Positions 1 through 64,000 of a stretch of 64,000 nt of DNA are shown in pieces. This DNA comes from Aureispira sp. CCB-QB1 (GTDB taxonomy: Bacteria > Bacteroidota > Bacteroidia > Chitinophagales > Saprospiraceae): positions 1 to 64,000 of the forward strand of contig NZ_JHBV01000027.1 of NCBI RefSeq assembly GCF_000724545.1, given 5' to 3'. The notes under the pieces are model-generated. The model was not told the origin of the DNA. It ran no database searches and was given only the letters and a program-made list of their open reading frames with translations. Both the position numbers and the translations under genes were made by a program. Every line of letters starts with the position of its first letter. Within the stretch, counting starts at the first letter, position 1.

Positions 1-40
1 TTAAAAAGTCTGTTGAAAAGTTAGGAACGATATGCCAAAA

Positions 41-80
41 GCGGCGATAAGATCTATAGGATTTTATCGCCGCTTTTTTT
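41..80 (+). terminator. Rho-independent terminator of an upstream gene outside the window
   Basis: A perfect 10-bp GC-rich stem (GCGGCGATAA at 41-50 pairing with TTATCGCCGC at 64-73) is followed by a run of seven T at 74-80. The stem can extend inward through GATC/GATT. It points rightward, so it probably ends a plus-strand gene lying left of the window, and separates it from clpB. Confidence 0.85.
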
Positions 81-283
81 GTTATTGGTTACTTCATTTT
101 TAATTTTTGTTTTTTTTGCATAATTACTAGTTCCTTTTTTTGAAATACTACTAAATTCCTTTATTTTTCATATTGCGAGAACTTTTCATGCTGTTTAAGC
201 ATTGAAGAAGTTGATAATCTTTAAAAATTATAAATTACAAGGTGTATAATAACTATATTGTTACACTATAAAACACCCAATAA

Positions 284-2929
284 ATGTTTGATAAACTTAC
301 CGAAAAAGCTCGTCAATCGATATTGAAAGCTCAAGAATATGTTCGAGCAAAAGAGCAACAAGATGTACAAATTTCACATCTATTGAAGGGAATGATGGAT
401 ATCGAAGACAGTATTGTTTTATTCTTGTTGAAAAAAATATCTATAGATATAGGAGAATTAACAAATAGGCTAAGTTTAATAATGGAGACCTACCCAAAGG
501 TGTATGGAGGGAATAATCATGGAAGCCATTTGTCAACAAATGCTAGCAAAGCAATTCAAGCAGCACAAAGTTTGGCAAAAGATATGGGGGATGAATATGT
601 GGCTTTAGATATGATCTTGGCTGGAATATTTACTGTTAAAAATGATAAAACAGTGAAGTTGCTGGCGTCAATGGGAACCAATGAAAAAGATTTAGGCGCT
701 GCAATTAAGGAATTGAGAAAGGGGAAAAATGTTAATACTCCAAGTGGAGAGAATGAATTTGACGCCTTAAATAAATATGCGGTTAATCTCAATGAGCGTG
801 CTAGAACTGGAAAATTAGATCGAATTATTGGTCGAGATGAAGAAATTCGACGCATTTTGCATATTCTATCTAGAAGGAAAAAGAATAATCCTATTATTAT
901 AGGAGAAGCAGGGGTAGGAAAAACCGCTATCGTGGAGGGCTTAGCTTGGCGTATTGTGGATAATGATATTCCAGACAATTTACAGGGAAAAACGTTATTT
1001 TCGTTGGATATGGCGGCATTGGTTGCTGGTGCAAAATATAAAGGGGAGTTTGAAGAGCGTTTGAAAGCAGTGGTAAAAGAAGTAACTACATCGGATGATG
1101 TAATTTTATTTATAGATGAAATTCATACACTAGTTGGTGCTGGTGGTGGTGGCGGTGGAATGGATGCTGCGAATATTTTAAAACCTGCCTTGGCACGAGG
1201 AGAATTGAGAACAATCGGAGCGACTACATTGGATGAATACAGACGTTATATAGAAAAAGATAAAGCCCTAGAACGTCGTTTCCAGAAAGTAAAAGTAGAA
1301 GAACCTACAGTCGCAGAGACTATTGCTATATTAAGAGGTCTTAGAGATCGATATGAGACACACCACAAGGTGAGAATTTTGGATAGTGCGCTTATTGCAG
1401 CGGCTGAAATGTCTAAGCGCTATGTGAGCGATCGTGCCTTACCTGATAAGGCAATCGATTTAATTGATGAAGCGGCGGCTAAATTGCGTTTAGAGTTAAG
1501 CTCTGTTCCTGAAGAGTTAGATGCTTTGGAACGAAAGAAAAGGCAATTAGAAATTGAGAAAGAGGTTGTTAAAAGAGATGGAACAAAGAGCAAAATAGGT
1601 GTTATTAATAAGCAGTTGGCAGAAATTTCAGAAGATTTGCTTGAAATGAAGAGCGCTTGGGAATCTGAAAAAGAGTTGATTAATATTATTCAGAGCTGTA
1701 AGGCGGTCATGGAGGAGTTTCGTATAGAAGCTGAAGAAGCTCGTCGGAATGGAGATTATGCCAAAGTAGCGGAACTGGAATATGGCAAAATAAAAGAACA
1801 GGAAGATATTCTTAAAAATGCACAAGCTGATTTGGATAAGTTGGCTCCTGAAAAAAGGATGACAGACGGAGAAGTTGATGAAAGTGATGTAGCAGATGTT
1901 GTGTCTCGTTGGACAGGAATTCCTGTTAGCAAAATGATGGAAAGTGAGCGAGAGAAACTGCTTAAAATGGAGGAAAAAATAGGTGAACGTTTGATTGGAC
2001 AAGTGGCTGCTGTAAAGGCTGTTTCAGATGCTGTTCGCCGAAGTCGCTCTGGTTTGCAAGATACTAAGAAGCCAATCGGTTCTTTTATATTTATGGGAAC
2101 AACAGGGGTCGGTAAAACAGAATTGGCTAAAGCTTTGGCAGAGTATCTATTCAATGATGAAAATGCGATTACTCGATTGGATATGAGCGAATATATGGAA
2201 AAACATGCCGTCGCTCGTTTGGTAGGACCTCCTCCTGGATATGTTGGTTATGAAGAAGGGGGACAGTTGACCAATGCTGTTCGAGAAAAACCATATTCTA
2301 TTGTCTTGTTAGATGAAATAGAAAAAGCACATCCTGATACATTCAATATCTTATTACAAGTATTAGATGATGGGCGTTTGACAGACAATAAAGGTCGTGT
2401 AGCTGATTTTAAAAATACTATTATCATCATGACTACCAATATGGGGTCTAATATTATCTATGAGAATTTTGATGGTTTGGATGATGTAGATGATAAAAAG
2501 CGACAAGAAATTATTGACGCAACTCAGGATGAAGTGATTGAAGCGCTAAAAGATCATATGCGCCCCGAGTTTTTGAATCGTATCGATGAACAAGTAATGT
2601 TTACGCCTCTTAATAAGGAAGAGATTAAGAAAATTATGTTGTTAATGTTCAAATCGACTCGAAAAAGAGTACAGCGTCAAGGATATGATATCGAATTGTC
2701 TAACAAAGCAATTGACTTTTTAGCTGAAAAAGGATACGAGCCACAATATGGTGCTCGACCAATGAAACGAGTATTGCAACGAGATGTGGACAATGAGCTG
2801 TCTAAACATCTACTTTCTGGTGAGTTTGATTTGGGAGATGTGATTTATGTAGATGTTAGCTCCAAAAAAGAATTGACCTTTACAAAGAAAAAAATAGAAA
2901 AAAAAGTCCCTAAGAAGGTAGAAGAATAG
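284..2929 (+). CDS. clpB: ClpB-type AAA+ disaggregase
   Basis: ATP-dependent protein disaggregase that works with DnaK/DnaJ/GrpE to rescue aggregated proteins in the cytoplasm. The 881 residues show a Clp N domain (about 1-145), AAA-1 with Walker A GEAGVGKT at 207-214 and a DEIH Walker B near 278, a long coiled-coil M domain (about 405-530, containing NGDYAKVAELEYGKI), and AAA-2 with Walker A GTTGVGKT at 605-612, followed by the D2 small domain and a lysine-rich tail. The long M domain, the SRWTGIPVSKM sequence and the absence of a recognisable ClpP-binding loop favour ClpB over ClpC. The ATG start follows an AT-rich leader and no SD is visible. It appears monocistronic. Confidence 0.95.
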   Translation: MFDKLTEKARQSILKAQEYVRAKEQQDVQISHLLKGMMDIEDSIVLFLLKKISIDIGELTNRLSLIMETYPKVYGGNNHGSHLSTNASKAIQAAQSLAKDMGDEYVALDMILAGIFTVKNDKTVKLLASMGTNEKDLGAAIKELRKGKNVNTPSGENEFDALNKYAVNLNERARTGKLDRIIGRDEEIRRILHILSRRKKNNPIIIGEAGVGKTAIVEGLAWRIVDNDIPDNLQGKTLFSLDMAALVAGAKYKGEFEERLKAVVKEVTTSDDVILFIDEIHTLVGAGGGGGGMDAANILKPALARGELRTIGATTLDEYRRYIEKDKALERRFQKVKVEEPTVAETIAILRGLRDRYETHHKVRILDSALIAAAEMSKRYVSDRALPDKAIDLIDEAAAKLRLELSSVPEELDALERKKRQLEIEKEVVKRDGTKSKIGVINKQLAEISEDLLEMKSAWESEKELINIIQSCKAVMEEFRIEAEEARRNGDYAKVAELEYGKIKEQEDILKNAQADLDKLAPEKRMTDGEVDESDVADVVSRWTGIPVSKMMESEREKLLKMEEKIGERLIGQVAAVKAVSDAVRRSRSGLQDTKKPIGSFIFMGTTGVGKTELAKALAEYLFNDENAITRLDMSEYMEKHAVARLVGPPPGYVGYEEGGQLTNAVREKPYSIVLLDEIEKAHPDTFNILLQVLDDGRLTDNKGRVADFKNTIIIMTTNMGSNIIYENFDGLDDVDDKKRQEIIDATQDEVIEALKDHMRPEFLNRIDEQVMFTPLNKEEIKKIMLLMFKSTRKRVQRQGYDIELSNKAIDFLAEKGYEPQYGARPMKRVLQRDVDNELSKHLLSGEFDLGDVIYVDVSSKKELTFTKKKIEKKVPKKVEE

Positions 2930-3380
2930 CTTCAAAAATAATAACTCGTTGCGTTTTTTTCTTAGAAAAAAAATATCACATATTGGTTTGATAATCTGTT
3001 TTTTGTTGGGCTGATTAGCTCTAAGAGATCTCAAAATTCTAAAAAATCGAACTTAATGCAGTTTTGTAACGGGCTATTGTTGAAAGAAAAAACAAAAAAA
3101 TAGGTCTTTGTGTGAACATATTGATCTATTTTTTGTTCTTATTTCGTACATATTTATTAAGTAAAATTTTGAGAACTATTACTTCATTATTTACTCCCTT
3201 ATTTGTATTTATATACTAAGCTGTTAGTTAGCATGTTGTTGGCTAATGAGACTAAAATATTGAGCTATTGAAATTTGTTTCAATAGACAAATTTTCATCC
3301 AAATGTATGTTTAACTAACGAGTAGTTAAAGCTTTTAAAGACAGGTGTAAAAAGTATGAAGTAATGAAAAATGAGTACCC
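2930..3380. other. Intergenic spacer after clpB with AT-rich hairpins
   Basis: No gene was found in these 451 bases. Two structures stand out. At about 3087-3136 an AT-rich stem (AACAAAAAAATAG against CTATTTTTTGTT) could act as a weak terminator. At 3265-3286 there is a perfect 9-bp hairpin, CTATTGAAA-TTTG-TTTCAATAG, about 95 bases before the MerR gene. Either could be regulatory, but nothing in the sequence proves it. Confidence 0.4.
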
Positions 3381-4259
3381 TTGGCAAACTACTCCATTCG
3401 TGATTTAGCAAAACTTTCGGGCATTAAGGCCCATACCATACGAATATGGGAGCAGCGTTATAGCATTATAGAGCCTAAAAGAACAGCCTCTAATATTCGT
3501 TATTATACCGATCAGGATTTAAAGTTCTTGATGAACATAGCATTCTTGAATCGCAAGGGCATTCGTATATCCAAAATTGCTAAACTCAGCAAAGAAGAAA
3601 TTAAGGCGGAAGTTGACAAATTGTCTAAGACAGAAGCAGAGCATACGGATAATTTTCAGGGCTTAGCAATGGCAATGATGGAATTAGACGAATTTAAAAT
3701 GGGAAAAATATTGACCAAATGTTTTTCGCAAAATGGTGTCGAAGATACTATCTTGAATGTATTAGCGCCTTTTCTAGAGAAAGCTAGTTTGCTTTGGTTG
3801 ACGGGATCAATTAGTGCTATGCATGAGCAATTTGCAAGTTGTGTTATCCGTCGAAGAATTTTGACAGAAATTACGAAATTAAAAGTAAAAAAAGGCAATG
3901 GATTGCCTAAGGTTTTGCTTTACTTGCCAGAAGGTGACCAACAGGAACTATACCTCATGTTTGTTCAGTATTTGTTGAAAAAACGGAATGTCAATGTTGT
4001 TTATTTGGGGACTAAAGTAGTTATTGAAGATTTGCAGTTGGCTACTTCCATACACCAGCCCAATTTTATTTATACGATTATATCAGAGCGCCACAAACGT
4101 TATGTATCAGAAAGTTATGTTAAGCAGTTGAGTGATGGCATCGAAACACCTCACTTGCTGATTTCTGGTTTTCAGCATACTCCAAAACAATCTGAGTCTC
4201 CGGAAAATGTAACTGTCTTAGACGATTTAAATGACCTAATCGAATTCTTTGCCAACTAA
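3381..4259 (+). CDS. MerR-family regulator with degenerate CarH/LitR-like C-terminal domain
   Basis: Predicted DNA-binding transcription factor of 292 residues. The N-terminal 70 residues are a MerR winged helix (SIRDLAKLSGIKAHTIRIWEQRY). The remainder resembles the helical and Rossmann B12-binding domains of CarH/LitR regulators: LWLTGSISAMHEQFAS matches the W-x9-EH helix, but the EH pair reads EQ, and the region expected to carry the cobalamin-ligand motif ExHxxG reads DQQELY, with no His. Cobalamin photosensing is therefore probably lost. The TTG start is the only good start: an in-frame TGA lies at 3372 and the next Met falls after the HTH. The targets are unknown. No carotenoid genes are adjacent. 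Confidence 0.8.
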   Translation: MANYSIRDLAKLSGIKAHTIRIWEQRYSIIEPKRTASNIRYYTDQDLKFLMNIAFLNRKGIRISKIAKLSKEEIKAEVDKLSKTEAEHTDNFQGLAMAMMELDEFKMGKILTKCFSQNGVEDTILNVLAPFLEKASLLWLTGSISAMHEQFASCVIRRRILTEITKLKVKKGNGLPKVLLYLPEGDQQELYLMFVQYLLKKRNVNVVYLGTKVVIEDLQLATSIHQPNFIYTIISERHKRYVSESYVKQLSDGIETPHLLISGFQHTPKQSESPENVTVLDDLNDLIEFFAN

Positions 4260-4314
4260 TACGTGTATTGGGGTATTTTTATCTTAACTAATCTCCTTTT
4301 CATCTTAAAAGCGT

Positions 4315-4322
4315 TACTTTTG
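4315..4322 (+). promoter_or_regulatory. Candidate -7 element (TACTTTTG) of xerC
   Basis: The octamer TACTTTTG matches the Bacteroidota TAnnTTTG -7 consensus and lies about 50 bases before the XerC start. No convincing TTTG -33 element is seen at the usual spacing, so the call rests on the -7 match and its position. Confidence 0.4.
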
Positions 4323-4373
4323 TAGTAGCTATATGTTATGTTTTAATTGGCATATTGTATACGAATGATAATT

Positions 4374-5264
4374 ATGGAATTAACTGCTTTTTTGAATTAC
4401 CTAGAGTACGAACGCCGTTACTCAAAACACACTATTACAGCTTATAAGCGTGATTTAACGCAGTTCATAACCTATCTAAAGGATCTATATGATTTAAATG
4501 AATGGGCTAAACTAAAATCGATCCACCTACGCTCGTGGGTGGTTGCTTTGATGCAACAGGAATTAAGTGCTACATCAATTCATCGAAAAATATCTTCTCT
4601 CAAAACATATCATAAGTTTTTGTTGACGACTCAGCGTATTTCGAACCAATCTTTCCCACAAGTGTTATTACCTAAAAAATCGGAGCGATTACCAGCTTTT
4701 GTAGAAAAGAGCCAATTGAATAAATTGCAAACGAAGGTTGTTTTTCCTGACGGCTTTTCAGGATTGAGAGATTATTTGATTTTAGAAATATTGTACGTCA
4801 CAGGTATGCGTCGAAGTGAAGTTATTAATATGAAATGGTCGGATGTTGATTTTCAAAATCAACACTTTAGAATAGAGGGGAAAGGAAATAAAGTTCGATT
4901 GGTCCCATTCGGAAAGCCTTTAAAGGAAACGTTGTTGAATTATGAACAGCTTGTCCAAGAAACTTTTCTAGAGAATCAAGAAACTGTTGTCTTTTTAACA
5001 GATAAGGGGCGCCCAATGTATCCTAAATTTGTATACAATAAAGTCAAACATTATTTATCTTTGATTACAACTGCTCAAAAAAGAAGCCCTCATGTTTTAA
5101 GGCATTCTTTTGCAACACATTTAGCAAATAATGGAGCAGATTTGAATGCTATAAAGGAATTGTTGGGGCATGCAAATTTGGCAGCAACACAAGTGTATAC
5201 CCACAATTCGATTGAGCAGCTGAAAAAGGTGTACGAACAGGCACATCCGAAGGCAAAAAAATAG
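4374..5264 (+). CDS. xerC: Tyrosine recombinase XerC/XerD
   Basis: Site-specific tyrosine recombinase, most likely the chromosome-dimer-resolution enzyme acting at dif with its partner. The N-terminal SAM-like core-binding domain (LNYLEYERRYSKHTITAY) is followed by the catalytic domain with the Arg of TGMRRSEV, the HVLRH box, the His of LLGHANLAATQVYTH and the nucleophilic Tyr in that same segment. About 297 residues from this ATG is normal for the family. An ATG at 4365 and a TTG at 4347 are in frame and also possible. XerC and XerD cannot be separated from sequence alone. No integron or phage genes are near, so a housekeeping role is favoured over integration. Confidence 0.88.
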   Translation: MELTAFLNYLEYERRYSKHTITAYKRDLTQFITYLKDLYDLNEWAKLKSIHLRSWVVALMQQELSATSIHRKISSLKTYHKFLLTTQRISNQSFPQVLLPKKSERLPAFVEKSQLNKLQTKVVFPDGFSGLRDYLILEILYVTGMRRSEVINMKWSDVDFQNQHFRIEGKGNKVRLVPFGKPLKETLLNYEQLVQETFLENQETVVFLTDKGRPMYPKFVYNKVKHYLSLITTAQKRSPHVLRHSFATHLANNGADLNAIKELLGHANLAATQVYTHNSIEQLKKVYEQAHPKAKK

Positions 5265-5293
5265 TGATTTTATCTTTTATTAGTAACACTAAA

Positions 5294-5335
5294 GCTAATC
5301 AACGACCACAGGTTAACAGCGCAGCTAACTACTAC
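5294..5335 (+). repeat. Dispersed intergenic repeat, copy 1
   Basis: The segment AATCAACGACCAC followed by AGCGCAGCTAACTACTAC belongs to a family seen at several other spacers in this window (8851, 10032, 11819, 13985, 41664, 41709). This copy has lost the central GAAGTAGC piece. Confidence 0.6.
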
Positions 5336-5367
5336 TTTTATAAAATAAAACAGAAAAGAATTTAGAA

Positions 5368-5868
5368 ATGGATAATTTGGGAAAACAAAGGCTTGGAAAA
5401 TTGGGGATGGAATTGATTTGGTGGTTATTGACAGCAGTAGTGGCATGGATTGTGACAAAACCCTTGTGGAGTGAATTTGTGCGGCAGGAATTTATTTATG
5501 AATTGATTTTATTTATTATCATTTTTATCACGTATACTCGATACTTGTTCCTATTGAAATATACCTTTTTATCGCATTTTCAAATAGGGAAATTTATCTT
5601 AATTTTCGCCAGTATTCCTTTGACTTTTTATTTGATACAGATGTTTTTTAATTATCAAGATTTTTTGGAACGTCAGAGTGATGGAATGGAAGAGTATCAG
5701 ATTTATTTTAGGTCAGATATTACGTTTAGCGAACATGGAAAAGTGTTGGCTTATATGACCAAGGTGTATAGCTTTTTTGCATTGAGTGCAATTATAGCAG
5801 TAGTGATTTCTCCATTTAGATTATTATTATCTTTTTGGCGGGTGTACAATAAAGTCGGAACAGTGTAA
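5368..5868 (+). CDS. Hypothetical four-helix membrane protein
   Basis: I do not recognise this 166-residue protein. Four hydrophobic stretches are visible, at about residues 16-32 (LIWWLLTAVVAWIV), 43-63, 72-92 and 133-156, with a polar, acidic loop of about 35 residues between helices 3 and 4. This implies an inner-membrane protein. There is no cleavable signal peptide and no known enzymatic motif. It stands alone between xerC and a rhodanese gene, with about 100 and 140 bases on either side. The coding quality is good, and the strong membrane pattern makes a chance ORF unlikely. Confidence 0.7.
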   Translation: MDNLGKQRLGKLGMELIWWLLTAVVAWIVTKPLWSEFVRQEFIYELILFIIIFITYTRYLFLLKYTFLSHFQIGKFILIFASIPLTFYLIQMFFNYQDFLERQSDGMEEYQIYFRSDITFSEHGKVLAYMTKVYSFFALSAIIAVVISPFRLLLSFWRVYNKVGTV

Positions 5869-6010
5869 TATTCTAGTTATAGTTATGCTAATTGCTGAAT
5901 ATAGGTATGTTATGTGTCTAGTTCTTAGTATTATTATACCATATCATATTGTGTAATCGAGCTTCTATCTACATAAATGGTGTATATAGAATGCTAATTG
6001 AACGTAATTT

Positions 6011-6517
6011 ATGAAACAGCTGAGCATATTTTTACCTATATTTTTAATGCCTTTGTTGTTATTGGCACAACAAACACTAGATCCAAAATTTGAGAAAAAA
6101 ATAGAGGAACTAATTGAGCACAGTGTGCCTGTTATTTCTTGCGAACGTTTGGAGCAAAAAGTGAACACCCCCAATCTTTATTTGCTGGATGCACGAGAAA
6201 AGAAAGAGTACGAAACATCTCATTTGAAAGATGCTGTTTGGGTAGGTTATGATACGTTTTCTCCCGAACGACTAACCACGGTTCCAAAGGATGGTATTGT
6301 GGTGGTTTATTGTTCTGTAGGGTATCGAAGCGAAAAAATAGGAGAACAACTAAAAAAAATGGGATATTCCAGAGTCTATAATTTATACGGAGGCATTTTT
6401 GAATGGACGAACCGAACTTATCCTTTGGTTAATCTTCAAAATGAGGTAACGACTAAAGTACATGCTTATAATCGTGATTGGGGACGTTGGTTGAATAAAG
6501 GGGAAAAAGTATATTAA
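6011..6517 (+). CDS. Secreted rhodanese-domain protein
   Basis: Single-domain rhodanese (sulfurtransferase-like) protein of 168 residues, exported to the periplasm by a signal peptide (hydrophobic residues 4-18, likely cleavage after LLLAQ). The domain spans about residues 40-145 and contains LLDAREKKEY and the active-site loop CSVGYR, with the catalytic Cys at residue 101 and Arg at 106. These are the residues needed for a persulfide intermediate. The true substrate cannot be deduced. It may act in thiol chemistry of the periplasm, as two thioredoxin-like lipoproteins lie a few genes downstream. Confidence 0.85.
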   Translation: MKQLSIFLPIFLMPLLLLAQQTLDPKFEKKIEELIEHSVPVISCERLEQKVNTPNLYLLDAREKKEYETSHLKDAVWVGYDTFSPERLTTVPKDGIVVVYCSVGYRSEKIGEQLKKMGYSRVYNLYGGIFEWTNRTYPLVNLQNEVTTKVHAYNRDWGRWLNKGEKVY

Positions 6518-6600
6518 ATTAATACGATTTTTTAACGGAATAATGAGTATTTATTCCCTTTCTTTATTGAGGCGAATTATTATGATAAATAAATCGAAAT

Positions 6601-7134
6601 ATGAAATTTCCAAAAGCAAATGAGTACAATAGCTACTTTAAAACTTATATAGATCATTTACCAGAGGGGGATCCTATAGAATTGTTACAAAAAGCACAGG
6701 CTTATTCATTAAGGATACTTCGAAAAATTCCTAAAGAGGTTGCCAATTACCGATACGAAGAGGGCAAATGGAGTATCAAAGAATTGGTATTGCATATGGT
6801 TGATTGCGAGCAAATTTTGAGTTACCGTGCGTTGCGTTTTGCTAGGGGAGATTTTCAAAGTGCGTTGCCTTTTGACGAAGATAAATATGCTACAGCCGCT
6901 AATTTAGAACAAATAGACTGGGAATATTTATTGACTTCTACAGAGTTATTAAGACAGTTTACCATCCATTTATTTAAGGGATTTACAGAAGAGGAACAAG
7001 TTTTGGGAGGAAGCAAGGCGTTTCCAAGTACGGTACGAGCTGTAGCTACTATTATAGCAGGACATCAGCTACACCATACTTATGTTTTGCAAGAACGTTA
7101 TTTAAAAGAATCTGTTGAGCCGTTCAATTTATAA
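6601..7134 (+). CDS. DinB/YfiT-family protein
   Basis: 177-residue four-helix-bundle protein of the DinB superfamily, whose members bind a divalent metal through three histidines and include thiol S-transferases (bacillithiol or mycothiol dependent). The candidate ligands are the His of LVLHMVDCEQ near residue 65 and the pair in AGHQLHHTYVLQERY near residue 155. The 3-His pattern is intact, so an active metal protein is plausible, although most family members are uncharacterised. The end of this gene overlaps the longest reading frame of the next gene, but not its likely start. Confidence 0.82.
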   Translation: MKFPKANEYNSYFKTYIDHLPEGDPIELLQKAQAYSLRILRKIPKEVANYRYEEGKWSIKELVLHMVDCEQILSYRALRFARGDFQSALPFDEDKYATAANLEQIDWEYLLTSTELLRQFTIHLFKGFTEEEQVLGGSKAFPSTVRAVATIIAGHQLHHTYVLQERYLKESVEPFNL

Positions 7135-7174
7135 GGTGATTTATTGGAACGATATTAGAAATTTTGCTTCAAAA

Positions 7175-8155
7175 ATGACGTTGAAGCGCTTGTGGAATGC
7201 CCTCAAAGTTTATAGCTCTTTTTATTTGACAAAGTGGCTCAAACGCCCTATTCAATGGGGCTTGCCTTTTTCTATCTCAATAGAACCTACCACTGCTTGC
7301 AACTTGCGTTGCCCTGAATGTCCAAGTGGTTTGCGGGCATTTACAAGAGATACGGGAAATTTGAAAGAAGATTTTTTTCGGAAAATTATAAATGAAATTG
7401 GAGATCAACTCTTCTACCTTACTTTTTATTTTCAAGGAGAGCCGTATATCAACCCTAAGTTTTTGGAGATGGTCGCTTATGCCCATCAAAAAGGAATTTA
7501 TACCTCTACTTCTACCAATGCCCATTTTTTGAATGATAAAAATGCTAAGGCAACGATAGAGTCAGGACTGGATCGTTTAATTATTTCTATTGATGGAACG
7601 ACTCAAGAGGTTTATGAAGCCTATCGGAAAGAAGGAAATTTGGAGAAAGTGCTGGAAGGAGCTAGAAATATTGTTAAATGGAAAAAAAAGCTGCAATCTC
7701 CAACACCGCATATTATTTTTCAATTTTTAGTGGTTCGACCCAATGAGCATCAAATTGAAGAGGTATATGAATTGGCAAAAGAGATTGGAGCTGATGAGGT
7801 TAAACTCAAAACAGCCCAGATATATGATTATAAAAATGGAAATGCTCTTATCCCTACAATAGATAAATATGCTCGTTATGCGGAACAAAAGGATGGGACT
7901 TATGTTATTAAAAATGAATTGTTGAATCACTGTTGGAAACTTTGGCATTCTTGTGTGATTACTTGGGATGGTTGGGTGGTTCCTTGTTGTTTTGATAAAG
8001 ATGCTACCTATCGTTTGGGGAGTTTAAAGCATACCTCATTTGAACAAGTATGGAAAGATAAGCCCTATCAGAATTTTCGGGCAACTTTACTGAAAGGACG
8101 AGATCAAATTGATATTTGTACCAACTGCACAGAAGGATGTAAGGTTTGGCATTGA
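7175..8155 (+). CDS. Radical SAM/SPASM-domain protein
   Basis: Radical S-adenosylmethionine enzyme with an auxiliary iron-sulfur (SPASM) domain, about 326 residues. The CxxxCxxC cluster is ACNLRCPECPSG (Cys 42, 46 and 49 from this start), preceded by ISIEPTTACN. The C-terminal cysteines in CWKLWHSC, VPCCFD and CTNCTEGC form the SPASM region. Relatives act on peptides or other metabolites; the substrate is unknown here, and no precursor peptide gene is next to it. The ATG at 7175 was chosen because a TTG at 7115 would overlap the DinB gene and adds residues not expected before the family's conserved N-terminus. Confidence 0.88.
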   Translation: MTLKRLWNALKVYSSFYLTKWLKRPIQWGLPFSISIEPTTACNLRCPECPSGLRAFTRDTGNLKEDFFRKIINEIGDQLFYLTFYFQGEPYINPKFLEMVAYAHQKGIYTSTSTNAHFLNDKNAKATIESGLDRLIISIDGTTQEVYEAYRKEGNLEKVLEGARNIVKWKKKLQSPTPHIIFQFLVVRPNEHQIEEVYELAKEIGADEVKLKTAQIYDYKNGNALIPTIDKYARYAEQKDGTYVIKNELLNHCWKLWHSCVITWDGWVVPCCFDKDATYRLGSLKHTSFEQVWKDKPYQNFRATLLKGRDQIDICTNCTEGCKVWH

Positions 8156-8225
8156 TTGTTGTTTATTTTGTTGTGAATGAGTTTTTTGAGTTGAAGGCTA
8201 CTATTGGATTTTAAGAAAAATTATT

Positions 8226-8789
8226 ATGATAATAACGAACAAAATTTATTTTATTTTTATATTTTCTATTCTGTTGTTGAGCTGTGAATCTAAGGTTGAA
8301 GATTCTAATGCAACAACAAAGGAGCAAGCAGCTATCAAAAGAGTCCCTAATGAAATAGTGAGTGGTAACGGAGTCTCTGTAGGAGTATACGATTATGACC
8401 ACTTTAAAAGCTATTTGGAGGCAAACAATGATACGACATATGTGATTAATTTTTGGGCAACTTGGTGCAAACCATGTGTAGAAGAATTGCCTTATTTTGA
8501 GCAATTGTATCAAAACTATAGAGATAAGAATGTTCGTTTGATTTTAGTTAGCCTAGATTTTGAAGACAAAATTGACTCAAAATTGATCCCCTTTATGGAA
8601 CAAAATCAACTAAAAGGGGAGGTGCTTGTTTTGAAACAGCAAGGAATGAATGATTGGATTGATAAAATAAATCCAACTTGGTCTGGCGCGTTGCCCGCTA
8701 CACTTATTTATAATCAAAAAAAACGTGCTTTTTTTGAGCAGAGTTTTGAATATGAAGCCTTGGAGACACAACTAAAAGAGTTTTTATAG
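8226..8789 (+). CDS. TlpA-like thioredoxin lipoprotein
   Basis: Membrane-anchored thiol-disulfide oxidoreductase of the TlpA/ResA type, 187 residues. A lipoprotein signal ends at LLLSC with Cys20 as the lipidation site. A linker of about 45 residues leads to the thioredoxin fold, with the active site WATWCKPC (Cys81 and Cys84). The cis-Pro region follows in SGALPATLIY. It likely reduces periplasmic disulfides, for example in cytochrome maturation, though no partner gene is adjacent. It precedes a second thioredoxin-like lipoprotein gene but is separated from it by a repeat-rich spacer. Confidence 0.88.
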   Translation: MIITNKIYFIFIFSILLLSCESKVEDSNATTKEQAAIKRVPNEIVSGNGVSVGVYDYDHFKSYLEANNDTTYVINFWATWCKPCVEELPYFEQLYQNYRDKNVRLILVSLDFEDKIDSKLIPFMEQNQLKGEVLVLKQQGMNDWIDKINPTWSGALPATLIYNQKKRAFFEQSFEYEALETQLKEFL

Positions 8790-8802
8790 GATTAACACGC
8801 AA

Positions 8803-8890
8803 CAGCAGCGAACCGAGCTATGCGAGTTGATGACCGCAGGGAGTAACAAAGTTAATCAACGACCACGAAGTAGCAGCATAGCTAACTACC
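8803..8890 (+). repeat. Dispersed intergenic repeat, copy 2 (long form)
   Basis: Contains GCAGCGAACCGAGCTATGCG, a GTTGATGACCGCAGGGAGTAAC block, and then the common core ACCACGAAGTAGCAGC followed by ATAGCTAACTACC. The first half reappears, inverted, inside the repeat element at 13465-13705. It is directly followed by the MITE-like element at 8900. Confidence 0.7.
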
Positions 8891-8899
8891 AAATATCAT

Positions 8900-9092
8900 T
8901 ACTCCGTTGAAAAATCGTATTAGTTTGATTATCAGCAAGATGTGCTTTTATTGGCTTTTATACTAAAAGACTGATAATCAAACTAATGCAAGATGATTTT
9001 TTACGTTTTTACTTCGTGAGCCTACGGGTTCGTAGGAAAACTAAAAAACTAAGCTTGCGCCCTCATGACCAGAGGGAATAATCAACGGAGTA
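8900..9092 (+). mobile_element. MITE-like non-coding element, copy A
   Basis: A 193-base element bounded by an 11-bp terminal inverted repeat, TACTCCGTTGA at 8900-8910 and TCAACGGAGTA at 9082-9092. Inside, a perfect 17-bp inverted repeat (ATTAGTTTGATTATCAG at 8919-8935 with its complement at 8971-8987) forms a large hairpin. It has no coding capacity. A second copy sits at 13465-13705 in the opposite orientation, matching along both arms. The flanks are AT-rich (AT before, TT after), so a target duplication cannot be read with certainty. Confidence 0.65.
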
Positions 9093-9155
9093 TTAAAATA
9101 TAATAAGTACTAAAAAATAAAAAACAATTTTATTATACCATCTAAAAAAACAACT

Positions 9156-9866
9156 ATGGCAATCTTGAAACAAAGTGTTTTAATGCTTTTATTTCTTGTT
9201 TTTGTAGCATCATGTTCTAATGAAGCACCCCAAGAAGAAGCAAAATCAACAACTGAAGAAACAACTGCATCAGCAGCACCTGAAAAAAAAGAAGAAGCAA
9301 AACCAACAGTCGTTGGCTACCAAGTTGGAGACATTGCTACCGATTTTACATTGAAAAATGTAGATGGAAATATGCTGTCAATGGCTGATTATCCAGATGC
9401 CAAAGGTTATGTTATTGTGTTCACTTGTAATCATTGCCCATATTCTATTGCTTATGAAGATCGTTTGATTGAGTTGGACAAAAAATACAAAGAATTGGGG
9501 TACCCTGTGATAGCAATCAACCCTAATGATCCAGAAGTAAATGAGGATGATAGTTATGACAAAATGATTGTCCGTGCAGAAGAAAAAGGATTTACATTTC
9601 CTTATTTGATGGATGAAGGGCAAAAAATTTATCCTCAATATGGAGCTACTAAAACACCACATGTTTATGTCGTTAATAAGACAGAAGAAGGAAACAAAGT
9701 AGCTTATATCGGAGCTATTGACGATAGCAAAGATCCTGCTGCTGTTAAGGAACATTACTTGGCAAATGCGCTAGATGCTTTAATTAAAGGAGAAGCACCT
9801 AATCCTAGTTTTACAAAAGCATTTGGCTGCTCTGTTAAATGCAAAAAGCCAGAAGATAAGATTTAA
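9156..9866 (+). CDS. Thioredoxin/AhpC-TSA-like lipoprotein
   Basis: 236-residue exported redoxin. The lipobox is FVASC, with Cys20. A Glu/Ala/Thr-rich linker (residues 24-50) tethers a redoxin domain opening with GDIATDFTLKNVDG, characteristic of the AhpC/TSA and TlpA group. The active site is FTCNHCPYS (Cys91 and Cys94), a CxxC of the type found in the DUF899-like 'thioredoxin family' proteins with CNHCP. Two further Cys lie at the C-terminus (GCSVKCKK) and could relay disulfides. It most likely acts as a periplasmic or outer-leaflet thiol oxidoreductase; a peroxidase role is possible but not shown. Confidence 0.85.
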   Translation: MAILKQSVLMLLFLVFVASCSNEAPQEEAKSTTEETTASAAPEKKEEAKPTVVGYQVGDIATDFTLKNVDGNMLSMADYPDAKGYVIVFTCNHCPYSIAYEDRLIELDKKYKELGYPVIAINPNDPEVNEDDSYDKMIVRAEEKGFTFPYLMDEGQKIYPQYGATKTPHVYVVNKTEEGNKVAYIGAIDDSKDPAAVKEHYLANALDALIKGEAPNPSFTKAFGCSVKCKKPEDKI

Positions 9867-9919
9867 TATTAGCTAAAATATTAGTGACTTAGACTTATTT
9901 CTAGAGAAAAAATTTGAGG

Positions 9920-9952
9920 CAGACTCTTAGCATTAGCAAGAGTCTGTTTTTT
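9920..9952 (+). terminator. Terminator of the redoxin lipoprotein gene
   Basis: A 9-bp stem (CAGACTCTT pairing with AAGAGTCTG) is followed by TTTTTT at 9947-9952, about 55 bases after the stop codon at 9866. Confidence 0.85.
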
Positions 9953-9956
9953 ATAA

Positions 9957-9990
9957 TAAAAAAAGCTCTCTTCAAAAATGAAAAGAGCTT
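9957..9990 (-). terminator. Terminator of proS
   Basis: Read on the minus strand, a 12-bp stem with one mismatch (AAGCTCTTTTCA with TGAAGAGAGCTT) ends in a T-run. It lies about 75 bases beyond the proS stop and faces the plus-strand terminator at 9920, giving back-to-back terminators between convergent genes. Confidence 0.75.
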
Positions 9991-10030
9991 AGATATGCTT
10001 GGAGCACAGAATAAAATGTGCCCATATTTT

Positions 10031-10060
10031 AAGACCACGAAGTTGCAGTGCCGCTAATTA
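10031..10060 (+). repeat. Dispersed intergenic repeat, copy 3
   Basis: A diverged copy, GACCACGAAGTTGCAGTGCC followed by GCTAATTATT, lying between the proS stop and its terminator, so it would be transcribed in the proS 3' UTR. Confidence 0.55.
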
Positions 10061-10064
10061 TTGT

Positions 10065-11537
10065 TTAGTAAGCACGAGCAAATAAAATGCGTTGCTTAGA
10101 AGGTTTACCAGTTAAAATACAAGTTCCTTCCCCTTCCTCTCCAAATAAAGGCTCTAGAGGAATACAACGAGAAGTTGCTTTCGTCAATTCCTTGATTTTA
10201 AGTTCTGTCTCTGTAGTACCGTCCCAATGAGCATAAGCAAATCCACCTTCCTTAACTACTGTTACAAATTCCTCCCAAGTATCTACTTTGGTTGTCTTTT
10301 CGTCTCGGAATTTTTTAGCGCGATTGAATAGGTTGTTTTGAATGTCTTCTAACAATTGCTCAACATGATCTGCAATGCCATCTAATGCAACAGATTCCTT
10401 TGTTTTTTCATCTCGACGAGCGACTTCAACAACACCTTTTTCTAAGTCACGTTTTCCAATTGCCAAACGGACAGGAACCCCTTCCATTTCATATTGTGCA
10501 AATTTGAAACCAGGACGTTTTTTCTTGTCTATATCATATTTTACAGAAATGCCTTTTTCTTTTAGGGCATGCATAATATCTTCTACTGCCGCATTGATTT
10601 CATCGTTAGGTTTAGGCACGGGCACTATAACTACTTGAATTGGTGCTAAACGAGGAGGCAATACCAAACCTTCGTCATCAGAGTGCATCATAATTAAAGC
10701 ACCCATCAAACGAGTAGAAACTCCCCAAGAAGTAGCCCATACATATTCCTCTTTGTTGTTTTCGTTCAAAAACTTAACATCAAAGGCTTTAGCAAAATTT
10801 TGCCCTAAGAAATGAGAAGTACCAGATTGCAATGCTTTGCCATCTTGCATCAATGCTTCGATGGTATAGGTGTTGTCAGCTCCAGCAAAACGTTCATGAG
10901 CTGTTTTTTCTCCTTTGTACAAAGGAATAGCCATCACAGACTCTACAAAGTCAGCATAGACATCTAGCATCGTACGAGCTTCTTGTTGCGCTTCTTCTTT
11001 TGTGGCATGTGCCGTATGCCCTTCTTGCCATAAAAATTCTGCTGTGCGCAAGAAGGGGCGAGTACGCATTTCCCAACGCAGTACATTAGCCCATTGGTTG
11101 ATTAACAAGGGCAAATCACGATACGAGTGAATCCAATCTCTATAAGTATCCCATATAATAGTTTCAGAAGTAGGACGAATAATCAGTTCTTCTTCTAGCT
11201 TAGCATTCGGATCAACTACCACCCCATTTCCATTTGGGTCATTCATCAACCTATGATGGGTAACAACAGCACATTCTTTGGCAAAACCTTCTACATGATC
11301 TGCTTCACGACTCAAAAAGCTTTTGGGGATAAGCAGCGGGAAATAAGCATTTACATGTCCTGTTTCTTTGAAACGTCGATCTAAGTCAGCCTTAATTTTT
11401 TCCCAGATGGCAAAACCATAAGGTTTGATGACCATGCAGCCACGTACCTTTGAGTTGTTTGCCAAGCCTGCTTTGTTCACAATATCAAGGTACCATTGAG
11501 AGTAGTCCTCGGACTGTGATGTAATTTCCTTAGCCAT
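10065..11537 (-). CDS. proS: Prolyl-tRNA synthetase, eukaryote/archaeal type
   Basis: Charges tRNA-Pro with proline. At 490 residues it is the short form without the bacterial editing insertion between motifs 2 and 3. Class II motifs are visible: motif 2 around [20 protein letters not shown], substrate-loop residues in RPTSETIIW, and motif 3 in [21 protein letters not shown]. An anticodon-binding domain follows ([13 protein letters not shown]) and the C-terminal extension keeps two Cys (SRCIP and GTCILTG) and the terminal Tyr typical of this class. The start ATG lies close to an AT-rich leader. Bacteroidota commonly carry this ProRS type, so recent transfer need not be invoked. Confidence 0.95.
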
Positions 11538-11988
11538 TTTTTGTGGTATATTTTTTGTAGTTTAATAAATAAAAAAAGATTGTTTTAGGTCTCAATACAA
11601 ACTTTAACCTGTGTTAAAGTAGGTTGTAAATCAAAATTTTAACAACTTATTGACCCAAAAAAACGTATCTTTATAAGAAAGAAGACACAAATTTATAATT
11701 TTTAATCAATTATCTAAGAACAAACTTACTGTTTAATTATTATAATCCACTTAGCTTTCCAAAGAAGGATAGATAAATGGAATAAGTTGATTCTTAAACT
11801 TAGAAGTTATAAAAAACAATAGTTAGCAGCAGTGCAACTAACTAAAAGCGCAGCGCTCATGAAGTAAATTAATATGAATGTGCTTTTTTGTCTTTTTGAT
11901 TAAAAAGAACAAAGTAGTCTAATTTTCTAATCTATTTTCCAACACGCACACTTTTAACAAAAGTTGTTTTGAATCAAAACTCAATAAT
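11538..11988. other. Divergent promoter region between proS and the secreted Tyr-rich protein gene
   Basis: No gene was found. On the minus strand TAAATTTG (11695-11688) is a candidate -7 element for proS, giving a leader of about 145 bases. In that leader, 11601-11620 forms a perfect 8-bp hairpin (ACTTTAAC-CTGT-GTTAAAGT). The right half carries a diverged repeat block at 11819-11920. No TAnnTTTG was found for the plus-strand gene. Confidence 0.45.
11819..11920 (+). repeat. Dispersed intergenic repeat, copy 4 (diverged)
   Basis: Contains AGTTAGCAGCAGTGCAACTA, GCGCTCATGAAGT and TGAATGTGCTTTTTTGTCTT. The same pieces recur in the repeat-rich spacer at 41501-41734 (CTACGCTCATGACC, GTGCTCATGAAGTG, AAAAAAGCACATTTATAT inverted). 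It is an eroded composite of the same family. Confidence 0.5.
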
Positions 11989-13380
11989 ATGAAATCAAAA
12001 TATCTATCTATTTTCTTTAGTATTGCATTTTGTTTTGCATTACAATCTAGTTTTGCGCAAAACGATAACATGCAATACGACGATATCTACTTCGATGGAG
12101 TAGAAGAGAATGTTGTTTATAAAGAAAATAAAAACCAAACGACGCCAAATAGTTCCCCTGAACTAGAAGTTTATGAAGATGAAATAGTAGAGACAGAAAC
12201 AGTAAAGGGCGGAGCTTATGAAGATTATCCTATTGATGAAAATTATGAGCCTTATGATTATGAGTATTCTTCTAGAGTACGTCGTTTTCATGCTCCAGCA
12301 ACAGGATTTGCCTACTACAGCGATTATTATGTAGATAATTATTGGTACAATACCTACGATCCGTATGCTTATGGAACGAGTATTTATATCTCTCCAGGCT
12401 ACTCTTATGGTTGGGGTTGGGGAAATGTTTATAGCTATGGCTATGGAGGGTGGTATGGACGCCGCTACTACGGAAATCCTTGGGGAGGCTGGCATTATCA
12501 CCGTCATTATCCTTATTATGGCTCTAATTGGAATTGGGGCTGGGGTGGTTATTACAATGGTTATAATAATGGTTGGTGTGATGGCTACCGAGCTGGTTCT
12601 TGGGCTTCTAATTATGGATATAACTATTATGCAGTATCGACGCCAAACGCAATAAATTATGTACCTGTAAGAGGGCGTAGAGGTTCTGACGCTGTTCGCA
12701 CTAGAGGTGCTCACACAAGTAGAGGACCTGGAGGACGTATGGTAAATACGGGGAATAGCAATAGTTCTGCTAATTCTGCTGTTGCAGATCGTAGTTTGTC
12801 CGCAGGGAGAAATGGAGCGGTTAGAAGTGGAAGAACGGTTAATACCAATACTGGTGTGCGTACTAGTACGGTTGCGCCTTCGGCGACAACAAGAGTGCCA
12901 AGTGGAGGACGTTCGAATGCAGGAACCCGAACAATAACAACAACGGATAGTAGAGGTCAAACAGTACGTACAACGACAACTCCTACTCGTACTACCATTG
13001 TTAGAACAAGAGGGAATTCAACAACTCCTGCAACAACTAATCCAACAAGAATAAGCCCTTCTAGAACAAGTCCAACTAGAAACACTTATACGCCATCTAA
13101 TAGTAATAATCCGTATACCACACCACGTGCCAATACATATACGCCATCTAGAAGCACAACACCGTCTAGGAGTACAGCACCATCTAGAACTTACACACCA
13201 AGTCGTTCGACAACGCCTTCTAGAACCTACACGCCAAGTCGGTCAACAACACCTTCTAGAAGCTATACACCAAGTCGTAGTGCAAGTCCTTCGAGAAGTA
13301 GTAGTTCCTCCTCAAGAGGTAGCAGTTCTTCAAGAGGGAGTTCTAGCTCTTCGAGAAGTAGTCGAGGCGGAAGAAGATAA
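11989..13380 (+). CDS. Secreted Tyr/Gly/Trp-rich protein with Ser/Thr/Arg repeat tail
   Basis: Exported protein of 463 residues with a signal peptide (cleavage near SSFAQ). An acidic segment (about 30-95) leads to EYSSRVRRFHAPATGF, then a very Tyr/Gly/Trp-rich domain (about 105-220, e.g. YGWGWGNVYSYGYGGWYG), and a low-complexity Ser/Thr/Arg/Pro region. The last 150 residues contain 12-residue repeats TYTPSRSTTPSR and end in an RS/RG-rich basic tail. I recall Bacteroidota proteins of this kind next to proS that databases sometimes mislabel as prolyl-tRNA synthetase; the sequence has no synthetase motif. Its role is unknown; a surface or matrix protein is possible. A long antisense ORF here is a composition artefact. 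Confidence 0.8.
   Translation: MKSKYLSIFFSIAFCFALQSSFAQNDNMQYDDIYFDGVEENVVYKENKNQTTPNSSPELEVYEDEIVETETVKGGAYEDYPIDENYEPYDYEYSSRVRRFHAPATGFAYYSDYYVDNYWYNTYDPYAYGTSIYISPGYSYGWGWGNVYSYGYGGWYGRRYYGNPWGGWHYHRHYPYYGSNWNWGWGGYYNGYNNGWCDGYRAGSWASNYGYNYYAVSTPNAINYVPVRGRRGSDAVRTRGAHTSRGPGGRMVNTGNSNSSANSAVADRSLSAGRNGAVRSGRTVNTNTGVRTSTVAPSATTRVPSGGRSNAGTRTITTTDSRGQTVRTTTTPTRTTIVRTRGNSTTPATTNPTRISPSRTSPTRNTYTPSNSNNPYTTPRANTYTPSRSTTPSRSTAPSRTYTPSRSTTPSRTYTPSRSTTPSRSYTPSRSASPSRSSSSSSRGSSSSRGSSSSSRSSRGGRR
13135..13295 (+). repeat. In-frame 36-bp tandem repeats encoding TYTPSRSTTPSR
   Basis: Four near-identical copies of a 12-residue unit (TYTPSRSTTPSR and the variants SYTPSRSASPSR and STAPSR) lie in the secreted protein's tail. 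Copies differ mostly at synonymous positions (AGTCGTTCGACAACG against AGTCGGTCAACAACA), so the array is not freshly expanded and is maintained as protein sequence. Confidence 0.8.
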
Positions 13381-13407
13381 ATAAAGAATTGTAACAATAT
13401 ATAAAAG

Positions 13408-13438
13408 AAGTAGAATGGGAAACTGTTCTACTTTTTTT
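13408..13438 (+). terminator. Terminator of the secreted Tyr-rich protein gene
   Basis: An 8-bp stem (AAGTAGAA with TTCTACTT, loop TGGGAAACTG) runs into a T-tract, 28 bases after the stop codon. Confidence 0.8.
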
Positions 13439-13464
13439 GTTTTGTAGACTATTCTAAAGTTTAA

Positions 13465-13705
13465 TACTCCGTTGCTTTTTTAGTTTTTCTACGACCCCGT
13501 AGGCTCACGAAGTAAAAACATAAAAAAGTATCTTGCATTAGTTTAGCTTTGTTACTTCCTTCGGTCGTGAGCTCGCACAGCTCGGTTCGCTGCTACTTCG
13601 TGGTACTGTGTGAGGGCTTTGCCGTTGATTATCCGTCTTTTAGTGTGAAGGTTGGTAGGAATGTATGTTGTTGATAATTAAATTAATACGATTTTTAATG
13701 GAGTA
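13465..13705 (-). mobile_element. MITE-like non-coding element, copy B (with internal insertion)
   Basis: A 241-base element starting TACTCCGTTG and ending TTAATGGAGTA, imperfect terminal inverted repeats of the element at 8900. Its complement shows the same blocks in the same order as copy A: AAAAATCGTATTAATTT, ATTATCA, AAACTAATGCAAGAT, TTTTTACTTCGTGAGCCTAC and GTAGAAAAACTAAAAAA. It carries about 75 extra bases (13550-13625) matching the GCAGCGAACCGAG...GTAAC block that in copy A lies outside the element at 8803-8855. It has no coding capacity. The rest of the 13381-14088 spacer holds only repeat copy 5 and AT-rich DNA. Confidence 0.65.
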
Positions 13706-13984
13706 ATGAAAGTTAGTAGTTACAATTCTTTAGTTCTCTGAGTTTGGATTCGTTTTATATCTCATAGTTGATAACCTTGAGTAGATTTTTTTTGTTAAAC
13801 TTTTAAACTAGTTGTTAATAAAGGAATCTAAGTGACTAAATGGAACAATTTTTTCTTGTATTAATATGATAATACATACAATTTAAGTTTGTAAAAATCG
13901 TTGGAGCGACTATGTTTTGTGACTAATCAAAAATACTTGAGTAATAAATTAAATGCCTAATGCCTTCAACAATAGTTCGTAGAA

Positions 13985-14014
13985 ACCACGAAGTAGCAGC
14001 GTAGCTAACTACTA
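13985..14014 (+). repeat. Dispersed intergenic repeat, copy 5 (best core)
   Basis: The clearest copy of the core: ACCACGAAGTAGCAGC then GTAGCTAACTACT. The ends AGTAG and CTACT are inverted, so the unit can fold into a small hairpin. It lies 75 bases before the porin gene. Confidence 0.7.
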
Positions 14015-14088
14015 CTTCAAAAGACGTTATAAAAATAGATATTAGACATACGATAAAAAATACAGACACACCACTAAATATTAAGTAT

Positions 14089-15585
14089 ATGAAATCCACT
14101 TTTATTCTTATTTTCTTTTTCTTTATTTACTCCCAAAGTCAAGCACAAGTAACTTCAGATGCATTATTGTTTAGTGAAAATCACCAAACAGTAACCGCTC
14201 GCTCAATGGCTTTGGGGAATGCTTTAGGTGCCTTAGGTGGTGATATGTCAACAGCAAATCTCAATCCCGCAGGTATGGCTATTTATAGAAGAATGGAATT
14301 GGGGCTTTCGCTAGGAGCTATGTTTGATAATACAACCACTAATTTTTTAGGGAATCAAACAAAAGACCGCTTGTCGCAATTTTCATTTGGTAATGTAGGG
14401 TTGGTAATTGCTGCACCTACAAGACGAAGCAGAACCGACTGGAAGTCGGTAAATATTGGATTGACGTTCAACCGAATTTCTAATTTTGCGCGTAATTTTA
14501 CCTATCAGGGCGTTTCTACTGGTTCTAGAGTACAATCATTTGCTGAGAACTCAGCAGGGGTATCAACTAAAAACTTAGATCCTTATGAAGGTTGGTTGGC
14601 GTATAATGCTTATCTGATGGATAGCGTAGCTGGAGGATATATCCCTAATGGAGGACTATCTGACACGAGCTATACGTATAAGTATCAAAATGTAAGAAGA
14701 ACAGGTGGTGTCAATGAGTTAGGATTTACAATTGGAGGAAATTACAACAACAAACTATATTTAGCCGCAACGATAGGAGTTGACTTTATGGAAATGAACG
14801 AAGATCGTTTGTATCAAGAAACGAGTGATAGCCTAGATTTTCGTGCGTTGGATTTTACCGAAAATCGAAATGTCAAAGGGACAGGAATAAATCTGAAAGT
14901 AGGTATGATATATCGAATTAATAAGCTTGTTAGAGTTGGTTTTGCCGTGCATACACCAACCGCTTATCGTTTAATAGATTCTTACAATACTGGTCTTTAT
15001 GGGGAAATTGTGTACGATAGTGTTTTGCAAAAAACAAACTATGCAATGGAAGATGCAGAGCCTTATGTCTTACAACATGATTTGGCAACACCTTGGGTGT
15101 TTATGGGAAGTGTTGGTGTTGTTATTCCTAAACGAGGTTTTATTGGACTAGATGTAGAATACAGTGATTATGGTTGGGCGTCCTTCTCCTTATTAGCTGA
15201 CGAACGCACAGCAGCCAACAATCAATTTATCAATGATTTGAATCGTCGAGTAGAATCTAGTTATAAAGGAGTGCTAAAAGCTAGATTAGGAGCAGAAATA
15301 GCCTTGGGCTTAGCTCGCATTCGTTTGGGATACCAGTTTCAAACCTCACCTTATGAAATTGGCATAGATGGCGTAACAGATTTGCGCCATGATATTAGTG
15401 CAGGATTTGGTTTAAGATGGAAGCATTTTTATTTGGATTTTGCTTATTCTCATACGCTTAAAGATTTTGAGTATTCTCCTTATACATCCTCTACAACTAT
15501 CCAACGCATAACAGGAGCTTCACAAACTGGGCACGCGATGTTGACTATTGGAGCATTAATTTTTAGAGATAGATCCGATTCTTAA
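14089..15585 (+). CDS. OmpP1/FadL-family outer-membrane porin
   Basis: Predicted 498-residue outer-membrane beta-barrel of the OmpP1/FadL/TodX type, which passes hydrophobic compounds such as long-chain fatty acids; some relatives are labelled hemin receptors. After a signal peptide (cleavage after SQAQ) comes a plug-like N-terminus with SMALGNALGALGGDMSTANLNPAGMA, rendered here as the SMALGNA...NPAG family hallmark. Alternating amphipathic strands follow up to the end (DISAGFGLRWKHFYLDFAYSH). The C-terminus is polar, with no terminal Phe. Ligand unknown. Its position near proS resembles other Bacteroidota as I recall them, which is supporting but unchecked. Confidence 0.82.
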   Translation: MKSTFILIFFFFIYSQSQAQVTSDALLFSENHQTVTARSMALGNALGALGGDMSTANLNPAGMAIYRRMELGLSLGAMFDNTTTNFLGNQTKDRLSQFSFGNVGLVIAAPTRRSRTDWKSVNIGLTFNRISNFARNFTYQGVSTGSRVQSFAENSAGVSTKNLDPYEGWLAYNAYLMDSVAGGYIPNGGLSDTSYTYKYQNVRRTGGVNELGFTIGGNYNNKLYLAATIGVDFMEMNEDRLYQETSDSLDFRALDFTENRNVKGTGINLKVGMIYRINKLVRVGFAVHTPTAYRLIDSYNTGLYGEIVYDSVLQKTNYAMEDAEPYVLQHDLATPWVFMGSVGVVIPKRGFIGLDVEYSDYGWASFSLLADERTAANNQFINDLNRRVESSYKGVLKARLGAEIALGLARIRLGYQFQTSPYEIGIDGVTDLRHDISAGFGLRWKHFYLDFAYSHTLKDFEYSPYTSSTTIQRITGASQTGHAMLTIGALIFRDRSDS

Positions 15586-15676
15586 AGTGTTGCAAAATAA
15601 GTTATTGAAAACTGATGAAGCTTGCTGGCTTAATTCAAGGCTTTGGTCAGTGGCGAAAAATATCTGAAAACTCTAT

Positions 15677-15722
15677 AAAAACGCACGCATTTTCAAGTAT
15701 ATCTGAAGATGTGTGCGTTTTT
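15677..15722. terminator. Bidirectional terminator between porin and pcrA genes
   Basis: A 13-bp stem with one wobble (AAAAACGCACGCA with TGTGTGCGTTTTT) carries A-rich left and T-rich right flanks, so it works in both directions. It sits between the convergent stops at 15585 and 15735. Confidence 0.85.
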
Positions 15723-15734
15723 CTTGTAGAGCAA

Positions 15735-18005
15735 TTACCCCACGACCTGAATCTTAGCAAACTTGAGCATAATACGCTTTTCACCAACGCCATCTTCAAA
15801 GAAAATCGTAGCAACTTTACTACTACCATTGCCGTCAATAGCCACGATTTTTCCACTACCAAAACGCTCATGCAAGATCTTGGCTCCCGCAACGATTTGA
15901 GATATTGGGCTTGCTTTGAAATTAGCCATTTTTTGAGCCTGCTTGTTATTCCCTTTATTCATAGGGCTAAAGCGATTTCTATTCTTTTTAGGGAATTGAG
16001 ATACTTTGGCTCTGGCGGTTGTGCTAGACAGATCTAAATATTTAGGAGAAATTTCTTCTAAGAAACGGCTAGAGTTATTATACACCATATTGCCAAAACG
16101 ATAACGACTAGAAGCATAGGATAAGGTTAGTAGTTGCTCAGCTCTTGTGACAGCCACATAGAACAAACGGCGTTCTTCATCAACAGCAGCACGAGCATTT
16201 TTAGCCCGTAGTGACATCATGGATGGGAATAGATTCTCTTCGAGTCCTACAATAAAAATTGATTTGTATTCTAACCCTTTGGAAGAGTGTACCGACATAA
16301 GTTTTACACGTTTCACTTCCTCTTCATCTTTGTCAATATCGGTCAATAAAACCACATTTTGAAGATAACTGGCTAAGCTTTTGTCTTCTATGTTGGTGTT
16401 GAATTCATCAATTTCATCGTCTTCTACAAAAGCTTTAATACCGTCCAATAACTCTGTTACGTTTTCAACTCGATTTTGTGCTTCTACAGTTTTTTCTTTT
16501 TGAATATCTTTGATAATGCCTGTCATTTTGACGACATATTTTGCCAATTCATAAGCTGTAACTTCTTCCATCCGTTGTTGAAACATTTCTATTTGTGCTA
16601 CAAATTGCTTAATAGAATTTTCTGTACGCTTAGGTAAAGCAGCATGTTGGACATTTGTTAGAATCGTCCAAAGGGATAGGTTTTCATTTTCTGCGATTGT
16701 TGTTAATTTAGCAATTGACGTTGCCCCAATTCCTCTAGTAGGGTAGTTGATAATTCGTTTTAAACCTTCTTCATCTTTTGGATTAACAATTACTCTCAAA
16801 TAGCCTAAAACATCTTTTACTTCTTTTCTATCGTAAAAAGAAGTCCCCCCATAAATTTTGTAAGGAATACGATGCCCTTTTAGTGCTTCCTCAAATACAC
16901 GAGACTGTGCATTGGTTCTATATAGAATTGCAATGTCATCATTGGTAATATGATAGCGATTTTTTTGTTCTACAATCATATCAACAACTTTGCGAGCTTC
17001 TTCTGTATCTGTCATGGCGCGAATAACCCGAATTGGTTCTCCCCCGCCTTTAGACGTAAAAATTGTTTTCTTGATTTGTTTGCTATTTCTAGAAATGATA
17101 TCGTTGGCCGCTTGGACAATATAATTGGTAGAACGATAATTTTGCTCTAGCTTAAAGACCGTAATGTCAGGAAATTCTTTCTCGAAATCGAGAATGTTTT
17201 GAATGGTTGCTCCACGAAAAGCGTAGATACTTTGAGCATCGTCTCCTACCACACAAATATTCTTAGTACTTCCTGGGTAAGTAATCAATTTTTGAATGAT
17301 AGAATATTGCAATTGATTGGTATCTTGAAACTCATCTACTAAAATGTATTTAAAGCGTTTTTGATACTTTTCTAAGACGTTTTCGGGGTTCTCATCTAGC
17401 AAACGATACATTTGATACAACAAATCATCAAAGTCCATAGCGCCAGAGCGCATACATTTTTTTACATAAAGGTCATAAATTTTATAAATGTAGGGCATTT
17501 TTCGCTGTTTGTCCTCTTTGATACGTTCTATATCTAGAGCATAGTCTTCTGGAGAAACTAAATTGTTTTTAGCCAAAGATATGCGACTATAAACAGCAGA
17601 TGCATTATAAACTTTACTATCAAGCCCTCGTTTTTTGACAATTTCGGTAATGGCACTTTTCGCGTCTTGACTATCATAAATAGAAAAGTCTGAAGGGAAG
17701 CCAATTTTGGAAGCTTCACTACGTAATATTCTAGCAAAAATAGAGTGAAACGTACCTGCCCAAATATTGTTGGCATTATCTCCAGCTACTTTGGCAATAC
17801 GCTCTTTCATTTCCTTGGCAGCTTTGTTGGTAAAAGTTAGTGTCAAAATTTCCCAAGGAGGAATACCAGATTCTATTAGATGAGCAATTCGAAAGGTCAA
17901 TACACGTGTTTTGCCTGATCCAGGACCTGCTATGATTAATGCAGGACCAGTAATGTGGGTAACTGCTTTGCGTTGGATTTCGTTGAGTTCGTCCAAATAG
18001 CTCAT
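15735..18005 (-). CDS. pcrA: ATP-dependent DNA helicase PcrA/UvrD
   Basis: Superfamily 1A 3'-5' DNA helicase for nucleotide excision repair, mismatch repair and removal of stalled complexes. The motifs are complete in 756 residues: Walker A AGPGSGKT at 26-33, motif II DEFQDTNQLQ, motif III VVGDDAQSIYAFRGA, motif IV EQNYRST, motif V VHSSKGLEYKSIFIVGLEE and motif VI YVAVTRAEQL. The C-terminal segment (GSGKIVAIDGNGSSKVATIFF) matches the Tudor-like RNA-polymerase-binding end of PcrA/UvrD. Separation of PcrA from UvrD is nomenclature only. The gene is monocistronic, with a terminator 13 bases after its stop. Confidence 0.95.
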   Translation of the reverse strand: MSYLDELNEIQRKAVTHITGPALIIAGPGSGKTRVLTFRIAHLIESGIPPWEILTLTFTNKAAKEMKERIAKVAGDNANNIWAGTFHSIFARILRSEASKIGFPSDFSIYDSQDAKSAITEIVKKRGLDSKVYNASAVYSRISLAKNNLVSPEDYALDIERIKEDKQRKMPYIYKIYDLYVKKCMRSGAMDFDDLLYQMYRLLDENPENVLEKYQKRFKYILVDEFQDTNQLQYSIIQKLITYPGSTKNICVVGDDAQSIYAFRGATIQNILDFEKEFPDITVFKLEQNYRSTNYIVQAANDIISRNSKQIKKTIFTSKGGGEPIRVIRAMTDTEEARKVVDMIVEQKNRYHITNDDIAILYRTNAQSRVFEEALKGHRIPYKIYGGTSFYDRKEVKDVLGYLRVIVNPKDEEGLKRIINYPTRGIGATSIAKLTTIAENENLSLWTILTNVQHAALPKRTENSIKQFVAQIEMFQQRMEEVTAYELAKYVVKMTGIIKDIQKEKTVEAQNRVENVTELLDGIKAFVEDDEIDEFNTNIEDKSLASYLQNVVLLTDIDKDEEEVKRVKLMSVHSSKGLEYKSIFIVGLEENLFPSMMSLRAKNARAAVDEERRLFYVAVTRAEQLLTLSYASSRYRFGNMVYNNSSRFLEEISPKYLDLSSTTARAKVSQFPKKNRNRFSPMNKGNNKQAQKMANFKASPISQIVAGAKILHERFGSGKIVAIDGNGSSKVATIFFEDGVGEKRIMLKFAKIQVVG

Positions 18006-18082
18006 AATGTGGTTATTGTTTCGATTTTGTTAAAATATGCTAAAATATGTCGTTAAATAGGGTTTTCTTCCAAAAAGGAGAA

Positions 18083-18090
18083 CAAAAGTA
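18083..18090 (-). promoter_or_regulatory. Candidate -7 element (TACTTTTG) of pcrA
   Basis: Read on the minus strand, TACTTTTG matches TAnnTTTG, about 77 bases before the pcrA ATG. No well-spaced -33 element is evident. Confidence 0.4.
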
Positions 18091-18666
18091 CGAATTAATC
18101 TGTCTTTAATAATAGAAATAGAGTTAAACAAACTAAAAAAAATGCTTATAATTTTTAAATGTGGGCATGATTTTTATCTTTTTAAGAAGAAGGAGTAATC
18201 CACTATTAAGAACCGAGTTTGCGTGTTGATGACCAACCAATGAGCTCACAGAACGCAGCTAGTCACTAAAGGATGTAAACTAGTAGTAGCAGCGTTAAGA
18301 ATTAAGTAATCGTTCAGAAAAAGTATAGGAATCACGCAGTAGTAATGCAACTAAGTATCCCTATTGTTGCGCTACTCTGTATCGTGCAACTTTGCTTTAG
18401 TTGGCTAGTAATAAAGACAAAGCAAGACTTGTTCTCTTCGATCAGCACTAAAAAGTAAGACTATTTCTATCTATTCACTGTAAGGCGAATGGAGTGAAAG
18501 AACCCAAAAGAAAGTAAACTTGTATTTTGTTACCTCAGTTGAATTATCCCAAAAGTATAAAAGGTATCAAAAAAGATTAACTCCTTGATTAATGGCGGTC
18601 AGTGTTTTGATGAAAAGAGGGAATTTATCAGAAAAAAACGAGTGCTCTAACTTTTAACAAAAAAAC
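18091..18666. repeat. Repeat-derived spacer upstream of an unknown gene
   Basis: No gene was found. At 18211-18234 AACCGAGTTTGCGTGTTGATGACC resembles, after trimming, the AACCGAGCTATGCGAGTTGATGACC block at 8809, and fragments such as AGTAGTAGCAGCG (18281-18295) recall the dispersed repeat core. The spacer seems built from eroded repeat copies; the rest is featureless. Confidence 0.45.
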
Positions 18667-19230
18667 ATGAAATTATTAGACTATTTAAAAAATTCACTAT
18701 CTGAAGGATATCGAGAAGAAGGAAGAGTTGTTAGCTCAGAGCCTATACAAAGATCAAAGGATTATTGTTTGGGATATGCCAAGTGGTTAAAGACCAATAA
18801 GCATCAAGCAATGTTAGAGAAATTGTATAACGCTTCTTTAAATCAAAAAGATTTTGATATACCAGAAGATCCTGCAATTAATTTCTTAATGATTCCTAAA
18901 ATCAATGGATTTACATTGCAATATGATGCTAGGAGATGGAAAGAGGAAGATTTTAAGTACTTATTTGAATATTTTGCTACCTGCTTAATGCAAGAGCATG
19001 GTTTTGAATTAGTTGCTTCTGCTAAAGAGGTTGCAAAGTATACCGACAGGGTAGAAACGGTAGAACGTTATAAACTTAAAAATGTAAAGGATGAGGTTGA
19101 TTACAGTGATGTCCTTGTGCGTTTGTCGCTAATTGACAACGAGGTGAGTACAATAAAGTTCTGCGCAACTTGTACCAAAAAGCGTATTACGAACTTATCG
19201 CATCTTCTCAAAAAAATAGCTGCTGCCTGA
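18667..19230 (+). CDS. Hypothetical cytosolic protein
   Basis: I do not recognise this 187-residue protein. It has no signal peptide or membrane segment. It begins with an amphipathic helix (MKLLDYLKNSLSEGYREEGR), and the middle alternates hydrophobic and charged residues (INGFTLQYDARRWKEEDFKYLFEYFATCLMQ shows a strand followed by helices; quoted in part as ARRWKEEDFKYLFEY). The C-terminal third carries a CATC pair (KFCATCTKKR) followed by a basic helix. The Cys pair might bind metal, but only two Cys are present there. The gene stands alone, flanked by repeat-rich DNA upstream and a 287-base spacer downstream. Confidence 0.65.
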   Translation: MKLLDYLKNSLSEGYREEGRVVSSEPIQRSKDYCLGYAKWLKTNKHQAMLEKLYNASLNQKDFDIPEDPAINFLMIPKINGFTLQYDARRWKEEDFKYLFEYFATCLMQEHGFELVASAKEVAKYTDRVETVERYKLKNVKDEVDYSDVLVRLSLIDNEVSTIKFCATCTKKRITNLSHLLKKIAAA

Positions 19231-19384
19231 ATGAATGAGTTCAATGATTCAGAATAGGTGAAGTTGTTTTAAAATATTTTAGTGTTAGAGACGAATCTCT
19301 TGATTGTACCGAATAATAATTTTGGCGCGTATCTCTCCAAAAGTAATTCAATCTTTTCTTGTCTAATTATTGTAACTAAAGTAA

Positions 19385-19392
19385 TATTTTTG
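19385..19392 (+). promoter_or_regulatory. Candidate -7 element (TATTTTTG) for the lipoprotein-mutY pair
   Basis: TATTTTTG fits TAnnTTTG, about 125 bases upstream of the lipoprotein gene at 19518. A TTG at 19359 is spaced a little too far to be a convincing -33 element. Confidence 0.35.
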
Positions 19393-19517
19393 CATTTTAC
19401 ACTTAAAGTAAATCGTCAAGAGAAACCGTACTATAAGAAATTGTTCTTTTTAGTGCGAAAACTTTTGGACAATTACTTAAGAATCTATTTTGTCCGTATT
19501 CAAAACAAACAAGTAAT

Positions 19518-19865
19518 ATGCGTTTATTTATATTAATGATAGGAGCTGCTTTATTCTTAGGCAGTTGTACCACCAATTATGAGGTAAAAGATTTATATGG
19601 TAAGTGGATGGGAGAGAGCATGGGGTTCACATTTAATGAAGACGGTACTTGTGAAATTTTTATCAATGGGGAAAAAGACCCTAGAGAAACCTATTGGCGT
19701 GATGCAATGGGAAATACATTAGAATTTACAGCAAATGGCAAAGTGATCTTATCAAATGTAACGGTGAAAAGCCTAAAAGATGATATTTTAACCGTTGAAA
19801 TGCGTCCTCTACTGACAAAACGAGATGTTGCGACTGTAGTTCATGAAATGAAACGAGTAGAATAG
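19518..19865 (+). CDS. Small lipocalin-like lipoprotein
   Basis: 115-residue lipoprotein with signal sequence MRLFILMIGAALFLGSC (lipidation at Cys17). The mature part begins NYEVKDLYGKWMGESMGFTF, the pattern of a lipocalin-like or DUF-type beta-barrel in which a GxW near the start opens the barrel, followed by short beta strands and a charged C-terminus. No ligand can be inferred. It ends 4 bases before mutY, so the two genes are probably co-transcribed and translationally linked, though a functional tie to DNA repair is not obvious. Confidence 0.72.
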   Translation: MRLFILMIGAALFLGSCTTNYEVKDLYGKWMGESMGFTFNEDGTCEIFINGEKDPRETYWRDAMGNTLEFTANGKVILSNVTVKSLKDDILTVEMRPLLTKRDVATVVHEMKRVE

Positions 19866-19869
19866 TTGG

Positions 19870-20952
19870 ATGAACAAAAAAGCATTTTTTACCCAAAAGC
19901 TATTGGAGTGGTACCATCCTGATGACCGCCCTCTACCGTGGAAAGCCATTAAAAATCCTTATTTTATTTGGCTTTCTGAAATTATCTTGCAGCAAACTCG
20001 TGTTCAACAAGGGTTGCCATACTACCAAAAATTTGTAAAAAAATACCCTACTATAGTAGATTTGGCAAATGCTCCCGAAGACGACGTGTTTAAACTTTGG
20101 GAAGGTTTGGGGTATTACTCTCGTGCAAGAAATTTGCATTTTGCAGCAAAGACAGTTGCAACAACCTATCAAGGAAATTTTCCTACAACCTATCAAGATA
20201 TTCGTTCCTTAAAAGGAGTTGGTGATTATACAGCAGCAGCAATAGCATCTTTTGCTTATGATTTGCCCCATGCTGTGGTTGATGGAAATGTGTATCGAGT
20301 ACTTTCCCGTTTTTTTGGTATTAATACTCCTATAGATACCACGGCAGGCAAAAAAGAGTTTAAACAACTAGCCGATGAATTGTTGGCTTCCAAACAAGCT
20401 GCACGTTATAATCAAGCTATTATGGATTTTGGGGCTACTCATTGCACTCCAAAAGAGCCTAATTGCACGAGTTGTTTGCACCAAAAGCATTGTGTAGCAT
20501 TTCAAGAAAATCAAGTCACAGAATTACCTGTTAAATCCAAAAAAATAAAAAAGAGAAATCGCTACTTTTATTATTTGGTTCTAAAGCAAGAAACAAGTCT
20601 TTTTATACGCAAACGCAGCGAAAAAGACATCTGGGCAAACTTATACGAATTTCCACTTATAGAGTTGAACCAAGAGGTAGAAGGATTGTTTTTGTTAGAA
20701 GCTTTGGAAGAAACACTAATTTGGAAGACATTGTTTGAAAATCAGCCTACTGTACTGAATGGTGTTTCTAAGAAATACAAACAAACTTTGTCACACCAAA
20801 AAATAACCGCTCTCTTCTTAGAAATTGAAGTAAAACCTTCTTTTTTTTATGAAAACAAGAATTTAATAGCAATAGAACGAAAAAAAATTAAGAACTTTGC
20901 TTTCCCAAAGATTATTAGTAATTATTTGGAAAATATGAAGCTGTCGTTTTGA
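19870..20952 (+). CDS. mutY: A/G-specific adenine DNA glycosylase MutY
   Basis: Removes adenine mispaired with 8-oxoguanine. The 360 residues have an HhH-GPD fold with the catalytic Glu37 (LSEIILQQTRV), helix-hairpin-helix LKGVGDYTAAAIASFA and the conserved Asp138 of VVDGNVYRVLSR, followed by a C-x6-C-x2-C-x5-C iron-sulfur cluster (CTPKEPNCTSCLHQKHC). The C-terminal third is a MutT-like domain that recognises 8-oxoG (KRNRYFYYLVL onward). Everything needed for activity is present. The order mutY-ssb-gldE-gldD matches other Bacteroidota as I know them. Confidence 0.95.
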   Translation: MNKKAFFTQKLLEWYHPDDRPLPWKAIKNPYFIWLSEIILQQTRVQQGLPYYQKFVKKYPTIVDLANAPEDDVFKLWEGLGYYSRARNLHFAAKTVATTYQGNFPTTYQDIRSLKGVGDYTAAAIASFAYDLPHAVVDGNVYRVLSRFFGINTPIDTTAGKKEFKQLADELLASKQAARYNQAIMDFGATHCTPKEPNCTSCLHQKHCVAFQENQVTELPVKSKKIKKRNRYFYYLVLKQETSLFIRKRSEKDIWANLYEFPLIELNQEVEGLFLLEALEETLIWKTLFENQPTVLNGVSKKYKQTLSHQKITALFLEIEVKPSFFYENKNLIAIERKKIKNFAFPKIISNYLENMKLSF

Positions 20953-21253
20953 TCCTCTATCTTGTCATAGAGGGAGATAAAGGATGCAATTTTTTTTATA
21001 CAATGAACTTGTAGGGCAAATTAAAAAAAAAAAAAATAATTTTCTATTAGATAGAATCTAATAAGTTTGATGGCGCAAAAGAGATAGACATTTTTTCGCT
21101 AAAAAAAGCAACAAAAAAAAAATGCCTTCCGTTGAATATTGGCAGCATTGAGATCGAAAATTGCTAAAAACTTTGACGTTCTGAACATCAAAACCTTAAA
21201 TTTTTTTTGTATATTTAAACAAGATTCATTAATCTATTAACATTTTATATTAC
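20953..21253. other. Spacer between mutY and ssb
   Basis: No gene was found in these 301 bases. Just after mutY there is a 7-bp hairpin (CCTCTAT-CTTGTC-ATAGAGG at 20954-20973) without a T-run. A run of 14 A (about 21023-21036) and a palindromic stretch near 21045-21062 (TATTAGAT-AGA-ATCTAATA) follow. No clear -7 element for ssb was found. Confidence 0.4.
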
Positions 21254-21667
21254 ATGGTAAATAAAGTTACCTTAATCGGTCGATTGGGGAAAGATCCAGA
21301 AGTTCGCACATTGGAGAGTGGTACTAATATTGCTAAACTATCTTTGGCAACAGACGAGTCTTATAAGGACAAGAGTGGCGAGTGGCAAACTATTACGGAG
21401 TGGCATAACATTATTATGTGGAGGGATATGGCCGAACGTGCAGAAAGAATGCTGAAAAAAGGCTATTTAGTGTACATCGAAGGTAAATTGACCAACCGTT
21501 CTTGGCAAGATGAGAATGGCAATACAAAATATATCACAGAAGTTCGTGCCAATACCTTTAGGTTGTTGCGCAGCGAAATGAATGGGGATAGAACCAATGG
21601 GCAAGTGTCAAAGCCCAATAATGTTACAACAACAACAGCGGATGCTTCTGACGATTTACCGTTCTAA
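21254..21667 (+). CDS. ssb: Single-stranded DNA-binding protein
   Basis: Coats single-stranded DNA in replication, repair and recombination. The 137 residues hold an OB fold (VNKVTLIGRLGKDPEVRTLESG and TEWHNIIMWRDMAERAERMLKKG, in part) and a short flexible Thr/Asn-rich linker, ending in DASDDLPF, the acidic tip that recruits partner proteins such as RecQ, PriA and exonuclease I. It sits between mutY and gldE; a promoter of its own is likely because of the 301-base spacer. Confidence 0.96.
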   Translation: MVNKVTLIGRLGKDPEVRTLESGTNIAKLSLATDESYKDKSGEWQTITEWHNIIMWRDMAERAERMLKKGYLVYIEGKLTNRSWQDENGNTKYITEVRANTFRLLRSEMNGDRTNGQVSKPNNVTTTTADASDDLPF

Positions 21668-21746
21668 GCAATAGAAATATATCTGAAACCAAAGTATTAA
21701 AGCTTGCTTTGGTTTCTGATTTTTTATTTAACTAATCACTTAACTT

Positions 21747-23156
21747 TTGGAAACCGAGCCTAGTCATATATTTGATTGGTATCAATTTACTCCGATTTTA
21801 CTCACTGGGTCTTATTCAGTGATAATTCTGAATACCATTTCTATATGCTTTTTGTTAGTGTGTTCTGGACTTTTGTCTGGTTCCGAAGTTGCCTTTTTTT
21901 CTTTGGGGCATCAAGATAAAGCTCAACTGATCGAGGAGCAAACTAGTGCGGCATCTCGTATTTTAGCACTATTAGATAAACCAAGGTATTTATTATCCAC
22001 TATTTTAATCGCCAACAATATTATTAATATTGCGATTATTTTAGTATCCAACTCTTTATTAAAACAATTATTACCATCTAATCTTAGTGCATTTTTACAT
22101 TTGCCAGCTTGGACAAATGAGCCACTCAACTTCATGATCAGTGTTGTTGCAGTTACCTTTTTGTTGGTGCTTTTTGGTGAGGTAGCTCCCAAAGTTTACG
22201 CCAATCAAAACAGTATGAATATTGCTCGATTTATGAGTGGACCATTAACGGTCATGAAAAAGATGTTTCATCCTCTCAGTTTAATCTTGGTGAATAGCAC
22301 ACAGTTTGTAGAGCAGCGCTTAAGAGATAATATGAATCAAAAAGCGATTACGCAAGAAGATATTGCTAGCGCTATTGAATTGACAGTAAAGGACAATAAG
22401 TACGCTGAGCAAGATGTAGATATTCTCAAAGGTATTATTCGTTTTGGCAATACGTCTGCTGCCGAAATAATGAAACCTAGGATGAAGGTTGTTGCTATGG
22501 GAATGGAATCTACTTTCGAAGAGTTGATTGCTGTGTTTAGAGATGAGCCTTATTCTAGAATTCCTATTTATGAGGAAGATTTGGACCAAGTGAAAGGAAT
22601 TATTCATGCCAAAGATTTGCTTGAATACCTAGGTCGTGAAGATGAAGTAAACTGGCATGAATTGATTCGTCCTCCTTTAATTACTCCTGAGAAAAAGAAA
22701 ATTGATCATTTATTTAATGACTTTCAGGAAAAACGGACGCATATGGCTATTGTTGTGGATGAGTATGGAGGAACAAGGGGAATTGTTACCATGGAAGATG
22801 TCTTGGAAGAGATTGTCGGGGAAATATTGGACGAATTTGATGATGTAGAAGAAAAAATCTATAAAAAAATTGATGATTATACCTACGATTTTGATGGGAG
22901 TACGCCTATACTAGAAATTTGTCGTGTATTGGATTTGAGACCAGATTTTTTTGATGATCAAAGAGAAGGGGCAGAAACTATTGCGGGATTGGTTTTGGTA
23001 CTGAATGGAACAATGCCTAAGGTTAACACCACGATTATGTGCAAGGACTGTCAACTAAAAACTCTGGCTGCTAGTGCTCGAAGAATTGAAAAAATTCGTA
23101 TTGTTTTGCCCGAAACAGATAATATCGACTTACTTTCCTCCGTTTCTGAAAAGTAA
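21747..23156 (+). CDS. gldE: Gliding-motility-associated protein GldE (CNNM/CorC type)
   Basis: 469-residue integral membrane protein in the DUF21-CBS-CBS-CorC_C family. Residues 20-190 hold four hydrophobic segments (SGLLSGSEVAFFSLG marks the DUF21 start), followed by tandem CBS domains (EIMKPRMKVVAMGM, AIVVDEYGGTRGIVTMEDVLEE) and a C-terminal CorC domain. Most relatives export Mg or Co ions; GldE also supports gliding in Flavobacterium and partners GldD. The TTG start gives METEPSHIFDW. The gene lies upstream of gldD. A second CNNM paralogue is at 27648-28895. Confidence 0.9.
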   Translation: METEPSHIFDWYQFTPILLTGSYSVIILNTISICFLLVCSGLLSGSEVAFFSLGHQDKAQLIEEQTSAASRILALLDKPRYLLSTILIANNIINIAIILVSNSLLKQLLPSNLSAFLHLPAWTNEPLNFMISVVAVTFLLVLFGEVAPKVYANQNSMNIARFMSGPLTVMKKMFHPLSLILVNSTQFVEQRLRDNMNQKAITQEDIASAIELTVKDNKYAEQDVDILKGIIRFGNTSAAEIMKPRMKVVAMGMESTFEELIAVFRDEPYSRIPIYEEDLDQVKGIIHAKDLLEYLGREDEVNWHELIRPPLITPEKKKIDHLFNDFQEKRTHMAIVVDEYGGTRGIVTMEDVLEEIVGEILDEFDDVEEKIYKKIDDYTYDFDGSTPILEICRVLDLRPDFFDDQREGAETIAGLVLVLNGTMPKVNTTIMCKDCQLKTLAASARRIEKIRIVLPETDNIDLLSSVSEK

Positions 23157-23251
23157 TTTCAGTTAAAAAGATTCGTCTTAGATAGCTACAAGCAAGTTGC
23201 AAAAATTTATATCGCCTTGTTTTAGCTAAAAAAAAAATTAATCCAACCAAT

Positions 23252-23857
23252 ATGCGTTTATTGCTCTTGTCTATTGTTTTGATGCTTACTATAGCTTGTT
23301 CGGAAGATCGGATTCCAATACCCAAGCCAAGAATGTATCCTAAGGTAACTTATCCTGAACGTAACTATGTGTCCTTTGATAAGGATTACTGTGCCTTTTC
23401 TTTTGAGTATCCTGACTATATGAAATTCGAAAAAGATAGTATGTTAATCAACCAAGCTGCAAAGCACCCATGTTGGTTTACAATGCAGTTGCCTAGTTTG
23501 TATGGAAGCATACACTTTACGTATACAGACATAGGAGGCGACTCGGTGGATCAAAAATTGTTTGATGTACTATCGGACTCTTATATACTATCTGAAAAAC
23601 ACAATATAAAAGCAACTGGACGAACTACAGAAGATTTTATTGACAAGGACAGAAACTTGTACGCAATCACCTTTAGTGTTGATGGAGATGTTGCTTCTCC
23701 CTATCATTTTAGGCTAACCGATAGTTTAAATCATGCCGTATGGGCTTCTTTGTATTTTAATACCAAGCCCAATGCAGATTCTATGGCACCAATCGTTGCT
23801 TTTGTAAAAGAGGATTTAGAAAAGGTTATTAATACCTTTGAGTGGAATGAAAATTAA
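23252..23857 (+). CDS. gldD: Gliding-motility lipoprotein GldD
   Basis: 201-residue lipoprotein needed for gliding in Flavobacteria. The signal ends LTIAC, with Cys16 lipidated. The mature start (PKPRMYPKVTYPERNY) and the internal CAFSFEYPDYMKFEKDS and KHPCWFTMQLPSLYGSIHFTY blocks are the hallmark GldD pattern. It directly follows gldE, its known partner, with 95 bases between. Its biochemical activity is unknown; it is thought to act in the periplasm or at the inner membrane with GldE, possibly in assembly of the gliding/type IX secretion machinery. Confidence 0.92.
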   Translation: MRLLLLSIVLMLTIACSEDRIPIPKPRMYPKVTYPERNYVSFDKDYCAFSFEYPDYMKFEKDSMLINQAAKHPCWFTMQLPSLYGSIHFTYTDIGGDSVDQKLFDVLSDSYILSEKHNIKATGRTTEDFIDKDRNLYAITFSVDGDVASPYHFRLTDSLNHAVWASLYFNTKPNADSMAPIVAFVKEDLEKVINTFEWNEN

Positions 23858-23864
23858 ATAAAAT

Positions 23865-24635
23865 ATGCATTATAAAAAGGCTAAAAAAAGTAATATAGAT
23901 AAAGACAAGTTAATTTATGGGCGACATCCAATTATGGATTCTATTCATAATGGAATGTCCATTGATAAAATTATGCTTTCGCAAGCTGTTAAGGGAGACT
24001 ATGAAAAAGAGCTACGGACTTTGTGCAAAGAACGTAATATTCCTCTACACATTGTGCCTAAGGATAGAATTAGTAACATAACACAGAAAAACCATCAAGG
24101 AGTTTTAGGGTTCTTATCATACATAGAATACCAGTTAATTGAGGATGTTTTTCCTTTGATTTATGAAAAAGGTGAAGTGCCTTTGGTTGTTGTTTTAGAT
24201 AGCATTACAGATGTTCGTAATATGGGAGCTATTGCCCGTTCTGCGGAAGCAATGGGAGCACATGCTTTGATTGTTCCTTTTAAGAAAACAGCTCAAATTA
24301 ATGCAGAGGCTTTAAAAACTTCTGCTGGAGCTTTGTCCAAAATTCCTGTTTGTAGAACTGCGAGTTTAGGAAATGCTATTGATTATTTGTTGATGAATGG
24401 TGTACAAGTTGTCGCAGCAGATTTGAGGGGAAAAGAAATGTTAGACGAGTTGGATATGACAATGCCAACAGCGATTGTAATGGGGGCAGAAGATGAAGGG
24501 GTACGCCCACACATTCTTAGAAAAGCAACCAGTTGGTTTAAAATACCTATGATGGGAACAACCGATTCATTTAATGTTTCGGTGGCTGCAGGAATTGTTT
24601 TGTACGAAGCTATCCGACAACGTATCAAACTTTAA
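23865..24635 (+). CDS. rlmB: 23S rRNA (guanosine-2'-O-)-methyltransferase RlmB-like (SpoU/TrmH)
   Basis: SAM-dependent 2'-O-ribose methyltransferase of the SPOUT class, most like RlmB (modifies 23S rRNA G2251). The 256 residues have an L30e-like RNA-binding N-domain (IYGRHPIMDSIHNGMSIDKIM) and a knotted catalytic domain with motif 1 SITDVRNMGAIARSAEAMGA, motif 2 VMGAEDEGV and motif 3 IPMMGTTDSFNVSVAAGI. It lies 7 bases after gldD and is probably in the same transcript. The substrate is assigned by family similarity only; a tRNA target is the alternative. Confidence 0.9.
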   Translation: MHYKKAKKSNIDKDKLIYGRHPIMDSIHNGMSIDKIMLSQAVKGDYEKELRTLCKERNIPLHIVPKDRISNITQKNHQGVLGFLSYIEYQLIEDVFPLIYEKGEVPLVVVLDSITDVRNMGAIARSAEAMGAHALIVPFKKTAQINAEALKTSAGALSKIPVCRTASLGNAIDYLLMNGVQVVAADLRGKEMLDELDMTMPTAIVMGAEDEGVRPHILRKATSWFKIPMMGTTDSFNVSVAAGIVLYEAIRQRIKL

Positions 24636-24700
24636 GTTTACAGCAAGAATTCAACATATTTAAACGAATTTTACTATTCTTATTCAAATAGAAAAAAAAC

Positions 24701-24730
24701 AAGCCCAAGCTCTGAAAAGAACTTGGGCTT
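24701..24730. terminator. Terminator between convergent rlmB and serpin genes
   Basis: A 9-bp stem (AAGCCCAAG with CTTGGGCTT) is preceded by eight A and followed by TTTACT. On the minus strand it ends in a T-run and so would serve the serpin gene (stop at 24788) best, and rlmB secondarily. Confidence 0.75.
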
Positions 24731-24787
24731 TACTCATTTATAACAAATGAATAACCAAACTAATAAATTCTAACAAAAGAACAAAAC

Positions 24788-26053
24788 TTAACTAGGGTCT
24801 TGTACGTGTCCAATGAAAAGGATAGAGTTTGTTTCTGTATCTTTTATTATAAAAACAAAGGGACGATTAGCATTGATTGTTCTTGCCACAGGAGGAACAC
24901 TAGTAACCCCAATTCCAACCGCTGTAGAGCCAGCAGCTTCAACACCACCTTCATCTGTGGCAATGACTGTCTTGTGCTTGATTTTATCAATAAATAAGGG
25001 AGCATCTGCCATTTTTGATAAATTAGCTGCTGCAGGAGAGAAAGCTTCGTTAATACCTAAATCTTCCAAGGTGCTTACCAAATCAAAGTCGCTAGAAAAA
25101 TCCCATTTAGGAATATGGACACTATAGTTCGAATTGTTAGGAGTAGGATACGCCAAATCATCAAACCATTGGTTTATTTTTGTTTTAGATAGCTTTTGTT
25201 TTACAAAATTATTAATGCCAATATTTTGATCTTTAGGCAATACAACAACCATGGAGCTTTGTTTGTCCTTGAAGAATAACTCAAGTACTTCAGCATCGGT
25301 ATCTTCTGTAAATTTTAATTCATTGGTAGGAATTAATTCTGACATCATGTCTGTATTAACTGTACCAGAAGAAGTTTTGAACGATTGAGTTTGAGTCATT
25401 CCAGGTGTAAATTGGTGATTCCAATCTGCCTTAAAATATACAGCATTTACTAAAACACTTGCTGTTCGATCTGTAATAAAACCATTGGGAAGTAGCTCAG
25501 GAATCAATTGATTGGTTTCTTGGCTAACCCAATTATTGATTTGTTGTTTGGCAGCAGTACTTTGTGTAAAATCTGTTGCCACAACAGGAGCTAGATAGAC
25601 GTTGTTCATTAAGCTTTCGAAATCTGGTAAGAAGCTCATGCTCGTATTGCGCCAAATTTTATTGACCACATTTACCTCACTGTTGGTTGGACTGCTCACA
25701 TTTTGTTCAATGGTATTGGTCAACTGATTAAATGTTTGATGAAAGTTATTGTTGTTGGTGCCATAGCCCATTACGTTTTTCAATTCTGTAGCTGTATTGC
25801 CATCTGCTCCTGCATAAACCATTCCTAATGCGGTAGAAATACTATAAGGAGAGAGCATTTGATTTTGATTTTCATCAACTAGTTCTTGATAAATGTTTAT
25901 AGCAAACTGGCTATTTCCATCAACTATTTGACTTTGTGTAATCGAAGGAGGATTTGGTGGGGGATTATTGATAGGTTCTACAGTTGATTTATTACATGAA
26001 ACGACACCTAGCAAAAGAGCTGAAGCGTAAAAACTAATTTTGAAGCGATTCAT
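24788..26053 (-). CDS. Serpin-family lipoprotein
   Basis: Exported serine/cysteine protease inhibitor, 421 residues. Its signal ends VVSC (lipidation at about Cys20), followed by a Pro-rich linker and a complete serpin fold (SPYSISTALGMVYAGADG, NKIWRNTSMSF, VNAVYFKADWNHQF and others). The hinge EGGVEAAGSTAVG (about 364-376) has small residues at P15-P9, the pattern of inhibitory serpins. Aligned to alpha-1-antitrypsin, the scissile bond would be Thr-Ser (VTSVPP), so a Thr P1 is predicted. It lies alone on the minus strand and may protect the cell from exogenous or own proteases. Confidence 0.9.
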   Translation of the reverse strand: MNRFKISFYASALLLGVVSCNKSTVEPINNPPPNPPSITQSQIVDGNSQFAINIYQELVDENQNQMLSPYSISTALGMVYAGADGNTATELKNVMGYGTNNNNFHQTFNQLTNTIEQNVSSPTNSEVNVVNKIWRNTSMSFLPDFESLMNNVYLAPVVATDFTQSTAAKQQINNWVSQETNQLIPELLPNGFITDRTASVLVNAVYFKADWNHQFTPGMTQTQSFKTSSGTVNTDMMSELIPTNELKFTEDTDAEVLELFFKDKQSSMVVVLPKDQNIGINNFVKQKLSKTKINQWFDDLAYPTPNNSNYSVHIPKWDFSSDFDLVSTLEDLGINEAFSPAAANLSKMADAPLFIDKIKHKTVIATDEGGVEAAGSTAVGIGVTSVPPVARTINANRPFVFIIKDTETNSILFIGHVQDPS

Positions 26054-26302
26054 AATTTGATTGTTTTTAGTTTGAAATTAAGTTGTACTAGTATCTTTTA
26101 GATAAGATTAGGTAATAATCAACGAACTACTAGTATGATAGCCAATACGTTTATCTTGTTACAAATGTCTTTGAAAAAATGCTTCCTATCAACTACAAAA
26201 AGGTTTAAATGTTTACTTTTTTGTTGGTGTTTTATGTTTTATGTTTTTGATAATTAGATTGTTGTGGGGTGTTTTTGTTTAGTGTATTGTTGTTTTTTTA
26301 AT
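26054..26302. other. Spacer upstream of the serpin gene
   Basis: Apart from the terminator at 26303-26336, no gene or strong repeat is seen in the 307 bases between the serpin start and the end of pspA. An AT- and GT-rich stretch (about 26220-26300, TGTTTTATGTTTTATG) is low complexity. No TAnnTTTG was found on the minus strand here. Confidence 0.35.
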
Positions 26303-26336
26303 AAAAAAAGCTACTCGATTTCTATCAAGTAGCTTT
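26303..26336 (-). terminator. Terminator of the CNNM-YbjN-PspA operon
   Basis: On the minus strand a 9-bp stem (AAAGCTACT with AGTAGCTTT) runs into TTTTTTTATT about 25 bases beyond the pspA stop. Confidence 0.85.
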
Positions 26337-26360
26337 ATAAATTTTTGTTCAAATACGATT

Positions 26361-27137
26361 CTATATAGAATCAGAAAGATCCTGATCTTCAATTTCAATT
26401 TCTATGATTTCTTTTTCGGGGTCTAGATCAACGATCTCCTTTTTAAGGAGTCCCATTTCTTCTTTGAGTGCCAACAAAGCATCTGTTCCATGATGCCCCT
26501 CTAAGGCAGCATCGATTTCTTCATCAATACTTTTAGAAGTAACCGCCATTTCACCATAGGCTTCTGCCAATGCCTCGTCATTTTCAACACGCTCTTTCAT
26601 TTTGTTTAGCATTTCTAATGTTTTGCCAGAATCCATTCCTGCCATCGCTTTATTAATTTTCATTCCAGCCGCCGCCGCTTTTTGGCGAGCTTCCAAGCTT
26701 TTGAGTTCGCTTTTCCATTTTGCAATTTCACGTTTTAGGCGTTGAATTTTAGCATTCATACCAGCCACCATTTTTTCATATTTCTGTTGTGTTGCTAAAT
26801 GAGTTTTGTGCAGCTGAAGTTTTTGTTCTCTTTGTGCCATAGCTTCTGCTGCCAATCGTTCTGCATTTTCGGCATTGCCTGCTTTTTGAGCTTTGTGCAA
26901 CAGTGCCATTGCTTTTTTCTTATAGGCTTCAGCTTCTTGAGCTGCTTGAGCCACTTCATTTTTGCTACGAATAGCGACGGCACGAACTTGGGCAAAAGAT
27001 TCTAAGCTTTCTTTTAATTGAGATTCTAATTCTCGGATACCTTGTTTGGTCATTGTAATTGGCTGCTCAAATTTATCAGCTACCTCGTGCAAGTTTCCAA
27101 CCAAAATATTCCAAAGACGTTTTACAAAAGACCACAT
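26361..27137 (-). CDS. pspA: PspA/IM30 (Vipp1) family envelope-stress protein
   Basis: 258-residue coiled-coil protein that polymerises on the inner membrane and preserves its integrity under stress. The N-terminal amphipathic helix (MWSFVKRLWNILVGNLHEVADKFEQP, shown in part) and the long alpha-helical hairpin with QAGNAENAERLAAEAMAQRE-like heptads match PspA. The tail is acidic (EIIEIEIEDQDLSDSI). There is no PspF-type sigma-54 activator nearby; instead it is the last gene of a three-gene operon with a CNNM transporter and a YbjN-like protein. Confidence 0.9.
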   Translation of the reverse strand: MWSFVKRLWNILVGNLHEVADKFEQPITMTKQGIRELESQLKESLESFAQVRAVAIRSKNEVAQAAQEAEAYKKKAMALLHKAQKAGNAENAERLAAEAMAQREQKLQLHKTHLATQQKYEKMVAGMNAKIQRLKREIAKWKSELKSLEARQKAAAAGMKINKAMAGMDSGKTLEMLNKMKERVENDEALAEAYGEMAVTSKSIDEEIDAALEGHHGTDALLALKEEMGLLKKEIVDLDPEKEIIEIEIEDQDLSDSI

Positions 27138-27177
27138 AATGACATAGTTTTAGTTTATTCAAATAAAATCAACTTCC

Positions 27178-27591
27178 TTAAACTGTTTTTTCAGCTTGTC
27201 CAGAGATGCTTAATAAGTCATCCATATTCTCAACTAAAGCAAATGTTAGTGCATTTAAGGATGCCTCTAATTCATTTTGATCTAGGTTTTCCAATTGCAA
27301 TGTATCTCTAAATGCAATGATATTAAAATCTTCGGAAGAAGTTAAGACAAAAGCCCCATGTACCAAAGAGCGGTTCATTTGCAGCAATTTTTTGTAATGC
27401 TCAGGATTATCCTCCTTTACTGGAAAGATAATTTGTTCCATTACCAAAACGTCATCTTCACAATCCAAAATCATTTCACAAATACCTCTACTTTCTTTGT
27501 TGATAATTAAGATACCTGTTTCAATCTCTTCGTGTACGATATCATATTCTAGTGTTAAGACTAGTTCTTTGACTTTTTCAAAATAACTCAT
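27178..27591 (-). CDS. YbjN/DUF2170-like small protein
   Basis: 137 residues with no signal or membrane segment. The pattern of a beta strand (CEMILDCEDDVLVMEQIIF), a helix with KKLLQMNRSLVHGAF and a C-terminal acidic helix resembles the YbjN / type-III-chaperone-like fold. The related DUF2170 protein YjfI is a known neighbour of PspA-like genes in other bacteria. It lies 40 bases upstream of pspA and 56 bases downstream of the CNNM gene, on the same strand. A chaperone-like partner of PspA is the simplest inference; the family assignment is by fold pattern only. Confidence 0.6.
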   Translation of the reverse strand: MSYFEKVKELVLTLEYDIVHEEIETGILIINKESRGICEMILDCEDDVLVMEQIIFPVKEDNPEHYKKLLQMNRSLVHGAFVLTSSEDFNIIAFRDTLQLENLDQNELEASLNALTFALVENMDDLLSISGQAEKTV

Positions 27592-27647
27592 GTAGATCAG
27601 ATTTAAATGTTTGGAATAAATAGAGTAAGGGTTGCTTGAAAGTATGT

Positions 27648-28895
27648 TTACATTGTTTCTTCGGGCAATCGAATGACACGAACTTTTTCAATTTTAGTAT
27701 TGCTAACTTCTTCTGCAACAAATTGATAATTTTTTAGAATTACTTTTTCTCCTTGTTCAGGAATGTCTTCTTTTGCAAAAACAATAAGACCTGATAGAGT
27801 GTGGTATTCATCGCTTTCTGGGATGTCTAATTCATATTCTTCGTTGACCGTATCTATTTCACTTCTTCCAGAGAATACAAACTCATTGTCACTAATTTTT
27901 AAATCAGGAACATCCATATCATGCTCGTCTGCAATCTCACCAAAAATCTCTTCCAAAATATCTTCTAAGGCCACAATTCCTGCTGTTCCTCCACGTTCAT
28001 CAACTACCCAAGCCAAATTGAGTTTTTCCTTAATAAGGCGATTCATAACATCTTGTACAGGGGTAAATTCGTGCACCATAGGTATCTTCCACAAAATCTC
28101 TCGAATAGATTTGGGGTTATCAAACAATCGTTGATGATGGACATAGCCCTCTATATAATCAATACTTTCGTTGTAGACCAACAGTCTAGAAAGCCTAGTG
28201 CTCACAAATAATTCTTGCAATGCCTCAATACTTTCATTAATTTCAATGCCTTGTATTTCATTTCTAGGAATCATACAATCTCTTACCTTTACCGTATGAA
28301 TATACAGTGCATTTTGGAAGAGTGTTGTATCAATTTCTTCGTCCTCGGTGTTGATGCTACTAATAAAGTGGTCTAAGTCCAAGCGGGTAAAAACTTGTTC
28401 GGTCGACTCTGTAGAAATTCGAAAGACCTTTTCAATTAGAGCATTCGAAGTTTTAATCATGACCCATACTAGAGGTTTTAGCAAGGTTTGAACCAAAACC
28501 AAGGGGTAAGTGAAGAAGAATAAAATCCCTGTTGGGTTGATTTGAAAGGATACTTTAGGCAAAAATTCCCCAAAAATCAAAACAATGATTGTTGTGATTA
28601 AAGTGGCTTGAATAGTACCAACAAAAGTATCACTATTAATACCAAAATGCGTGAGCAAAAAATTGCCTGCCAAAATACTGAGTACGACCAATACAATGTT
28701 GTTGCCAACGAGAGTGGTGCCTAAAAACTCAGAAGGGTTGTCCAAAAAATTGGCTAAATACCGCCCTCTTTTGTTGCCTTTTTTGCGTTCTACCTCTACT
28801 CTCAGGCGGTCGGCAGAAATAAAAGCAATTTCTATTCCCGAAAAAAATCCTGAAGAGAAAAGAAAAATAAGAATGATCAAAAATTCTAATAACAT
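27648..28895 (-). CDS. CNNM/CorC (HlyC/TlyC) family transporter
   Basis: 415-residue membrane protein: a DUF21 domain with about four hydrophobic segments (SGFFSGIEIAFISADRLRVE marks the start), two CBS domains (KVRDCMIPRNEIQGIE, AWVVDERGGTAGIVALEDIL) and a C-terminal CorC_HlyC domain. The family exports Mg2+ or related divalent cations; the 'hemolysin' name is historical. It is the first gene of a minus-strand operon with the YbjN-like and PspA genes, suggesting a link between ion balance and membrane stress. It is a paralogue of GldE but is not part of the gliding cluster. Confidence 0.88.
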   Translation of the reverse strand: MLLEFLIILIFLFSSGFFSGIEIAFISADRLRVEVERKKGNKRGRYLANFLDNPSEFLGTTLVGNNIVLVVLSILAGNFLLTHFGINSDTFVGTIQATLITTIIVLIFGEFLPKVSFQINPTGILFFFTYPLVLVQTLLKPLVWVMIKTSNALIEKVFRISTESTEQVFTRLDLDHFISSINTEDEEIDTTLFQNALYIHTVKVRDCMIPRNEIQGIEINESIEALQELFVSTRLSRLLVYNESIDYIEGYVHHQRLFDNPKSIREILWKIPMVHEFTPVQDVMNRLIKEKLNLAWVVDERGGTAGIVALEDILEEIFGEIADEHDMDVPDLKISDNEFVFSGRSEIDTVNEEYELDIPESDEYHTLSGLIVFAKEDIPEQGEKVILKNYQFVAEEVSNTKIEKVRVIRLPEETM

Positions 28896-29223
28896 AGTAT
28901 GTTATATCTATTAGTTGTCCTTGAACTATTGTTTGTTGTGTCAACTGTTTTAGATCTTCAAGGACTATTATAATCTTTTAAGTAAGTGGTCAGAAAAATA
29001 ATAACCAAAATAAGGCTGTTTTAGCTGTGTAGCTATTTCGTGATGCTTGTTATTTTTTTGAACGATTACTCATTTTAAATAATTAGTAATTAATTGTATT
29101 GCTACTACGTGGTTTAAGTAGACTATTAACAAGCAATATAACAATAAAAATGATTAGTTAAATAACATTAGCGAGACTGATTTTGTTTCCTGTCTAGAAA
29201 TAAAATACTATTCAAAGATTTTA
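28896..29223. other. Divergent spacer between the CNNM operon and the glycosyltransferase gene
   Basis: No gene was found. TTGCTACTACGTGGTTTAAG (29097-29116), read on the minus strand as ACCACGTAGTAGCAA, is a diverged copy of the dispersed repeat core. AGCTGTGTAGCTATTTCGTG near 29024-29043 may be a second remnant. No clear promoter for the CNNM operon was found. Confidence 0.4.
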
Positions 29224-29231
29224 TACCTTTG
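29224..29231 (+). promoter_or_regulatory. Candidate -7 element (TACCTTTG) of the glycosyltransferase gene
   Basis: TACCTTTG fits TAnnTTTG, about 70 bases before the GTG start at 29300. There is no well-spaced -33 match. Confidence 0.4.
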
Positions 29232-29299
29232 AAATAGAAAACCAAATGGTTTTGTTTTAAGAAAAATGTTTCATTTATTCATTTTTAAACCATCTATTT

Positions 29300-30058
29300 G
29301 TGAAGTTGCCACTAACTGTAATCATTCCCACCTACAACGAAGAAGAGCACATTGCTGACCTATTAAAGCAGGTGACTTGGGCAGATGAGGTAATTGTGGT
29401 GGATTCGTTTAGCACGGATGCTACGGTTGAGCTAGTACAACAGACAACAGCCAAATTGGTGCAGCGAACGTACATAGGACCAGCAGATCAAAAAAATTGG
29501 GCAATTGACCAAGCGAGCCATAATTGGGTCTTAATTTTAGATGCTGACGAGCGTTTGACAACGCCTTTAATGAATGAATTGAAGGAAATTGTAACCCAAC
29601 CTGTGTTGGAGCATGCTGGGTACTGGATCTATCGTCAGAATTATTTTATGGGAAAAAAAATCAAGTATTGTGGTTTGCAAAGAGATAAAGTAATTCGATT
29701 GATTCAGCGAGATTTGTGTGCTTATAATAACAAACAAGTACACGAAGAAATAGAAAGTTCTGGGAGTATTGGTTTTTTGAATCATAAGTTGGAACACCAT
29801 ACGTATAAAAATCTAGCGCATTTTTTAGCTAAAAACGAACGCTATGCATTGTGGTCGGCACAAGATCATTTACCAAATGTAAAACGAGTAACAAGTTGGC
29901 ACCTTTTTGTCAAACCCGTTGGACGATTCTTTAGCCAATACATCTTAAAACGAGGTTTTTGGGATGGTCAGGCTGGATTTATTTTTTGTGTGATAATGGC
30001 ATGGGGTGTTTTTTTGAGGTATGCTAAAATCAAGGAATTATTAGAAGAAAGACGTTAA
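29300..30058 (+). CDS. Family 2 glycosyltransferase (WaaE/KdtX-like)
   Basis: 252-residue GT-A glycosyltransferase. It opens with LTVIIPTYNEEEHIADLLKQ and has DSFSTDAT (nucleotide-sugar binding) and LILDADERL (metal-binding DxD-type), followed by KNWAIDQASHNWVLILDAD-type context. The C-terminal part (GRFFSQYILKRGFWDGQAGF) and a final hydrophobic helix suggest membrane association. It most resembles lipopolysaccharide-core enzymes of the WaaE type. The GTG start is the only sensible one. No other glycan genes are adjacent, so the acceptor is unknown. Confidence 0.85.
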   Translation: MKLPLTVIIPTYNEEEHIADLLKQVTWADEVIVVDSFSTDATVELVQQTTAKLVQRTYIGPADQKNWAIDQASHNWVLILDADERLTTPLMNELKEIVTQPVLEHAGYWIYRQNYFMGKKIKYCGLQRDKVIRLIQRDLCAYNNKQVHEEIESSGSIGFLNHKLEHHTYKNLAHFLAKNERYALWSAQDHLPNVKRVTSWHLFVKPVGRFFSQYILKRGFWDGQAGFIFCVIMAWGVFLRYAKIKELLEERR

Positions 30059-30192
30059 AAGCGTAATGGATTCGTGTTTTTGTGGAAAATTTTTGACAAA
30101 AAGTGTACTTTAGTGGAAATTTTACTACGAATCAAAGACTTATAAGAGAATTTTTGAACAAAATAGATCCCAAAATAGTATTCACTATAGAA

Positions 30193-30200
30193 TAACTTTG
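30193..30200 (+). promoter_or_regulatory. Candidate -7 element (TAACTTTG)
   Basis: TAACTTTG fits TAnnTTTG, about 50 bases before the secreted-protein gene at 30251. The -33 position is not well matched. Confidence 0.45.
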
Positions 30201-30250
30201 CACAAATCCAACCCAATTGAATTTTGTCCCAATTTTAAAATTTACAACAC

Positions 30251-31060
30251 ATGTATTACTTATCATTCCCAATAACTGCTGTTGTCAGCATCCTCTTTTG
30301 TATTTATTCTAACATTACTTTAGCACAATCAGAAACAGAAGTCTTAAAAACAGAAACTTGCTGGGCATATACTGTAGAAAATAATGTTCCTGCTACTAGT
30401 GGAAGTGTTTTAAGAAAAACAGAATACGATGATCAAGGCAAAAAGACTAAAACGACGACCTACAAGGAAGATGGTTCTATTGCCTATGAGTACTTCTTTG
30501 AATACACACTCAACGGTCGTGAGACCTATTGGAAGTTATCAGATGGAACAAAAGTTAAAAGTGAAACCGAAATTTATAACGATGATGGACATTTGCTAGA
30601 ACGTATACAGTATAGTACCGATGGGAAATTGAAAGATAAACTTAAAATTGCTTACGAAAAAGGTCAAAAAAGTAGAGAAATTTACTTTAATGCTCTTAAT
30701 GAAATTATCTTTGCTATAGATTATACTTATAATAAAGCACAAAATTCAATTCGTGAATCGTATACGGATTATATTGATGATGAAAACACAATTGGAGCGA
30801 TTGATTTAGATGCTAATGCTCTTCCTAAAGCTTATACAGAGTATAAAACTTCAGGACCTTTGGTGCGAAGCATCATTTATGAAAGAGATGAAGATGGGCG
30901 TATTTTGACAAAGGAAACATACAATCCAGACAATGAGTTGCAGCTAAAAGAAGTATACGAATATACTGAAAATGCGACACTGTATTCTGTTTATATTAAT
31001 AAAGGGAAACAATTAGCAGAACACGTTGTCTATAAATATGATTATTACCAAAATAAGTAA
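30251..31060 (+). CDS. Secreted protein with YD-repeat-like strands
   Basis: 269-residue exported protein with a signal peptide (cleavage near TLAQS). The mature part is a series of short beta strands with the pattern [TK]EYDDQGKKTKT[T]xY.EDGS, [E]IYNDDGHLLERIQYSTDGK and YERDEDGRILTKETYNPDNE, reminiscent of the YD repeats of Rhs/wall-associated proteins. It is far too short to be an Rhs toxin shell and no toxin domain follows. It is probably a periplasmic or surface beta-solenoid of unknown role. The next gene is serC, 73 bases on. Confidence 0.7.
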   Translation: MYYLSFPITAVVSILFCIYSNITLAQSETEVLKTETCWAYTVENNVPATSGSVLRKTEYDDQGKKTKTTTYKEDGSIAYEYFFEYTLNGRETYWKLSDGTKVKSETEIYNDDGHLLERIQYSTDGKLKDKLKIAYEKGQKSREIYFNALNEIIFAIDYTYNKAQNSIRESYTDYIDDENTIGAIDLDANALPKAYTEYKTSGPLVRSIIYERDEDGRILTKETYNPDNELQLKEVYEYTENATLYSVYINKGKQLAEHVVYKYDYYQNK

Positions 31061-31133
31061 TAGAATCAAACAACCTATTTAAACTTGGAAAACATTGACA
31101 AATGATGTATTTCCAGCCAAAAAACAATCGATC

Positions 31134-32201
31134 ATGAAAATCCACAATTTTAGTGCAGGACCTGCGATTTTGCCTCAAGTTGTATTAAATGAAGCAGCTA
31201 AAGCTGTTGAAAATTTTGAAAATTTAGGATTGTCCATCCTTGAAGTTTCGCATCGAAGCAAGGAAATCGTAGCGGTCATGGATGAAGCGCAGCAGTTGGT
31301 AAAAGACTTGTTGCACCTAAACGATGATTATGCTGTTTTATTCTTGACAGGAGGAGCGAGTTCTCAGTTTTTTATGGTAGCTATGAACTTGTTGAATCAA
31401 GGAGAAACAGCTTGTTATGTAGATACTGGGGTTTGGTCTGCAAAGGCAATCAAAGAAGTCCCTCATTTTGGAAATGTAGATGTATTGGCTTCTTCTAAGG
31501 ATGCTAATTACAATTATATCCCTAAAGATTGGTCGATTCCTTCAGGTACAAAATATGTACACATTACGAGTAACAATACGATTTACGGAACACAGTATAA
31601 GGATTTTCCTAAAGTAGACGATGCTATATTGGTAGCAGATATGTCTTCAGATATTTTTAGTCACGAATTTGATGCCACTCAATTTGGGTTGATTTATGCT
31701 GGTGCTCAAAAAAATCTTGGTCCTGCTGGGACAACTTTGGTGATTGTGAAAAAAGATATTTTGGGTAAGGTAAATCGTGAAATTCCAACCATGTTGGATT
31801 ATCGCACACACATCAAAAAAGATTCTTCTTTTAATACCCCTCCAGTTTATCCAATATATGTTTGCTTGCTGACACTTAGATGGTTGCAAGGGCAAGGTGG
31901 AATCAAAGCTGTAGAAGCTAAGAATAAGCAAAAAGCGGATTTGTTATATGCCGAAATAGATCGGAATCCATTTTTTAAAGGAACAGCAGCTGTAGAGGAT
32001 CGTTCTAGTATGAATGTAACCTTTGTGGCTAACAATGCTGCTCATGAAGCTGCCTTTTTAGAGTATTGTGCTGCCAATGGAGTTTCTGGCATCAAAGGAC
32101 ATCGTTCGGTAGGTGGCTTCCGCGCCTCTATTTATAATGCAATGCCAATTGAAAGTGTAGAATATTTGGTAGATTTGATGAAAAATTTTAAACCAGAATA
32201 A
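31134..32201 (+). CDS. serC: Phosphoserine aminotransferase
   Basis: PLP enzyme of serine biosynthesis, converting 3-phosphohydroxypyruvate to phosphoserine (and acting in B6 synthesis in some bacteria). The 355 residues start at MKIHNFSAGPAILP, the canonical family N-terminus, so the ATG at 31134 is preferred over an upstream TTG at 31095. The PLP lysine is in YAGAQKNLGPAG and the GGASSQFFMVAMNL loop is intact. In Bacteroidota, serC is commonly separate from serA. Here serA is not in view. A strong terminator follows at 32282. Confidence 0.93.
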   Translation: MKIHNFSAGPAILPQVVLNEAAKAVENFENLGLSILEVSHRSKEIVAVMDEAQQLVKDLLHLNDDYAVLFLTGGASSQFFMVAMNLLNQGETACYVDTGVWSAKAIKEVPHFGNVDVLASSKDANYNYIPKDWSIPSGTKYVHITSNNTIYGTQYKDFPKVDDAILVADMSSDIFSHEFDATQFGLIYAGAQKNLGPAGTTLVIVKKDILGKVNREIPTMLDYRTHIKKDSSFNTPPVYPIYVCLLTLRWLQGQGGIKAVEAKNKQKADLLYAEIDRNPFFKGTAAVEDRSSMNVTFVANNAAHEAAFLEYCAANGVSGIKGHRSVGGFRASIYNAMPIESVEYLVDLMKNFKPE

Positions 32202-32281
32202 TATAAATAAAGTTTATTTAAGCTAACCGATAAATAAAGTCGTGCACATCAAGCAACACGAGGATATTTTGACAGTTACTT

Positions 32282-32331
32282 AATTGAGTTGCTAACGTAC
32301 GAAAGTATCGAGTTAGCAGCTCAATTTTTTT
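32282..32331 (+). terminator. Terminator of serC
   Basis: A 15-bp stem with one wobble (AATTGAGTTGCTAAC with GTTAGCAGCTCAATT) ends in a run of seven T, about 80 bases after the serC stop and 15 bases before the next gene. Confidence 0.9.
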
Positions 32332-32345
32332 GTAAAGATTAGAGC

Positions 32346-34172
32346 ATGTTGTATTCTACAAAGTATAGTGTATTCACAATTGGTATTTTACTTTTTTTAG
32401 TTGCTTGTCAATCTAAAAAAAATGAATCTTCGGAGACAAAGAAAGCAGTAAAGGTTTATTATAATGGATTTTCTATTCCAGACAGTTATCAATCGGGGTG
32501 GGAAAAGTTTTCGCACTTATTTCAAAAAGACACTAATTATGTCAATGAAGAAGGAGTGACCTTGGTTTCGCCAGAGGCTTATAAGCATTTTAAGCCTGCA
32601 TCTACCTTGCCTAACAACTCAACTATGTTGATTCGGGAAGATTTAGAAGCACATTTCTTTCCCCTCAATTTGGACACAGCCAAACAATACCAATACATAC
32701 ATAAATATAATTGTGAGTACGAGCCACATGCCTTTCGATATGCTGATGTAGCCTATCCGAGTCCTTGTGAGTATGGTCCTAATGCCAAAACCAAAGCAAG
32801 AGCTGTTTTAATCAACAAAAGCCAAGAAGAAAAAACGGTTCGTTGTCGAATGTTTTTTCAGAACACGTCTTACTGGTTTCCAACAACGGCAGATGGTAAT
32901 TTTACGCACCAAGGACACTTGCAAAATTATTATGGAGGTACCAACCTTCAAACAGTTACCTTAGCACCAGGAGAAGAGAAAGAAGTTTACTTGGAATATA
33001 TTATAGGACAAGATCCTAAGGGAACGGAAAAGGTTGCCAAGCGATTTTATGGTCCCGCCCGTCCAGGTGCTTATGAATTCATGCTTTGGGTTTCTGAAGA
33101 AGAGAACGATCCCTTGGTGCAAGAAAGGGTAGATTATGCAAGCATCAATCCTTTTGCTTATTTTCAAACAAAACGTCTCAAAGGAGATATTTCTGTATTG
33201 AACAAAGTTGCACACATTGCATCCACGCACTTTAAGTTTGTCACGTTGATGGAAACATTTGATGGGGATAATATTTATACACCAGGAACACTTTACATAT
33301 TAAGTGATCGAGATGAAAAACCACTTTGTGATACTTGTACAGGGTATTTTAGAGATGTAATTGCTAACGAGTGGGAACCCGATGATTACTTCAAAGGGCA
33401 TATTAGCAAAGCACCTTGGATCAAGGCAGCTTATGGCAACCGAAAAGAAAATGTTCGTATTGATGAGAATGGCATTTACTTAAGGTGCCCTGGTTCTACC
33501 CCCGAACACAAGCACAAAACATGGGGAGAGGTGAAATTTGGTCCTAGCTTTATGTATGGAACAGTTAAGGTGGTGGCAAAGTTTTCTCAATTAAGAAACA
33601 AGGAAACACACACACCAACTGGAATTGTGCACAATTTGTGGTTGTACCAATTTAGACATCCTTCCGCAGATCCTATTCCTGGGCATCCTTATGCTTATAT
33701 GGTCAACGATAAGGGAAAACAACCTTATGAAATTGATATTGAAATTTGGTCTAAAATTTATGATGAAAACTGGGGCGGAGGTTCTGCAATCAACTATTCT
33801 ATTGTCGATTATATGAGAGATGCGGACGTTCTAGTAAAACCAGGAGAGAAAAAGACATTGGATGGTGTACTTCATGTAGATCGACTAAACAATAGACAAT
33901 TAAACTATCCAGGAGAAAAACTCTTGCGCCAAGATTTCTTTGAGCAATATCATTTGTATGAAATGATTTGGACGCCTCATAATGTAAGTTACCGAGTGGA
34001 CGGAAAGGAAGTAGCTAAAATAGATTGGAGAATGGCTAAAATCCCAGACGAGTACTGCTTCTTGTGGATTGGTAGTCCTATCTATCAAGATGGTACCTAT
34101 TATGCACAAAATGGCATCCCATTTTTACCAGACGATAGATTTACGCACATCCGATATATTTCCATTGAATAA
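32346..34172 (+). CDS. GH16-like (beta-glucanase/laminarinase clan) lipoprotein
   Basis: 608-residue lipoprotein (signal ends LVAC, Cys20). The C-terminal half shows a concanavalin-like GH16 pattern: WGEVKFGPSFMYGTVKVVAKFSQ, the catalytic ExDxE signature EIDIE at residues 462-466, and IWTPHNVSYRVDGKEV. The N-terminal half (about 30-300) has a distinct domain with PTTADGNFTHQGHLQ and LAPGEEKEVYLEY, suggestive of a carbohydrate-binding or Ig-like module I do not recognise. It may hydrolyse beta-1,3-/1,4-glucans, agar or carrageenan; the exact substrate is unknown. It lies behind a terminator, so has its own promoter. Confidence 0.78.
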   Translation: MLYSTKYSVFTIGILLFLVACQSKKNESSETKKAVKVYYNGFSIPDSYQSGWEKFSHLFQKDTNYVNEEGVTLVSPEAYKHFKPASTLPNNSTMLIREDLEAHFFPLNLDTAKQYQYIHKYNCEYEPHAFRYADVAYPSPCEYGPNAKTKARAVLINKSQEEKTVRCRMFFQNTSYWFPTTADGNFTHQGHLQNYYGGTNLQTVTLAPGEEKEVYLEYIIGQDPKGTEKVAKRFYGPARPGAYEFMLWVSEEENDPLVQERVDYASINPFAYFQTKRLKGDISVLNKVAHIASTHFKFVTLMETFDGDNIYTPGTLYILSDRDEKPLCDTCTGYFRDVIANEWEPDDYFKGHISKAPWIKAAYGNRKENVRIDENGIYLRCPGSTPEHKHKTWGEVKFGPSFMYGTVKVVAKFSQLRNKETHTPTGIVHNLWLYQFRHPSADPIPGHPYAYMVNDKGKQPYEIDIEIWSKIYDENWGGGSAINYSIVDYMRDADVLVKPGEKKTLDGVLHVDRLNNRQLNYPGEKLLRQDFFEQYHLYEMIWTPHNVSYRVDGKEVAKIDWRMAKIPDEYCFLWIGSPIYQDGTYYAQNGIPFLPDDRFTHIRYISIE

Positions 34173-34272
34173 TAAAAGGAACAGCATAACTAATAATTGA
34201 AAAAAGCTAATAAGGTAAATTTTGATCCGTAATGATTTTTACCTATAGCAATGAGCATATAGAGCGATTGTG

Positions 34273-34299
34273 TTTAGCCCTTTTATCAAAAGGGCTAAA
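34273..34299. terminator. Terminator between convergent genes
   Basis: A perfect 12-bp stem, TTTAGCCCTTTT-ATC-AAAAGGGCTAAA, lies between the plus-strand GH16-like gene and the minus-strand membrane protein. The U-rich end is short on both sides, so it may act as a bidirectional hairpin terminator or transcript stabiliser. Confidence 0.65.
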
Positions 34300-34320
34300 T
34301 TATATCAACCAATAGATGTA

Positions 34321-34989
34321 TTAAATTTCTTGATTGTTTGCCTTGTCGATTTGCGCTTGTTTTAGAATTTTTCTAACAGGAGCCATTATATATTTGTAAT
34401 AACCCCAAGCAGTAGCTGTTAACCCAATCATAGCTACTAACAAGAGACTATAAGGGATTAGTATAGCCTGCGCTGGTAAGGATAGATAGAAAGACGAAAA
34501 GATAATCGTAACAATAGCTCCCATGATTGTTGATACAGCGCTCATAGTCAATAAAGGGCGAATCCATGTTGGGCGTTTAGCCGAAAAACATTGACGCAAT
34601 AAAATATGATACAAATAGTGACTAGGATCTAAACGAACCAATTGAGTTGCTAAATTTTGAGCTGTTTCTGTTTCTTCTAATTTTAAATGAGAGTAGGTTT
34701 TCTTATGCAAAACAGTCATGTAAACATCTTCACCATCAATGTAACGCACGTTGTGGATGATTGACTGTTCTAAGATATAATTAGACATTGCGATATGCGT
34801 GTCGTATTCTTGAGTTTCAAAGAGGGCATTGGCATAGTAGTAAGACATAATTAGCCCTTCATCAAACGGAAGATCACTAATGTCTTGATCATACTGCTCG
34901 TAAAAACGAATAAGATAGTAGTAGTCAGAGTAAGGAATTGATCTGAAATCCCTAAAAATTCTAGACTGTTCTGAATATTTTATGCTCAT
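34321..34989 (-). CDS. Membrane protein with TPR-like N-terminal half
   Basis: 222-residue protein. The first 145 residues are helical with a TPR-like rhythm (FDEGLIMSYYYANALFETQEYDTHIAMSNYIL; HLKLEETETAQNLATQLVRLDPSHYLY, given in fragments). Two hydrophobic segments follow (about 150-170 and 178-200), and a short basic C-terminus. There is no signal peptide, so the N-half is probably cytoplasmic. I do not recognise the family. It may act as a scaffold at the inner membrane. The end is behind a hairpin shared with the opposite gene. Confidence 0.65.
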   Translation of the reverse strand: MSIKYSEQSRIFRDFRSIPYSDYYYLIRFYEQYDQDISDLPFDEGLIMSYYYANALFETQEYDTHIAMSNYILEQSIIHNVRYIDGEDVYMTVLHKKTYSHLKLEETETAQNLATQLVRLDPSHYLYHILLRQCFSAKRPTWIRPLLTMSAVSTIMGAIVTIIFSSFYLSLPAQAILIPYSLLLVAMIGLTATAWGYYKYIMAPVRKILKQAQIDKANNQEI

Positions 34990-35204
34990 TTGTTGAAAGA
35001 AAACGAAAAGGGTCTGTCAATAAATTATATCTTTGTTAAATATTGAATATGATTGAGTAAGCCATCAAAAATTCTATGATGAAATTACTAAATAAAACGC
35101 AATTTTATATGTTTTGGTTGGCTCTTTCTAAGTATTAGTCCCCAAAATTTTACAAAAAAACTATTTTTATTAGGTTTAAGCCCAATAAATAAGAAGTTTG
35201 AACC

Positions 35205-36542
35205 TCATTTCCATGTCGCTTTATGTGCCCTAAAATACTCCCAAAGCCGTATGAATTTTTCAGATGATCGTTGGATCGGGAGCAAATCAACGCCTTCTTT
35301 TTCTAATAACCTCCATTGTGATGCTAATAGACCAGGGTGAGCCAAACCTTCTAACTCGATGGGTTCATAAGTTTGCGTAGAATCAATTGGATAGCAACCT
35401 TTCTTGCCAACACGAGGGCGACTATGGTTCAACCAACCATTAAAATCACTTTGAAAACCAATTGCATAATTCACTTTTTCAGATTCACTTAAATCTGCAA
35501 AAGAAATGCTGCTATCGCCAACAATAACTCCAACATTAGATTCAATATATTGTTGCAATTCTTGGTACATAAATTTATACGAATCGACAGAACCTGCACA
35601 ATGACAACCAGCATTGTTTAAACTATCTTCTTTATGTTGATAATAAGAATCAGCTTTGAACAATTGCATTTCTACCCCACTGATAGGCAGTGCTACAAGT
35701 CCATTTAATCGATAGATGTCCAAAATTTCGGATCCACTAATTGCACGAGCTGTATTTTGAATAGCTTTGAAACAATCGTGCGTAGAAATAGGAGGAATGC
35801 GTTCTTGTTTCATAAAAGCTAAGGCATCTTTTCTCGTTTGCTGCTCCATGTGCGTCAAATCGGTCATAATACCCGCTTGAGCCAACCATTTGATAGCTTG
35901 TTTCCCTTTGTCTTTTAGTCTTCGCTTTTTCTTTGCTTTAAAGGCACCTTTTAAATTAAGTAAGGTTGTAAAAAATCCAGGTCGTATAGCGGCACTGCCA
36001 TACTCAGAATCTACTAAATGCATCAATGTGATAAAGGCAACACCTTGCTTGGCCCAGAATTGGGCATCCTCCAAATTGTTGATGAGTCGTTTAGCGCCTT
36101 CTATAGAGTGTATGATAATCGTTTTATTTGTATTGTGATAATAATGTCTAACCTCTTCAGGGCTTTTCGCGACTACAAAATCTTCAGCATGGGTTTGAGC
36201 AAATTGGTTGATATAGTTTAACTGTTTAAGGATAATTTTACGAGCTTTTTTACGACTCTTGACCCATTCGGAAGTCAACGATCCTGCAATAATAATTCGC
36301 GCACCTTGATTTTGACGCCAATAATTGGCGTAATTAACATTTTTGAATTGATGTAGATGCGTTAGGTGAGGAGGCGCATTATCATCAAAAAATTCGAATC
36401 CATCGCCAAAAAAGCTATAGGGGACGTGCATCGTTGGGTGCATTTGCATGTCCATATAAGCACGTATTGGAGCAGTAGAGTCTGTTTGACTAAAAGAAGT
36501 CGAAGAAAAGAAAATGGTAAAAATTGTTGCTAGTAAAAGCAT
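35205..36542 (-). CDS. Membrane-dipeptidase-like (M19) amidohydrolase, exported
   Basis: 445-residue exported metallo-hydrolase of the M19 type, with an N-terminal signal peptide (cleavage near SFSQT). The TIM-barrel landmarks are present but altered: DMQMHPTMH for the usual DxHxD, SIEGA near the bridging Glu, TLMHLVDSEYGSA, LTHM for the SH motif, STHDCFKAIQNTAR and FQSDFNGW for the GSDFDG region. All three His and the Asp remain, so a metal site is plausible; the changed residues suggest a shifted substrate. Renal dipeptidase relatives cleave dipeptides. It follows the S9 peptidase gene after a terminator. Confidence 0.78.
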   Translation of the reverse strand: MLLLATIFTIFFSSTSFSQTDSTAPIRAYMDMQMHPTMHVPYSFFGDGFEFFDDNAPPHLTHLHQFKNVNYANYWRQNQGARIIIAGSLTSEWVKSRKKARKIILKQLNYINQFAQTHAEDFVVAKSPEEVRHYYHNTNKTIIIHSIEGAKRLINNLEDAQFWAKQGVAFITLMHLVDSEYGSAAIRPGFFTTLLNLKGAFKAKKKRRLKDKGKQAIKWLAQAGIMTDLTHMEQQTRKDALAFMKQERIPPISTHDCFKAIQNTARAISGSEILDIYRLNGLVALPISGVEMQLFKADSYYQHKEDSLNNAGCHCAGSVDSYKFMYQELQQYIESNVGVIVGDSSISFADLSESEKVNYAIGFQSDFNGWLNHSRPRVGKKGCYPIDSTQTYEPIELEGLAHPGLLASQWRLLEKEGVDLLPIQRSSEKFIRLWEYFRAHKATWK

Positions 36543-36566
36543 ATGATTGGTTTATTGTTAAACGTA

Positions 36567-36596
36567 AAAAGATCAACCATTAGGGGTTGATCTTTT
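36567..36596 (-). terminator. Terminator between the S9 peptidase and M19 genes
   Basis: Read leftward, a 12-bp stem AAAAGATCAACC / GGTTGATCTTTT ends in a T-run; it follows the S9 gene stop at 36622 and precedes the M19 start at 36542, so the two genes probably are separate transcription units or partially attenuated. Confidence 0.8.
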
Positions 36597-36621
36597 AATA
36601 TTATGAAGATTAGTCTTAAGA

Positions 36622-38568
36622 CTAATTTTTAGCAAATTTGAGACTTAAATGTTTTTCTAAAAAGTCTTCCATTCTACTATAAAACTCAAAACGATTTTCT
36701 TGATTATGGAAACCATGTCCTTCGTTTTCTTTTAATATATACTCTACAGCAACGCCTTTTTCTTTTAGGGCAGCAACCATTTGATCGGATTCATCTTGGT
36801 TGACTCTAGGATCTTTTGCACCTTGAGCAATTAGTAGTGGTGCTTTGATATTGTCAACATGAAAAACAGGAGACGTTGCTCTCAAGCGAGCACTATCAAC
36901 TGGATTGTTAGGATCTCCAACCATTTCATGGAGCATTTTTAGATAAATTTCCCAGTAAGGAGGAATCGTTTCCATAAATGTAAATAAGTTGGAAACGCCG
37001 ACATAGTCAATGGCACAAGCATACAAGTCAGGTGTAAAGGTAATGCCCGCCAATGTACAATAACCTCCGTAACTACCTCCATAAATAGCTACTCTAGAAG
37101 GATCGGCAATACCTTGTTGGATCAACCATTGTACACCATCTGTTACATCATCTTGCATTTTTAAACCCCATTGCTGAAAAGAAGCTTCCCAAAAAGCACG
37201 ACCATAGCCTGTACTCCCTCTAAAATTCATCTGCAAAACAGCGTATCCTCTATTGGCTAAAAACTGAACTTCTGGATTAAATGTCCAGGCATCTCTAGCC
37301 CAAGGACCACCATGAGGATTAACAATAACTGGTAAGTTCTTTGCAGGGACACCTTTAGGCAGCGTTAAATAACCGTGAATGGTTAAGCCATCTCTTGATT
37401 GGTATTGGATGGGCTTCATTTCTGCCAAATCATCTTCTTTGAGCCAACTACTGACATCAATAATTTTTTCGAGCTTGTCGCTTGTTTTATCATAAAAATA
37501 ATAAGCCCCTAAAGAACGATCACTATAGGTCCGAATGACAAATTTGTCTTCTGTTTTATTCGTACTAGTGATCACAACCTCATATTCTCCCAAATCTTGC
37601 TCCAAACGTTTGTACAAATCTTCGACTTGTTGGTCGACAAATTTGTGTTGGCGTTTCCACGTAACATAAGAAATGGTCGTAGGCACTTTTCGTTCACGAG
37701 AATAAGACATATAAGAAACATCAACTTCAGGATGTTCAAAAATCAATTCTAATTCTTCCCCTGTAGCGATGTTCATTTTCACAACAGCAGTTTTGTCTCT
37801 GCCTCTATTAGACAGGGCATAGACTGTTTCACTGTTATCAAAATCAAAGTACATTGGATAAACTGTTTCTTTGAAATTTGTAGTGAGAATAGTCTTAAAG
37901 GTATCTTCTTCTGTTTGTCGATACAAAACAGAGGTGTTGACACCGTCGGTTGCAATCGCAATACGCAATTGACCATTGTGATCCGTAATCCAACTAGAAA
38001 TATTGCCTGGATTTTCTGCCAAAGCAGTTAATTCACCCGTACTAATATTAATTCTATATGGATCAAAAACTTGAGGAATGCGTTTGTTCATTCCTATAAT
38101 CATATGCTCTGAGTCATTTTCCAAAGCATCAATAATATCGACTCGGACATTTTCAAATGGAGTCAAATCTTTTTTGTCTTTCCCATCTTTGGTGACAGAA
38201 AACAAATGATAATTCTCATCACCACCAAAATCACGAACATAAATCAACCGTTCGTCATTCGCCCAGAAAAAACCTGATAAATCTCGATCGGTTACCTTGG
38301 TAATTTGGTGGGCACTTTTATCTCCAATTTTTTGAACAAAGATATTCTTGCGGTCTTTGTATGGTGCCAAAAAAGCAAAGTATTCTCCATTGGGAGAAAG
38401 TGTATAAGCTGTTTTTTCTGGATTTTTGAAAAAATCCTCCAAAGGTATAGTGGGTGTCATATTACTATTATTATTAGTTGGTTCTGTTGGAAAACAAGCA
38501 TTTAAATAGCATAGTGTTCCTATAAGTAATATAAATTTACAAAAATAATTGATGGCTTTCCAATTCAT
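36622..38568 (-). CDS. S9-family prolyl-oligopeptidase-like lipoprotein
   Basis: 648-residue serine peptidase of the S9 (dipeptidyl/acylaminoacyl peptidase) type, with a lipoprotein-like leader (LCYLNAC). The N-terminal half is a beta-propeller (repeats such as LSPNGEYFAFLAPYKDR and GFFWANDERLIYVRDF). The alpha/beta-hydrolase half has the nucleophile GGSYGGY near residue 496, Asp in GAKDPRVNQDES near 585 and His in EGHGFHNQ near 618, so the triad is complete. The function is probably oligopeptide degradation outside the cytoplasm. It shares a short operon-like neighbourhood with the M19 dipeptidase on the same strand. Confidence 0.92.
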   Translation of the reverse strand: MNWKAINYFCKFILLIGTLCYLNACFPTEPTNNNSNMTPTIPLEDFFKNPEKTAYTLSPNGEYFAFLAPYKDRKNIFVQKIGDKSAHQITKVTDRDLSGFFWANDERLIYVRDFGGDENYHLFSVTKDGKDKKDLTPFENVRVDIIDALENDSEHMIIGMNKRIPQVFDPYRINISTGELTALAENPGNISSWITDHNGQLRIAIATDGVNTSVLYRQTEEDTFKTILTTNFKETVYPMYFDFDNSETVYALSNRGRDKTAVVKMNIATGEELELIFEHPEVDVSYMSYSRERKVPTTISYVTWKRQHKFVDQQVEDLYKRLEQDLGEYEVVITSTNKTEDKFVIRTYSDRSLGAYYFYDKTSDKLEKIIDVSSWLKEDDLAEMKPIQYQSRDGLTIHGYLTLPKGVPAKNLPVIVNPHGGPWARDAWTFNPEVQFLANRGYAVLQMNFRGSTGYGRAFWEASFQQWGLKMQDDVTDGVQWLIQQGIADPSRVAIYGGSYGGYCTLAGITFTPDLYACAIDYVGVSNLFTFMETIPPYWEIYLKMLHEMVGDPNNPVDSARLRATSPVFHVDNIKAPLLIAQGAKDPRVNQDESDQMVAALKEKGVAVEYILKENEGHGFHNQENRFEFYSRMEDFLEKHLSLKFAKN

Positions 38569-38930
38569 AGCTAGCTGAATTTTTCTTTAGAAGAGTGGGA
38601 CAAGACTAAAGTCACGCAAGCTGCTATTGTCGTAATTTTTTTCATTGCTCTGAACCACTGTTTAACATATTTTTCTTTGTTAAACCCAAAATAAAAATAC
38701 AAAAATTAAAAGAAGACTCTTTTAGACTAAATCAAGACGCATTTCGATGAACAAAGCTTCTGTTCTTGTTGTCTTATAGGTCTAGGCAATTAACATAATT
38801 TTCTTTTTTTTGTTGTAAAAATAAAAATAAGGAGAGAGGGAAGGAGATAAGCAGCATTAGAACATCGTACAAGTTGCGTGTATTTATAAGTTTGTCACAA
38901 TTTTATGAATTAATTCTTGTAATTTTGAAC
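38569..38930. other. Divergent spacer between the S9 peptidase and lysS
   Basis: No gene was found. The region is AT-rich with a GGAGAGAGGGAAGGAG purine tract at about 38831-38846. No minus-strand TAnnTTTG was found for the S9 gene. The right end carries the -7 element listed for lysS. Confidence 0.4.
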
Positions 38931-38938
38931 TATCTTTG
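38931..38938 (+). promoter_or_regulatory. Candidate -7 element (TATCTTTG) of lysS
   Basis: TATCTTTGCC is the classic Bacteroidota -7 sequence. It implies a leader of about 125 bases before the lysS ATG at 39069. No -33 TTTG at 17-20 bases was found; TTG at 38917 is too close. Confidence 0.5.
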
Positions 38939-39068
38939 CCCCTTGTTATGTTCTATGAGAATATAAGAATGACAATACAATTTTTATTTATTTATATAAC
39001 GAGTTTATCTATTGGTTGTTAGAGAATAAATAGCTAAGAGATAAACCATAACCACAACTGTTTTTAAA

Positions 39069-40682
39069 ATGGCATTTAGTGAAACAGAAATGGCAGCAAT
39101 GCACCAAAAAATAGATGGTATTATTGCTGCGGGAACACTTGGAGATCGTCAACTAAACGACCAAGATGTTGCAAGATTAGAAAATTTGAGAGGATTGTTA
39201 GATTTAAAAATTAATCCTTATCCAGCAGAGAAGTTTGATGTAACCCACTATGCCAAGGACATAAAACAGAACTTTGAGGACGAAAATGAAGCAGCATTTG
39301 CAGAAGTATCTTTGGCAGGTCGTATTATGGCCAAAAGAGGAAAAGGTGCCGTGTTGTTTGCAGAAATACAAGATTCTACAGGACGTATCCAATTGTTTAT
39401 CAAAAGAGATGCTCTATGTCCTGATGAGGACAAAGATTTTTATAATCTTGCTGTAAAAAAACTATTGGACTTAGGAGATTATGTAGGCGTCAAAGGATCT
39501 ATTTTTAAGACTAAAATGGGAGAAATTTCTGTTCGTGTGAACGAGTTTGTTTTCTTAAGCAAGTCGTTGCGACCATTGCCTATTGTCAAAAGAGATGAGA
39601 ATGGGAATGTTTTTGATGGATTTACCAACCCAGAATTGCGTTATCGTCAACGTTATGTGGATTTGACGGTTAATCCAGAAGTCAAAGATGTTTTTGTAAA
39701 GCGTTCGTTGTTGCTAAAAACAATGCGCAATTTCTTTGACAACAAAGGTTGGATGGAAGTAGAAACGCCAATTTTGCAGCCAATTCACGGTGGGGCTGCT
39801 GCTCGTCCATTCGAAACACACCACAATACCTTAGATATGCCTTTGTATATGCGTATTGCTAATGAACTGTATCTAAAAAGATTGATTGTTGGTGGTTTTG
39901 AAGGTGTCTATGAAATTGGAAAAATGTTCCGCAATGAGGGCATGGATAGAACACATAATCCAGAGTTTACTTGTATGGAGGTGTATGTTTCTTACAAAGA
40001 TTATATCTGGATGATGAAAATGGTAGAGGATTTGCTAGAGGAAATTGCAATGAAACTACACGGTCAAACAACCGTTTCGGTAGGAGAGAACACCATAGAT
40101 TTCAAAGGACCTTATCAAAAGTTGACAATGTTTGAGTCGATTGAGAAATATACGGGTATTGATGTTTCTCAAATGGATGAGGCTGGCTTGCGTCAAGTTT
40201 GTCAAGATTTGCACATTGAGGTAGATCCAACAATGGGGAAAGGAAAATTAATTGATGAGATTTTTGGTGAAAAGGTAGAAGCGAATTTAATTCAGCCAAC
40301 CTACATTACAGATTATCCTATTGAAATGACTCCTTTGGCTAAAAAACATCGCAGCAAAGAAGGTTTGGTAGAGCGCTTTGAGTTGTTTATCAACGGAAAA
40401 GAAGTTGCCAATGCTTATTCGGAGTTGAACGATCCTATTGATCAAAGAGAGCGCTTTGTTGACCAGCTGGCATTGGCTGAACGTGGTGATGACGAAGCGA
40501 TGGTTATTGATGAAGATTTCTTGAGAGCTCTAGAATATGGTATGCCTCCAACATCTGGATTGGGAATTGGCATTGATCGTTTGGTAATGATGATGACCAA
40601 TAATAGTTCTATCCAAGAAGTTTTGTTCTTCCCTCAAATGAAAGCAGAAGTTACACAAGCTAATGCTGAAGTAGAAGAATAA
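39069..40682 (+). CDS. lysS: Lysyl-tRNA synthetase, class II
   Basis: Charges tRNA-Lys. The 537 residues comprise an N-terminal OB fold ([20 protein letters not shown]) and the class II core with motif 1 ([21 protein letters not shown]), motif 2 ([23 protein letters not shown], in part) and motif 3 ([17 protein letters not shown]). It is a bacterial-type enzyme of usual length, lacking a MprF-like membrane part. A strong terminator follows at 40704, so it is probably monocistronic. The leader of about 125 bases could be regulatory, but no riboswitch is recognised. Confidence 0.95.
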
Positions 40683-40703
40683 TTCTAAATAGAAGAATAA
40701 AAA

Positions 40704-40738
40704 AAAGTCGCCTTAAACACTTGCTTTAAGGCGACTTT
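40704..40738. terminator. Bidirectional terminator of lysS and a beta-barrel gene
   Basis: A perfect 14-bp stem (AAAGTCGCCTTAAA with TTTAAGGCGACTTT, loop CACTTGC) with A-rich left flank and T-rich end lies between convergent stops at 40682 and 40761. Confidence 0.88.
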
Positions 40739-40760
40739 CTTATTGGAGGCATATGCTATT

Positions 40761-41393
40761 CTAAAATTTGAATAACAACCGTACAATAATAGAACGATTG
40801 ATCGCATAACTGATATTTTGACGAATGGGCTTTTCTACAATGGTTAAAATAGAACGAGACCAGCGCACATTAAGCCCCAAGTTTCTTGTAAAAAAGATAT
40901 TGGCGTCTAACATAAACATAAGGTCATTGGCTAAAAAATTAGCATAACCAGGCTGCCCTTCTTCCAATTTGTTACCGTATTGCCGAATGGTAGCATTGAC
41001 TAAGCGACTATAAGAAAAACCACCGCCAACCATGATTCGCATAAATTTGCGGTTGTTTTTGGCTAGAGCTTCCCAGTCTTTATAATAAAACAGAACAGGT
41101 ACTTCTATATAATCCAAGTGATACATTTTGTCAATCCCTTTGACGTAACTGCCTTTTTGAGAAAAAAGAATTTCTGTACAAAGTTCCATACGATCCCCGA
41201 AGCGTACGCCCCCTCTAGCACCACCATTAAAACCGACTTTACTATAAGCGGCATCCTCGTCTCCATCTATTTGTGAGAAATTGACTCCAGCTACAATAGA
41301 AGCTGTAAAACGGCCTTCTTCTTCTTTGGTTTGAGCGGATAAGTTATGAACAAAGCTGCCTAGTAGCAGAATAATAATTATTGATAATTTCAT
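40761..41393 (-). CDS. Outer-membrane beta-barrel protein (PorT-like/OMP_b-brl)
   Basis: 210-residue protein with a signal peptide (MKLSIIIILLLGSFVHNLSAQ) and a barrel of alternating strands beginning ASIVAGVNFSQIDG and including GARGGVRFGDRMELCTEILFSQKGSYV and IEVPVLFYYKDW. It ends in Phe (RLLFKF), the C-terminal signature for outer-membrane insertion. The family is the PorT-like small barrel abundant in Bacteroidota, with unknown individual role. The start at 41393 gives a proper signal; the longer start at 41426 would add 11 residues that weaken it. Confidence 0.8.
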   Translation of the reverse strand: MKLSIIIILLLGSFVHNLSAQTKEEEGRFTASIVAGVNFSQIDGDEDAAYSKVGFNGGARGGVRFGDRMELCTEILFSQKGSYVKGIDKMYHLDYIEVPVLFYYKDWEALAKNNRKFMRIMVGGGFSYSRLVNATIRQYGNKLEEGQPGYANFLANDLMFMLDANIFFTRNLGLNVRWSRSILTIVEKPIRQNISYAINRSIIVRLLFKF

Positions 41394-41500
41394 TGGGAAT
41401 TTGCTTTTTTGAAAAAAATATAACATTTTGGCATGTTCTCAGTACACACAAAGTAAACTAAGTGAATGTGATTTTTTTTATTGTTTTAGATTAACATTAA

Positions 41501-41734
41501 TAGTAGTTCGCTACGCTCATGACCTTGGGCTTTTGCGCTATTAGCATAAGCCTACTCGGCAAGCTTAGTTTTTTACTTTTTATTAAAAAGATAAAAAAGC
41601 ACATTTATATTAGTTTGAAAATGTACAAGTTTTTGATTATCAACTAAAAAGTGCTCATGAAGTGCCACGAAGTAGCAGCGCAGCTAAACTGATAAAGTTT
41701 TTCAACGACGACGAAGTAGCAGTGCAGCTAACTA
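41501..41734. repeat. Repeat-rich spacer, dispersed repeat copies 6 and 7
   Basis: Two core copies stand in tandem: CCACGAAGTAGCAGCGCAGC at 41664-41683 and GACGAAGTAGCAGTGCAGCT at 41709-41728. Upstream, TTCGCTACGCTCATGACCTT, AAGCTTAGTTTTTTACTTTT and TAAAAAAGCACATTTATATT repeat pieces that in copies at 8900 and 11819 occur in different order or orientation. No gene is supported here: an ORF running through this DNA from 41662 is an accidental extension of the next gene. Confidence 0.6.
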
Positions 41735-41763
41735 TTAGATTAAACAAAACTTCAAAAGAAAAG

Positions 41764-42036
41764 ATGGCTAAAAGTAAACTCAAATATACTTCTACTAATT
41801 TAAAAAAGCTAGAAAACTTATTTAAAGAAATAGGTTATAAGATTATTTACGAAAAAGGACACTTTAATTCGGGGTATTGTATTGTAAACGAACGTAAAAC
41901 AATTGTGATTAATAAATTTTACAAGACAGATACCCGAATTACATGCTTGCTCTCTATTTTAAACGAAATAGAAGTCATTACTGAGGGTTTAGAGCAAGAA
42001 ACTTTAACGTTTTATCAAGATTTGATATTTGAATAA
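41764..42036 (+). CDS. Small conserved hypothetical protein
   Basis: 90 residues starting MAKSKLKYTSTNLKKLENLFKE, basic at the N-terminus and acidic at the C-terminus, with VNERKTIVINKFYKTD in the middle. No signal, membrane helix or catalytic motif is seen. The pattern of helix - two strands - helix suggests a small soluble protein. The ATG at 41764 was preferred because the upstream in-frame extension consists of dispersed-repeat DNA. It converges with the proline dehydrogenase gene, 17 bases apart. Confidence 0.7.
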   Translation: MAKSKLKYTSTNLKKLENLFKEIGYKIIYEKGHFNSGYCIVNERKTIVINKFYKTDTRITCLLSILNEIEVITEGLEQETLTFYQDLIFE

Positions 42037-42053
42037 ACTAACAATAATAATTA

Positions 42054-43226
42054 TTAAGCGTTCTTTCTACGTCTCAGTTCCTTATTAATCATACCCAATT
42101 CTCGACTAACTTCACCATCGACAGAGGAATTTTCTTGTGCTCGACGGATAAGATAAGGAATCACATCTTTAACAGGACCAAAAGGAATATATTTAGCGAC
42201 ATTATACCCTGCTTTGGCTAAGTTAAACGTCAAATTATCACTCATACCATATAATTGACAAAAATTAAAATGAGTATGTTTTTTAGAAATATTCATTTTC
42301 TCCATGAGCTCTAGTTGGTATTGAGTGCTGTATTCGTTATGAGAAGCCACACAAGAGGCAATTTGTTGGTAGTTCTCTACACAAAATTTAACAGCAGCAT
42401 TATAATCTGTATCTGTCGCCGCTTTATTAGGCTGAATAGGAGAAGGGTACCCTTTGTCGGAAGCACGTTGACGTTCTTTTTCCATATAAGCCCCACGGAC
42501 TAGCTTGGCTCCCAAAATATACCCCTTTTCTTGGGCCAGCGCAAAAGATTTTTTTAGAAAAGCTAGTCGATCATGGCGATACATCTGAAACGTATTGTAA
42601 ATCGTTACATACTTTTTGTTATAACGCTCCATCATGATATCAGTCATGTCATCAATAGCATCTTGAATCCAACTTTCTTCCGCATCAATAAATAAGGCCA
42701 CTTTATTGTCGTAAGCTTCTTTGCAAATCTTATCCAAGCGATCCAGTGCTTTTTGATATTGAGCAGTTTCTTTTTCGGAAAGTGTTTTTTGAGCGGTCAT
42801 TTTTTCTAATAACTCATTTTGAGCCAATCCAGTTACTTTGCAACTAATAACAGGCACGGTATCTTGTTGGGCAGCAAAACGAATTGATTTGACTGATTCT
42901 TCAACGGTAAGATCAAAAGCGGCATCATCTTCTTTCCCTTCTGCTCCATAGTCCAAGATAGAAGCAACTTGGTATACACCTAGTTCCTGAATACTTTTTC
43001 TACATTCGTCTAAGGTAGCACCACCACAGAATTGTTTAAAAATAGTTTTCTTTATAATTCCTTTGATAGGCATTCTTAGTTTTAAAGCCAATAAGGTCAT
43101 ATTACTACCAATATTTACCAAAAAATTGTTGTTCATCATTTTAAACAACCAAGCCGTTTGTTTTAACTCTTTATTGGATTTACGCTCAAAAGCGATAGCT
43201 GTATCCGAAAAATCAACTTTAGCCAT
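42054..43226 (-). CDS. Proline dehydrogenase
   Basis: FAD-dependent enzyme that oxidises proline to pyrroline-5-carboxylate, the first step in proline catabolism, feeding electrons to quinones. The 390 residues contain the TIM-barrel signature LGAKLVRGAYMEKERQRA, ALFIDAEESW and TDTDYNAAVKFCVEN, with the conserved Arg pair (YLIRRAQENSSV) at the C-terminus. It is the stand-alone form, not a fused PutA. It is the third gene of a minus-strand group after DUF368 and aroE, 77 bases from aroE, and may have its own promoter. Confidence 0.92.
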   Translation of the reverse strand: MAKVDFSDTAIAFERKSNKELKQTAWLFKMMNNNFLVNIGSNMTLLALKLRMPIKGIIKKTIFKQFCGGATLDECRKSIQELGVYQVASILDYGAEGKEDDAAFDLTVEESVKSIRFAAQQDTVPVISCKVTGLAQNELLEKMTAQKTLSEKETAQYQKALDRLDKICKEAYDNKVALFIDAEESWIQDAIDDMTDIMMERYNKKYVTIYNTFQMYRHDRLAFLKKSFALAQEKGYILGAKLVRGAYMEKERQRASDKGYPSPIQPNKAATDTDYNAAVKFCVENYQQIASCVASHNEYSTQYQLELMEKMNISKKHTHFNFCQLYGMSDNLTFNLAKAGYNVAKYIPFGPVKDVIPYLIRRAQENSSVDGEVSRELGMINKELRRRKNA

Positions 43227-43303
43227 AATAGTAGACGTTCTTGTTTATAGTTATTTCTTGTTTAGAAAAGAGACTAATTGTGTACTAAAAAATCGTTTGT
43301 GTG

Positions 43304-44059
43304 TTACGTATGAATAAGATGCTCACCATTGTTCCAAATATCCCAAGCTCGATCTGCTTGTAAGTGTAGCATCTCTAAACCATTGAGGATTGTTGCACCT
43401 TGCGCAGCTCCTTTTTTGAGAAACAATGTTTGTTCAGGATTATAAACCAAATCAAACAAAATATGTTGCTGTCCAAGAGCCATATAAGGCAACAGAGGAC
43501 AGGTTTCTACTTTGGGAGCCATACCTAATGGTGTGGTATTAATGATGATTAAATGTTGTTGTAATAATTCGGGGGAAAGGATCTCATAGCGCAAAGCATT
43601 TTCTTTAGCTCTAGAGACATACTGATAAGAAATATTCATTTGTTGAAGGGCATAGGCAACAGCTTTAGAAGCACCTCCTGTACCTAAAATCAATGCTTTT
43701 GAAGTAGCCTGTTGAATGGTTAAGTTTCGCTCTAAAGAAGTCTGGAAACCATAGACATCTGTATTGTGCCCAATAAGCTTGTTATCAATAAACTGAATTG
43801 TATTTACAGCGCCTACTTGAGATGCTTGAGGGCTCAATTGATCCAAAAAAGGAATGACAGCTTGTTTGTAAGGAATCGTCACATTTAAACCCGACAAATT
43901 AGACTCTCGTTGCAATAATTTAGGAAAATCTTTTATCGTAGCAAGAGGGAACAATTCATACGTACAGTCAATAATTGCTGCTTGCTTGAATTTATGAGCA
44001 AAATAAGCAGGAGAAAAAGAGTGTTGAAGATGCCGACCAATAAGCCCAAATTTTTTCAT
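43304..44059 (-). CDS. aroE: Shikimate dehydrogenase
   Basis: NADPH-dependent reduction of 3-dehydroshikimate to shikimate in aromatic amino-acid synthesis. The 251 residues contain the substrate-binding N-domain (FGLIGRHLQHSFSPAYFA), catalytic Lys in NVTIPYKQAV, Asp in GHNTDVYGF, and the nucleotide-binding glycine loop LGTGGASKAVAYAL. The length is a little short of the usual 270-280, but no essential block is missing. The start codon lies 1 base after the DUF368 stop codon, so the two are translationally coupled. Confidence 0.94.
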   Translation of the reverse strand: MKKFGLIGRHLQHSFSPAYFAHKFKQAAIIDCTYELFPLATIKDFPKLLQRESNLSGLNVTIPYKQAVIPFLDQLSPQASQVGAVNTIQFIDNKLIGHNTDVYGFQTSLERNLTIQQATSKALILGTGGASKAVAYALQQMNISYQYVSRAKENALRYEILSPELLQQHLIIINTTPLGMAPKVETCPLLPYMALGQQHILFDLVYNPEQTLFLKKGAAQGATILNGLEMLHLQADRAWDIWNNGEHLIHT

Positions 44060-44060
44060 A

Positions 44061-45029
44061 TTATTCTTCTTTTAAACGTTTGCCCAAGCGTTCTAAGACA
44101 AAAACAATGGAAAAACCAATAGCAGAAAGAATAAGACAATAAACAAGGTAGGATTCTCCAGCATAGTTGTTTGGTGATACATTTTCCATCAACCAAGGAA
44201 CTTCCTCGCCGTGGCTGTTCATTCTTGTTTTTACAACATTTTGCCAAGGCCAAACTTTATTTAGAGAACCAACCATAAAACCAGATAAAACTGCTAATGT
44301 GGTGTTTTCATAGTTTTTGAATGTCCAAGAAAGTAAGTGAGAGAATAACAACAACCCAATGATACACCCCATCATAAAAATCAGTAAGAAAACAATATTC
44401 ATTTCTGTGGCGGCATTCAAAACGTGCTTGTACATTCCCATCAAAAGCAAAATAAAACTTCCCGAAATACCTGGCAGAATCATTGCCGAAATCGCAATAG
44501 CTCCAGCTAGAAAAACCATCCAATAAGCTGTCGGAGCTTCAGAAGGAGCTAGTATGGTAATGGTATAGGCAATGACCCCTCCAATAAGTACACCTAAGAT
44601 AGCAGAGATATTCCATTGTGAGACTTGACGGAAAATGTAAATACTAGAAGCGATGATTAAACCAAAGAAAAATGCCCAAAGGAGTTGTGGGTAATATTCT
44701 AAGCACATTTTTAACATCTTAGACAAAGAAAATAAACTAACTATAATGCCTGCAAAAAGTGCTGCTAAAAAATTGCCATCAATGTGCTTCCATGCCGCAG
44801 GAATTCCTTTTTTAAATAGTAATGTTAGGGCAGTAGGATTAATCGACTTAATGGCATTCAACAAACGCTCATAAATGCCTGTTATAAAAGCAATAGTTCC
44901 TCCAGAAACGCCTGGAACTACGTCCGCTGCTCCCATGGCAAGACCTCTAAAAAAAATAAATACATACTCTATGAAATTAATAGGTGCTTCCGTTGAAGGT
45001 TGATCTAATAGAGGTTCTTTGTTATCCAT
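44061..45029 (-). CDS. DUF368 membrane protein (undecaprenyl-phosphate translocase family)
   Basis: 322-residue polytopic membrane protein with about nine hydrophobic segments. The family signature is DVVPGVSGGTIAFITGIYERLL, shown in part, near residue 38, and ISAMILPGISGSFILLLMGMY later, an internal repeat of the PGxSGxxI motif. Recent work on DUF368 proteins (PopT) supports a role in recycling the lipid carrier undecaprenyl phosphate across the membrane. The start overlaps nothing and the gene leads aroE and proline dehydrogenase on the minus strand. The assignment is by family, not by direct evidence. Confidence 0.85.
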   Translation of the reverse strand: MDNKEPLLDQPSTEAPINFIEYVFIFFRGLAMGAADVVPGVSGGTIAFITGIYERLLNAIKSINPTALTLLFKKGIPAAWKHIDGNFLAALFAGIIVSLFSLSKMLKMCLEYYPQLLWAFFFGLIIASSIYIFRQVSQWNISAILGVLIGGVIAYTITILAPSEAPTAYWMVFLAGAIAISAMILPGISGSFILLLMGMYKHVLNAATEMNIVFLLIFMMGCIIGLLLFSHLLSWTFKNYENTTLAVLSGFMVGSLNKVWPWQNVVKTRMNSHGEEVPWLMENVSPNNYAGESYLVYCLILSAIGFSIVFVLERLGKRLKEE

Positions 45030-45225
45030 TATTGACTTATTTTCGTATAAATTGAAATTCTTTTAAGAATATTTGAGGTACATCATTTTAATAATGGATT
45101 GTTTGGTTGGAGGGACAAAATATTTTTAACTAAACCTAAATGCATCATCCATTTTAAGCCTTAACAATCGTGAAATAAGTATTAATAATTAGTACATTAT
45201 AAAGATTCTATAAAAGATAGCAGCA

Positions 45226-45233
45226 CAAATGTA
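45226..45233 (-). promoter_or_regulatory. Candidate -7 element (TACATTTG) of the DUF368-aroE group
   Basis: Read on the minus strand, TACATTTG fits TAnnTTTG, about 197 bases before the DUF368 ATG. This leader would be long; the match might be by chance. Confidence 0.3.
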
Positions 45234-45503
45234 GCGAACCCTGAAATTCTTGCATAGAAATAGGCTCAAATTTTTTAGGGATTCTAAATTTATTTAGAAT
45301 TATTTCTGCACAAGTCTATATAAATCCTTAATTTTGCAATTTGGCACCTATTTTTCCGTTAAGAGTTGTTTAGAAATGCAATCGTATTGAAAATGAGCGA
45401 TTAGTTAGGATAATTAAATTTGCTCTAAAACTATTGCTGCATAAACAAATTACAGAAAATTTATACAACATCAATAACTCTAACATCCTCATCTATTTTT
45501 AAA
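45234..45503. other. Spacer between DUF368 and the amidase gene
   Basis: No gene was found in the 474-base divergent spacer (45030-45503). It contains a palindromic hairpin near 45283-45302 (ATTCTAAA-TTTA-TTTAGAAT), which lies just before the -7 element for the amidase. Confidence 0.4.
45329..45336 (+). promoter_or_regulatory. Candidate -7 element (TAATTTTG) of the amidase gene
   Basis: TAATTTTGC fits TAnnTTTG, about 165 bases before the ATG at 45504, next to an AT-rich hairpin. No good -33 element was identified. Confidence 0.4.
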
Positions 45504-46688
45504 ATGTCTAGTAAATACCTCTATATATTTTTCTTCCTTTCTTTTTGCTCATTTACAATTGTAGAACAGTCATTTGGTCAGTCCAAAAGGGAATACATTA
45601 AAGCTGTAGCCCAAAAAGGAGATGGCATTTATGTCTTGTTGGGGCGTTATCATTTAGATCGTAGCGATTGTTGCCTAGAGCAGTTTTGCAAACTCAATGG
45701 TTTGAAAAAAAATTCTAGCCTAAAGTTGGGAAAAACCTATAAGTTGCCGATTCGTAAATATTATTACAACCAAAAGTCCATCCGTTCAACGGCCAACATC
45801 AAGGATTGGCAAAGTGCCAAACAAATCGAGCGCTACAATGATTTGATGGTAGAATTGGGATACAAAGCAAGTGATTTTAGGCGTGGAACACGAGAACTAT
45901 GGGTGCCTCATCACATGAAATATTGCCCTTTGGATGTGTCTAAGTTTGTTCCTAAGAATCGTAATTTTCCAATTTTTGGAGAAAAATATGCTCATGTCCC
46001 TCTAAAAGACGACAAACTAGCTGGAGCTGTTTACTACATCGTGGCAGGGCATGGAGGTCCTGATCCAGGTGCAATGGCGAAATACAACGGAAAATACATC
46101 TGTGAAGACGAGTATTCTTATGATATCTCTTTGCGCTTAGCACGCAATTTAATAGAGCACGGGGCAATTGTTTATTTTATTGTGAGAGACAAAAACGATG
46201 GCATTAGAAACTTGGAGTATTTAAAACCAGATATGGACGAACGTTGTTGGCCTAATGACGTTATTCCTGTATCTCAAAAACCTCGTTTGGAGCAGCGTTC
46301 TACTATTGTCAACGAACTGTATGAACAAAACAGAAGAAGAGGGATAGAGTATCAACGACTCATTGAACTACATGTTGATTCTAGGGTAAAATCTAAGCGG
46401 ATTGATTTATTTTTTTATTATTACCCTACTAGTCAAGCAGGCAAAGCCTTGGCGTCAAAACTGCATCTAACAATGAAGAAGAAATATGCTGTTAATCGAA
46501 AATCAGGAGAATATCACGGAACAGTGACACCCAGAGATTTGCATATGCTTCGAGAAGTAAAACCATTGCCTGTTTTTATAGAAGTTGGAAACATTCAAAA
46601 TCCAAGAGATCAAAAAAGGATTTTGTATCCTAGCAACCGACAAGCATTAGCAGATTGGTTAGAGGAAGGCTTGTTGAAAGATTACTAA
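45504..46688 (+). CDS. N-acetylmuramoyl-L-alanine amidase, exported
   Basis: Cleaves the bond between MurNAc and the peptide stem of peptidoglycan. The 394 residues have a signal peptide (cleavage near SFGQS), a LysM-like N-terminal segment (about 27-90, GDGIYVLLGRYHLDRSDCC and LKLGKTYKLP) and an amidase_3 domain with the Zn-binding GHGGPDPGA at residue 182, EDEYSYDISLRLARN with the Glu near 198, LHVDS near 297, and the catalytic FIEVGNIQN near 360. It acts in the periplasm in cell separation or remodelling. It is next to lptC but convergent, and probably independent. Confidence 0.88.
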   Translation: MSSKYLYIFFFLSFCSFTIVEQSFGQSKREYIKAVAQKGDGIYVLLGRYHLDRSDCCLEQFCKLNGLKKNSSLKLGKTYKLPIRKYYYNQKSIRSTANIKDWQSAKQIERYNDLMVELGYKASDFRRGTRELWVPHHMKYCPLDVSKFVPKNRNFPIFGEKYAHVPLKDDKLAGAVYYIVAGHGGPDPGAMAKYNGKYICEDEYSYDISLRLARNLIEHGAIVYFIVRDKNDGIRNLEYLKPDMDERCWPNDVIPVSQKPRLEQRSTIVNELYEQNRRRGIEYQRLIELHVDSRVKSKRIDLFFYYYPTSQAGKALASKLHLTMKKKYAVNRKSGEYHGTVTPRDLHMLREVKPLPVFIEVGNIQNPRDQKRILYPSNRQALADWLEEGLLKDY

Positions 46689-46707
46689 TCTTACCCTAAA
46701 AAAAGAA

Positions 46708-47277
46708 TTAAAAAGGGCTATCAACCATGTTTTTTTGCTCAATAATTCCGTGTACTTGGTAGATTTCCCAATTGGTAAATTCCAAATTGGATTTAAAACC
46801 TATTCCCTCTATAATTTGAGTTGGTGTCGTAATTTTTACATACTGAGTAGACGAAATTTGTTCAGCAGGCTCATCCCATAACAGTTCATCTGTTTCTAGT
46901 AGTTCATTTTTATTGTTCCAAATTCGAACACTATCCTGCAAATAGACTTTTCGTTCTTTTTGAAATTGTTCCGCATAATTAGCAATCATTTTACTGGTTT
47001 GAATATGTTGTTCGTTATAGAAATCAGCATCAACACCTTGCGGAAATATTTGCTTGGGAGTGTCTCGCGCAATATAACGCAAAAGTACTGGAGCATGAAT
47101 GGCTACTCGAACGACAGCAGAGTCGCTATACAATAATTCTACTCCTTCTGCGCGTTCAATTCCTACGGCATCCTGAAGTTGAATATCTTCTAAATCTTTG
47201 ACCTGATCGCCCGAACAGGCAATAATGACTATAAACAAGAAAAGAATAGGGATCCACCTTAACACAAACCAGTTCAT
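46708..47277 (-). CDS. lptC: LPS export lipoprotein LptC
   Basis: LptC ferries lipopolysaccharide from the LptBFG complex to LptA. The 189 residues begin with an inner-membrane/lipoprotein leader (IPILFLFIVIIAC) and contain GVELLYSDSAVVRVAIHAPV and the OstA-like pattern TPTQIIEGIGFKSNLEFTNWE, as in the Bacteroidota LptC. The ATG at 47277 matches the signal peptide better than the start 12 codons upstream. The minus-strand TATCTTTG at 47383-47390 probably drives it. Confidence 0.8.
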   Translation of the reverse strand: MNWFVLRWIPILFLFIVIIACSGDQVKDLEDIQLQDAVGIERAEGVELLYSDSAVVRVAIHAPVLLRYIARDTPKQIFPQGVDADFYNEQHIQTSKMIANYAEQFQKERKVYLQDSVRIWNNKNELLETDELLWDEPAEQISSTQYVKITTPTQIIEGIGFKSNLEFTNWEIYQVHGIIEQKNMVDSPF

Positions 47278-47799
47278 TGCACGTTTTTTATTTATTCCTA
47301 AATGAAAAATCAAATTGATAGTTAGAAGTACTCTATTGAGATAAGCGTTTTATGCCTTAGCCGATAGTGTACTAGCTAATGTCAAAGATAGCCTTTTTAG
47401 AATGATTTTATCAGATTTTATTATTCTGATAACATAAGGAGCAGATTGGTTTCTAAATTGTTAATTTAATAAAAAAATAGAAGGAACTTAATTTGGAATT
47501 ATAGACATTAAATATTAAGTTTATACGGAACTAATAACAGAAGAAACCTGTTCTGTTTTATTCAAGGCGGAGACATTTTAGAGTGTATGAATATTCTAGT
47601 TTTTAACCTGAAATGTTAAAGTAGCACAAAAGAAAAGAAAAAGTTCAAGATTAAAAATCTGTTTAATAGCTGTTTAGCTACAATAAGATTTTTAAGAATA
47701 CTTAAGGATATAATAATAGAACAAAAAGATTGAACTAGGCATTTGTTCTTTTTGTTTTAATAATGAAAAAGATTTACGAATTAAAAAAATAAATAGCCT
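47278..47799. other. Divergent spacer between lptC and hpf
   Basis: No gene was found. Besides the -7 element at 47383, a hairpin TTATCAG-(11 nt)-CTGATAA lies at 47408-47432. The region 47640-47799 is AT-rich and should contain the hpf promoter, but no TAnnTTTG was found. Confidence 0.4.
47383..47390 (-). promoter_or_regulatory. Candidate -7 element (TATCTTTG) of lptC
   Basis: Read on the minus strand, TATCTTTG matches TAnnTTTG, about 106 bases before the lptC ATG. No -33 element is clear. Confidence 0.45.
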
Positions 47800-48096
47800 A
47801 TGGAAATTCGCACGCAAGCAGTTAATTTCGATGCAGACACTAAGTTGATAGAGTTTATTGATAAGAAATTAGGCAAACTAGAAACATTCTATGATAACAT
47901 TGTTAGCACAGATGTTTTCCTGAAATTAGAAAAAACGGGGCAGGTACAAGATAAAGTAGCGGAAATAAAATTAAAAGTTCCAGGCTCTACTTTAGTAGTT
48001 AAAGAGACTAGTAAATCCTTTGAAGAGTCCGTAGATTTGGGCGCTTCATCGTTGCGCCGACAGTTGATCAAGTACAAGGACAAAAAAAATAATTAA
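47800..48096 (+). CDS. hpf: Ribosome hibernation promoting factor (short form)
   Basis: Small ribosome-associated protein (98 residues) that binds the decoding centre in stationary phase and inactivates or stores 70S ribosomes. The family pattern MEIRTQAVNFDADTKLIEFI and EIKLKVPGSTLVVKETSKSF, with two helices packed on a beta-sheet, is clear. It lacks the C-terminal dimerisation domain of long HPF. In many Bacteroidota it lies upstream of the tRNA-tuf-rpo block, as here. It ends 52 bases before the tRNA operon promoter in an A/T-rich tract. Confidence 0.9.
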   Translation: MEIRTQAVNFDADTKLIEFIDKKLGKLETFYDNIVSTDVFLKLEKTGQVQDKVAEIKLKVPGSTLVVKETSKSFEESVDLGASSLRRQLIKYKDKKNN

Positions 48097-48124
48097 AAAA
48101 AAAGTAAGTTTTTTTTTGAAAAAA

Positions 48125-48155
48125 TTTGGAGAATAAAAAAAAGGCTGTATATTTG
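48125..48155 (+). promoter_or_regulatory. Promoter of the tRNA-tuf-secE-nusG block
   Basis: TTTG at 48125-48128, a 19-base spacer and TATATTTG at 48148-48155 form the complete Bacteroidota consensus TTTG-N19-TAnnTTTG. It lies about 70 bases before the first tRNA. It is the best promoter match in the window and probably drives the tRNAs and downstream genes. Confidence 0.75.
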
Positions 48156-48222
48156 CATTCGCTTAGAGGGAACAACTTCTTCTAATAGTTCTAAGAAAGG
48201 CAGTGTATAACCTTTTTTTTAA

Positions 48223-48296
48223 GCCGATGTAGCTCAGCTGGCTAGAGCAGCTGATTTGTAATCAGCAGGTCGTGGGTTCGAGTCCCTCCATCGGCT
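48223..48296 (+). tRNA. tRNA-Thr (TGT)
   Basis: 74 nt with a perfect 7-bp acceptor stem (GCCGATG/CATCGGC), D-arm TAGCTCAGCTGGCTAGAGC, anticodon stem-loop GCTGA-TTTGTAA-TCAGC (anticodon TGT, reads ACA) and T-arm GTGGGTTCGAGTCCCTC. No CCA is encoded. Confidence 0.95.
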
Positions 48297-48347
48297 CTTT
48301 TAAGAAAATATACAAGAATTTTTCAACAGGAATAATATCCGTTGAAT

Positions 48348-48430
48348 GGGGGTGCGCCGGAGTTGGAGAGCCGGGCCAGACTGTAAATCTGGTGACTATG
48401 TCTGAGTAGGTTCGAGTCCTACCACCCCCA
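48348..48430 (+). tRNA. tRNA-Tyr (GTA)
   Basis: 83 nt, class II with a long variable arm (GACTATGTCTGAG). The acceptor stem GGGGGTG pairs with CACCCCC. The anticodon arm CCAGA-CTGTAAA-TCTGG gives GTA (reads UAU/UAC). No CCA is encoded. Confidence 0.95.
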
Positions 48431-48451
48431 CAAAAATTCATTTTTATATAA

Positions 48452-48524
48452 GCGGGAGTAGCTCAGTTGGTAGAGCATTAGCCTTCCAAGCTAACGGTCG
48501 CGGGTTCGAGTCTCGTCTCCCGCT
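48452..48524 (+). tRNA. tRNA-Gly (TCC)
   Basis: 73 nt with the acceptor stem GCGGGAG/CTCCCGC, D-arm TAGCTCAGTTGGTAGAGC, anticodon arm TTAGC-CTTCCAA-GCTAA (anticodon TCC, reads GGA) and T-arm CGCGGGTTCGAGTCTCG. No CCA is encoded. Confidence 0.95.
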
Positions 48525-48540
48525 CAAGTATAAATGTAAA

Positions 48541-48563
48541 AAAGGGAATGGTTCATTCCCTTT
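48541..48563 (+). terminator. Hairpin between tRNA-Gly and tRNA-Thr (possible terminator or processing site)
   Basis: A perfect 10-bp stem AAAGGGAATG-GTT-CATTCCCTTT is followed by ATTTGTTTATAA. It may end or partly end the first tRNA transcript, or serve as a processing signal. The T-tract is interrupted. Confidence 0.55.
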
Positions 48564-48603
48564 ATTTGTTTATAATTGAGAATATTAACTTTTTGACAAT
48601 TTT

Positions 48604-48675
48604 GCCAACGTAGCTCAGGGGTAGAGCACCACCTTGGTAAGGTGGGGGTCGGCAGTTCAATTCTGCTCGTTGGCT
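48604..48675 (+). tRNA. tRNA-Thr (GGT)
   Basis: 72 nt with the acceptor stem GCCAACG/CGTTGGC, D-arm TAGCTCAGGGGTAGAGC, anticodon arm CCACC-TTGGTAA-GGTGG (anticodon GGT, reads ACC/ACU) and T-arm GGCAGTTCAATTCTGCT. No CCA is encoded. It sits 77 bases before tuf. Confidence 0.95.
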
Positions 48676-48752
48676 CGACAACTTGGCAGAAAAGTAGTAT
48701 TTCTATTTTTCAAAAAATATATTTTAAAACTTTTTAATTATCTAGACTAACC

Positions 48753-49943
48753 ATGGCTAAAGAAACGTTTGATCGCTCGAAGCCCCACGTAAATATTGGT
48801 ACAATTGGACACGTGGATCATGGTAAGACCACTCTTACTGCTGCAATAACTAATGTTTTAGCAGATGCTGGTCTTGCTGAGAAAAAAGATTACTCAACTA
48901 TTGACTCTGCACCAGAGGAAAAAGAGCGTGGTATTACTATCAACACTGCTCACGTTGAATACCAAACTGAAAACCGTCACTATGCGCACGTTGACTGTCC
49001 AGGTCACGCCGATTACGTGAAAAACATGGTAACAGGTGCTGCACAAATGGATGGTGCTATTCTTGTAGTTGCTGCTACAGATGGTCCTATGCCACAAACT
49101 CGTGAGCACATCCTTCTTGCTCGTCAAGTAGGTGTACCTAAGATTGTTGTTTTCATGAACAAAGTTGACCTTGTTGATGATCCTGAAATGCTAGAATTAG
49201 TAGAGATGGAAGCTCAAGAGATCCTAGAGTCTTATGGATTCGAAGATTGTTCTGTAATCCAAGGTTCTGCTCTTAAAGCTCTTGAAGGTGATGCTGATGC
49301 TGTAGCTCAAATCAAAGAATTGATGGCTGCTGTAGATGCTGATATTCCATTGCCAGAGCGTGATGTAGATAAGCCTTTCTTGATGCCTATCGAGGATGTA
49401 TTCTCTATCACAGGTCGTGGTACAGTTGCAACTGGTCGTATCGAGCGTGGTGTTATTAACACAGGTGATCCTGTAGAAATCGTTGGATTCCGTGATGCAT
49501 CTGAAAAACCAATGACATCTACTGTAACAGGAGTTGAGATGTTCCGTAAAATCTTGGATCGTGGTGAAGCTGGTGATAATGCTGGTTTGTTGTTGCGTGG
49601 AATTGAAAAAGAAGCTCTTAAGAGAGGAATGGTTATTTGTAAACCAGGTTCTGTTCAACCTCACACAAAATTCGTTTGTGAAGTATATGTACTAGGTAAA
49701 GATGAAGGTGGTCGTCACAAGCCTTTCTTCAACGGTTACCGCCCACAATTTTACTTCCGTACAACTGACGTAACTGGTGCTATCCAACTACCTGAAAACG
49801 TAGAAATGGTAATGCCAGGTGATAACTTGACTATTACAGTTGAATTGATCGCTCCTATCGCAATGGAGAAAGGTCTACGTTTCGCTATCCGTGAGGGTGG
49901 ACGTACAGTAGGTGCTGGTCAAGTAACTGAAATTATCGAATAA
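48753..49943 (+). CDS. tuf: Elongation factor Tu
   Basis: GTPase that delivers aminoacyl-tRNA to the ribosome. The 396 residues hold all G motifs: GHVDHGKT at 19-26, DCPGHADYV (G3), NKVDLVDD (G4) and GSALKALEG (G5), followed by domains 2 and 3 ([32 protein letters not shown]). It is embedded among tRNA genes in the conserved order tRNA-tuf-tRNA-Trp-secE-nusG-rplK. Codon use is strongly biased, as expected for a highly expressed gene. Only one tuf is in the window. Confidence 0.98.
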
Positions 49944-49977
49944 TAAAGGTCTTTCTTTGATCTTTTGAGATATAAAA

Positions 49978-50009
49978 GAAGGGTTGAGCAAATAATTGCT
50001 TAACCCTTC
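49978..50009 (+). other. 14-bp hairpin between tuf and tRNA-Trp
   Basis: GAAGGGTTGAGCAA pairs with TTGCTTAACCCTTC (one wobble, 4-base loop). It begins 34 bases after the tuf stop and ends 4 bases before tRNA-Trp. There is no T-tract. It may be a processing or partial attenuation signal separating the mRNA from the tRNA. Confidence 0.6.
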
Positions 50010-50013
50010 ACTT

Positions 50014-50086
50014 ACGGGTGTAGCTCAATTGGCAGAGCATCGGTCTCCAAAACCGAGGGCTGGGGGTTCGAGTCCCTCCACCCGTG
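50014..50086 (+). tRNA. tRNA-Trp (CCA)
   Basis: 73 nt with the acceptor stem ACGGGTG/CACCCGT, D-arm TAGCTCAATTGGCAGAGC, anticodon arm TCGGT-CTCCAAA-ACCGA (anticodon CCA, reads UGG) and T-arm TGGGGGTTCGAGTCCCTC. Discriminator G, as for tRNA-Trp. No CCA tail is encoded. Confidence 0.95.
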
Positions 50087-50117
50087 CTATTCTTCATTAG
50101 AATTCATACGAACAACA

Positions 50118-50291
50118 ATGGTTGATTATTTTAAACGTAGCATGAAAGAACTTACCGAAGAGGTAACTTGGCCTACTTGGGCTGAATTGCAAAAAACAAC
50201 GGTTGTTGTTATTGCAGGTTCTGTGTTTTTGGCATGTCTAATCGCATTAATGGATTTTATCTGGGTTAATGTATTAGGCGTTTTATATTAA
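50118..50291 (+). CDS. secE: Preprotein translocase subunit SecE
   Basis: Short form of the SecYEG translocon subunit, 57 residues, too short for many ORF callers. It has an amphipathic N-terminal helix (MVDYFKRSMKELTEEVTWPT, with the conserved EEVxWP) and one membrane span (TVVVIAGSVFLACLIALMDF). The position between tRNA-Trp and nusG confirms the identity. It ends 27 bases before nusG. Confidence 0.95.
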   Translation: MVDYFKRSMKELTEEVTWPTWAELQKTTVVVIAGSVFLACLIALMDFIWVNVLGVLY

Positions 50292-50318
50292 GATTATTAC
50301 AAGATAAATTTTGTGATT

Positions 50319-50894
50319 ATGGGCTCGGTAGAAACGAAATGGTATTGCTTGAGGGTGGTCTCTAATAAAGAACGTAAAATTAAAGAGCGTTTGGATTTGG
50401 AAATAGATCGTAATGGTTGGAGAGACGTTGTACCGAACATCATTGTACCAACTGAAAAGGTTTACAAAATTCGTAATGGTAAAAAAGTAATCCAAGAACG
50501 TACGCTTACTCCTGGTTATATTCTTGTTGAAGCAGTAGTAAGGCATACACCTACAGGTATGAAATCTGCCTTGAATGGCAACATCATTCAAGCAATGACT
50601 TCCATCAAAGATGTGATCCACTTTTTAGGAAAGAAGAATCCTACTCCAATGAGAGATCACGAAATTACAAGAATCTTAAGTAAAGTTGATCAGTCTTCTG
50701 AAACAGGTGAATCTCTAGCAGATCCATTCTTGGTTGGTGAAGATGTAAAGGTAACAGATGGTCCTTTCAAAGATTTTCCAGGCGTGGTCAAAGATGTTAA
50801 TGAAGAAAAGAAAAAACTCACCATCATTACCAAGGTATTTGGTAGAGAGACTGAGGTTGAATTGAACTTTATGCAAGTTGAAAAAAACTCTTAA
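50319..50894 (+). CDS. nusG: Transcription termination/antitermination factor NusG
   Basis: RNA-polymerase-bound elongation factor that links transcription to translation or to Rho. The 191 residues have an NGN domain (WYCLRVVSNKERKIKERL) and a C-terminal KOW domain (GEDVKVTDGPFKDFPGVVKD). An in-frame GTG at 50313 gives two extra residues (MIMGS...); the ATG at 50319 is preferred. The gene is followed after 13 bases by rplK. There is an inserted acidic linker between the domains, typical of the Bacteroidota. Confidence 0.95.
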   Translation: MGSVETKWYCLRVVSNKERKIKERLDLEIDRNGWRDVVPNIIVPTEKVYKIRNGKKVIQERTLTPGYILVEAVVRHTPTGMKSALNGNIIQAMTSIKDVIHFLGKKNPTPMRDHEITRILSKVDQSSETGESLADPFLVGEDVKVTDGPFKDFPGVVKDVNEEKKKLTIITKVFGRETEVELNFMQVEKNS

Positions 50895-50907
50895 ATATTT
50901 GTAAGTA

Positions 50908-51351
50908 ATGGCAAAAGAAGTCGAAACGTTTATTAAGCTACAAGTAAAAGGAGGACAAGCAAATCCAGCTCCACCAGTAGGTCCTGCATTGGGTGCTAAA
51001 GGTGTAAATATCATGGAATTCTGCAAGCGTTTTAATGCAGATACCCAAGATAAAATGGGTCAAGTATTGCCTGTCATCATTACTGTATTCAAAGACAAAT
51101 CGTTTAGCTTTGTAATCAAAACCCCTCCAGCTGCTGTTCAGTTATTGAACGCTGCAGGTCTTAAAAGTGGTTCTGATCAGTCAAACCGTAACAAGGTGGG
51201 TTCAGTTACTTGGGATCAAGTAAAGGAAATCGTCGAAAACAAAATGCCTGACCTTAACTGTTTTACAGTTGAGTCTGGTATGAAAATGGTTGCAGGTACG
51301 GCTCGAAGCATGGGGATTAATGTTACTGGTACAGCTCCTTGGGACAACTAG
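50908..51351 (+). CDS. rplK: Ribosomal protein L11
   Basis: Component of the GTPase-associated centre of the 50S subunit, binding 23S rRNA near the thiostrepton loop. The 147 residues contain [28 protein letters not shown], shown in part, and the C-terminal rRNA-binding domain ([18 protein letters not shown]). The Pro-rich N-terminal linker targeted by thiostrepton ([10 protein letters not shown]) is intact. It precedes rplA by 101 bases. Confidence 0.97.
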
Positions 51352-51452
51352 TCAAAATGAACGTACAAGTGCAAGACACTTGAAAACACAATTCTATTAA
51401 AAAATAGGTAATACTTACCTCGTTTACTTATTTAGAAAATTTAATTATTAAA

Positions 51453-52151
51453 ATGGGAAAAATTACTAAAAAAAGAGCAGAAGCAGAAAAGAAAATCGAA
51501 GCTGGTAAGCTCTATTCCCTAGAGGAAGCAATGGCTCTTGTAAAAGAGGTCAATATTGCGAATTACGATGCGTCTGTGGATTTACACGTCCGTTTGGGAG
51601 TTGATCCACGTAAAGCTGACCAAAACCTTCGTGGTACAATTACTTTGCCTCACGGTACTGGTAAGGACAAGAAAGTATTGGCACTTTGTACTCCTGACAA
51701 AGAGGAAGAAGCAAAGGCTGCTGGTGCAGACTACGTAGGTTTGGATGAGTACCTTACTAAAATGCAAGGTGGTTGGTTAGATATTGACGTTATCGTTGCA
51801 ATGGCGAACGTAATGCCAAAGCTTGGTCGTCTAGGTAGAGTATTAGGACCTCGTGGTCTTATGCCGAACCCAAAATCTGGAACAGTAGTAACAGCTGGTC
51901 AAAGTTTGGGAGATGCAATTAGCTCTATTAAGAAAGGGAAAACTTCTTTCCGTGTTGACAAATACGGTATTGTTCACACTTCAATAGGACGTGTTTCTTT
52001 CACTCCTGAGAAGTTGCATGATAATGCAAAAGAAGTATTAAACACTTTGACTAAAATGAAGCCTTCTTCTGCTAAGGGAACTTACATGAAGAGTATTACA
52101 ACGGCTACTACTTGCAGTCCTGGTGTTGCTATTAATACCAAATTGAAATAA
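51453..52151 (+). CDS. rplA: Ribosomal protein L1
   Basis: Forms the L1 stalk and helps eject deacylated tRNA from the E site; it also represses translation of its own mRNA in many bacteria. The 232 residues include the rRNA-binding residues in DLHVRLGVDPRKADQNLRGT and the signature LGRVLGPRGLMPNPKSGTV, shown in parts. The 101-base spacer before it may hold an L1-binding mimic of 23S rRNA, but I cannot identify it. Confidence 0.97.
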   Translation: MGKITKKRAEAEKKIEAGKLYSLEEAMALVKEVNIANYDASVDLHVRLGVDPRKADQNLRGTITLPHGTGKDKKVLALCTPDKEEEAKAAGADYVGLDEYLTKMQGGWLDIDVIVAMANVMPKLGRLGRVLGPRGLMPNPKSGTVVTAGQSLGDAISSIKKGKTSFRVDKYGIVHTSIGRVSFTPEKLHDNAKEVLNTLTKMKPSSAKGTYMKSITTATTCSPGVAINTKLK

Positions 52152-52192
52152 TTGGCAAACTCTTTTGATCAAGCTTTAAAAATTAATATAAA

Positions 52193-52732
52193 ATGACAAA
52201 AGCAGAAAAAACGTCAGTTATCGAAGAGTTAGCTGTTAAATTTGAGGATAGTAAATACTTCTATGTAACAGATTGCTCTGAACTGAATGTTGAAACAATA
52301 AATAAATTAAGAAGAACATGCTTTGAGCAAGATATTCAACTAAAAGTTGTTAAGAATACCTTGATCAGAAAAGCTTTGGAAAAAGCTGCAGAAAAGAACG
52401 AAGAAAACTATGAAGATATTTATGGTGTTCTTAAAGGTGCTTCTGCATTAATGTTCACAGAAACTGGTAATGCTCCAGCTAAATTAATCAAAAACTTTAG
52501 AAAGGACGAAGATAAAGAAAAGCCGTTGTTAAAAGCTGCTTTTGTTGAATCTGAAGTGTATGTTGGTGACGGAGAACTAGAAGCTTTGGTTAACATCAAA
52601 TCTAAAGAGGAGCTTATCGGGGATATCATTCTATTGTTGGAGTCTCCAATCAAAAACCTTGTTGGTTCTTTACAATCTGGTGGAAACACAATCTCTGGAT
52701 TGCTTAAAGCATTGGAAAGTCGCGGCGAATAG
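52193..52732 (+). CDS. rplJ: Ribosomal protein L10
   Basis: Anchors the L7/L12 dimers to the 50S subunit and binds 23S rRNA. The 179 residues begin with the family pattern MTKAEKTSVIEELAVKFEDS and VKNTLIRKALEKAAE, and end with the C-terminal helix (NLVGSLQSGGNTISGLLKAL) that carries L7/L12. It is followed after 142 bases by rplL, the usual L10 operon arrangement. Confidence 0.97.
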   Translation: MTKAEKTSVIEELAVKFEDSKYFYVTDCSELNVETINKLRRTCFEQDIQLKVVKNTLIRKALEKAAEKNEENYEDIYGVLKGASALMFTETGNAPAKLIKNFRKDEDKEKPLLKAAFVESEVYVGDGELEALVNIKSKEELIGDIILLLESPIKNLVGSLQSGGNTISGLLKALESRGE

Positions 52733-52874
52733 CACTTATGGTCTAAATAAAGTTGTTCTTTGTTACACGCAACTTTTTATTGAAGCTACTTCTTTGCTTC
52801 CACACAGAATTGCTTCGTAAATATTTTATTTGGAAAACTTATTTCTCTTAGGAAATTTAAAATCAATAATCAAA

Positions 52875-53252
52875 ATGGCTGATCTAACTAAATTAGCAGA
52901 AGAACTAGTAAACTTGACAGTAAAAGACGTTAAAGAACTAGCTGACATTCTTAAAGAAACTTATGGTATCGAGCCTGCTGCTGCTGCTGTAGCTGTAGCT
53001 GCTGGACCTGGTGCAGCTGGTGGAGATGCTGCTGCTGAGAAAACTGAATTTGACGTAATGTTGAAATCAGCTGGTGCTGGTAAGTTGAAAGTTGTTAAAG
53101 AAATCAAAACTCTATTAGGTGTAGGTCTTAAAGAAGCAAAAGAACTTGTTGACGGTGCTCCATGTGCTGTTAAAGAAGGTGCTCCTAAAGACGAAGCTGA
53201 GAGCTTAAAAGCTGCTTTGGAAGCAGTAGGTGCTGAAGTAGAGTTAAAATAA
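52875..53252 (+). CDS. rplL: Ribosomal protein L7/L12
   Basis: Stalk protein that recruits elongation factors. 125 residues: an N-terminal dimerisation domain ([20 protein letters not shown]), an Ala/Gly-rich hinge ([16 protein letters not shown]) and a C-terminal domain ([20 protein letters not shown] and [13 protein letters not shown]). The reading frame extends upstream to 52830, but the ATG at 52875 gives the canonical N-terminus. It is followed by a 216-base spacer with two hairpins before rpoB. Confidence 0.97.
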
Positions 53253-53468
53253 TGAAAGTTTGGTGATATCTACGCATACACTATACTTTTAAATATAAGT
53301 GTAGGCTTAGTTACTCTATGGTAGCTAAGCCTATTGCTCTATTAATAATCTGACAAAAGTCGGATTTTCCTGTTTTATTTTAATAGAATATTGCCAATTG
53401 TAATTATTTGATAATAAATTGGCAGAACAATATTCTATTCTGCGTCGTAACTTTATAAAATTAGCTTC
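53253..53468 (+). promoter_or_regulatory. rplL-rpoB spacer with two hairpins (possible attenuator/processing site)
   Basis: First hairpin: TAGGCTTAG (53302-53310) with CTAAGCCTA (53325-53333), a perfect 9-bp stem. Second: AGAATATTGCCAATT (53385-53399) with AATTGGCA and AATATTCT (53417-53436), a stem of about 15 bp with a 4-base bulge. Neither is followed by a T-tract. In other bacteria the rplL-rpoB gap holds an attenuator and RNase III site, so a similar role is plausible here. Confidence 0.55.
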
Positions 53469-56400
53469 ATGTCATCTCTTAACAATACAAGCCATCGCGG
53501 TGCACCTGAAAATACAAGACATAATTTTGGTAAAATTAAGCATGAGGATCAATATCCTGATTTCTTAGAGATCCAAGTGAAGTCTTTTCAGGAGTTCTTT
53601 CAATTAGAGACTACTCCAGAAAGCAGAATCAACGAGGGTTTATACCAAGTGTTTCAGGAGAATTTTCCTATCACAGATGCCCGTAATATTTTTGTTTTAG
53701 AATTTTTGAACTATTTTATCGACCCCCCACGATACTCTATAGAAGAGTGTATGGAGCGAGGTCTGACATATAGTGTGCCTCTAAAAGCAAAATTACGTCT
53801 TTCTTGTAATGATGAAGAACACGTGGATTTTGAACAAACTGTTCAAGATGTATTTTTGGGAAATATCCCATACATGACACCTAAAGGTACCTTTGTTGTA
53901 AATGGTGCTGAACGTGTTATTGTTTCTCAATTACATCGTTCACCAGGTGTATTCTTCGGTCAAAGCCGTCACCCTAATGGTACAAAGATTTATTCTGCTC
54001 GTGTAATTCCTTTTAAAGGAGCATGGATGGAATTTGCTACTGACATCAACTCTGTTATGTATGCATACATCGACCGTAAGAAAAAGTTCCCTGTGACTAC
54101 GTTGTTGCGTGCTATCGGTTATGATGGAGATAAAGATATCTTAAACTTATTCGGTTTGGCAGATGAAATTCCTGCTACTCGCGAATCTTTAGAAGCAAAC
54201 TTGGGAAGAAAATTAGCTGCTCGTGTTTTGCGTAACTGGACAGAGGACTTCGTAGATGAAGATACTGGGGAGGTTGTTTCTATCGAACGTATTGAGGTTA
54301 TCTTGGAACGTGATGTTATCCTAGACGCTTCGAATATTGAAGATGTTCTTGAGGTAGATGTTGAAAGTGTAATCCTTCAGAAGGAGGATGTAGAAGAGGA
54401 CTACTCGGTAATCTACAATACTTTGCAAAAAGATACTTCGAACTCAGAAATCGAAGCCGTTCAACATATTTATCGCCAATTGCGTGGTTCTGACCCACCA
54501 GATGAGGAAACAGCAAGAGGTATTATTGAAAAATTATTCTTCTCTGACAAGCGTTACAACTTAGGGGATGTTGGTCGTTATAAGATTAACAGAAAACTAG
54601 AGTTAAACACAAGCCGTGACGTTAGCGTACTTACCAAAGAAGATATTATCGAAATTGTAACTTATTTGGTTCGTTTGATCAACCAAAAAGCGGAAATTGA
54701 TGATATCGATCATTTGAGTAATCGTCGTGTCCGTACAGTTGGAGAGCAATTATATTCTCAGTTTGGAGTAGGTTTGGCTCGTATGGCTCGTACCATTCGT
54801 GAACGTATGAATGTTCGTGATAACGAGGTGTTTACGCCAGTAGATTTGATCAATGCTCGTACACTATCTTCTGTTATCAACTCTTTCTTTGGTACCAGTC
54901 AGTTATCACAGTTTTTGGATCAAACCAACCCTCTTTCTGAAATTACACACAAACGTCGTATTTCAGCACTAGGACCTGGTGGTCTTTCTAGAGAGCGTGC
55001 AGGATTTGAGGTGCGTGACGTTCATTACTCTCATTATGGTCGTTTGTGTACGATTGAAACTCCTGAGGGACCTAATATTGGTTTGATCTCTACACTTTGT
55101 GTACATGCAAAAATCAATAAAATGGGCTTTATCGAAACGCCTTATCGTCCTATTTTGGATGGTATACGGGTAGATTTTGGTAATAATCCTCAATACTTGT
55201 CAGCAGAACAAGAAGATTACAAAATTATTGCTCAAGCGAATGCTAAGCTAAATACTAAAGGAGAATTTGCAACAGACCGTATTAAGTGTCGTCAACATGG
55301 TGAATTCCCTGTATTAAGCCCAGATGAAATTGAGTTTATCGATATTTCTCCGAATCAAATTGTAGGTGTTTCGGCTTCTTTAATTCCTTTCTTGTCTCAT
55401 GATGATGCCAACCGTGCCTTGATGGGATCGAACATGCAGCGTCAAGCGGTACCTTTATTAAAACCTCAGTCTCCAATTGTTGGAACTGGATTGGAAGGTA
55501 AAGTGGCTCGTGATTCTAGAATGTTGATTAATGCAGAAGGGGATGGTGTTGTTGATTATGTAGATGCAACAAAAATTGTTATCAAATACGATCGTACAGA
55601 TGAAGAACGTGCGGTGTCTTTTGATGATGATTATACTACTTATGACTTGGTTAAGTTTAGAAGAACAAACCAAAACTCATGCATCAACTTAAAACCAATC
55701 GTAGCAAAAGGAGAGCGAGTACATTTAGGAAAGGTTCTTTGTCAAGGATACGCTACACAAGATGGTGAGTTGGCTTTGGGACAAAACCTAAAAGTAGCCT
55801 TTATGCCTTGGAAAGGGTATAACTTTGAGGATGCGATTGTTCTTTCTGAGCGTGTTGTTCGCGAAGATATCTTTACTTCTTTGCACATCGAAGCGTTTGA
55901 AGTAGATGTTCGCGATACAAAATTAGGAGAAGAAGAATTTACAAATGATATTCCTAACGTAAGTGAAGATGCGACTCGAAACTTGGATGAGAACGGGTTG
56001 ATTCGTATCGGTGCTTGGATTAAGGAACGTGATATTATTGTTGGTAAGATTACGCCTAAAGGTGAATCTGATCCAACACCAGAAGAAAAATTACTACGTG
56101 CAATTTTTGGTGACAAAGCAGGTGATGTAAAAGATGCTTCTTTAAAAGCGTCTCCTTCTACTAAGGGGGTTATCATTGATAAGCGTTTGTTCAAACGTGC
56201 GAAGAAAGATAAAGTACAAAAAGCAATGGATAAGAAATTGCTATCTAAATTGGATAGTGATTTTGATAATGAAATTGCTAAGTTAAAAGATACTTTAGTA
56301 ACGAAGTTGTTGGCTCTGTTAGAAGGAAAAACTTCTGAAGGAATCAAGTCAATTTACAATGAGCAATTGATCGAAAAAGACGCTAAGTTTACAGAACGTG

Positions 56401-57302
56401 GCTTAAAAGACATCGATTATAGCGCGGTAGATTACTCGAATTGGACCAATGATGACAACACGAACAAATTGGTTCGTCAGTTGTTACACAACTACAGTAT
56501 TAAAGTAAATCAAATCATTAGTAACTACAAGCGCGACAAATTTGCGATTACGATTGGTGATGAATTGCCTGCTGGAGTACTCAAATTAGCTAAGGTTTAC
56601 TTGGCTAAGAAACGTAAACTAAAAGTAGGAGATAAATTAGCTGGTCGTCACGGTAACAAGGGAATTGTTGCTAGAATTGTTCGCGATGAAGATATGCCAT
56701 ACTTGGAAGATGGAACACCAATGGATATTATCTTGAATCCACTTGGGGTACCTTCTCGTATGAACCTTGGACAGATATTCGAAACTGTTCTTGGGTGGGC
56801 TGGTGAGAAACTAAACATGAAGTTTGCAACGCCTATTTTTGATGGAGCAAAATCTGACCAAATTGACAAATTTGTTCAAGAGGCTGGATTACCTTACTTT
56901 GGTCAAACGCATTTATACGATGGTGAGACTGGAGACCGATTCCATCAAGAAGCAACGGTTGGGGTTATCTACATGTTGAAACTGGCGCATATGGTAGATG
57001 ATAAGATGCACGCTCGTTCTATCGGACCTTACTCGTTGATTACTCAACAACCATTGGGTGGTAAAGCTCAATTTGGTGGTCAGCGTTTTGGTGAGATGGA
57101 GGTATGGGCACTAGAGGCATTTGGTGCGGCTAGTATCCTTCAAGAGTTATTGACCATTAAGTCGGATGATATTATTGGTCGTGCTAAAGCATACGAAGCA
57201 ATCGTTAAAGGGGATAACTTGCCTGAGTCTAGTATTCCTGAATCATTTAACGTATTGGTGCACGAACTTAGAGGGTTAGCCCTTGAAATTAAGTTTGAAT
57301 AA
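53469..57302 (+). CDS. rpoB: RNA polymerase beta subunit
   Basis: Catalytic subunit of RNA polymerase, 1277 residues. The rifampicin region (nucleotides about 54888-54980) reads [20 protein letters not shown] and [20 protein letters not shown]. The residues equivalent to E. coli D516, H526 and S531 are wild type, so rifampicin sensitivity would be predicted. The C-terminal clamp ([20 protein letters not shown]) is complete. Lineage-specific insertions, such as the Lys-rich stretch around residue 920-990, are present. It is followed by rpoC after 151 bases with a long hairpin. Confidence 0.98.
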
Positions 57303-57357
57303 GACACGAATTACGCTTCGTTGTTTTAAGAATAAAAATAAATAGCTTATTTATATC

Positions 57358-57393
57358 AAAACCTTTCAAGGCGTCAAAACCTTGAAAGGTTTT
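57358..57393 (+). other. Perfect 14-bp hairpin between rpoB and rpoC
   Basis: AAAACCTTTCAAGG (57358-57371) pairs fully with CCTTGAAAGGTTTT (57380-57393), loop CGTCAAAA. The stem is followed by AGCCC rather than a T-tract. It lies 56 bases after rpoB and 61 bases before rpoC and could be a partial terminator, a stabiliser or an RNase site that tunes the rpoB:rpoC ratio. Confidence 0.75.
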
Positions 57394-57453
57394 AGCCCTT
57401 AATCTTTAAAGTGCTTTCGAACGGTACTAGCAGATTATAAAAAAAATAGATTT

Positions 57454-60400
57454 ATGCCTTTTAAAAAGAATTACAACGCTAAGTCAAGACCTAAATTCGA
57501 TTCAATCGTATTGAGTTTGGCTTCTCCAGATGCTATTTTAGAGCGTTCTTATGGTGAGGTTTTAAAACCAGAAACCATTAACTACCGCTCTTACAAACCA
57601 GAACGTGACGGGCTATTTTGTGAGCGTATATTCGGTCCTGTAAAGGATTATGAATGTTACTGCGGTAAATATAAACGTATTCGTTATAAAGGTATTGTAT
57701 GTGATCGTTGTGGGGTTGAAGTAACAGAGAAAAAAGTACGTCGTGAACGTATGGGACACATCAAGTTGGTCGTTCCTGTTGTTCATATTTGGTACTTCAA
57801 ATCATTACCAAATAAGATTGGTTACTTACTAGGCTATTCTTCTAAGAAATTAGAGACAATTATCTATTACGAGCGTTACGTGGTGATTCAACCAGGTATT
57901 GTTGCGGATAGAGAAATTAATGGTAGTGAAGTTAAAGACTTGATTACAGAAGAAGAGTATTTGGACATCATGGAATCTCTTCCTAAGGAGAACCACTTAC
58001 TTCCTGATGATGATCCAAATAAATTTATCGCTAAAATGGGAGCAGATGCTGTAAGAGAATTGTTGAGCCGTATGGAGCTAGACAAGATCGCTTACGAGTT
58101 GCGTCACAAAGCAGCGACAGAAAATTCTCAACAACGTAAATCAGAAGCATTAAAGCGTTTGCGTGTTGTTGAGGCTTTTAGAGATGGACACACTCGTATG
58201 GAAAACAAACCTGAGTGGATGGTAATTGAATATTTACCTGTCATTCCACCAGAATTGCGTCCATTGGTACCTTTAGATGGTGGTCGTTTTGCAAGTTCGG
58301 ATATGAACGATTTGTATCGTCGTGTTATTATTCGTAACAACCGTTTAAAGCGTTTATTAGAAATCAAAGCTCCTGAGGTAATCTTACGTAACGAAAAACG
58401 TATGTTGCAAGAAGCTGTCGATTCTCTATTTGATAACTCACGTAAGTCAAATGCTGTAAAAGCAGAAGGTGGACGTGCTTTGAAATCTTTGTCAGATGTT
58501 CTGAAAGGTAAGCAAGGGCGTTTCCGTCAAAACTTATTGGGTAAACGTGTGGATTACTCAGGACGTTCGGTAATTGTAGTAGGACCTACTTTAAAATTGC
58601 ACGAATGTGGTATTCCTAAAGGAATGGCTGCTGAGTTGTTCAAACCATTTGTTATCCGTAAGTTGATTGAACGTGGTATTGTTAAGACTGTAAAATCGGC
58701 TAAGAAATTAGTTGATCGAAAAGACCCCATTATTTGGGATATTTTGGAGAATGTATTGAAGGGACACCCTGTTATGCTTAACCGTGCTCCTACGCTTCAC
58801 CGTTTGTCAATTCAGGCTTTTCAGCCAACGTTGATTGAAGGGAAAGCAATTCAATTACATCCTTTGGTTTGTTCTGCATTTAACGCGGATTTTGATGGTG
58901 ACCAGATGGCGGTACACGTTCCATTGGGGAACCAAGCAATCTTAGAGGCTCAAATGTTGATGCTTTCGGCACACAATATGTTGAATCCTCAAAATGGTAC
59001 GCCAATCACACTTCCTTCACAGGATATGGTTTTGGGATTGTATTACCTAACCAAAGAAAAACGCAGTACTGACGATGTAAAAGTAAAAGGAGAAGGTCGT
59101 GCGTTTTATTCATCTGAAGAGGTCATCATTGCCTATAATGAGGGGAATGTTGATTTGCATGCTATTATCAAAGTTCGTGCAAGAACAGAAGACGAAAATG
59201 GTAACTTGACTTATGGTAAGCGTATAGAGACAACTGTTGGTCGTGTTATCTTCAATGAAAAAGTGCCAGAAACGGTACCTTTCATCAACCAAGAATTGTC
59301 AAAAAGAAATTTGAAGAAAGTTATCTCTAATATTCTAAAGAGAACCAATACTAGTACTACGGCACTTTTCTTGGATGATATTAAAGATATGGGATTCTAT
59401 TGGGCTTACCGTGGTGGTTTGTCTTTCAACCTTCCAGATTTGATTACTCCTTCTATTCGTTCAAAACGATTGGAAACTGCGCATGACGAAATTGAAGATA
59501 TTTGGAACAATTATAACATGGGACTTATTACGAATAATGAGCGTTATAACCAAATTATCGATGAATGGACGCAGGCGGATAACGAGATTACCAATGTCTT
59601 GATGGATGAAATGGCAGCACACAAACAAGGATTTAACTCGGTATATATGATGTTGGATTCTGGTGCTCGTGGATCTAAACAACAAATTAAGCAGTTGTGT
59701 GGATTGCGTGGATTGATGGCAAAACCTAGAAAATCTGGTGATACTGGGGGAGCAATTATCGAAAACCCCGTATTGGCGAACTTCGTACAAGGATTGTCGG
59801 TATTAGAGTACTTTATCTCTACGCATGGTGCTCGTAAAGGTTTGGCGGATACGGCATTAAAAACGGCAGATGCTGGATATTTGACACGTCGTTTGGTAGA
59901 CGTTGCTCAAGATGTAGTGATTAACATTGATAGTTGTGGTACATTGAGAGGTATTGTACGTACTGCCTTGATTGAAAACGATAAGATTATTCAGTCTTTG
60001 AGTGATCGTATCGAAGGTCGTTATCCTTTGCATAATGTTTACCATCCAGAGACAGACGAACTATTGGTATCAACAGAGGAAGTTATTTCTCCTGAAATGG
60101 CATTGTTGATTGAAGAAGTAGGTATTGAAATGGTTATTGTACGTTCTGTCTTAACATGTGAAGCAAAACGTGGTGTTTGTCTAAAATGTTATGGTAAAAA
60201 CTTAGCAACAGGTCGCTTGGCAGAGTTAGGAGATGCTGTTGGTATTATTGCTGCTCAGTCTATTGGTGAGCCGGGTACGCAGTTAACACTTCGTACGTTC
60301 CACGTAGGGGGTACGGCATCATATACGGTAGAAGAATCAAGCTTGGTTTCTAAGTTTGAAGGTCGTATCGAATTTGATGGTGTAAGAACGGTAACTTATA

Positions 60401-61794
60401 AAGACGAAGAGAAAGGCACAGAATTACCGATTGTTATTTCTCGTTCTGGTGAAGTACGTATTATTGATACAAAAACAAATCGCGTTTTATCTTCTAACTA
60501 TATCATGTATGGTGCTGGACTATATGTCCAAGATGGTGCTATGATTACTAAAGGAGAAAAAATCTGTGATTGGGATCCATATAATGCAGCGATCATTACT
60601 GAGTTTGATGGTTCTATTGAATTTGAAAATATCGTTGAAGGTAAAACTTACCGTGTAGAACGTGATGAGCAAACAGGTCACGAGCAGTTTGTTGTTATTG
60701 AATCTAAAAACAAAAAGCAAGTACCTGCCATTAAAATTGTAGATGCTAGTGGTGAGACTCTTCGTTCTTATAACGTACCTGTAGGCGCATTCATTGATGT
60801 TAGCGACGAGCAAAAGGTAGTAAAAGGACAAGCAATTGTTAAGATTCCTCGTGTAATGGGTAAAATCCAGGATATCACGGGTGGTTTGCCTCGTGTAACA
60901 GAGTTGTTTGAGGCACGTAAACCATCTACTCCTGCTGTGGCTACTGAAATCGATGGTGTTGTTAGTTTTGGTCGTATCAAGCGTGGTAACCGTGAGTGTA
61001 TCGTTACGGCTAGAGATGGTCAAAAACGCAAGTACTTAATTGGACTTTCTCGTCATATCTTGGTTCAAGAGGGAGATTTTGTTCGTGCTGGTATGCCATT
61101 ATCAAATGGTAATATTGCACCACATGATATCTTATCAATCGAAGGACCGTTTGCGGTACAGCAGTATTTAGTGAATGGTGTTCAAGAAGTTTATCGTGCA
61201 CAAGGTATTACAATTAATGACAAACATATTGAGGTAATTGTGCGTCAAATGATGCGCAAGGTTCAAATCTTGGATGCTGGTGATACTAAGTTCTTGGAAA
61301 AAGAGGCTGTACTAAAAAGCGATTTCTTAGAAGAGAACGAAGATATTTACGATAAGTTAATCGTTGAGGATGCTGGAGGTTCTAGCAAAATTGTAGCGGG
61401 TATGTTGATTACTGAGCGTCAATTCCAAGAAGAAAAGGCTTATTTGAAACGTAACGATCGTAAAGTTTTACAAGCACGTGCAGCTATTCCTGCTACCGCA
61501 AAACCATTGTTACAAGGGATTACAAAATCTTCTTTGGGTACGAAGAGCTGGATTTCAGCTGCATCGTTCCAAGAAACTACAAAAGTATTGAGTACAGCTT
61601 CTATTTCTGCTTCTGCTGATACTTTGCAAGGTCTAAAAGAAAATGTAATTGTTGGTAAGAAAATTCCAGCGGGTACAGGTCTTAGACATTTTGATAATCT
61701 TATTGTTGCAGACATGGAAAAAATGGAAGCAATTGAAGCGAAACGTAGAGCAGAAGCTGCTGCTGCGGAAGAAGAGGTTATTATTGGAGAATAA
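57454..61794 (+). CDS. rpoC: RNA polymerase beta' subunit
   Basis: Catalytic subunit of RNA polymerase, 1446 residues. The N-terminal zinc ribbon (CYCGKYKRI ... CDRCGVEV), the active-site Mg loop [12 protein letters not shown] and the second Zn site ([15 protein letters not shown]) are complete. Bridge helix and trigger loop ([17 protein letters not shown]) are as expected. The C-terminus is Glu-rich ([14 protein letters not shown]). A strong terminator follows at 61818, closing the tuf-rpo block. Confidence 0.98.
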
Positions 61795-61817
61795 CAATTT
61801 TCTCTGAAAGATAAATT

Positions 61818-61853
61818 AAAGGAGCTGTTCTTAGTTGAGCAGCTCCTTTTTGT
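61818..61853 (+). terminator. Terminator of the rpoBC transcript
   Basis: A 10-bp perfect stem (AAAGGAGCTG with CAGCTCCTTT), extendable by wobble pairing, runs into TTTTTGTTT 24 bases after the rpoC stop. Confidence 0.9.
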
Positions 61854-61874
61854 TTACACTTAACTTAATCTTGT

Positions 61875-64000
61875 CTAAAAGGAAAAAGAAAACTTCAATT
61901 GTTGTTCTTTATTGTCAAAATCAAAAGATGCTATAAAGTCTTTAAGATAAGGTTGGAGCAACGCCTTTAAACTATCTCTATCTGGATAGAGCAACCCTAG
62001 TTGAAGGATAGCTTTATTATGCCTATATTCTATACTAGGGTAGGGGCGAATTATCAAATTAGAGACTTGTTCGAACGCAATAATAAGCCCTACCAAATGC
62101 CCTTCGACCCAACCACAAGCCTGGTTTAATTGCTCCAAACTTTTAGCTTTTATGTTTATCGTTAGATTTATTGTAGAGGAAGTATCAATAGCCATAAACA
62201 AAGATTTCCAAGAAATAGCTCCTTTCTTTTGATTTTTTAAAATTTCATTGCCTCTATTCAATTCTTGTTGCAATATACTAGCAGTAGATCGAGTCACATT
62301 TCTAGCACTGTTATAATAAGGTTTGATCGTTGTTAGAATTGGCATTCGATCTTGTTTCTCCCTCAGATGATAGCGAGGCTCTTTTATTAAAGTAATAGGT
62401 TGCGTCCAGTTGTATTGAGATAAGAGAGAGAAAAAATAAGGCATCAGTGTACTAATGTCCTCTAAATCTTCCTGCTTTGGAATACGATCGAGCACCCAAA
62501 GAGCTAAGATAGTCCATGAATAGGTTCCCAAAAAACCAAAGGCATTTCCCTTTATTTTCCTAGCGGTTGCCCATATTTTTATGGCTTTTACAAACCAGCG
62601 AAAACTATCTAGCGAAATTTTTCTTTGACTGTAGGTCAGAATGGAATTTGCTTCCAAAATTCCAGTTACTGCTTGCCAGTCTTGTGCACTGAAATAGTAC
62701 CGATGTTTTTCCGATAGGTTATCCAATGATATGAATGCTGTAGGATAGGCTACACACAACAAATCGATAGAAATGCCCTCCATTTTTAGTTTTAAAATAG
62801 GAACTTGGGCATCTTGTATTAATCGAGCTGTTTCATACCAGCCTTTTAGTTGTGTTTGTACTCTTTCTAAAAAAGCTAGAGGGTCTAATTCGTTAGGAAT
62901 TGCAGCCAAGATATCTAAATCGCTTGTGCTGGTATTGGTACCTAAAGCAGTTGAACCTAATTGATGTAGTTTGTACTCTTGACCTAATATGTTATCACAA
63001 GTAGTCTGAATTATGTCTAGTATTATTGACCTATTTTGTTGTTCTGGAAAAGATATTACAGCTTTTTTATTACTTAATAATTCAACTAAATTCTGTTCGT
63101 CTACTTTTGATGGTGCATTATTATTAATAATACCAGTTTCTAAATCAATTGTATATCTTATTTTAAATGCTTCTTGATGACAACGACTGATAAGTGCAAG
63201 ACGCTTGACTTTAAAATTAGTCTTTTTCCAAGGAGGTAATGATTTCTTAGCTAGTTCAATTGACCTAAATTGACCAACACTTAAATGAGGAGTAAAGGAT
63301 AGTTTTGTTTTGGGTAACCCATTTTGCCTTACAAATAAACGTTGCATCAAACGTTGTAATTTTTTCAAACGACCACCTTGATTGGTCTCAACAGGTTCTA
63401 GCCAAGCAATTATTTCTGTTTTTTGATTGAAAAATTGATATTGTTTTAATTCTAATTCAAATACTGAAAACGCTTTGAGTACAGTGCTTAATTCTTGTGC
63501 TGCTTGCTCGAAATATCGATCTGGTAAAAAGCCATACAATAATGTAATATGAGGCATCCATCGATTGTATTTTCGATCAAACTGTTGCCGTATTGTTTGG
63601 ACTTTTTTCGAAGTATGCTCATCTGGAAGAATAACAATAGCACTGCGATAGGTCGAAGCAATCGTATTCCAAAAATTGCTTGGTGGCTCAATTTTTTCCG
63701 TCGCCTTTTGATGAATAATATTTAACGATAAACCATAGTGATCAGAAGGCAAAGACATAGGAGAGGACATTGTTGTCATTTGATTGGCGAATAAAGCTGC
63801 TTGCTCTATTTTCCAATATTGTTCTTGGCTCGTTCGAATATAAAAGCGATCAAAGCGTGCAGGCAGACCTGTTAGGGTAGATATTGCTGCTAGAGGATTA
63901 TAACTTGGTTCAAAGGTATATCCATCTTTATGAGGATGTTGAGTGCTCCACGCATCCCAAAACTGTTCTTTGTCTAATAATTCTAATCCTTCTTGTCCTC
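61875..64000 (-). CDS. EEP - 2H phosphoesterase - poly(A)-polymerase-like fusion protein (5' end outside the window)
   Basis: The frame stays open to the window's right edge, so at least 707 residues are visible and the start is missing. Met at 63779 is internal; positions below count from it. Just before it lie FWDAWSTQHPHKDGYTFEP, SYNPLAA and ARFDRFYIR, then SDHYGL at 12-17: the end of an endonuclease/exonuclease/phosphatase domain (TDP2-like). Residues about 40-215 form a 2H phosphoesterase (LigT/CPDase-like) with HITL at 77 and HLSV at 165. Residues about 230-600 resemble eukaryotic poly(A) polymerases: GS at 275-276, DLD at 287-289, third Asp at 339 (SIDLLCV), then a central domain with IKIWATARKIKGNAFGFLG. 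It probably processes RNA or DNA ends. The three active sites all appear intact. The order and fusion are unusual for a bacterium. Confidence 0.85.
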   Translation of the reverse strand, partial: GQEGLELLDKEQFWDAWSTQHPHKDGYTFEPSYNPLAAISTLTGLPARFDRFYIRTSQEQYWKIEQAALFANQMTTMSSPMSLPSDHYGLSLNIIHQKATEKIEPPSNFWNTIASTYRSAIVILPDEHTSKKVQTIRQQFDRKYNRWMPHITLLYGFLPDRYFEQAAQELSTVLKAFSVFELELKQYQFFNQKTEIIAWLEPVETNQGGRLKKLQRLMQRLFVRQNGLPKTKLSFTPHLSVGQFRSIELAKKSLPPWKKTNFKVKRLALISRCHQEAFKIRYTIDLETGIINNNAPSKVDEQNLVELLSNKKAVISFPEQQNRSIILDIIQTTCDNILGQEYKLHQLGSTALGTNTSTSDLDILAAIPNELDPLAFLERVQTQLKGWYETARLIQDAQVPILKLKMEGISIDLLCVAYPTAFISLDNLSEKHRYYFSAQDWQAVTGILEANSILTYSQRKISLDSFRWFVKAIKIWATARKIKGNAFGFLGTYSWTILALWVLDRIPKQEDLEDISTLMPYFFSLLSQYNWTQPITLIKEPRYHLREKQDRMPILTTIKPYYNSARNVTRSTASILQQELNRGNEILKNQKKGAISWKSLFMAIDTSSTINLTINIKAKSLEQLNQACGWVEGHLVGLIIAFEQVSNLIIRPYPSIEYRHNKAILQLGLLYPDRDSLKALLQPYLKDFIASFDFDNKEQQLKFSFSF

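Follow-up and report, generated by a model that had tools for sequence, protein, structure and literature searches.

What does a bacterium use a eukaryote-type poly(A) polymerase for, when the enzyme is joined in one chain to other domains that act on nucleic-acid ends? This question arises from a long minus-strand frame that runs off the right-hand end of the DNA analysed here (the window; 64,000 nucleotides at the start of a 185 kb Aureispira sp. CCB-QB1 contig, G000:C27). An earlier note, made from the letters of the window alone, had read the frame as a tripartite fusion of an EEP nuclease, a 2H phosphoesterase and a poly(A) polymerase (PAP)-like nucleotidyltransferase (NTase), with a role in RNA repair or tailing.

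A four-domain chain in a single reading frame

Following the frame beyond position 64,000, we found that it continues free of stop codons to its ATG (Table 1) and encodes a 997-aa protein. Neither a stop codon nor a frameshift lies just past the window, and the domains stay in one chain. Pfam orders them as MJ1316, EEP, 2H, class I NTase palm and PAP central domain, all above the curated cut-offs. The three domains proposed in the note were all recovered, while the count of three was not, as the N-terminal MJ1316 domain makes four; it had been missed because it lies outside the window. An independent genome search also recovered MJ1316 (6.7e-11), and all the motifs named in the note are present, including the central helix AIKIWATARKIKGNAFGFLG. 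MJ1316, which occurs in fusions with RNA-repair domains, is a predicted recogniser of RNA 2′,3′-cyclic ends (PMC6514570).

Full-length homologues down to about 25% identity keep both the reading frame and the order of the domains, which argues that the fusion is not due to chance. Between Aureispira species, all domains have a dN/dS far below 1, with dS near saturation in pairs that include the window gene; in the better-behaved L003/L009 pair, dN/dS is ~0.06 in MJ1316 and 0.13-0.25 in the other domains. A single-gene artefact or frameshift was rejected on the strength of the full-length homologues and the purifying selection. Across 8 sequences from three phyla, the core catalytic residues of the EEP, 2H and NTase domains are invariant, as are the RxxWD, IPWxR and VWDR residues of MJ1316. 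A structure model from two sequences only, the L003 homologue and the window fragment, had a pLDDT of 30.6.

Table 1 Features of the fusion gene and its surroundings; positions marked "contig" extend beyond the window.
Feature	Position	Strand	Details
Fusion gene, window part	61875..64000	-	stop codon 61875-61877; ATG at contig position 64868, beyond the window
MJ1316 domain, residues 9-73	contig 64650-64844, outside the window	-	PF04457, 2.6e-10; 41.3 bits against a cut-off of 26.3
Whole EEP domain, residues 139-377	contig 63738-64454	-	PF03372, 2e-15 over residues 139-345
EEP domain, C-terminal part, residues 291-377	63738..64000	-	carries D340, D376 and H377
2H phosphoesterase domain, residues 415-562	63183..63626	-	PF13563, 8.7e-25; H440, H528
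Class I NTase (PAP palm), residues 603-710	62739..63062	-	PF22600, 4.5e-8; PF20750, 2.9e-7; alignment with yeast Pap1
PAP central domain, residues 756-892	62193..62603	-	PF04928, 1.7e-24
C-terminal region, residues 893-997	61878..62192	-	first part aligns with the beginning of what comes after the central domain in human PAP-gamma
rpoC (convergent neighbour, given as context)	57454..61794	+	arrangement kept in two other Aureispira species
Symmetric, A/T-flanked hairpin of 13 pairs, lying between rpoC and fusion gene	61818..61849	.	sequence

As the note had stated, the rpoC neighbour is convergent and not operonic. The hairpin between the two genes is probably a terminator common to both, and a second hairpin separates the fusion gene from its upstream gene; with hairpins on both sides, the fusion gene looks monocistronic in Aureispira. 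The closest named relative is an uncultured Aureispira MAG, with 64% identity at the protein level; there, as in G459, rpoC is likewise the convergent neighbour. The position of rpoC is not functionally telling, because other genera of Saprospiraceae have different genes around the fusion. The product of the next gene upstream (L002:5479-7671, minus strand) is 730 aa long; it starts with a signal-like segment, contains two repeats of ~220 residues that resemble each other and ends in a type IX-secretion-like C terminus. A second EEP protein, of 362 aa and with N-terminal hydrophobic segments, is encoded farther upstream, ~4 kb from the fusion gene (L002:9094-10182, minus strand; contig 69094-70182), where two rhomboid-like membrane protein genes adjoin it.

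Active-site residues and the poly(A) polymerase core

The EEP assignment of the note was confirmed by a significant profile match. The domain carries the complete N/E/H/DxN/D/DH catalytic set of its superfamily (N141, E177, H250, D286, N288, D340, D376 and H377, the first five outside the window), invariant in 8 homologues, with the motifs GYTF(E)P, RFDR (R338-D340-R341) and SDHYGL (S375-D376-H377). Its best relative in the PDB is TDP2 (profile match 9e-18); CCR4-type proteins match too, more weakly. All catalytic motifs are in common with TDP2 and the CCR4/nocturnin enzymes, unlike which the EEP domain here is placed between MJ1316 and 2H. The likeness to TDP2 could point to the repair of breaks whose ends are chiefly DNA or RNA-DNA hybrid, where the EEP domain would treat blocked 3′ or 5′ termini in a TDP2/APE-like manner and Rnl5/HD-Pnk would seal nicks. 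We consider this improbable, given that the MJ1316 and 2H families are associated with RNA 2′,3′-cyclic ends and that class I PAPs extend RNA.

In the 2H domain, HITL (H440) and HLSV (H528) stand 88 residues apart, the spacing given in the note, and both histidines are invariant in 8 sequences. These are the two H-x-[T/S] motifs of 2H phosphoesterases, the first being HxN in several homologues. The domain shares both histidine motifs and PF13563 with ThpR/YjcG, from which it differs in the HxT or HxN form of the first motif and in a TIGR02258 match (4.3e-10, 39.8 bits) below the cut-off of 65.7.

Animals and fungi are the usual carriers of class I PAPs. Here the class I profiles score above their cut-offs (PF04928, 86.7 against 27.1 bits; PF20750, 31 against 27; PF22600, 33.7 against 27), and Pfam places the PAP-type NTase near residues 611-709. 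The GS motif and carboxylate triad (G638, S639, D650-x-D652 and D702) are invariant in 8 sequences. Human PAP-gamma (1.3e-61) and yeast Pap1 (7.5e-57) are both matched by the family profile, whose alignment extends to PAP-gamma residue 426, past the central domain; the beta-alpha pattern modelled for residues 893-997 is of low confidence. The class II PolyA_pol head domain (PF01743) is absent from the Pfam matches of the fusion protein, and in Aureispira a class II PolyA_pol/CCA-type gene with that domain lies apart from the fusion, on another contig (G000:C44). The claim of a eukaryote-type class I module stands, as eukaryotic PAPs, and not CCA enzymes, are what the NTase resembles. With Pap1 and PAP-gamma it shares the palm and central domains, the GS/DxD/D triad and an alignment into the C-terminal region; unlike theirs, this PAP core sits behind three other domains. 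Matches to CBASS cyclases from PADLOC and NCBIfam were rejected as an identification, being weak and overlapping the PAP region.

Nucleotide preference is less assured. Of the ATP-selecting residues in the Pap1 segment AIKLWAQRRAVYANIFGF, the Lys and Asn are kept in the fusion, and the Tyr of VYANIFGF, which contacts ATP in yeast Pap1, aligns with Lys773. This position is Tyr in Calothrix and Asp in actinomycetes. With Lys773 at the Tyr position, ATP specificity of the predicted PAP cannot be taken for granted. The actinomycete proteins keep the triad and have lost the Asn of the central motif and a later NVTRST-like motif, so tailing is perhaps not universal in the family.

Distribution and the RNA ligase-kinase link

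MJ1316 was found in 1/395 genomes sampled across the phylum and the fusion in 1/395 sampled across the class. Within Saprospiraceae, 7/398 genomes encode the full-length protein and one more copy (G532) is cut by a contig end; the full-length homologues fall in three genera, the truncated copy in a fourth. Beyond the phylum, where the wider distribution is under-sampled, full-length homologues are carried by a conjugative Calothrix plasmid (36% identity) and by Embleya and Nonomuraea replicons (23-25%). The Calothrix protein is 36-41% identical to Saprospiraceae members, and many Saprospiraceae genera are 35-48% identical to one another. By pairwise identity, with no tree, Calothrix is as similar to Saprospiraceae as many of their genera are mutually, which suggests that the fusion may have been exchanged laterally between phyla.

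Partial relatives also occur. Streptomyces plasmids encode MJ1316-2H proteins without EEP or PAP domains, which supports a link between MJ1316 and 2H; one such two-domain protein, of 302 aa, lies at L017:4725-5633 and is absent from the gene table. Viral contigs yielded one EEP-only relative, and no relative of the fusion was found in the phage records searched. Profile matches in the fusion-less Aureispira genomes G453 and G456 proved to be separate EEP proteins of ~325 aa and were discarded as fusions; that of G453 lies at L030:4657-5634, and that of G456 was reported with two internal TGA codons.

Beside the Calothrix homologue (L013:11528-18216) are genes for a dynamin-like GTPase (weak LeoBC match) and a DEDDh exonuclease/STAND-like protein, and the plasmid neighbourhood is possibly a defence region. 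These neighbours, and a weak likeness between the central region and models of CBASS cyclases, would suit nucleotide signalling or defence, with the NTase making an oligonucleotide messenger and 2H/EEP degrading it, as in CBASS or 2-5A systems. Such a role is very unlikely: the similarity to PAPs is far stronger (1e-61 by profile, against about 6e-8 at best, in a single member, for the cyclase), no effector gene was recognised beside the fusion, and MJ1316 and the ligase-kinase partner described below would be left unexplained.

That partner is encoded in 3/3 actinomycete loci by an upstream gene overlapping the fusion gene. Its product combines an RNA ligase (PF09414, 7e-33) with a P-loop kinase (AAA_33, 4e-21). 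In the two Embleya loci (L014 and L016), the fusion ATG shares one base with the stop codon of the ligase-kinase gene; in Nonomuraea (L015), the two genes overlap by a few bases at most. In all three proteins, ~235-300 residues between ligase and kinase have no Pfam match, and this is where Saprospiraceae have an HD domain. Elsewhere in the Aureispira genome, a gene for a related RNA ligase of 218 aa overlaps one for an HD-plus-kinase (HD-Pnk) protein with the motifs LLHDIGK and GSGK.

The ligase also co-occurs with the fusion. Among 58 Saprospiraceae genomes sampled, it is present in 7/8 with the fusion and 8/50 without (P = 1.5e-4), the fusion-less genomes being a convenience sample. By genus, a count that controls relatedness only partly, the figures are 4/4 and 5/43 (Fisher P about 7e-4). 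Against such a coupling, the Saprospiraceae fusion is a single gene that does not adjoin the ligase, two Aureispira genomes carry the ligase without the fusion, and G587 has the fusion with no ligase detected (genome 93% complete, in 670 contigs). Saprospiraceae also already own HD-Pnk, a possible second source of 2′,3′-phosphoesterase.

The same facts bear on a further explanation, in which cleaved RNA is recognised, its 3′ end is cleaned and a tail targets it to exoribonucleases, the ligase link in Bacteroidota being incidental. The class I PAP core with its intact triad and the distance of the Saprospiraceae gene from the ligase would agree with such tagging for decay. We nevertheless think it unlikely, because the short overlap (one or a few bases) that the actinomycete fusion genes share with ligase-kinase and the co-occurrence in Saprospiraceae point to sealing, and Aureispira has its separate class II PolyA_pol/CCA-type gene.

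Deinococcus RNA ligase/HD-Pnk cassettes resemble both arrangements, in the actinomycete ligase-kinase (RNA ligase and adjacent AAA ATPase genes) and in the Aureispira HD-kinase; no Deinococcus match to the fusion was found in the plasmid search. The Deinococcus HD/kinase protein DRB0098 has 5′-polynucleotide kinase activity (PMC1997131). Unlike Deinococcus HD-Pnk, the actinomycete kinase protein has no HD domain detectable by Pfam. Its absence fits 2H as the 3′-end healer in actinomycetes, while Saprospiraceae have both HD-Pnk and 2H.

A proposed route for RNA 3′-end healing

The fusion is probably an RNA 3′-end healing and extension enzyme that works with an Rnl/Pnk ligation pathway. An RNA-repair role is the most likely, since the rare relatives adjoin RNA-ligase repair genes. 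We infer each enzymatic step, the order of the steps, the RNA substrate and the biological role from the domains and their neighbours. MJ1316 would dock on RNA with a 2′,3′-cyclic phosphate at its 3′ end, as left by ribotoxins or RNases. 2H enzymes open 2′,3′-cyclic phosphates, and the 2H domain would here yield the monophosphate. EEP enzymes take off terminal phosphates, adducts or nucleotides; the TDP2/CCR4-like domain may remove a blocking phosphate, adduct or terminal nucleotides to leave a clean 3′-OH. Class I PAPs extend RNA 3′-OH ends, and the PAP module could then add nucleotides to the healed end, either restoring lost ones or tagging the RNA. Finally, the Rnl5-like RNA ligase would seal the RNA, with the P-loop/HD polynucleotide kinase healing the 5′ end. 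The RNA repair or tailing proposed in the earlier note is accordingly the best-supported reading, through MJ1316 and the actinomycete ligase-kinase overlap; the link to a ligase and the prior prediction of MJ1316 repair had escaped it.

A bolder version is a gap-restoring pathway in which one bacterial polypeptide recognises and heals the 2′,3′-cyclic end and then, with its eukaryote-type PAP and without a template, replaces the 3′ nucleotides that were lost before an Rnl/Pnk partner seals, the pathway having been exchanged between distant phyla; we regard this as possible and hold it tentatively.

The RNA-repair systems in the 2016 survey of Burroughs & Aravind are said to consist of a ligase, a nucleotidyltransferase and end-modifying enzymes. 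The fusion belongs with the MJ1316 RNA-repair proteins: it has an MJ1316 domain above the cut-off together with repair enzymes, EEP, 2H and PAP in cis and the ligase-kinase adjoining in actinomycetes. MJ1316/2H/EEP-type RNA repair is already known as a prediction. With the MJ1316 proteins described before, it shares the fusion of MJ1316 to RNA-repair domains; eukaryotic fusions are those stressed in PMC6514570, whereas here a bacterial chromosomal gene encodes a single chain with EEP, 2H and a class I PAP. As far as the survey is represented in that citing paper (PMC6514570), the bacterial four-domain chain with class I PAP and ligase-kinase coupling looks like a little-studied variant.

The fusion puts a poly(A) polymerase core of eukaryotic type in a bacterial setting, linked with the predicted recognition, healing and ligation of RNA ends. 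Its patchy spread over Saprospiraceae, a cyanobacterial plasmid and actinomycetes is relevant to the way in which RNA-repair modules pass from one phylum to another, and the predicted enzyme is compact and open to direct test. Should the extension step prove real, RNA repair could replace missing nucleotides besides rejoining ends.
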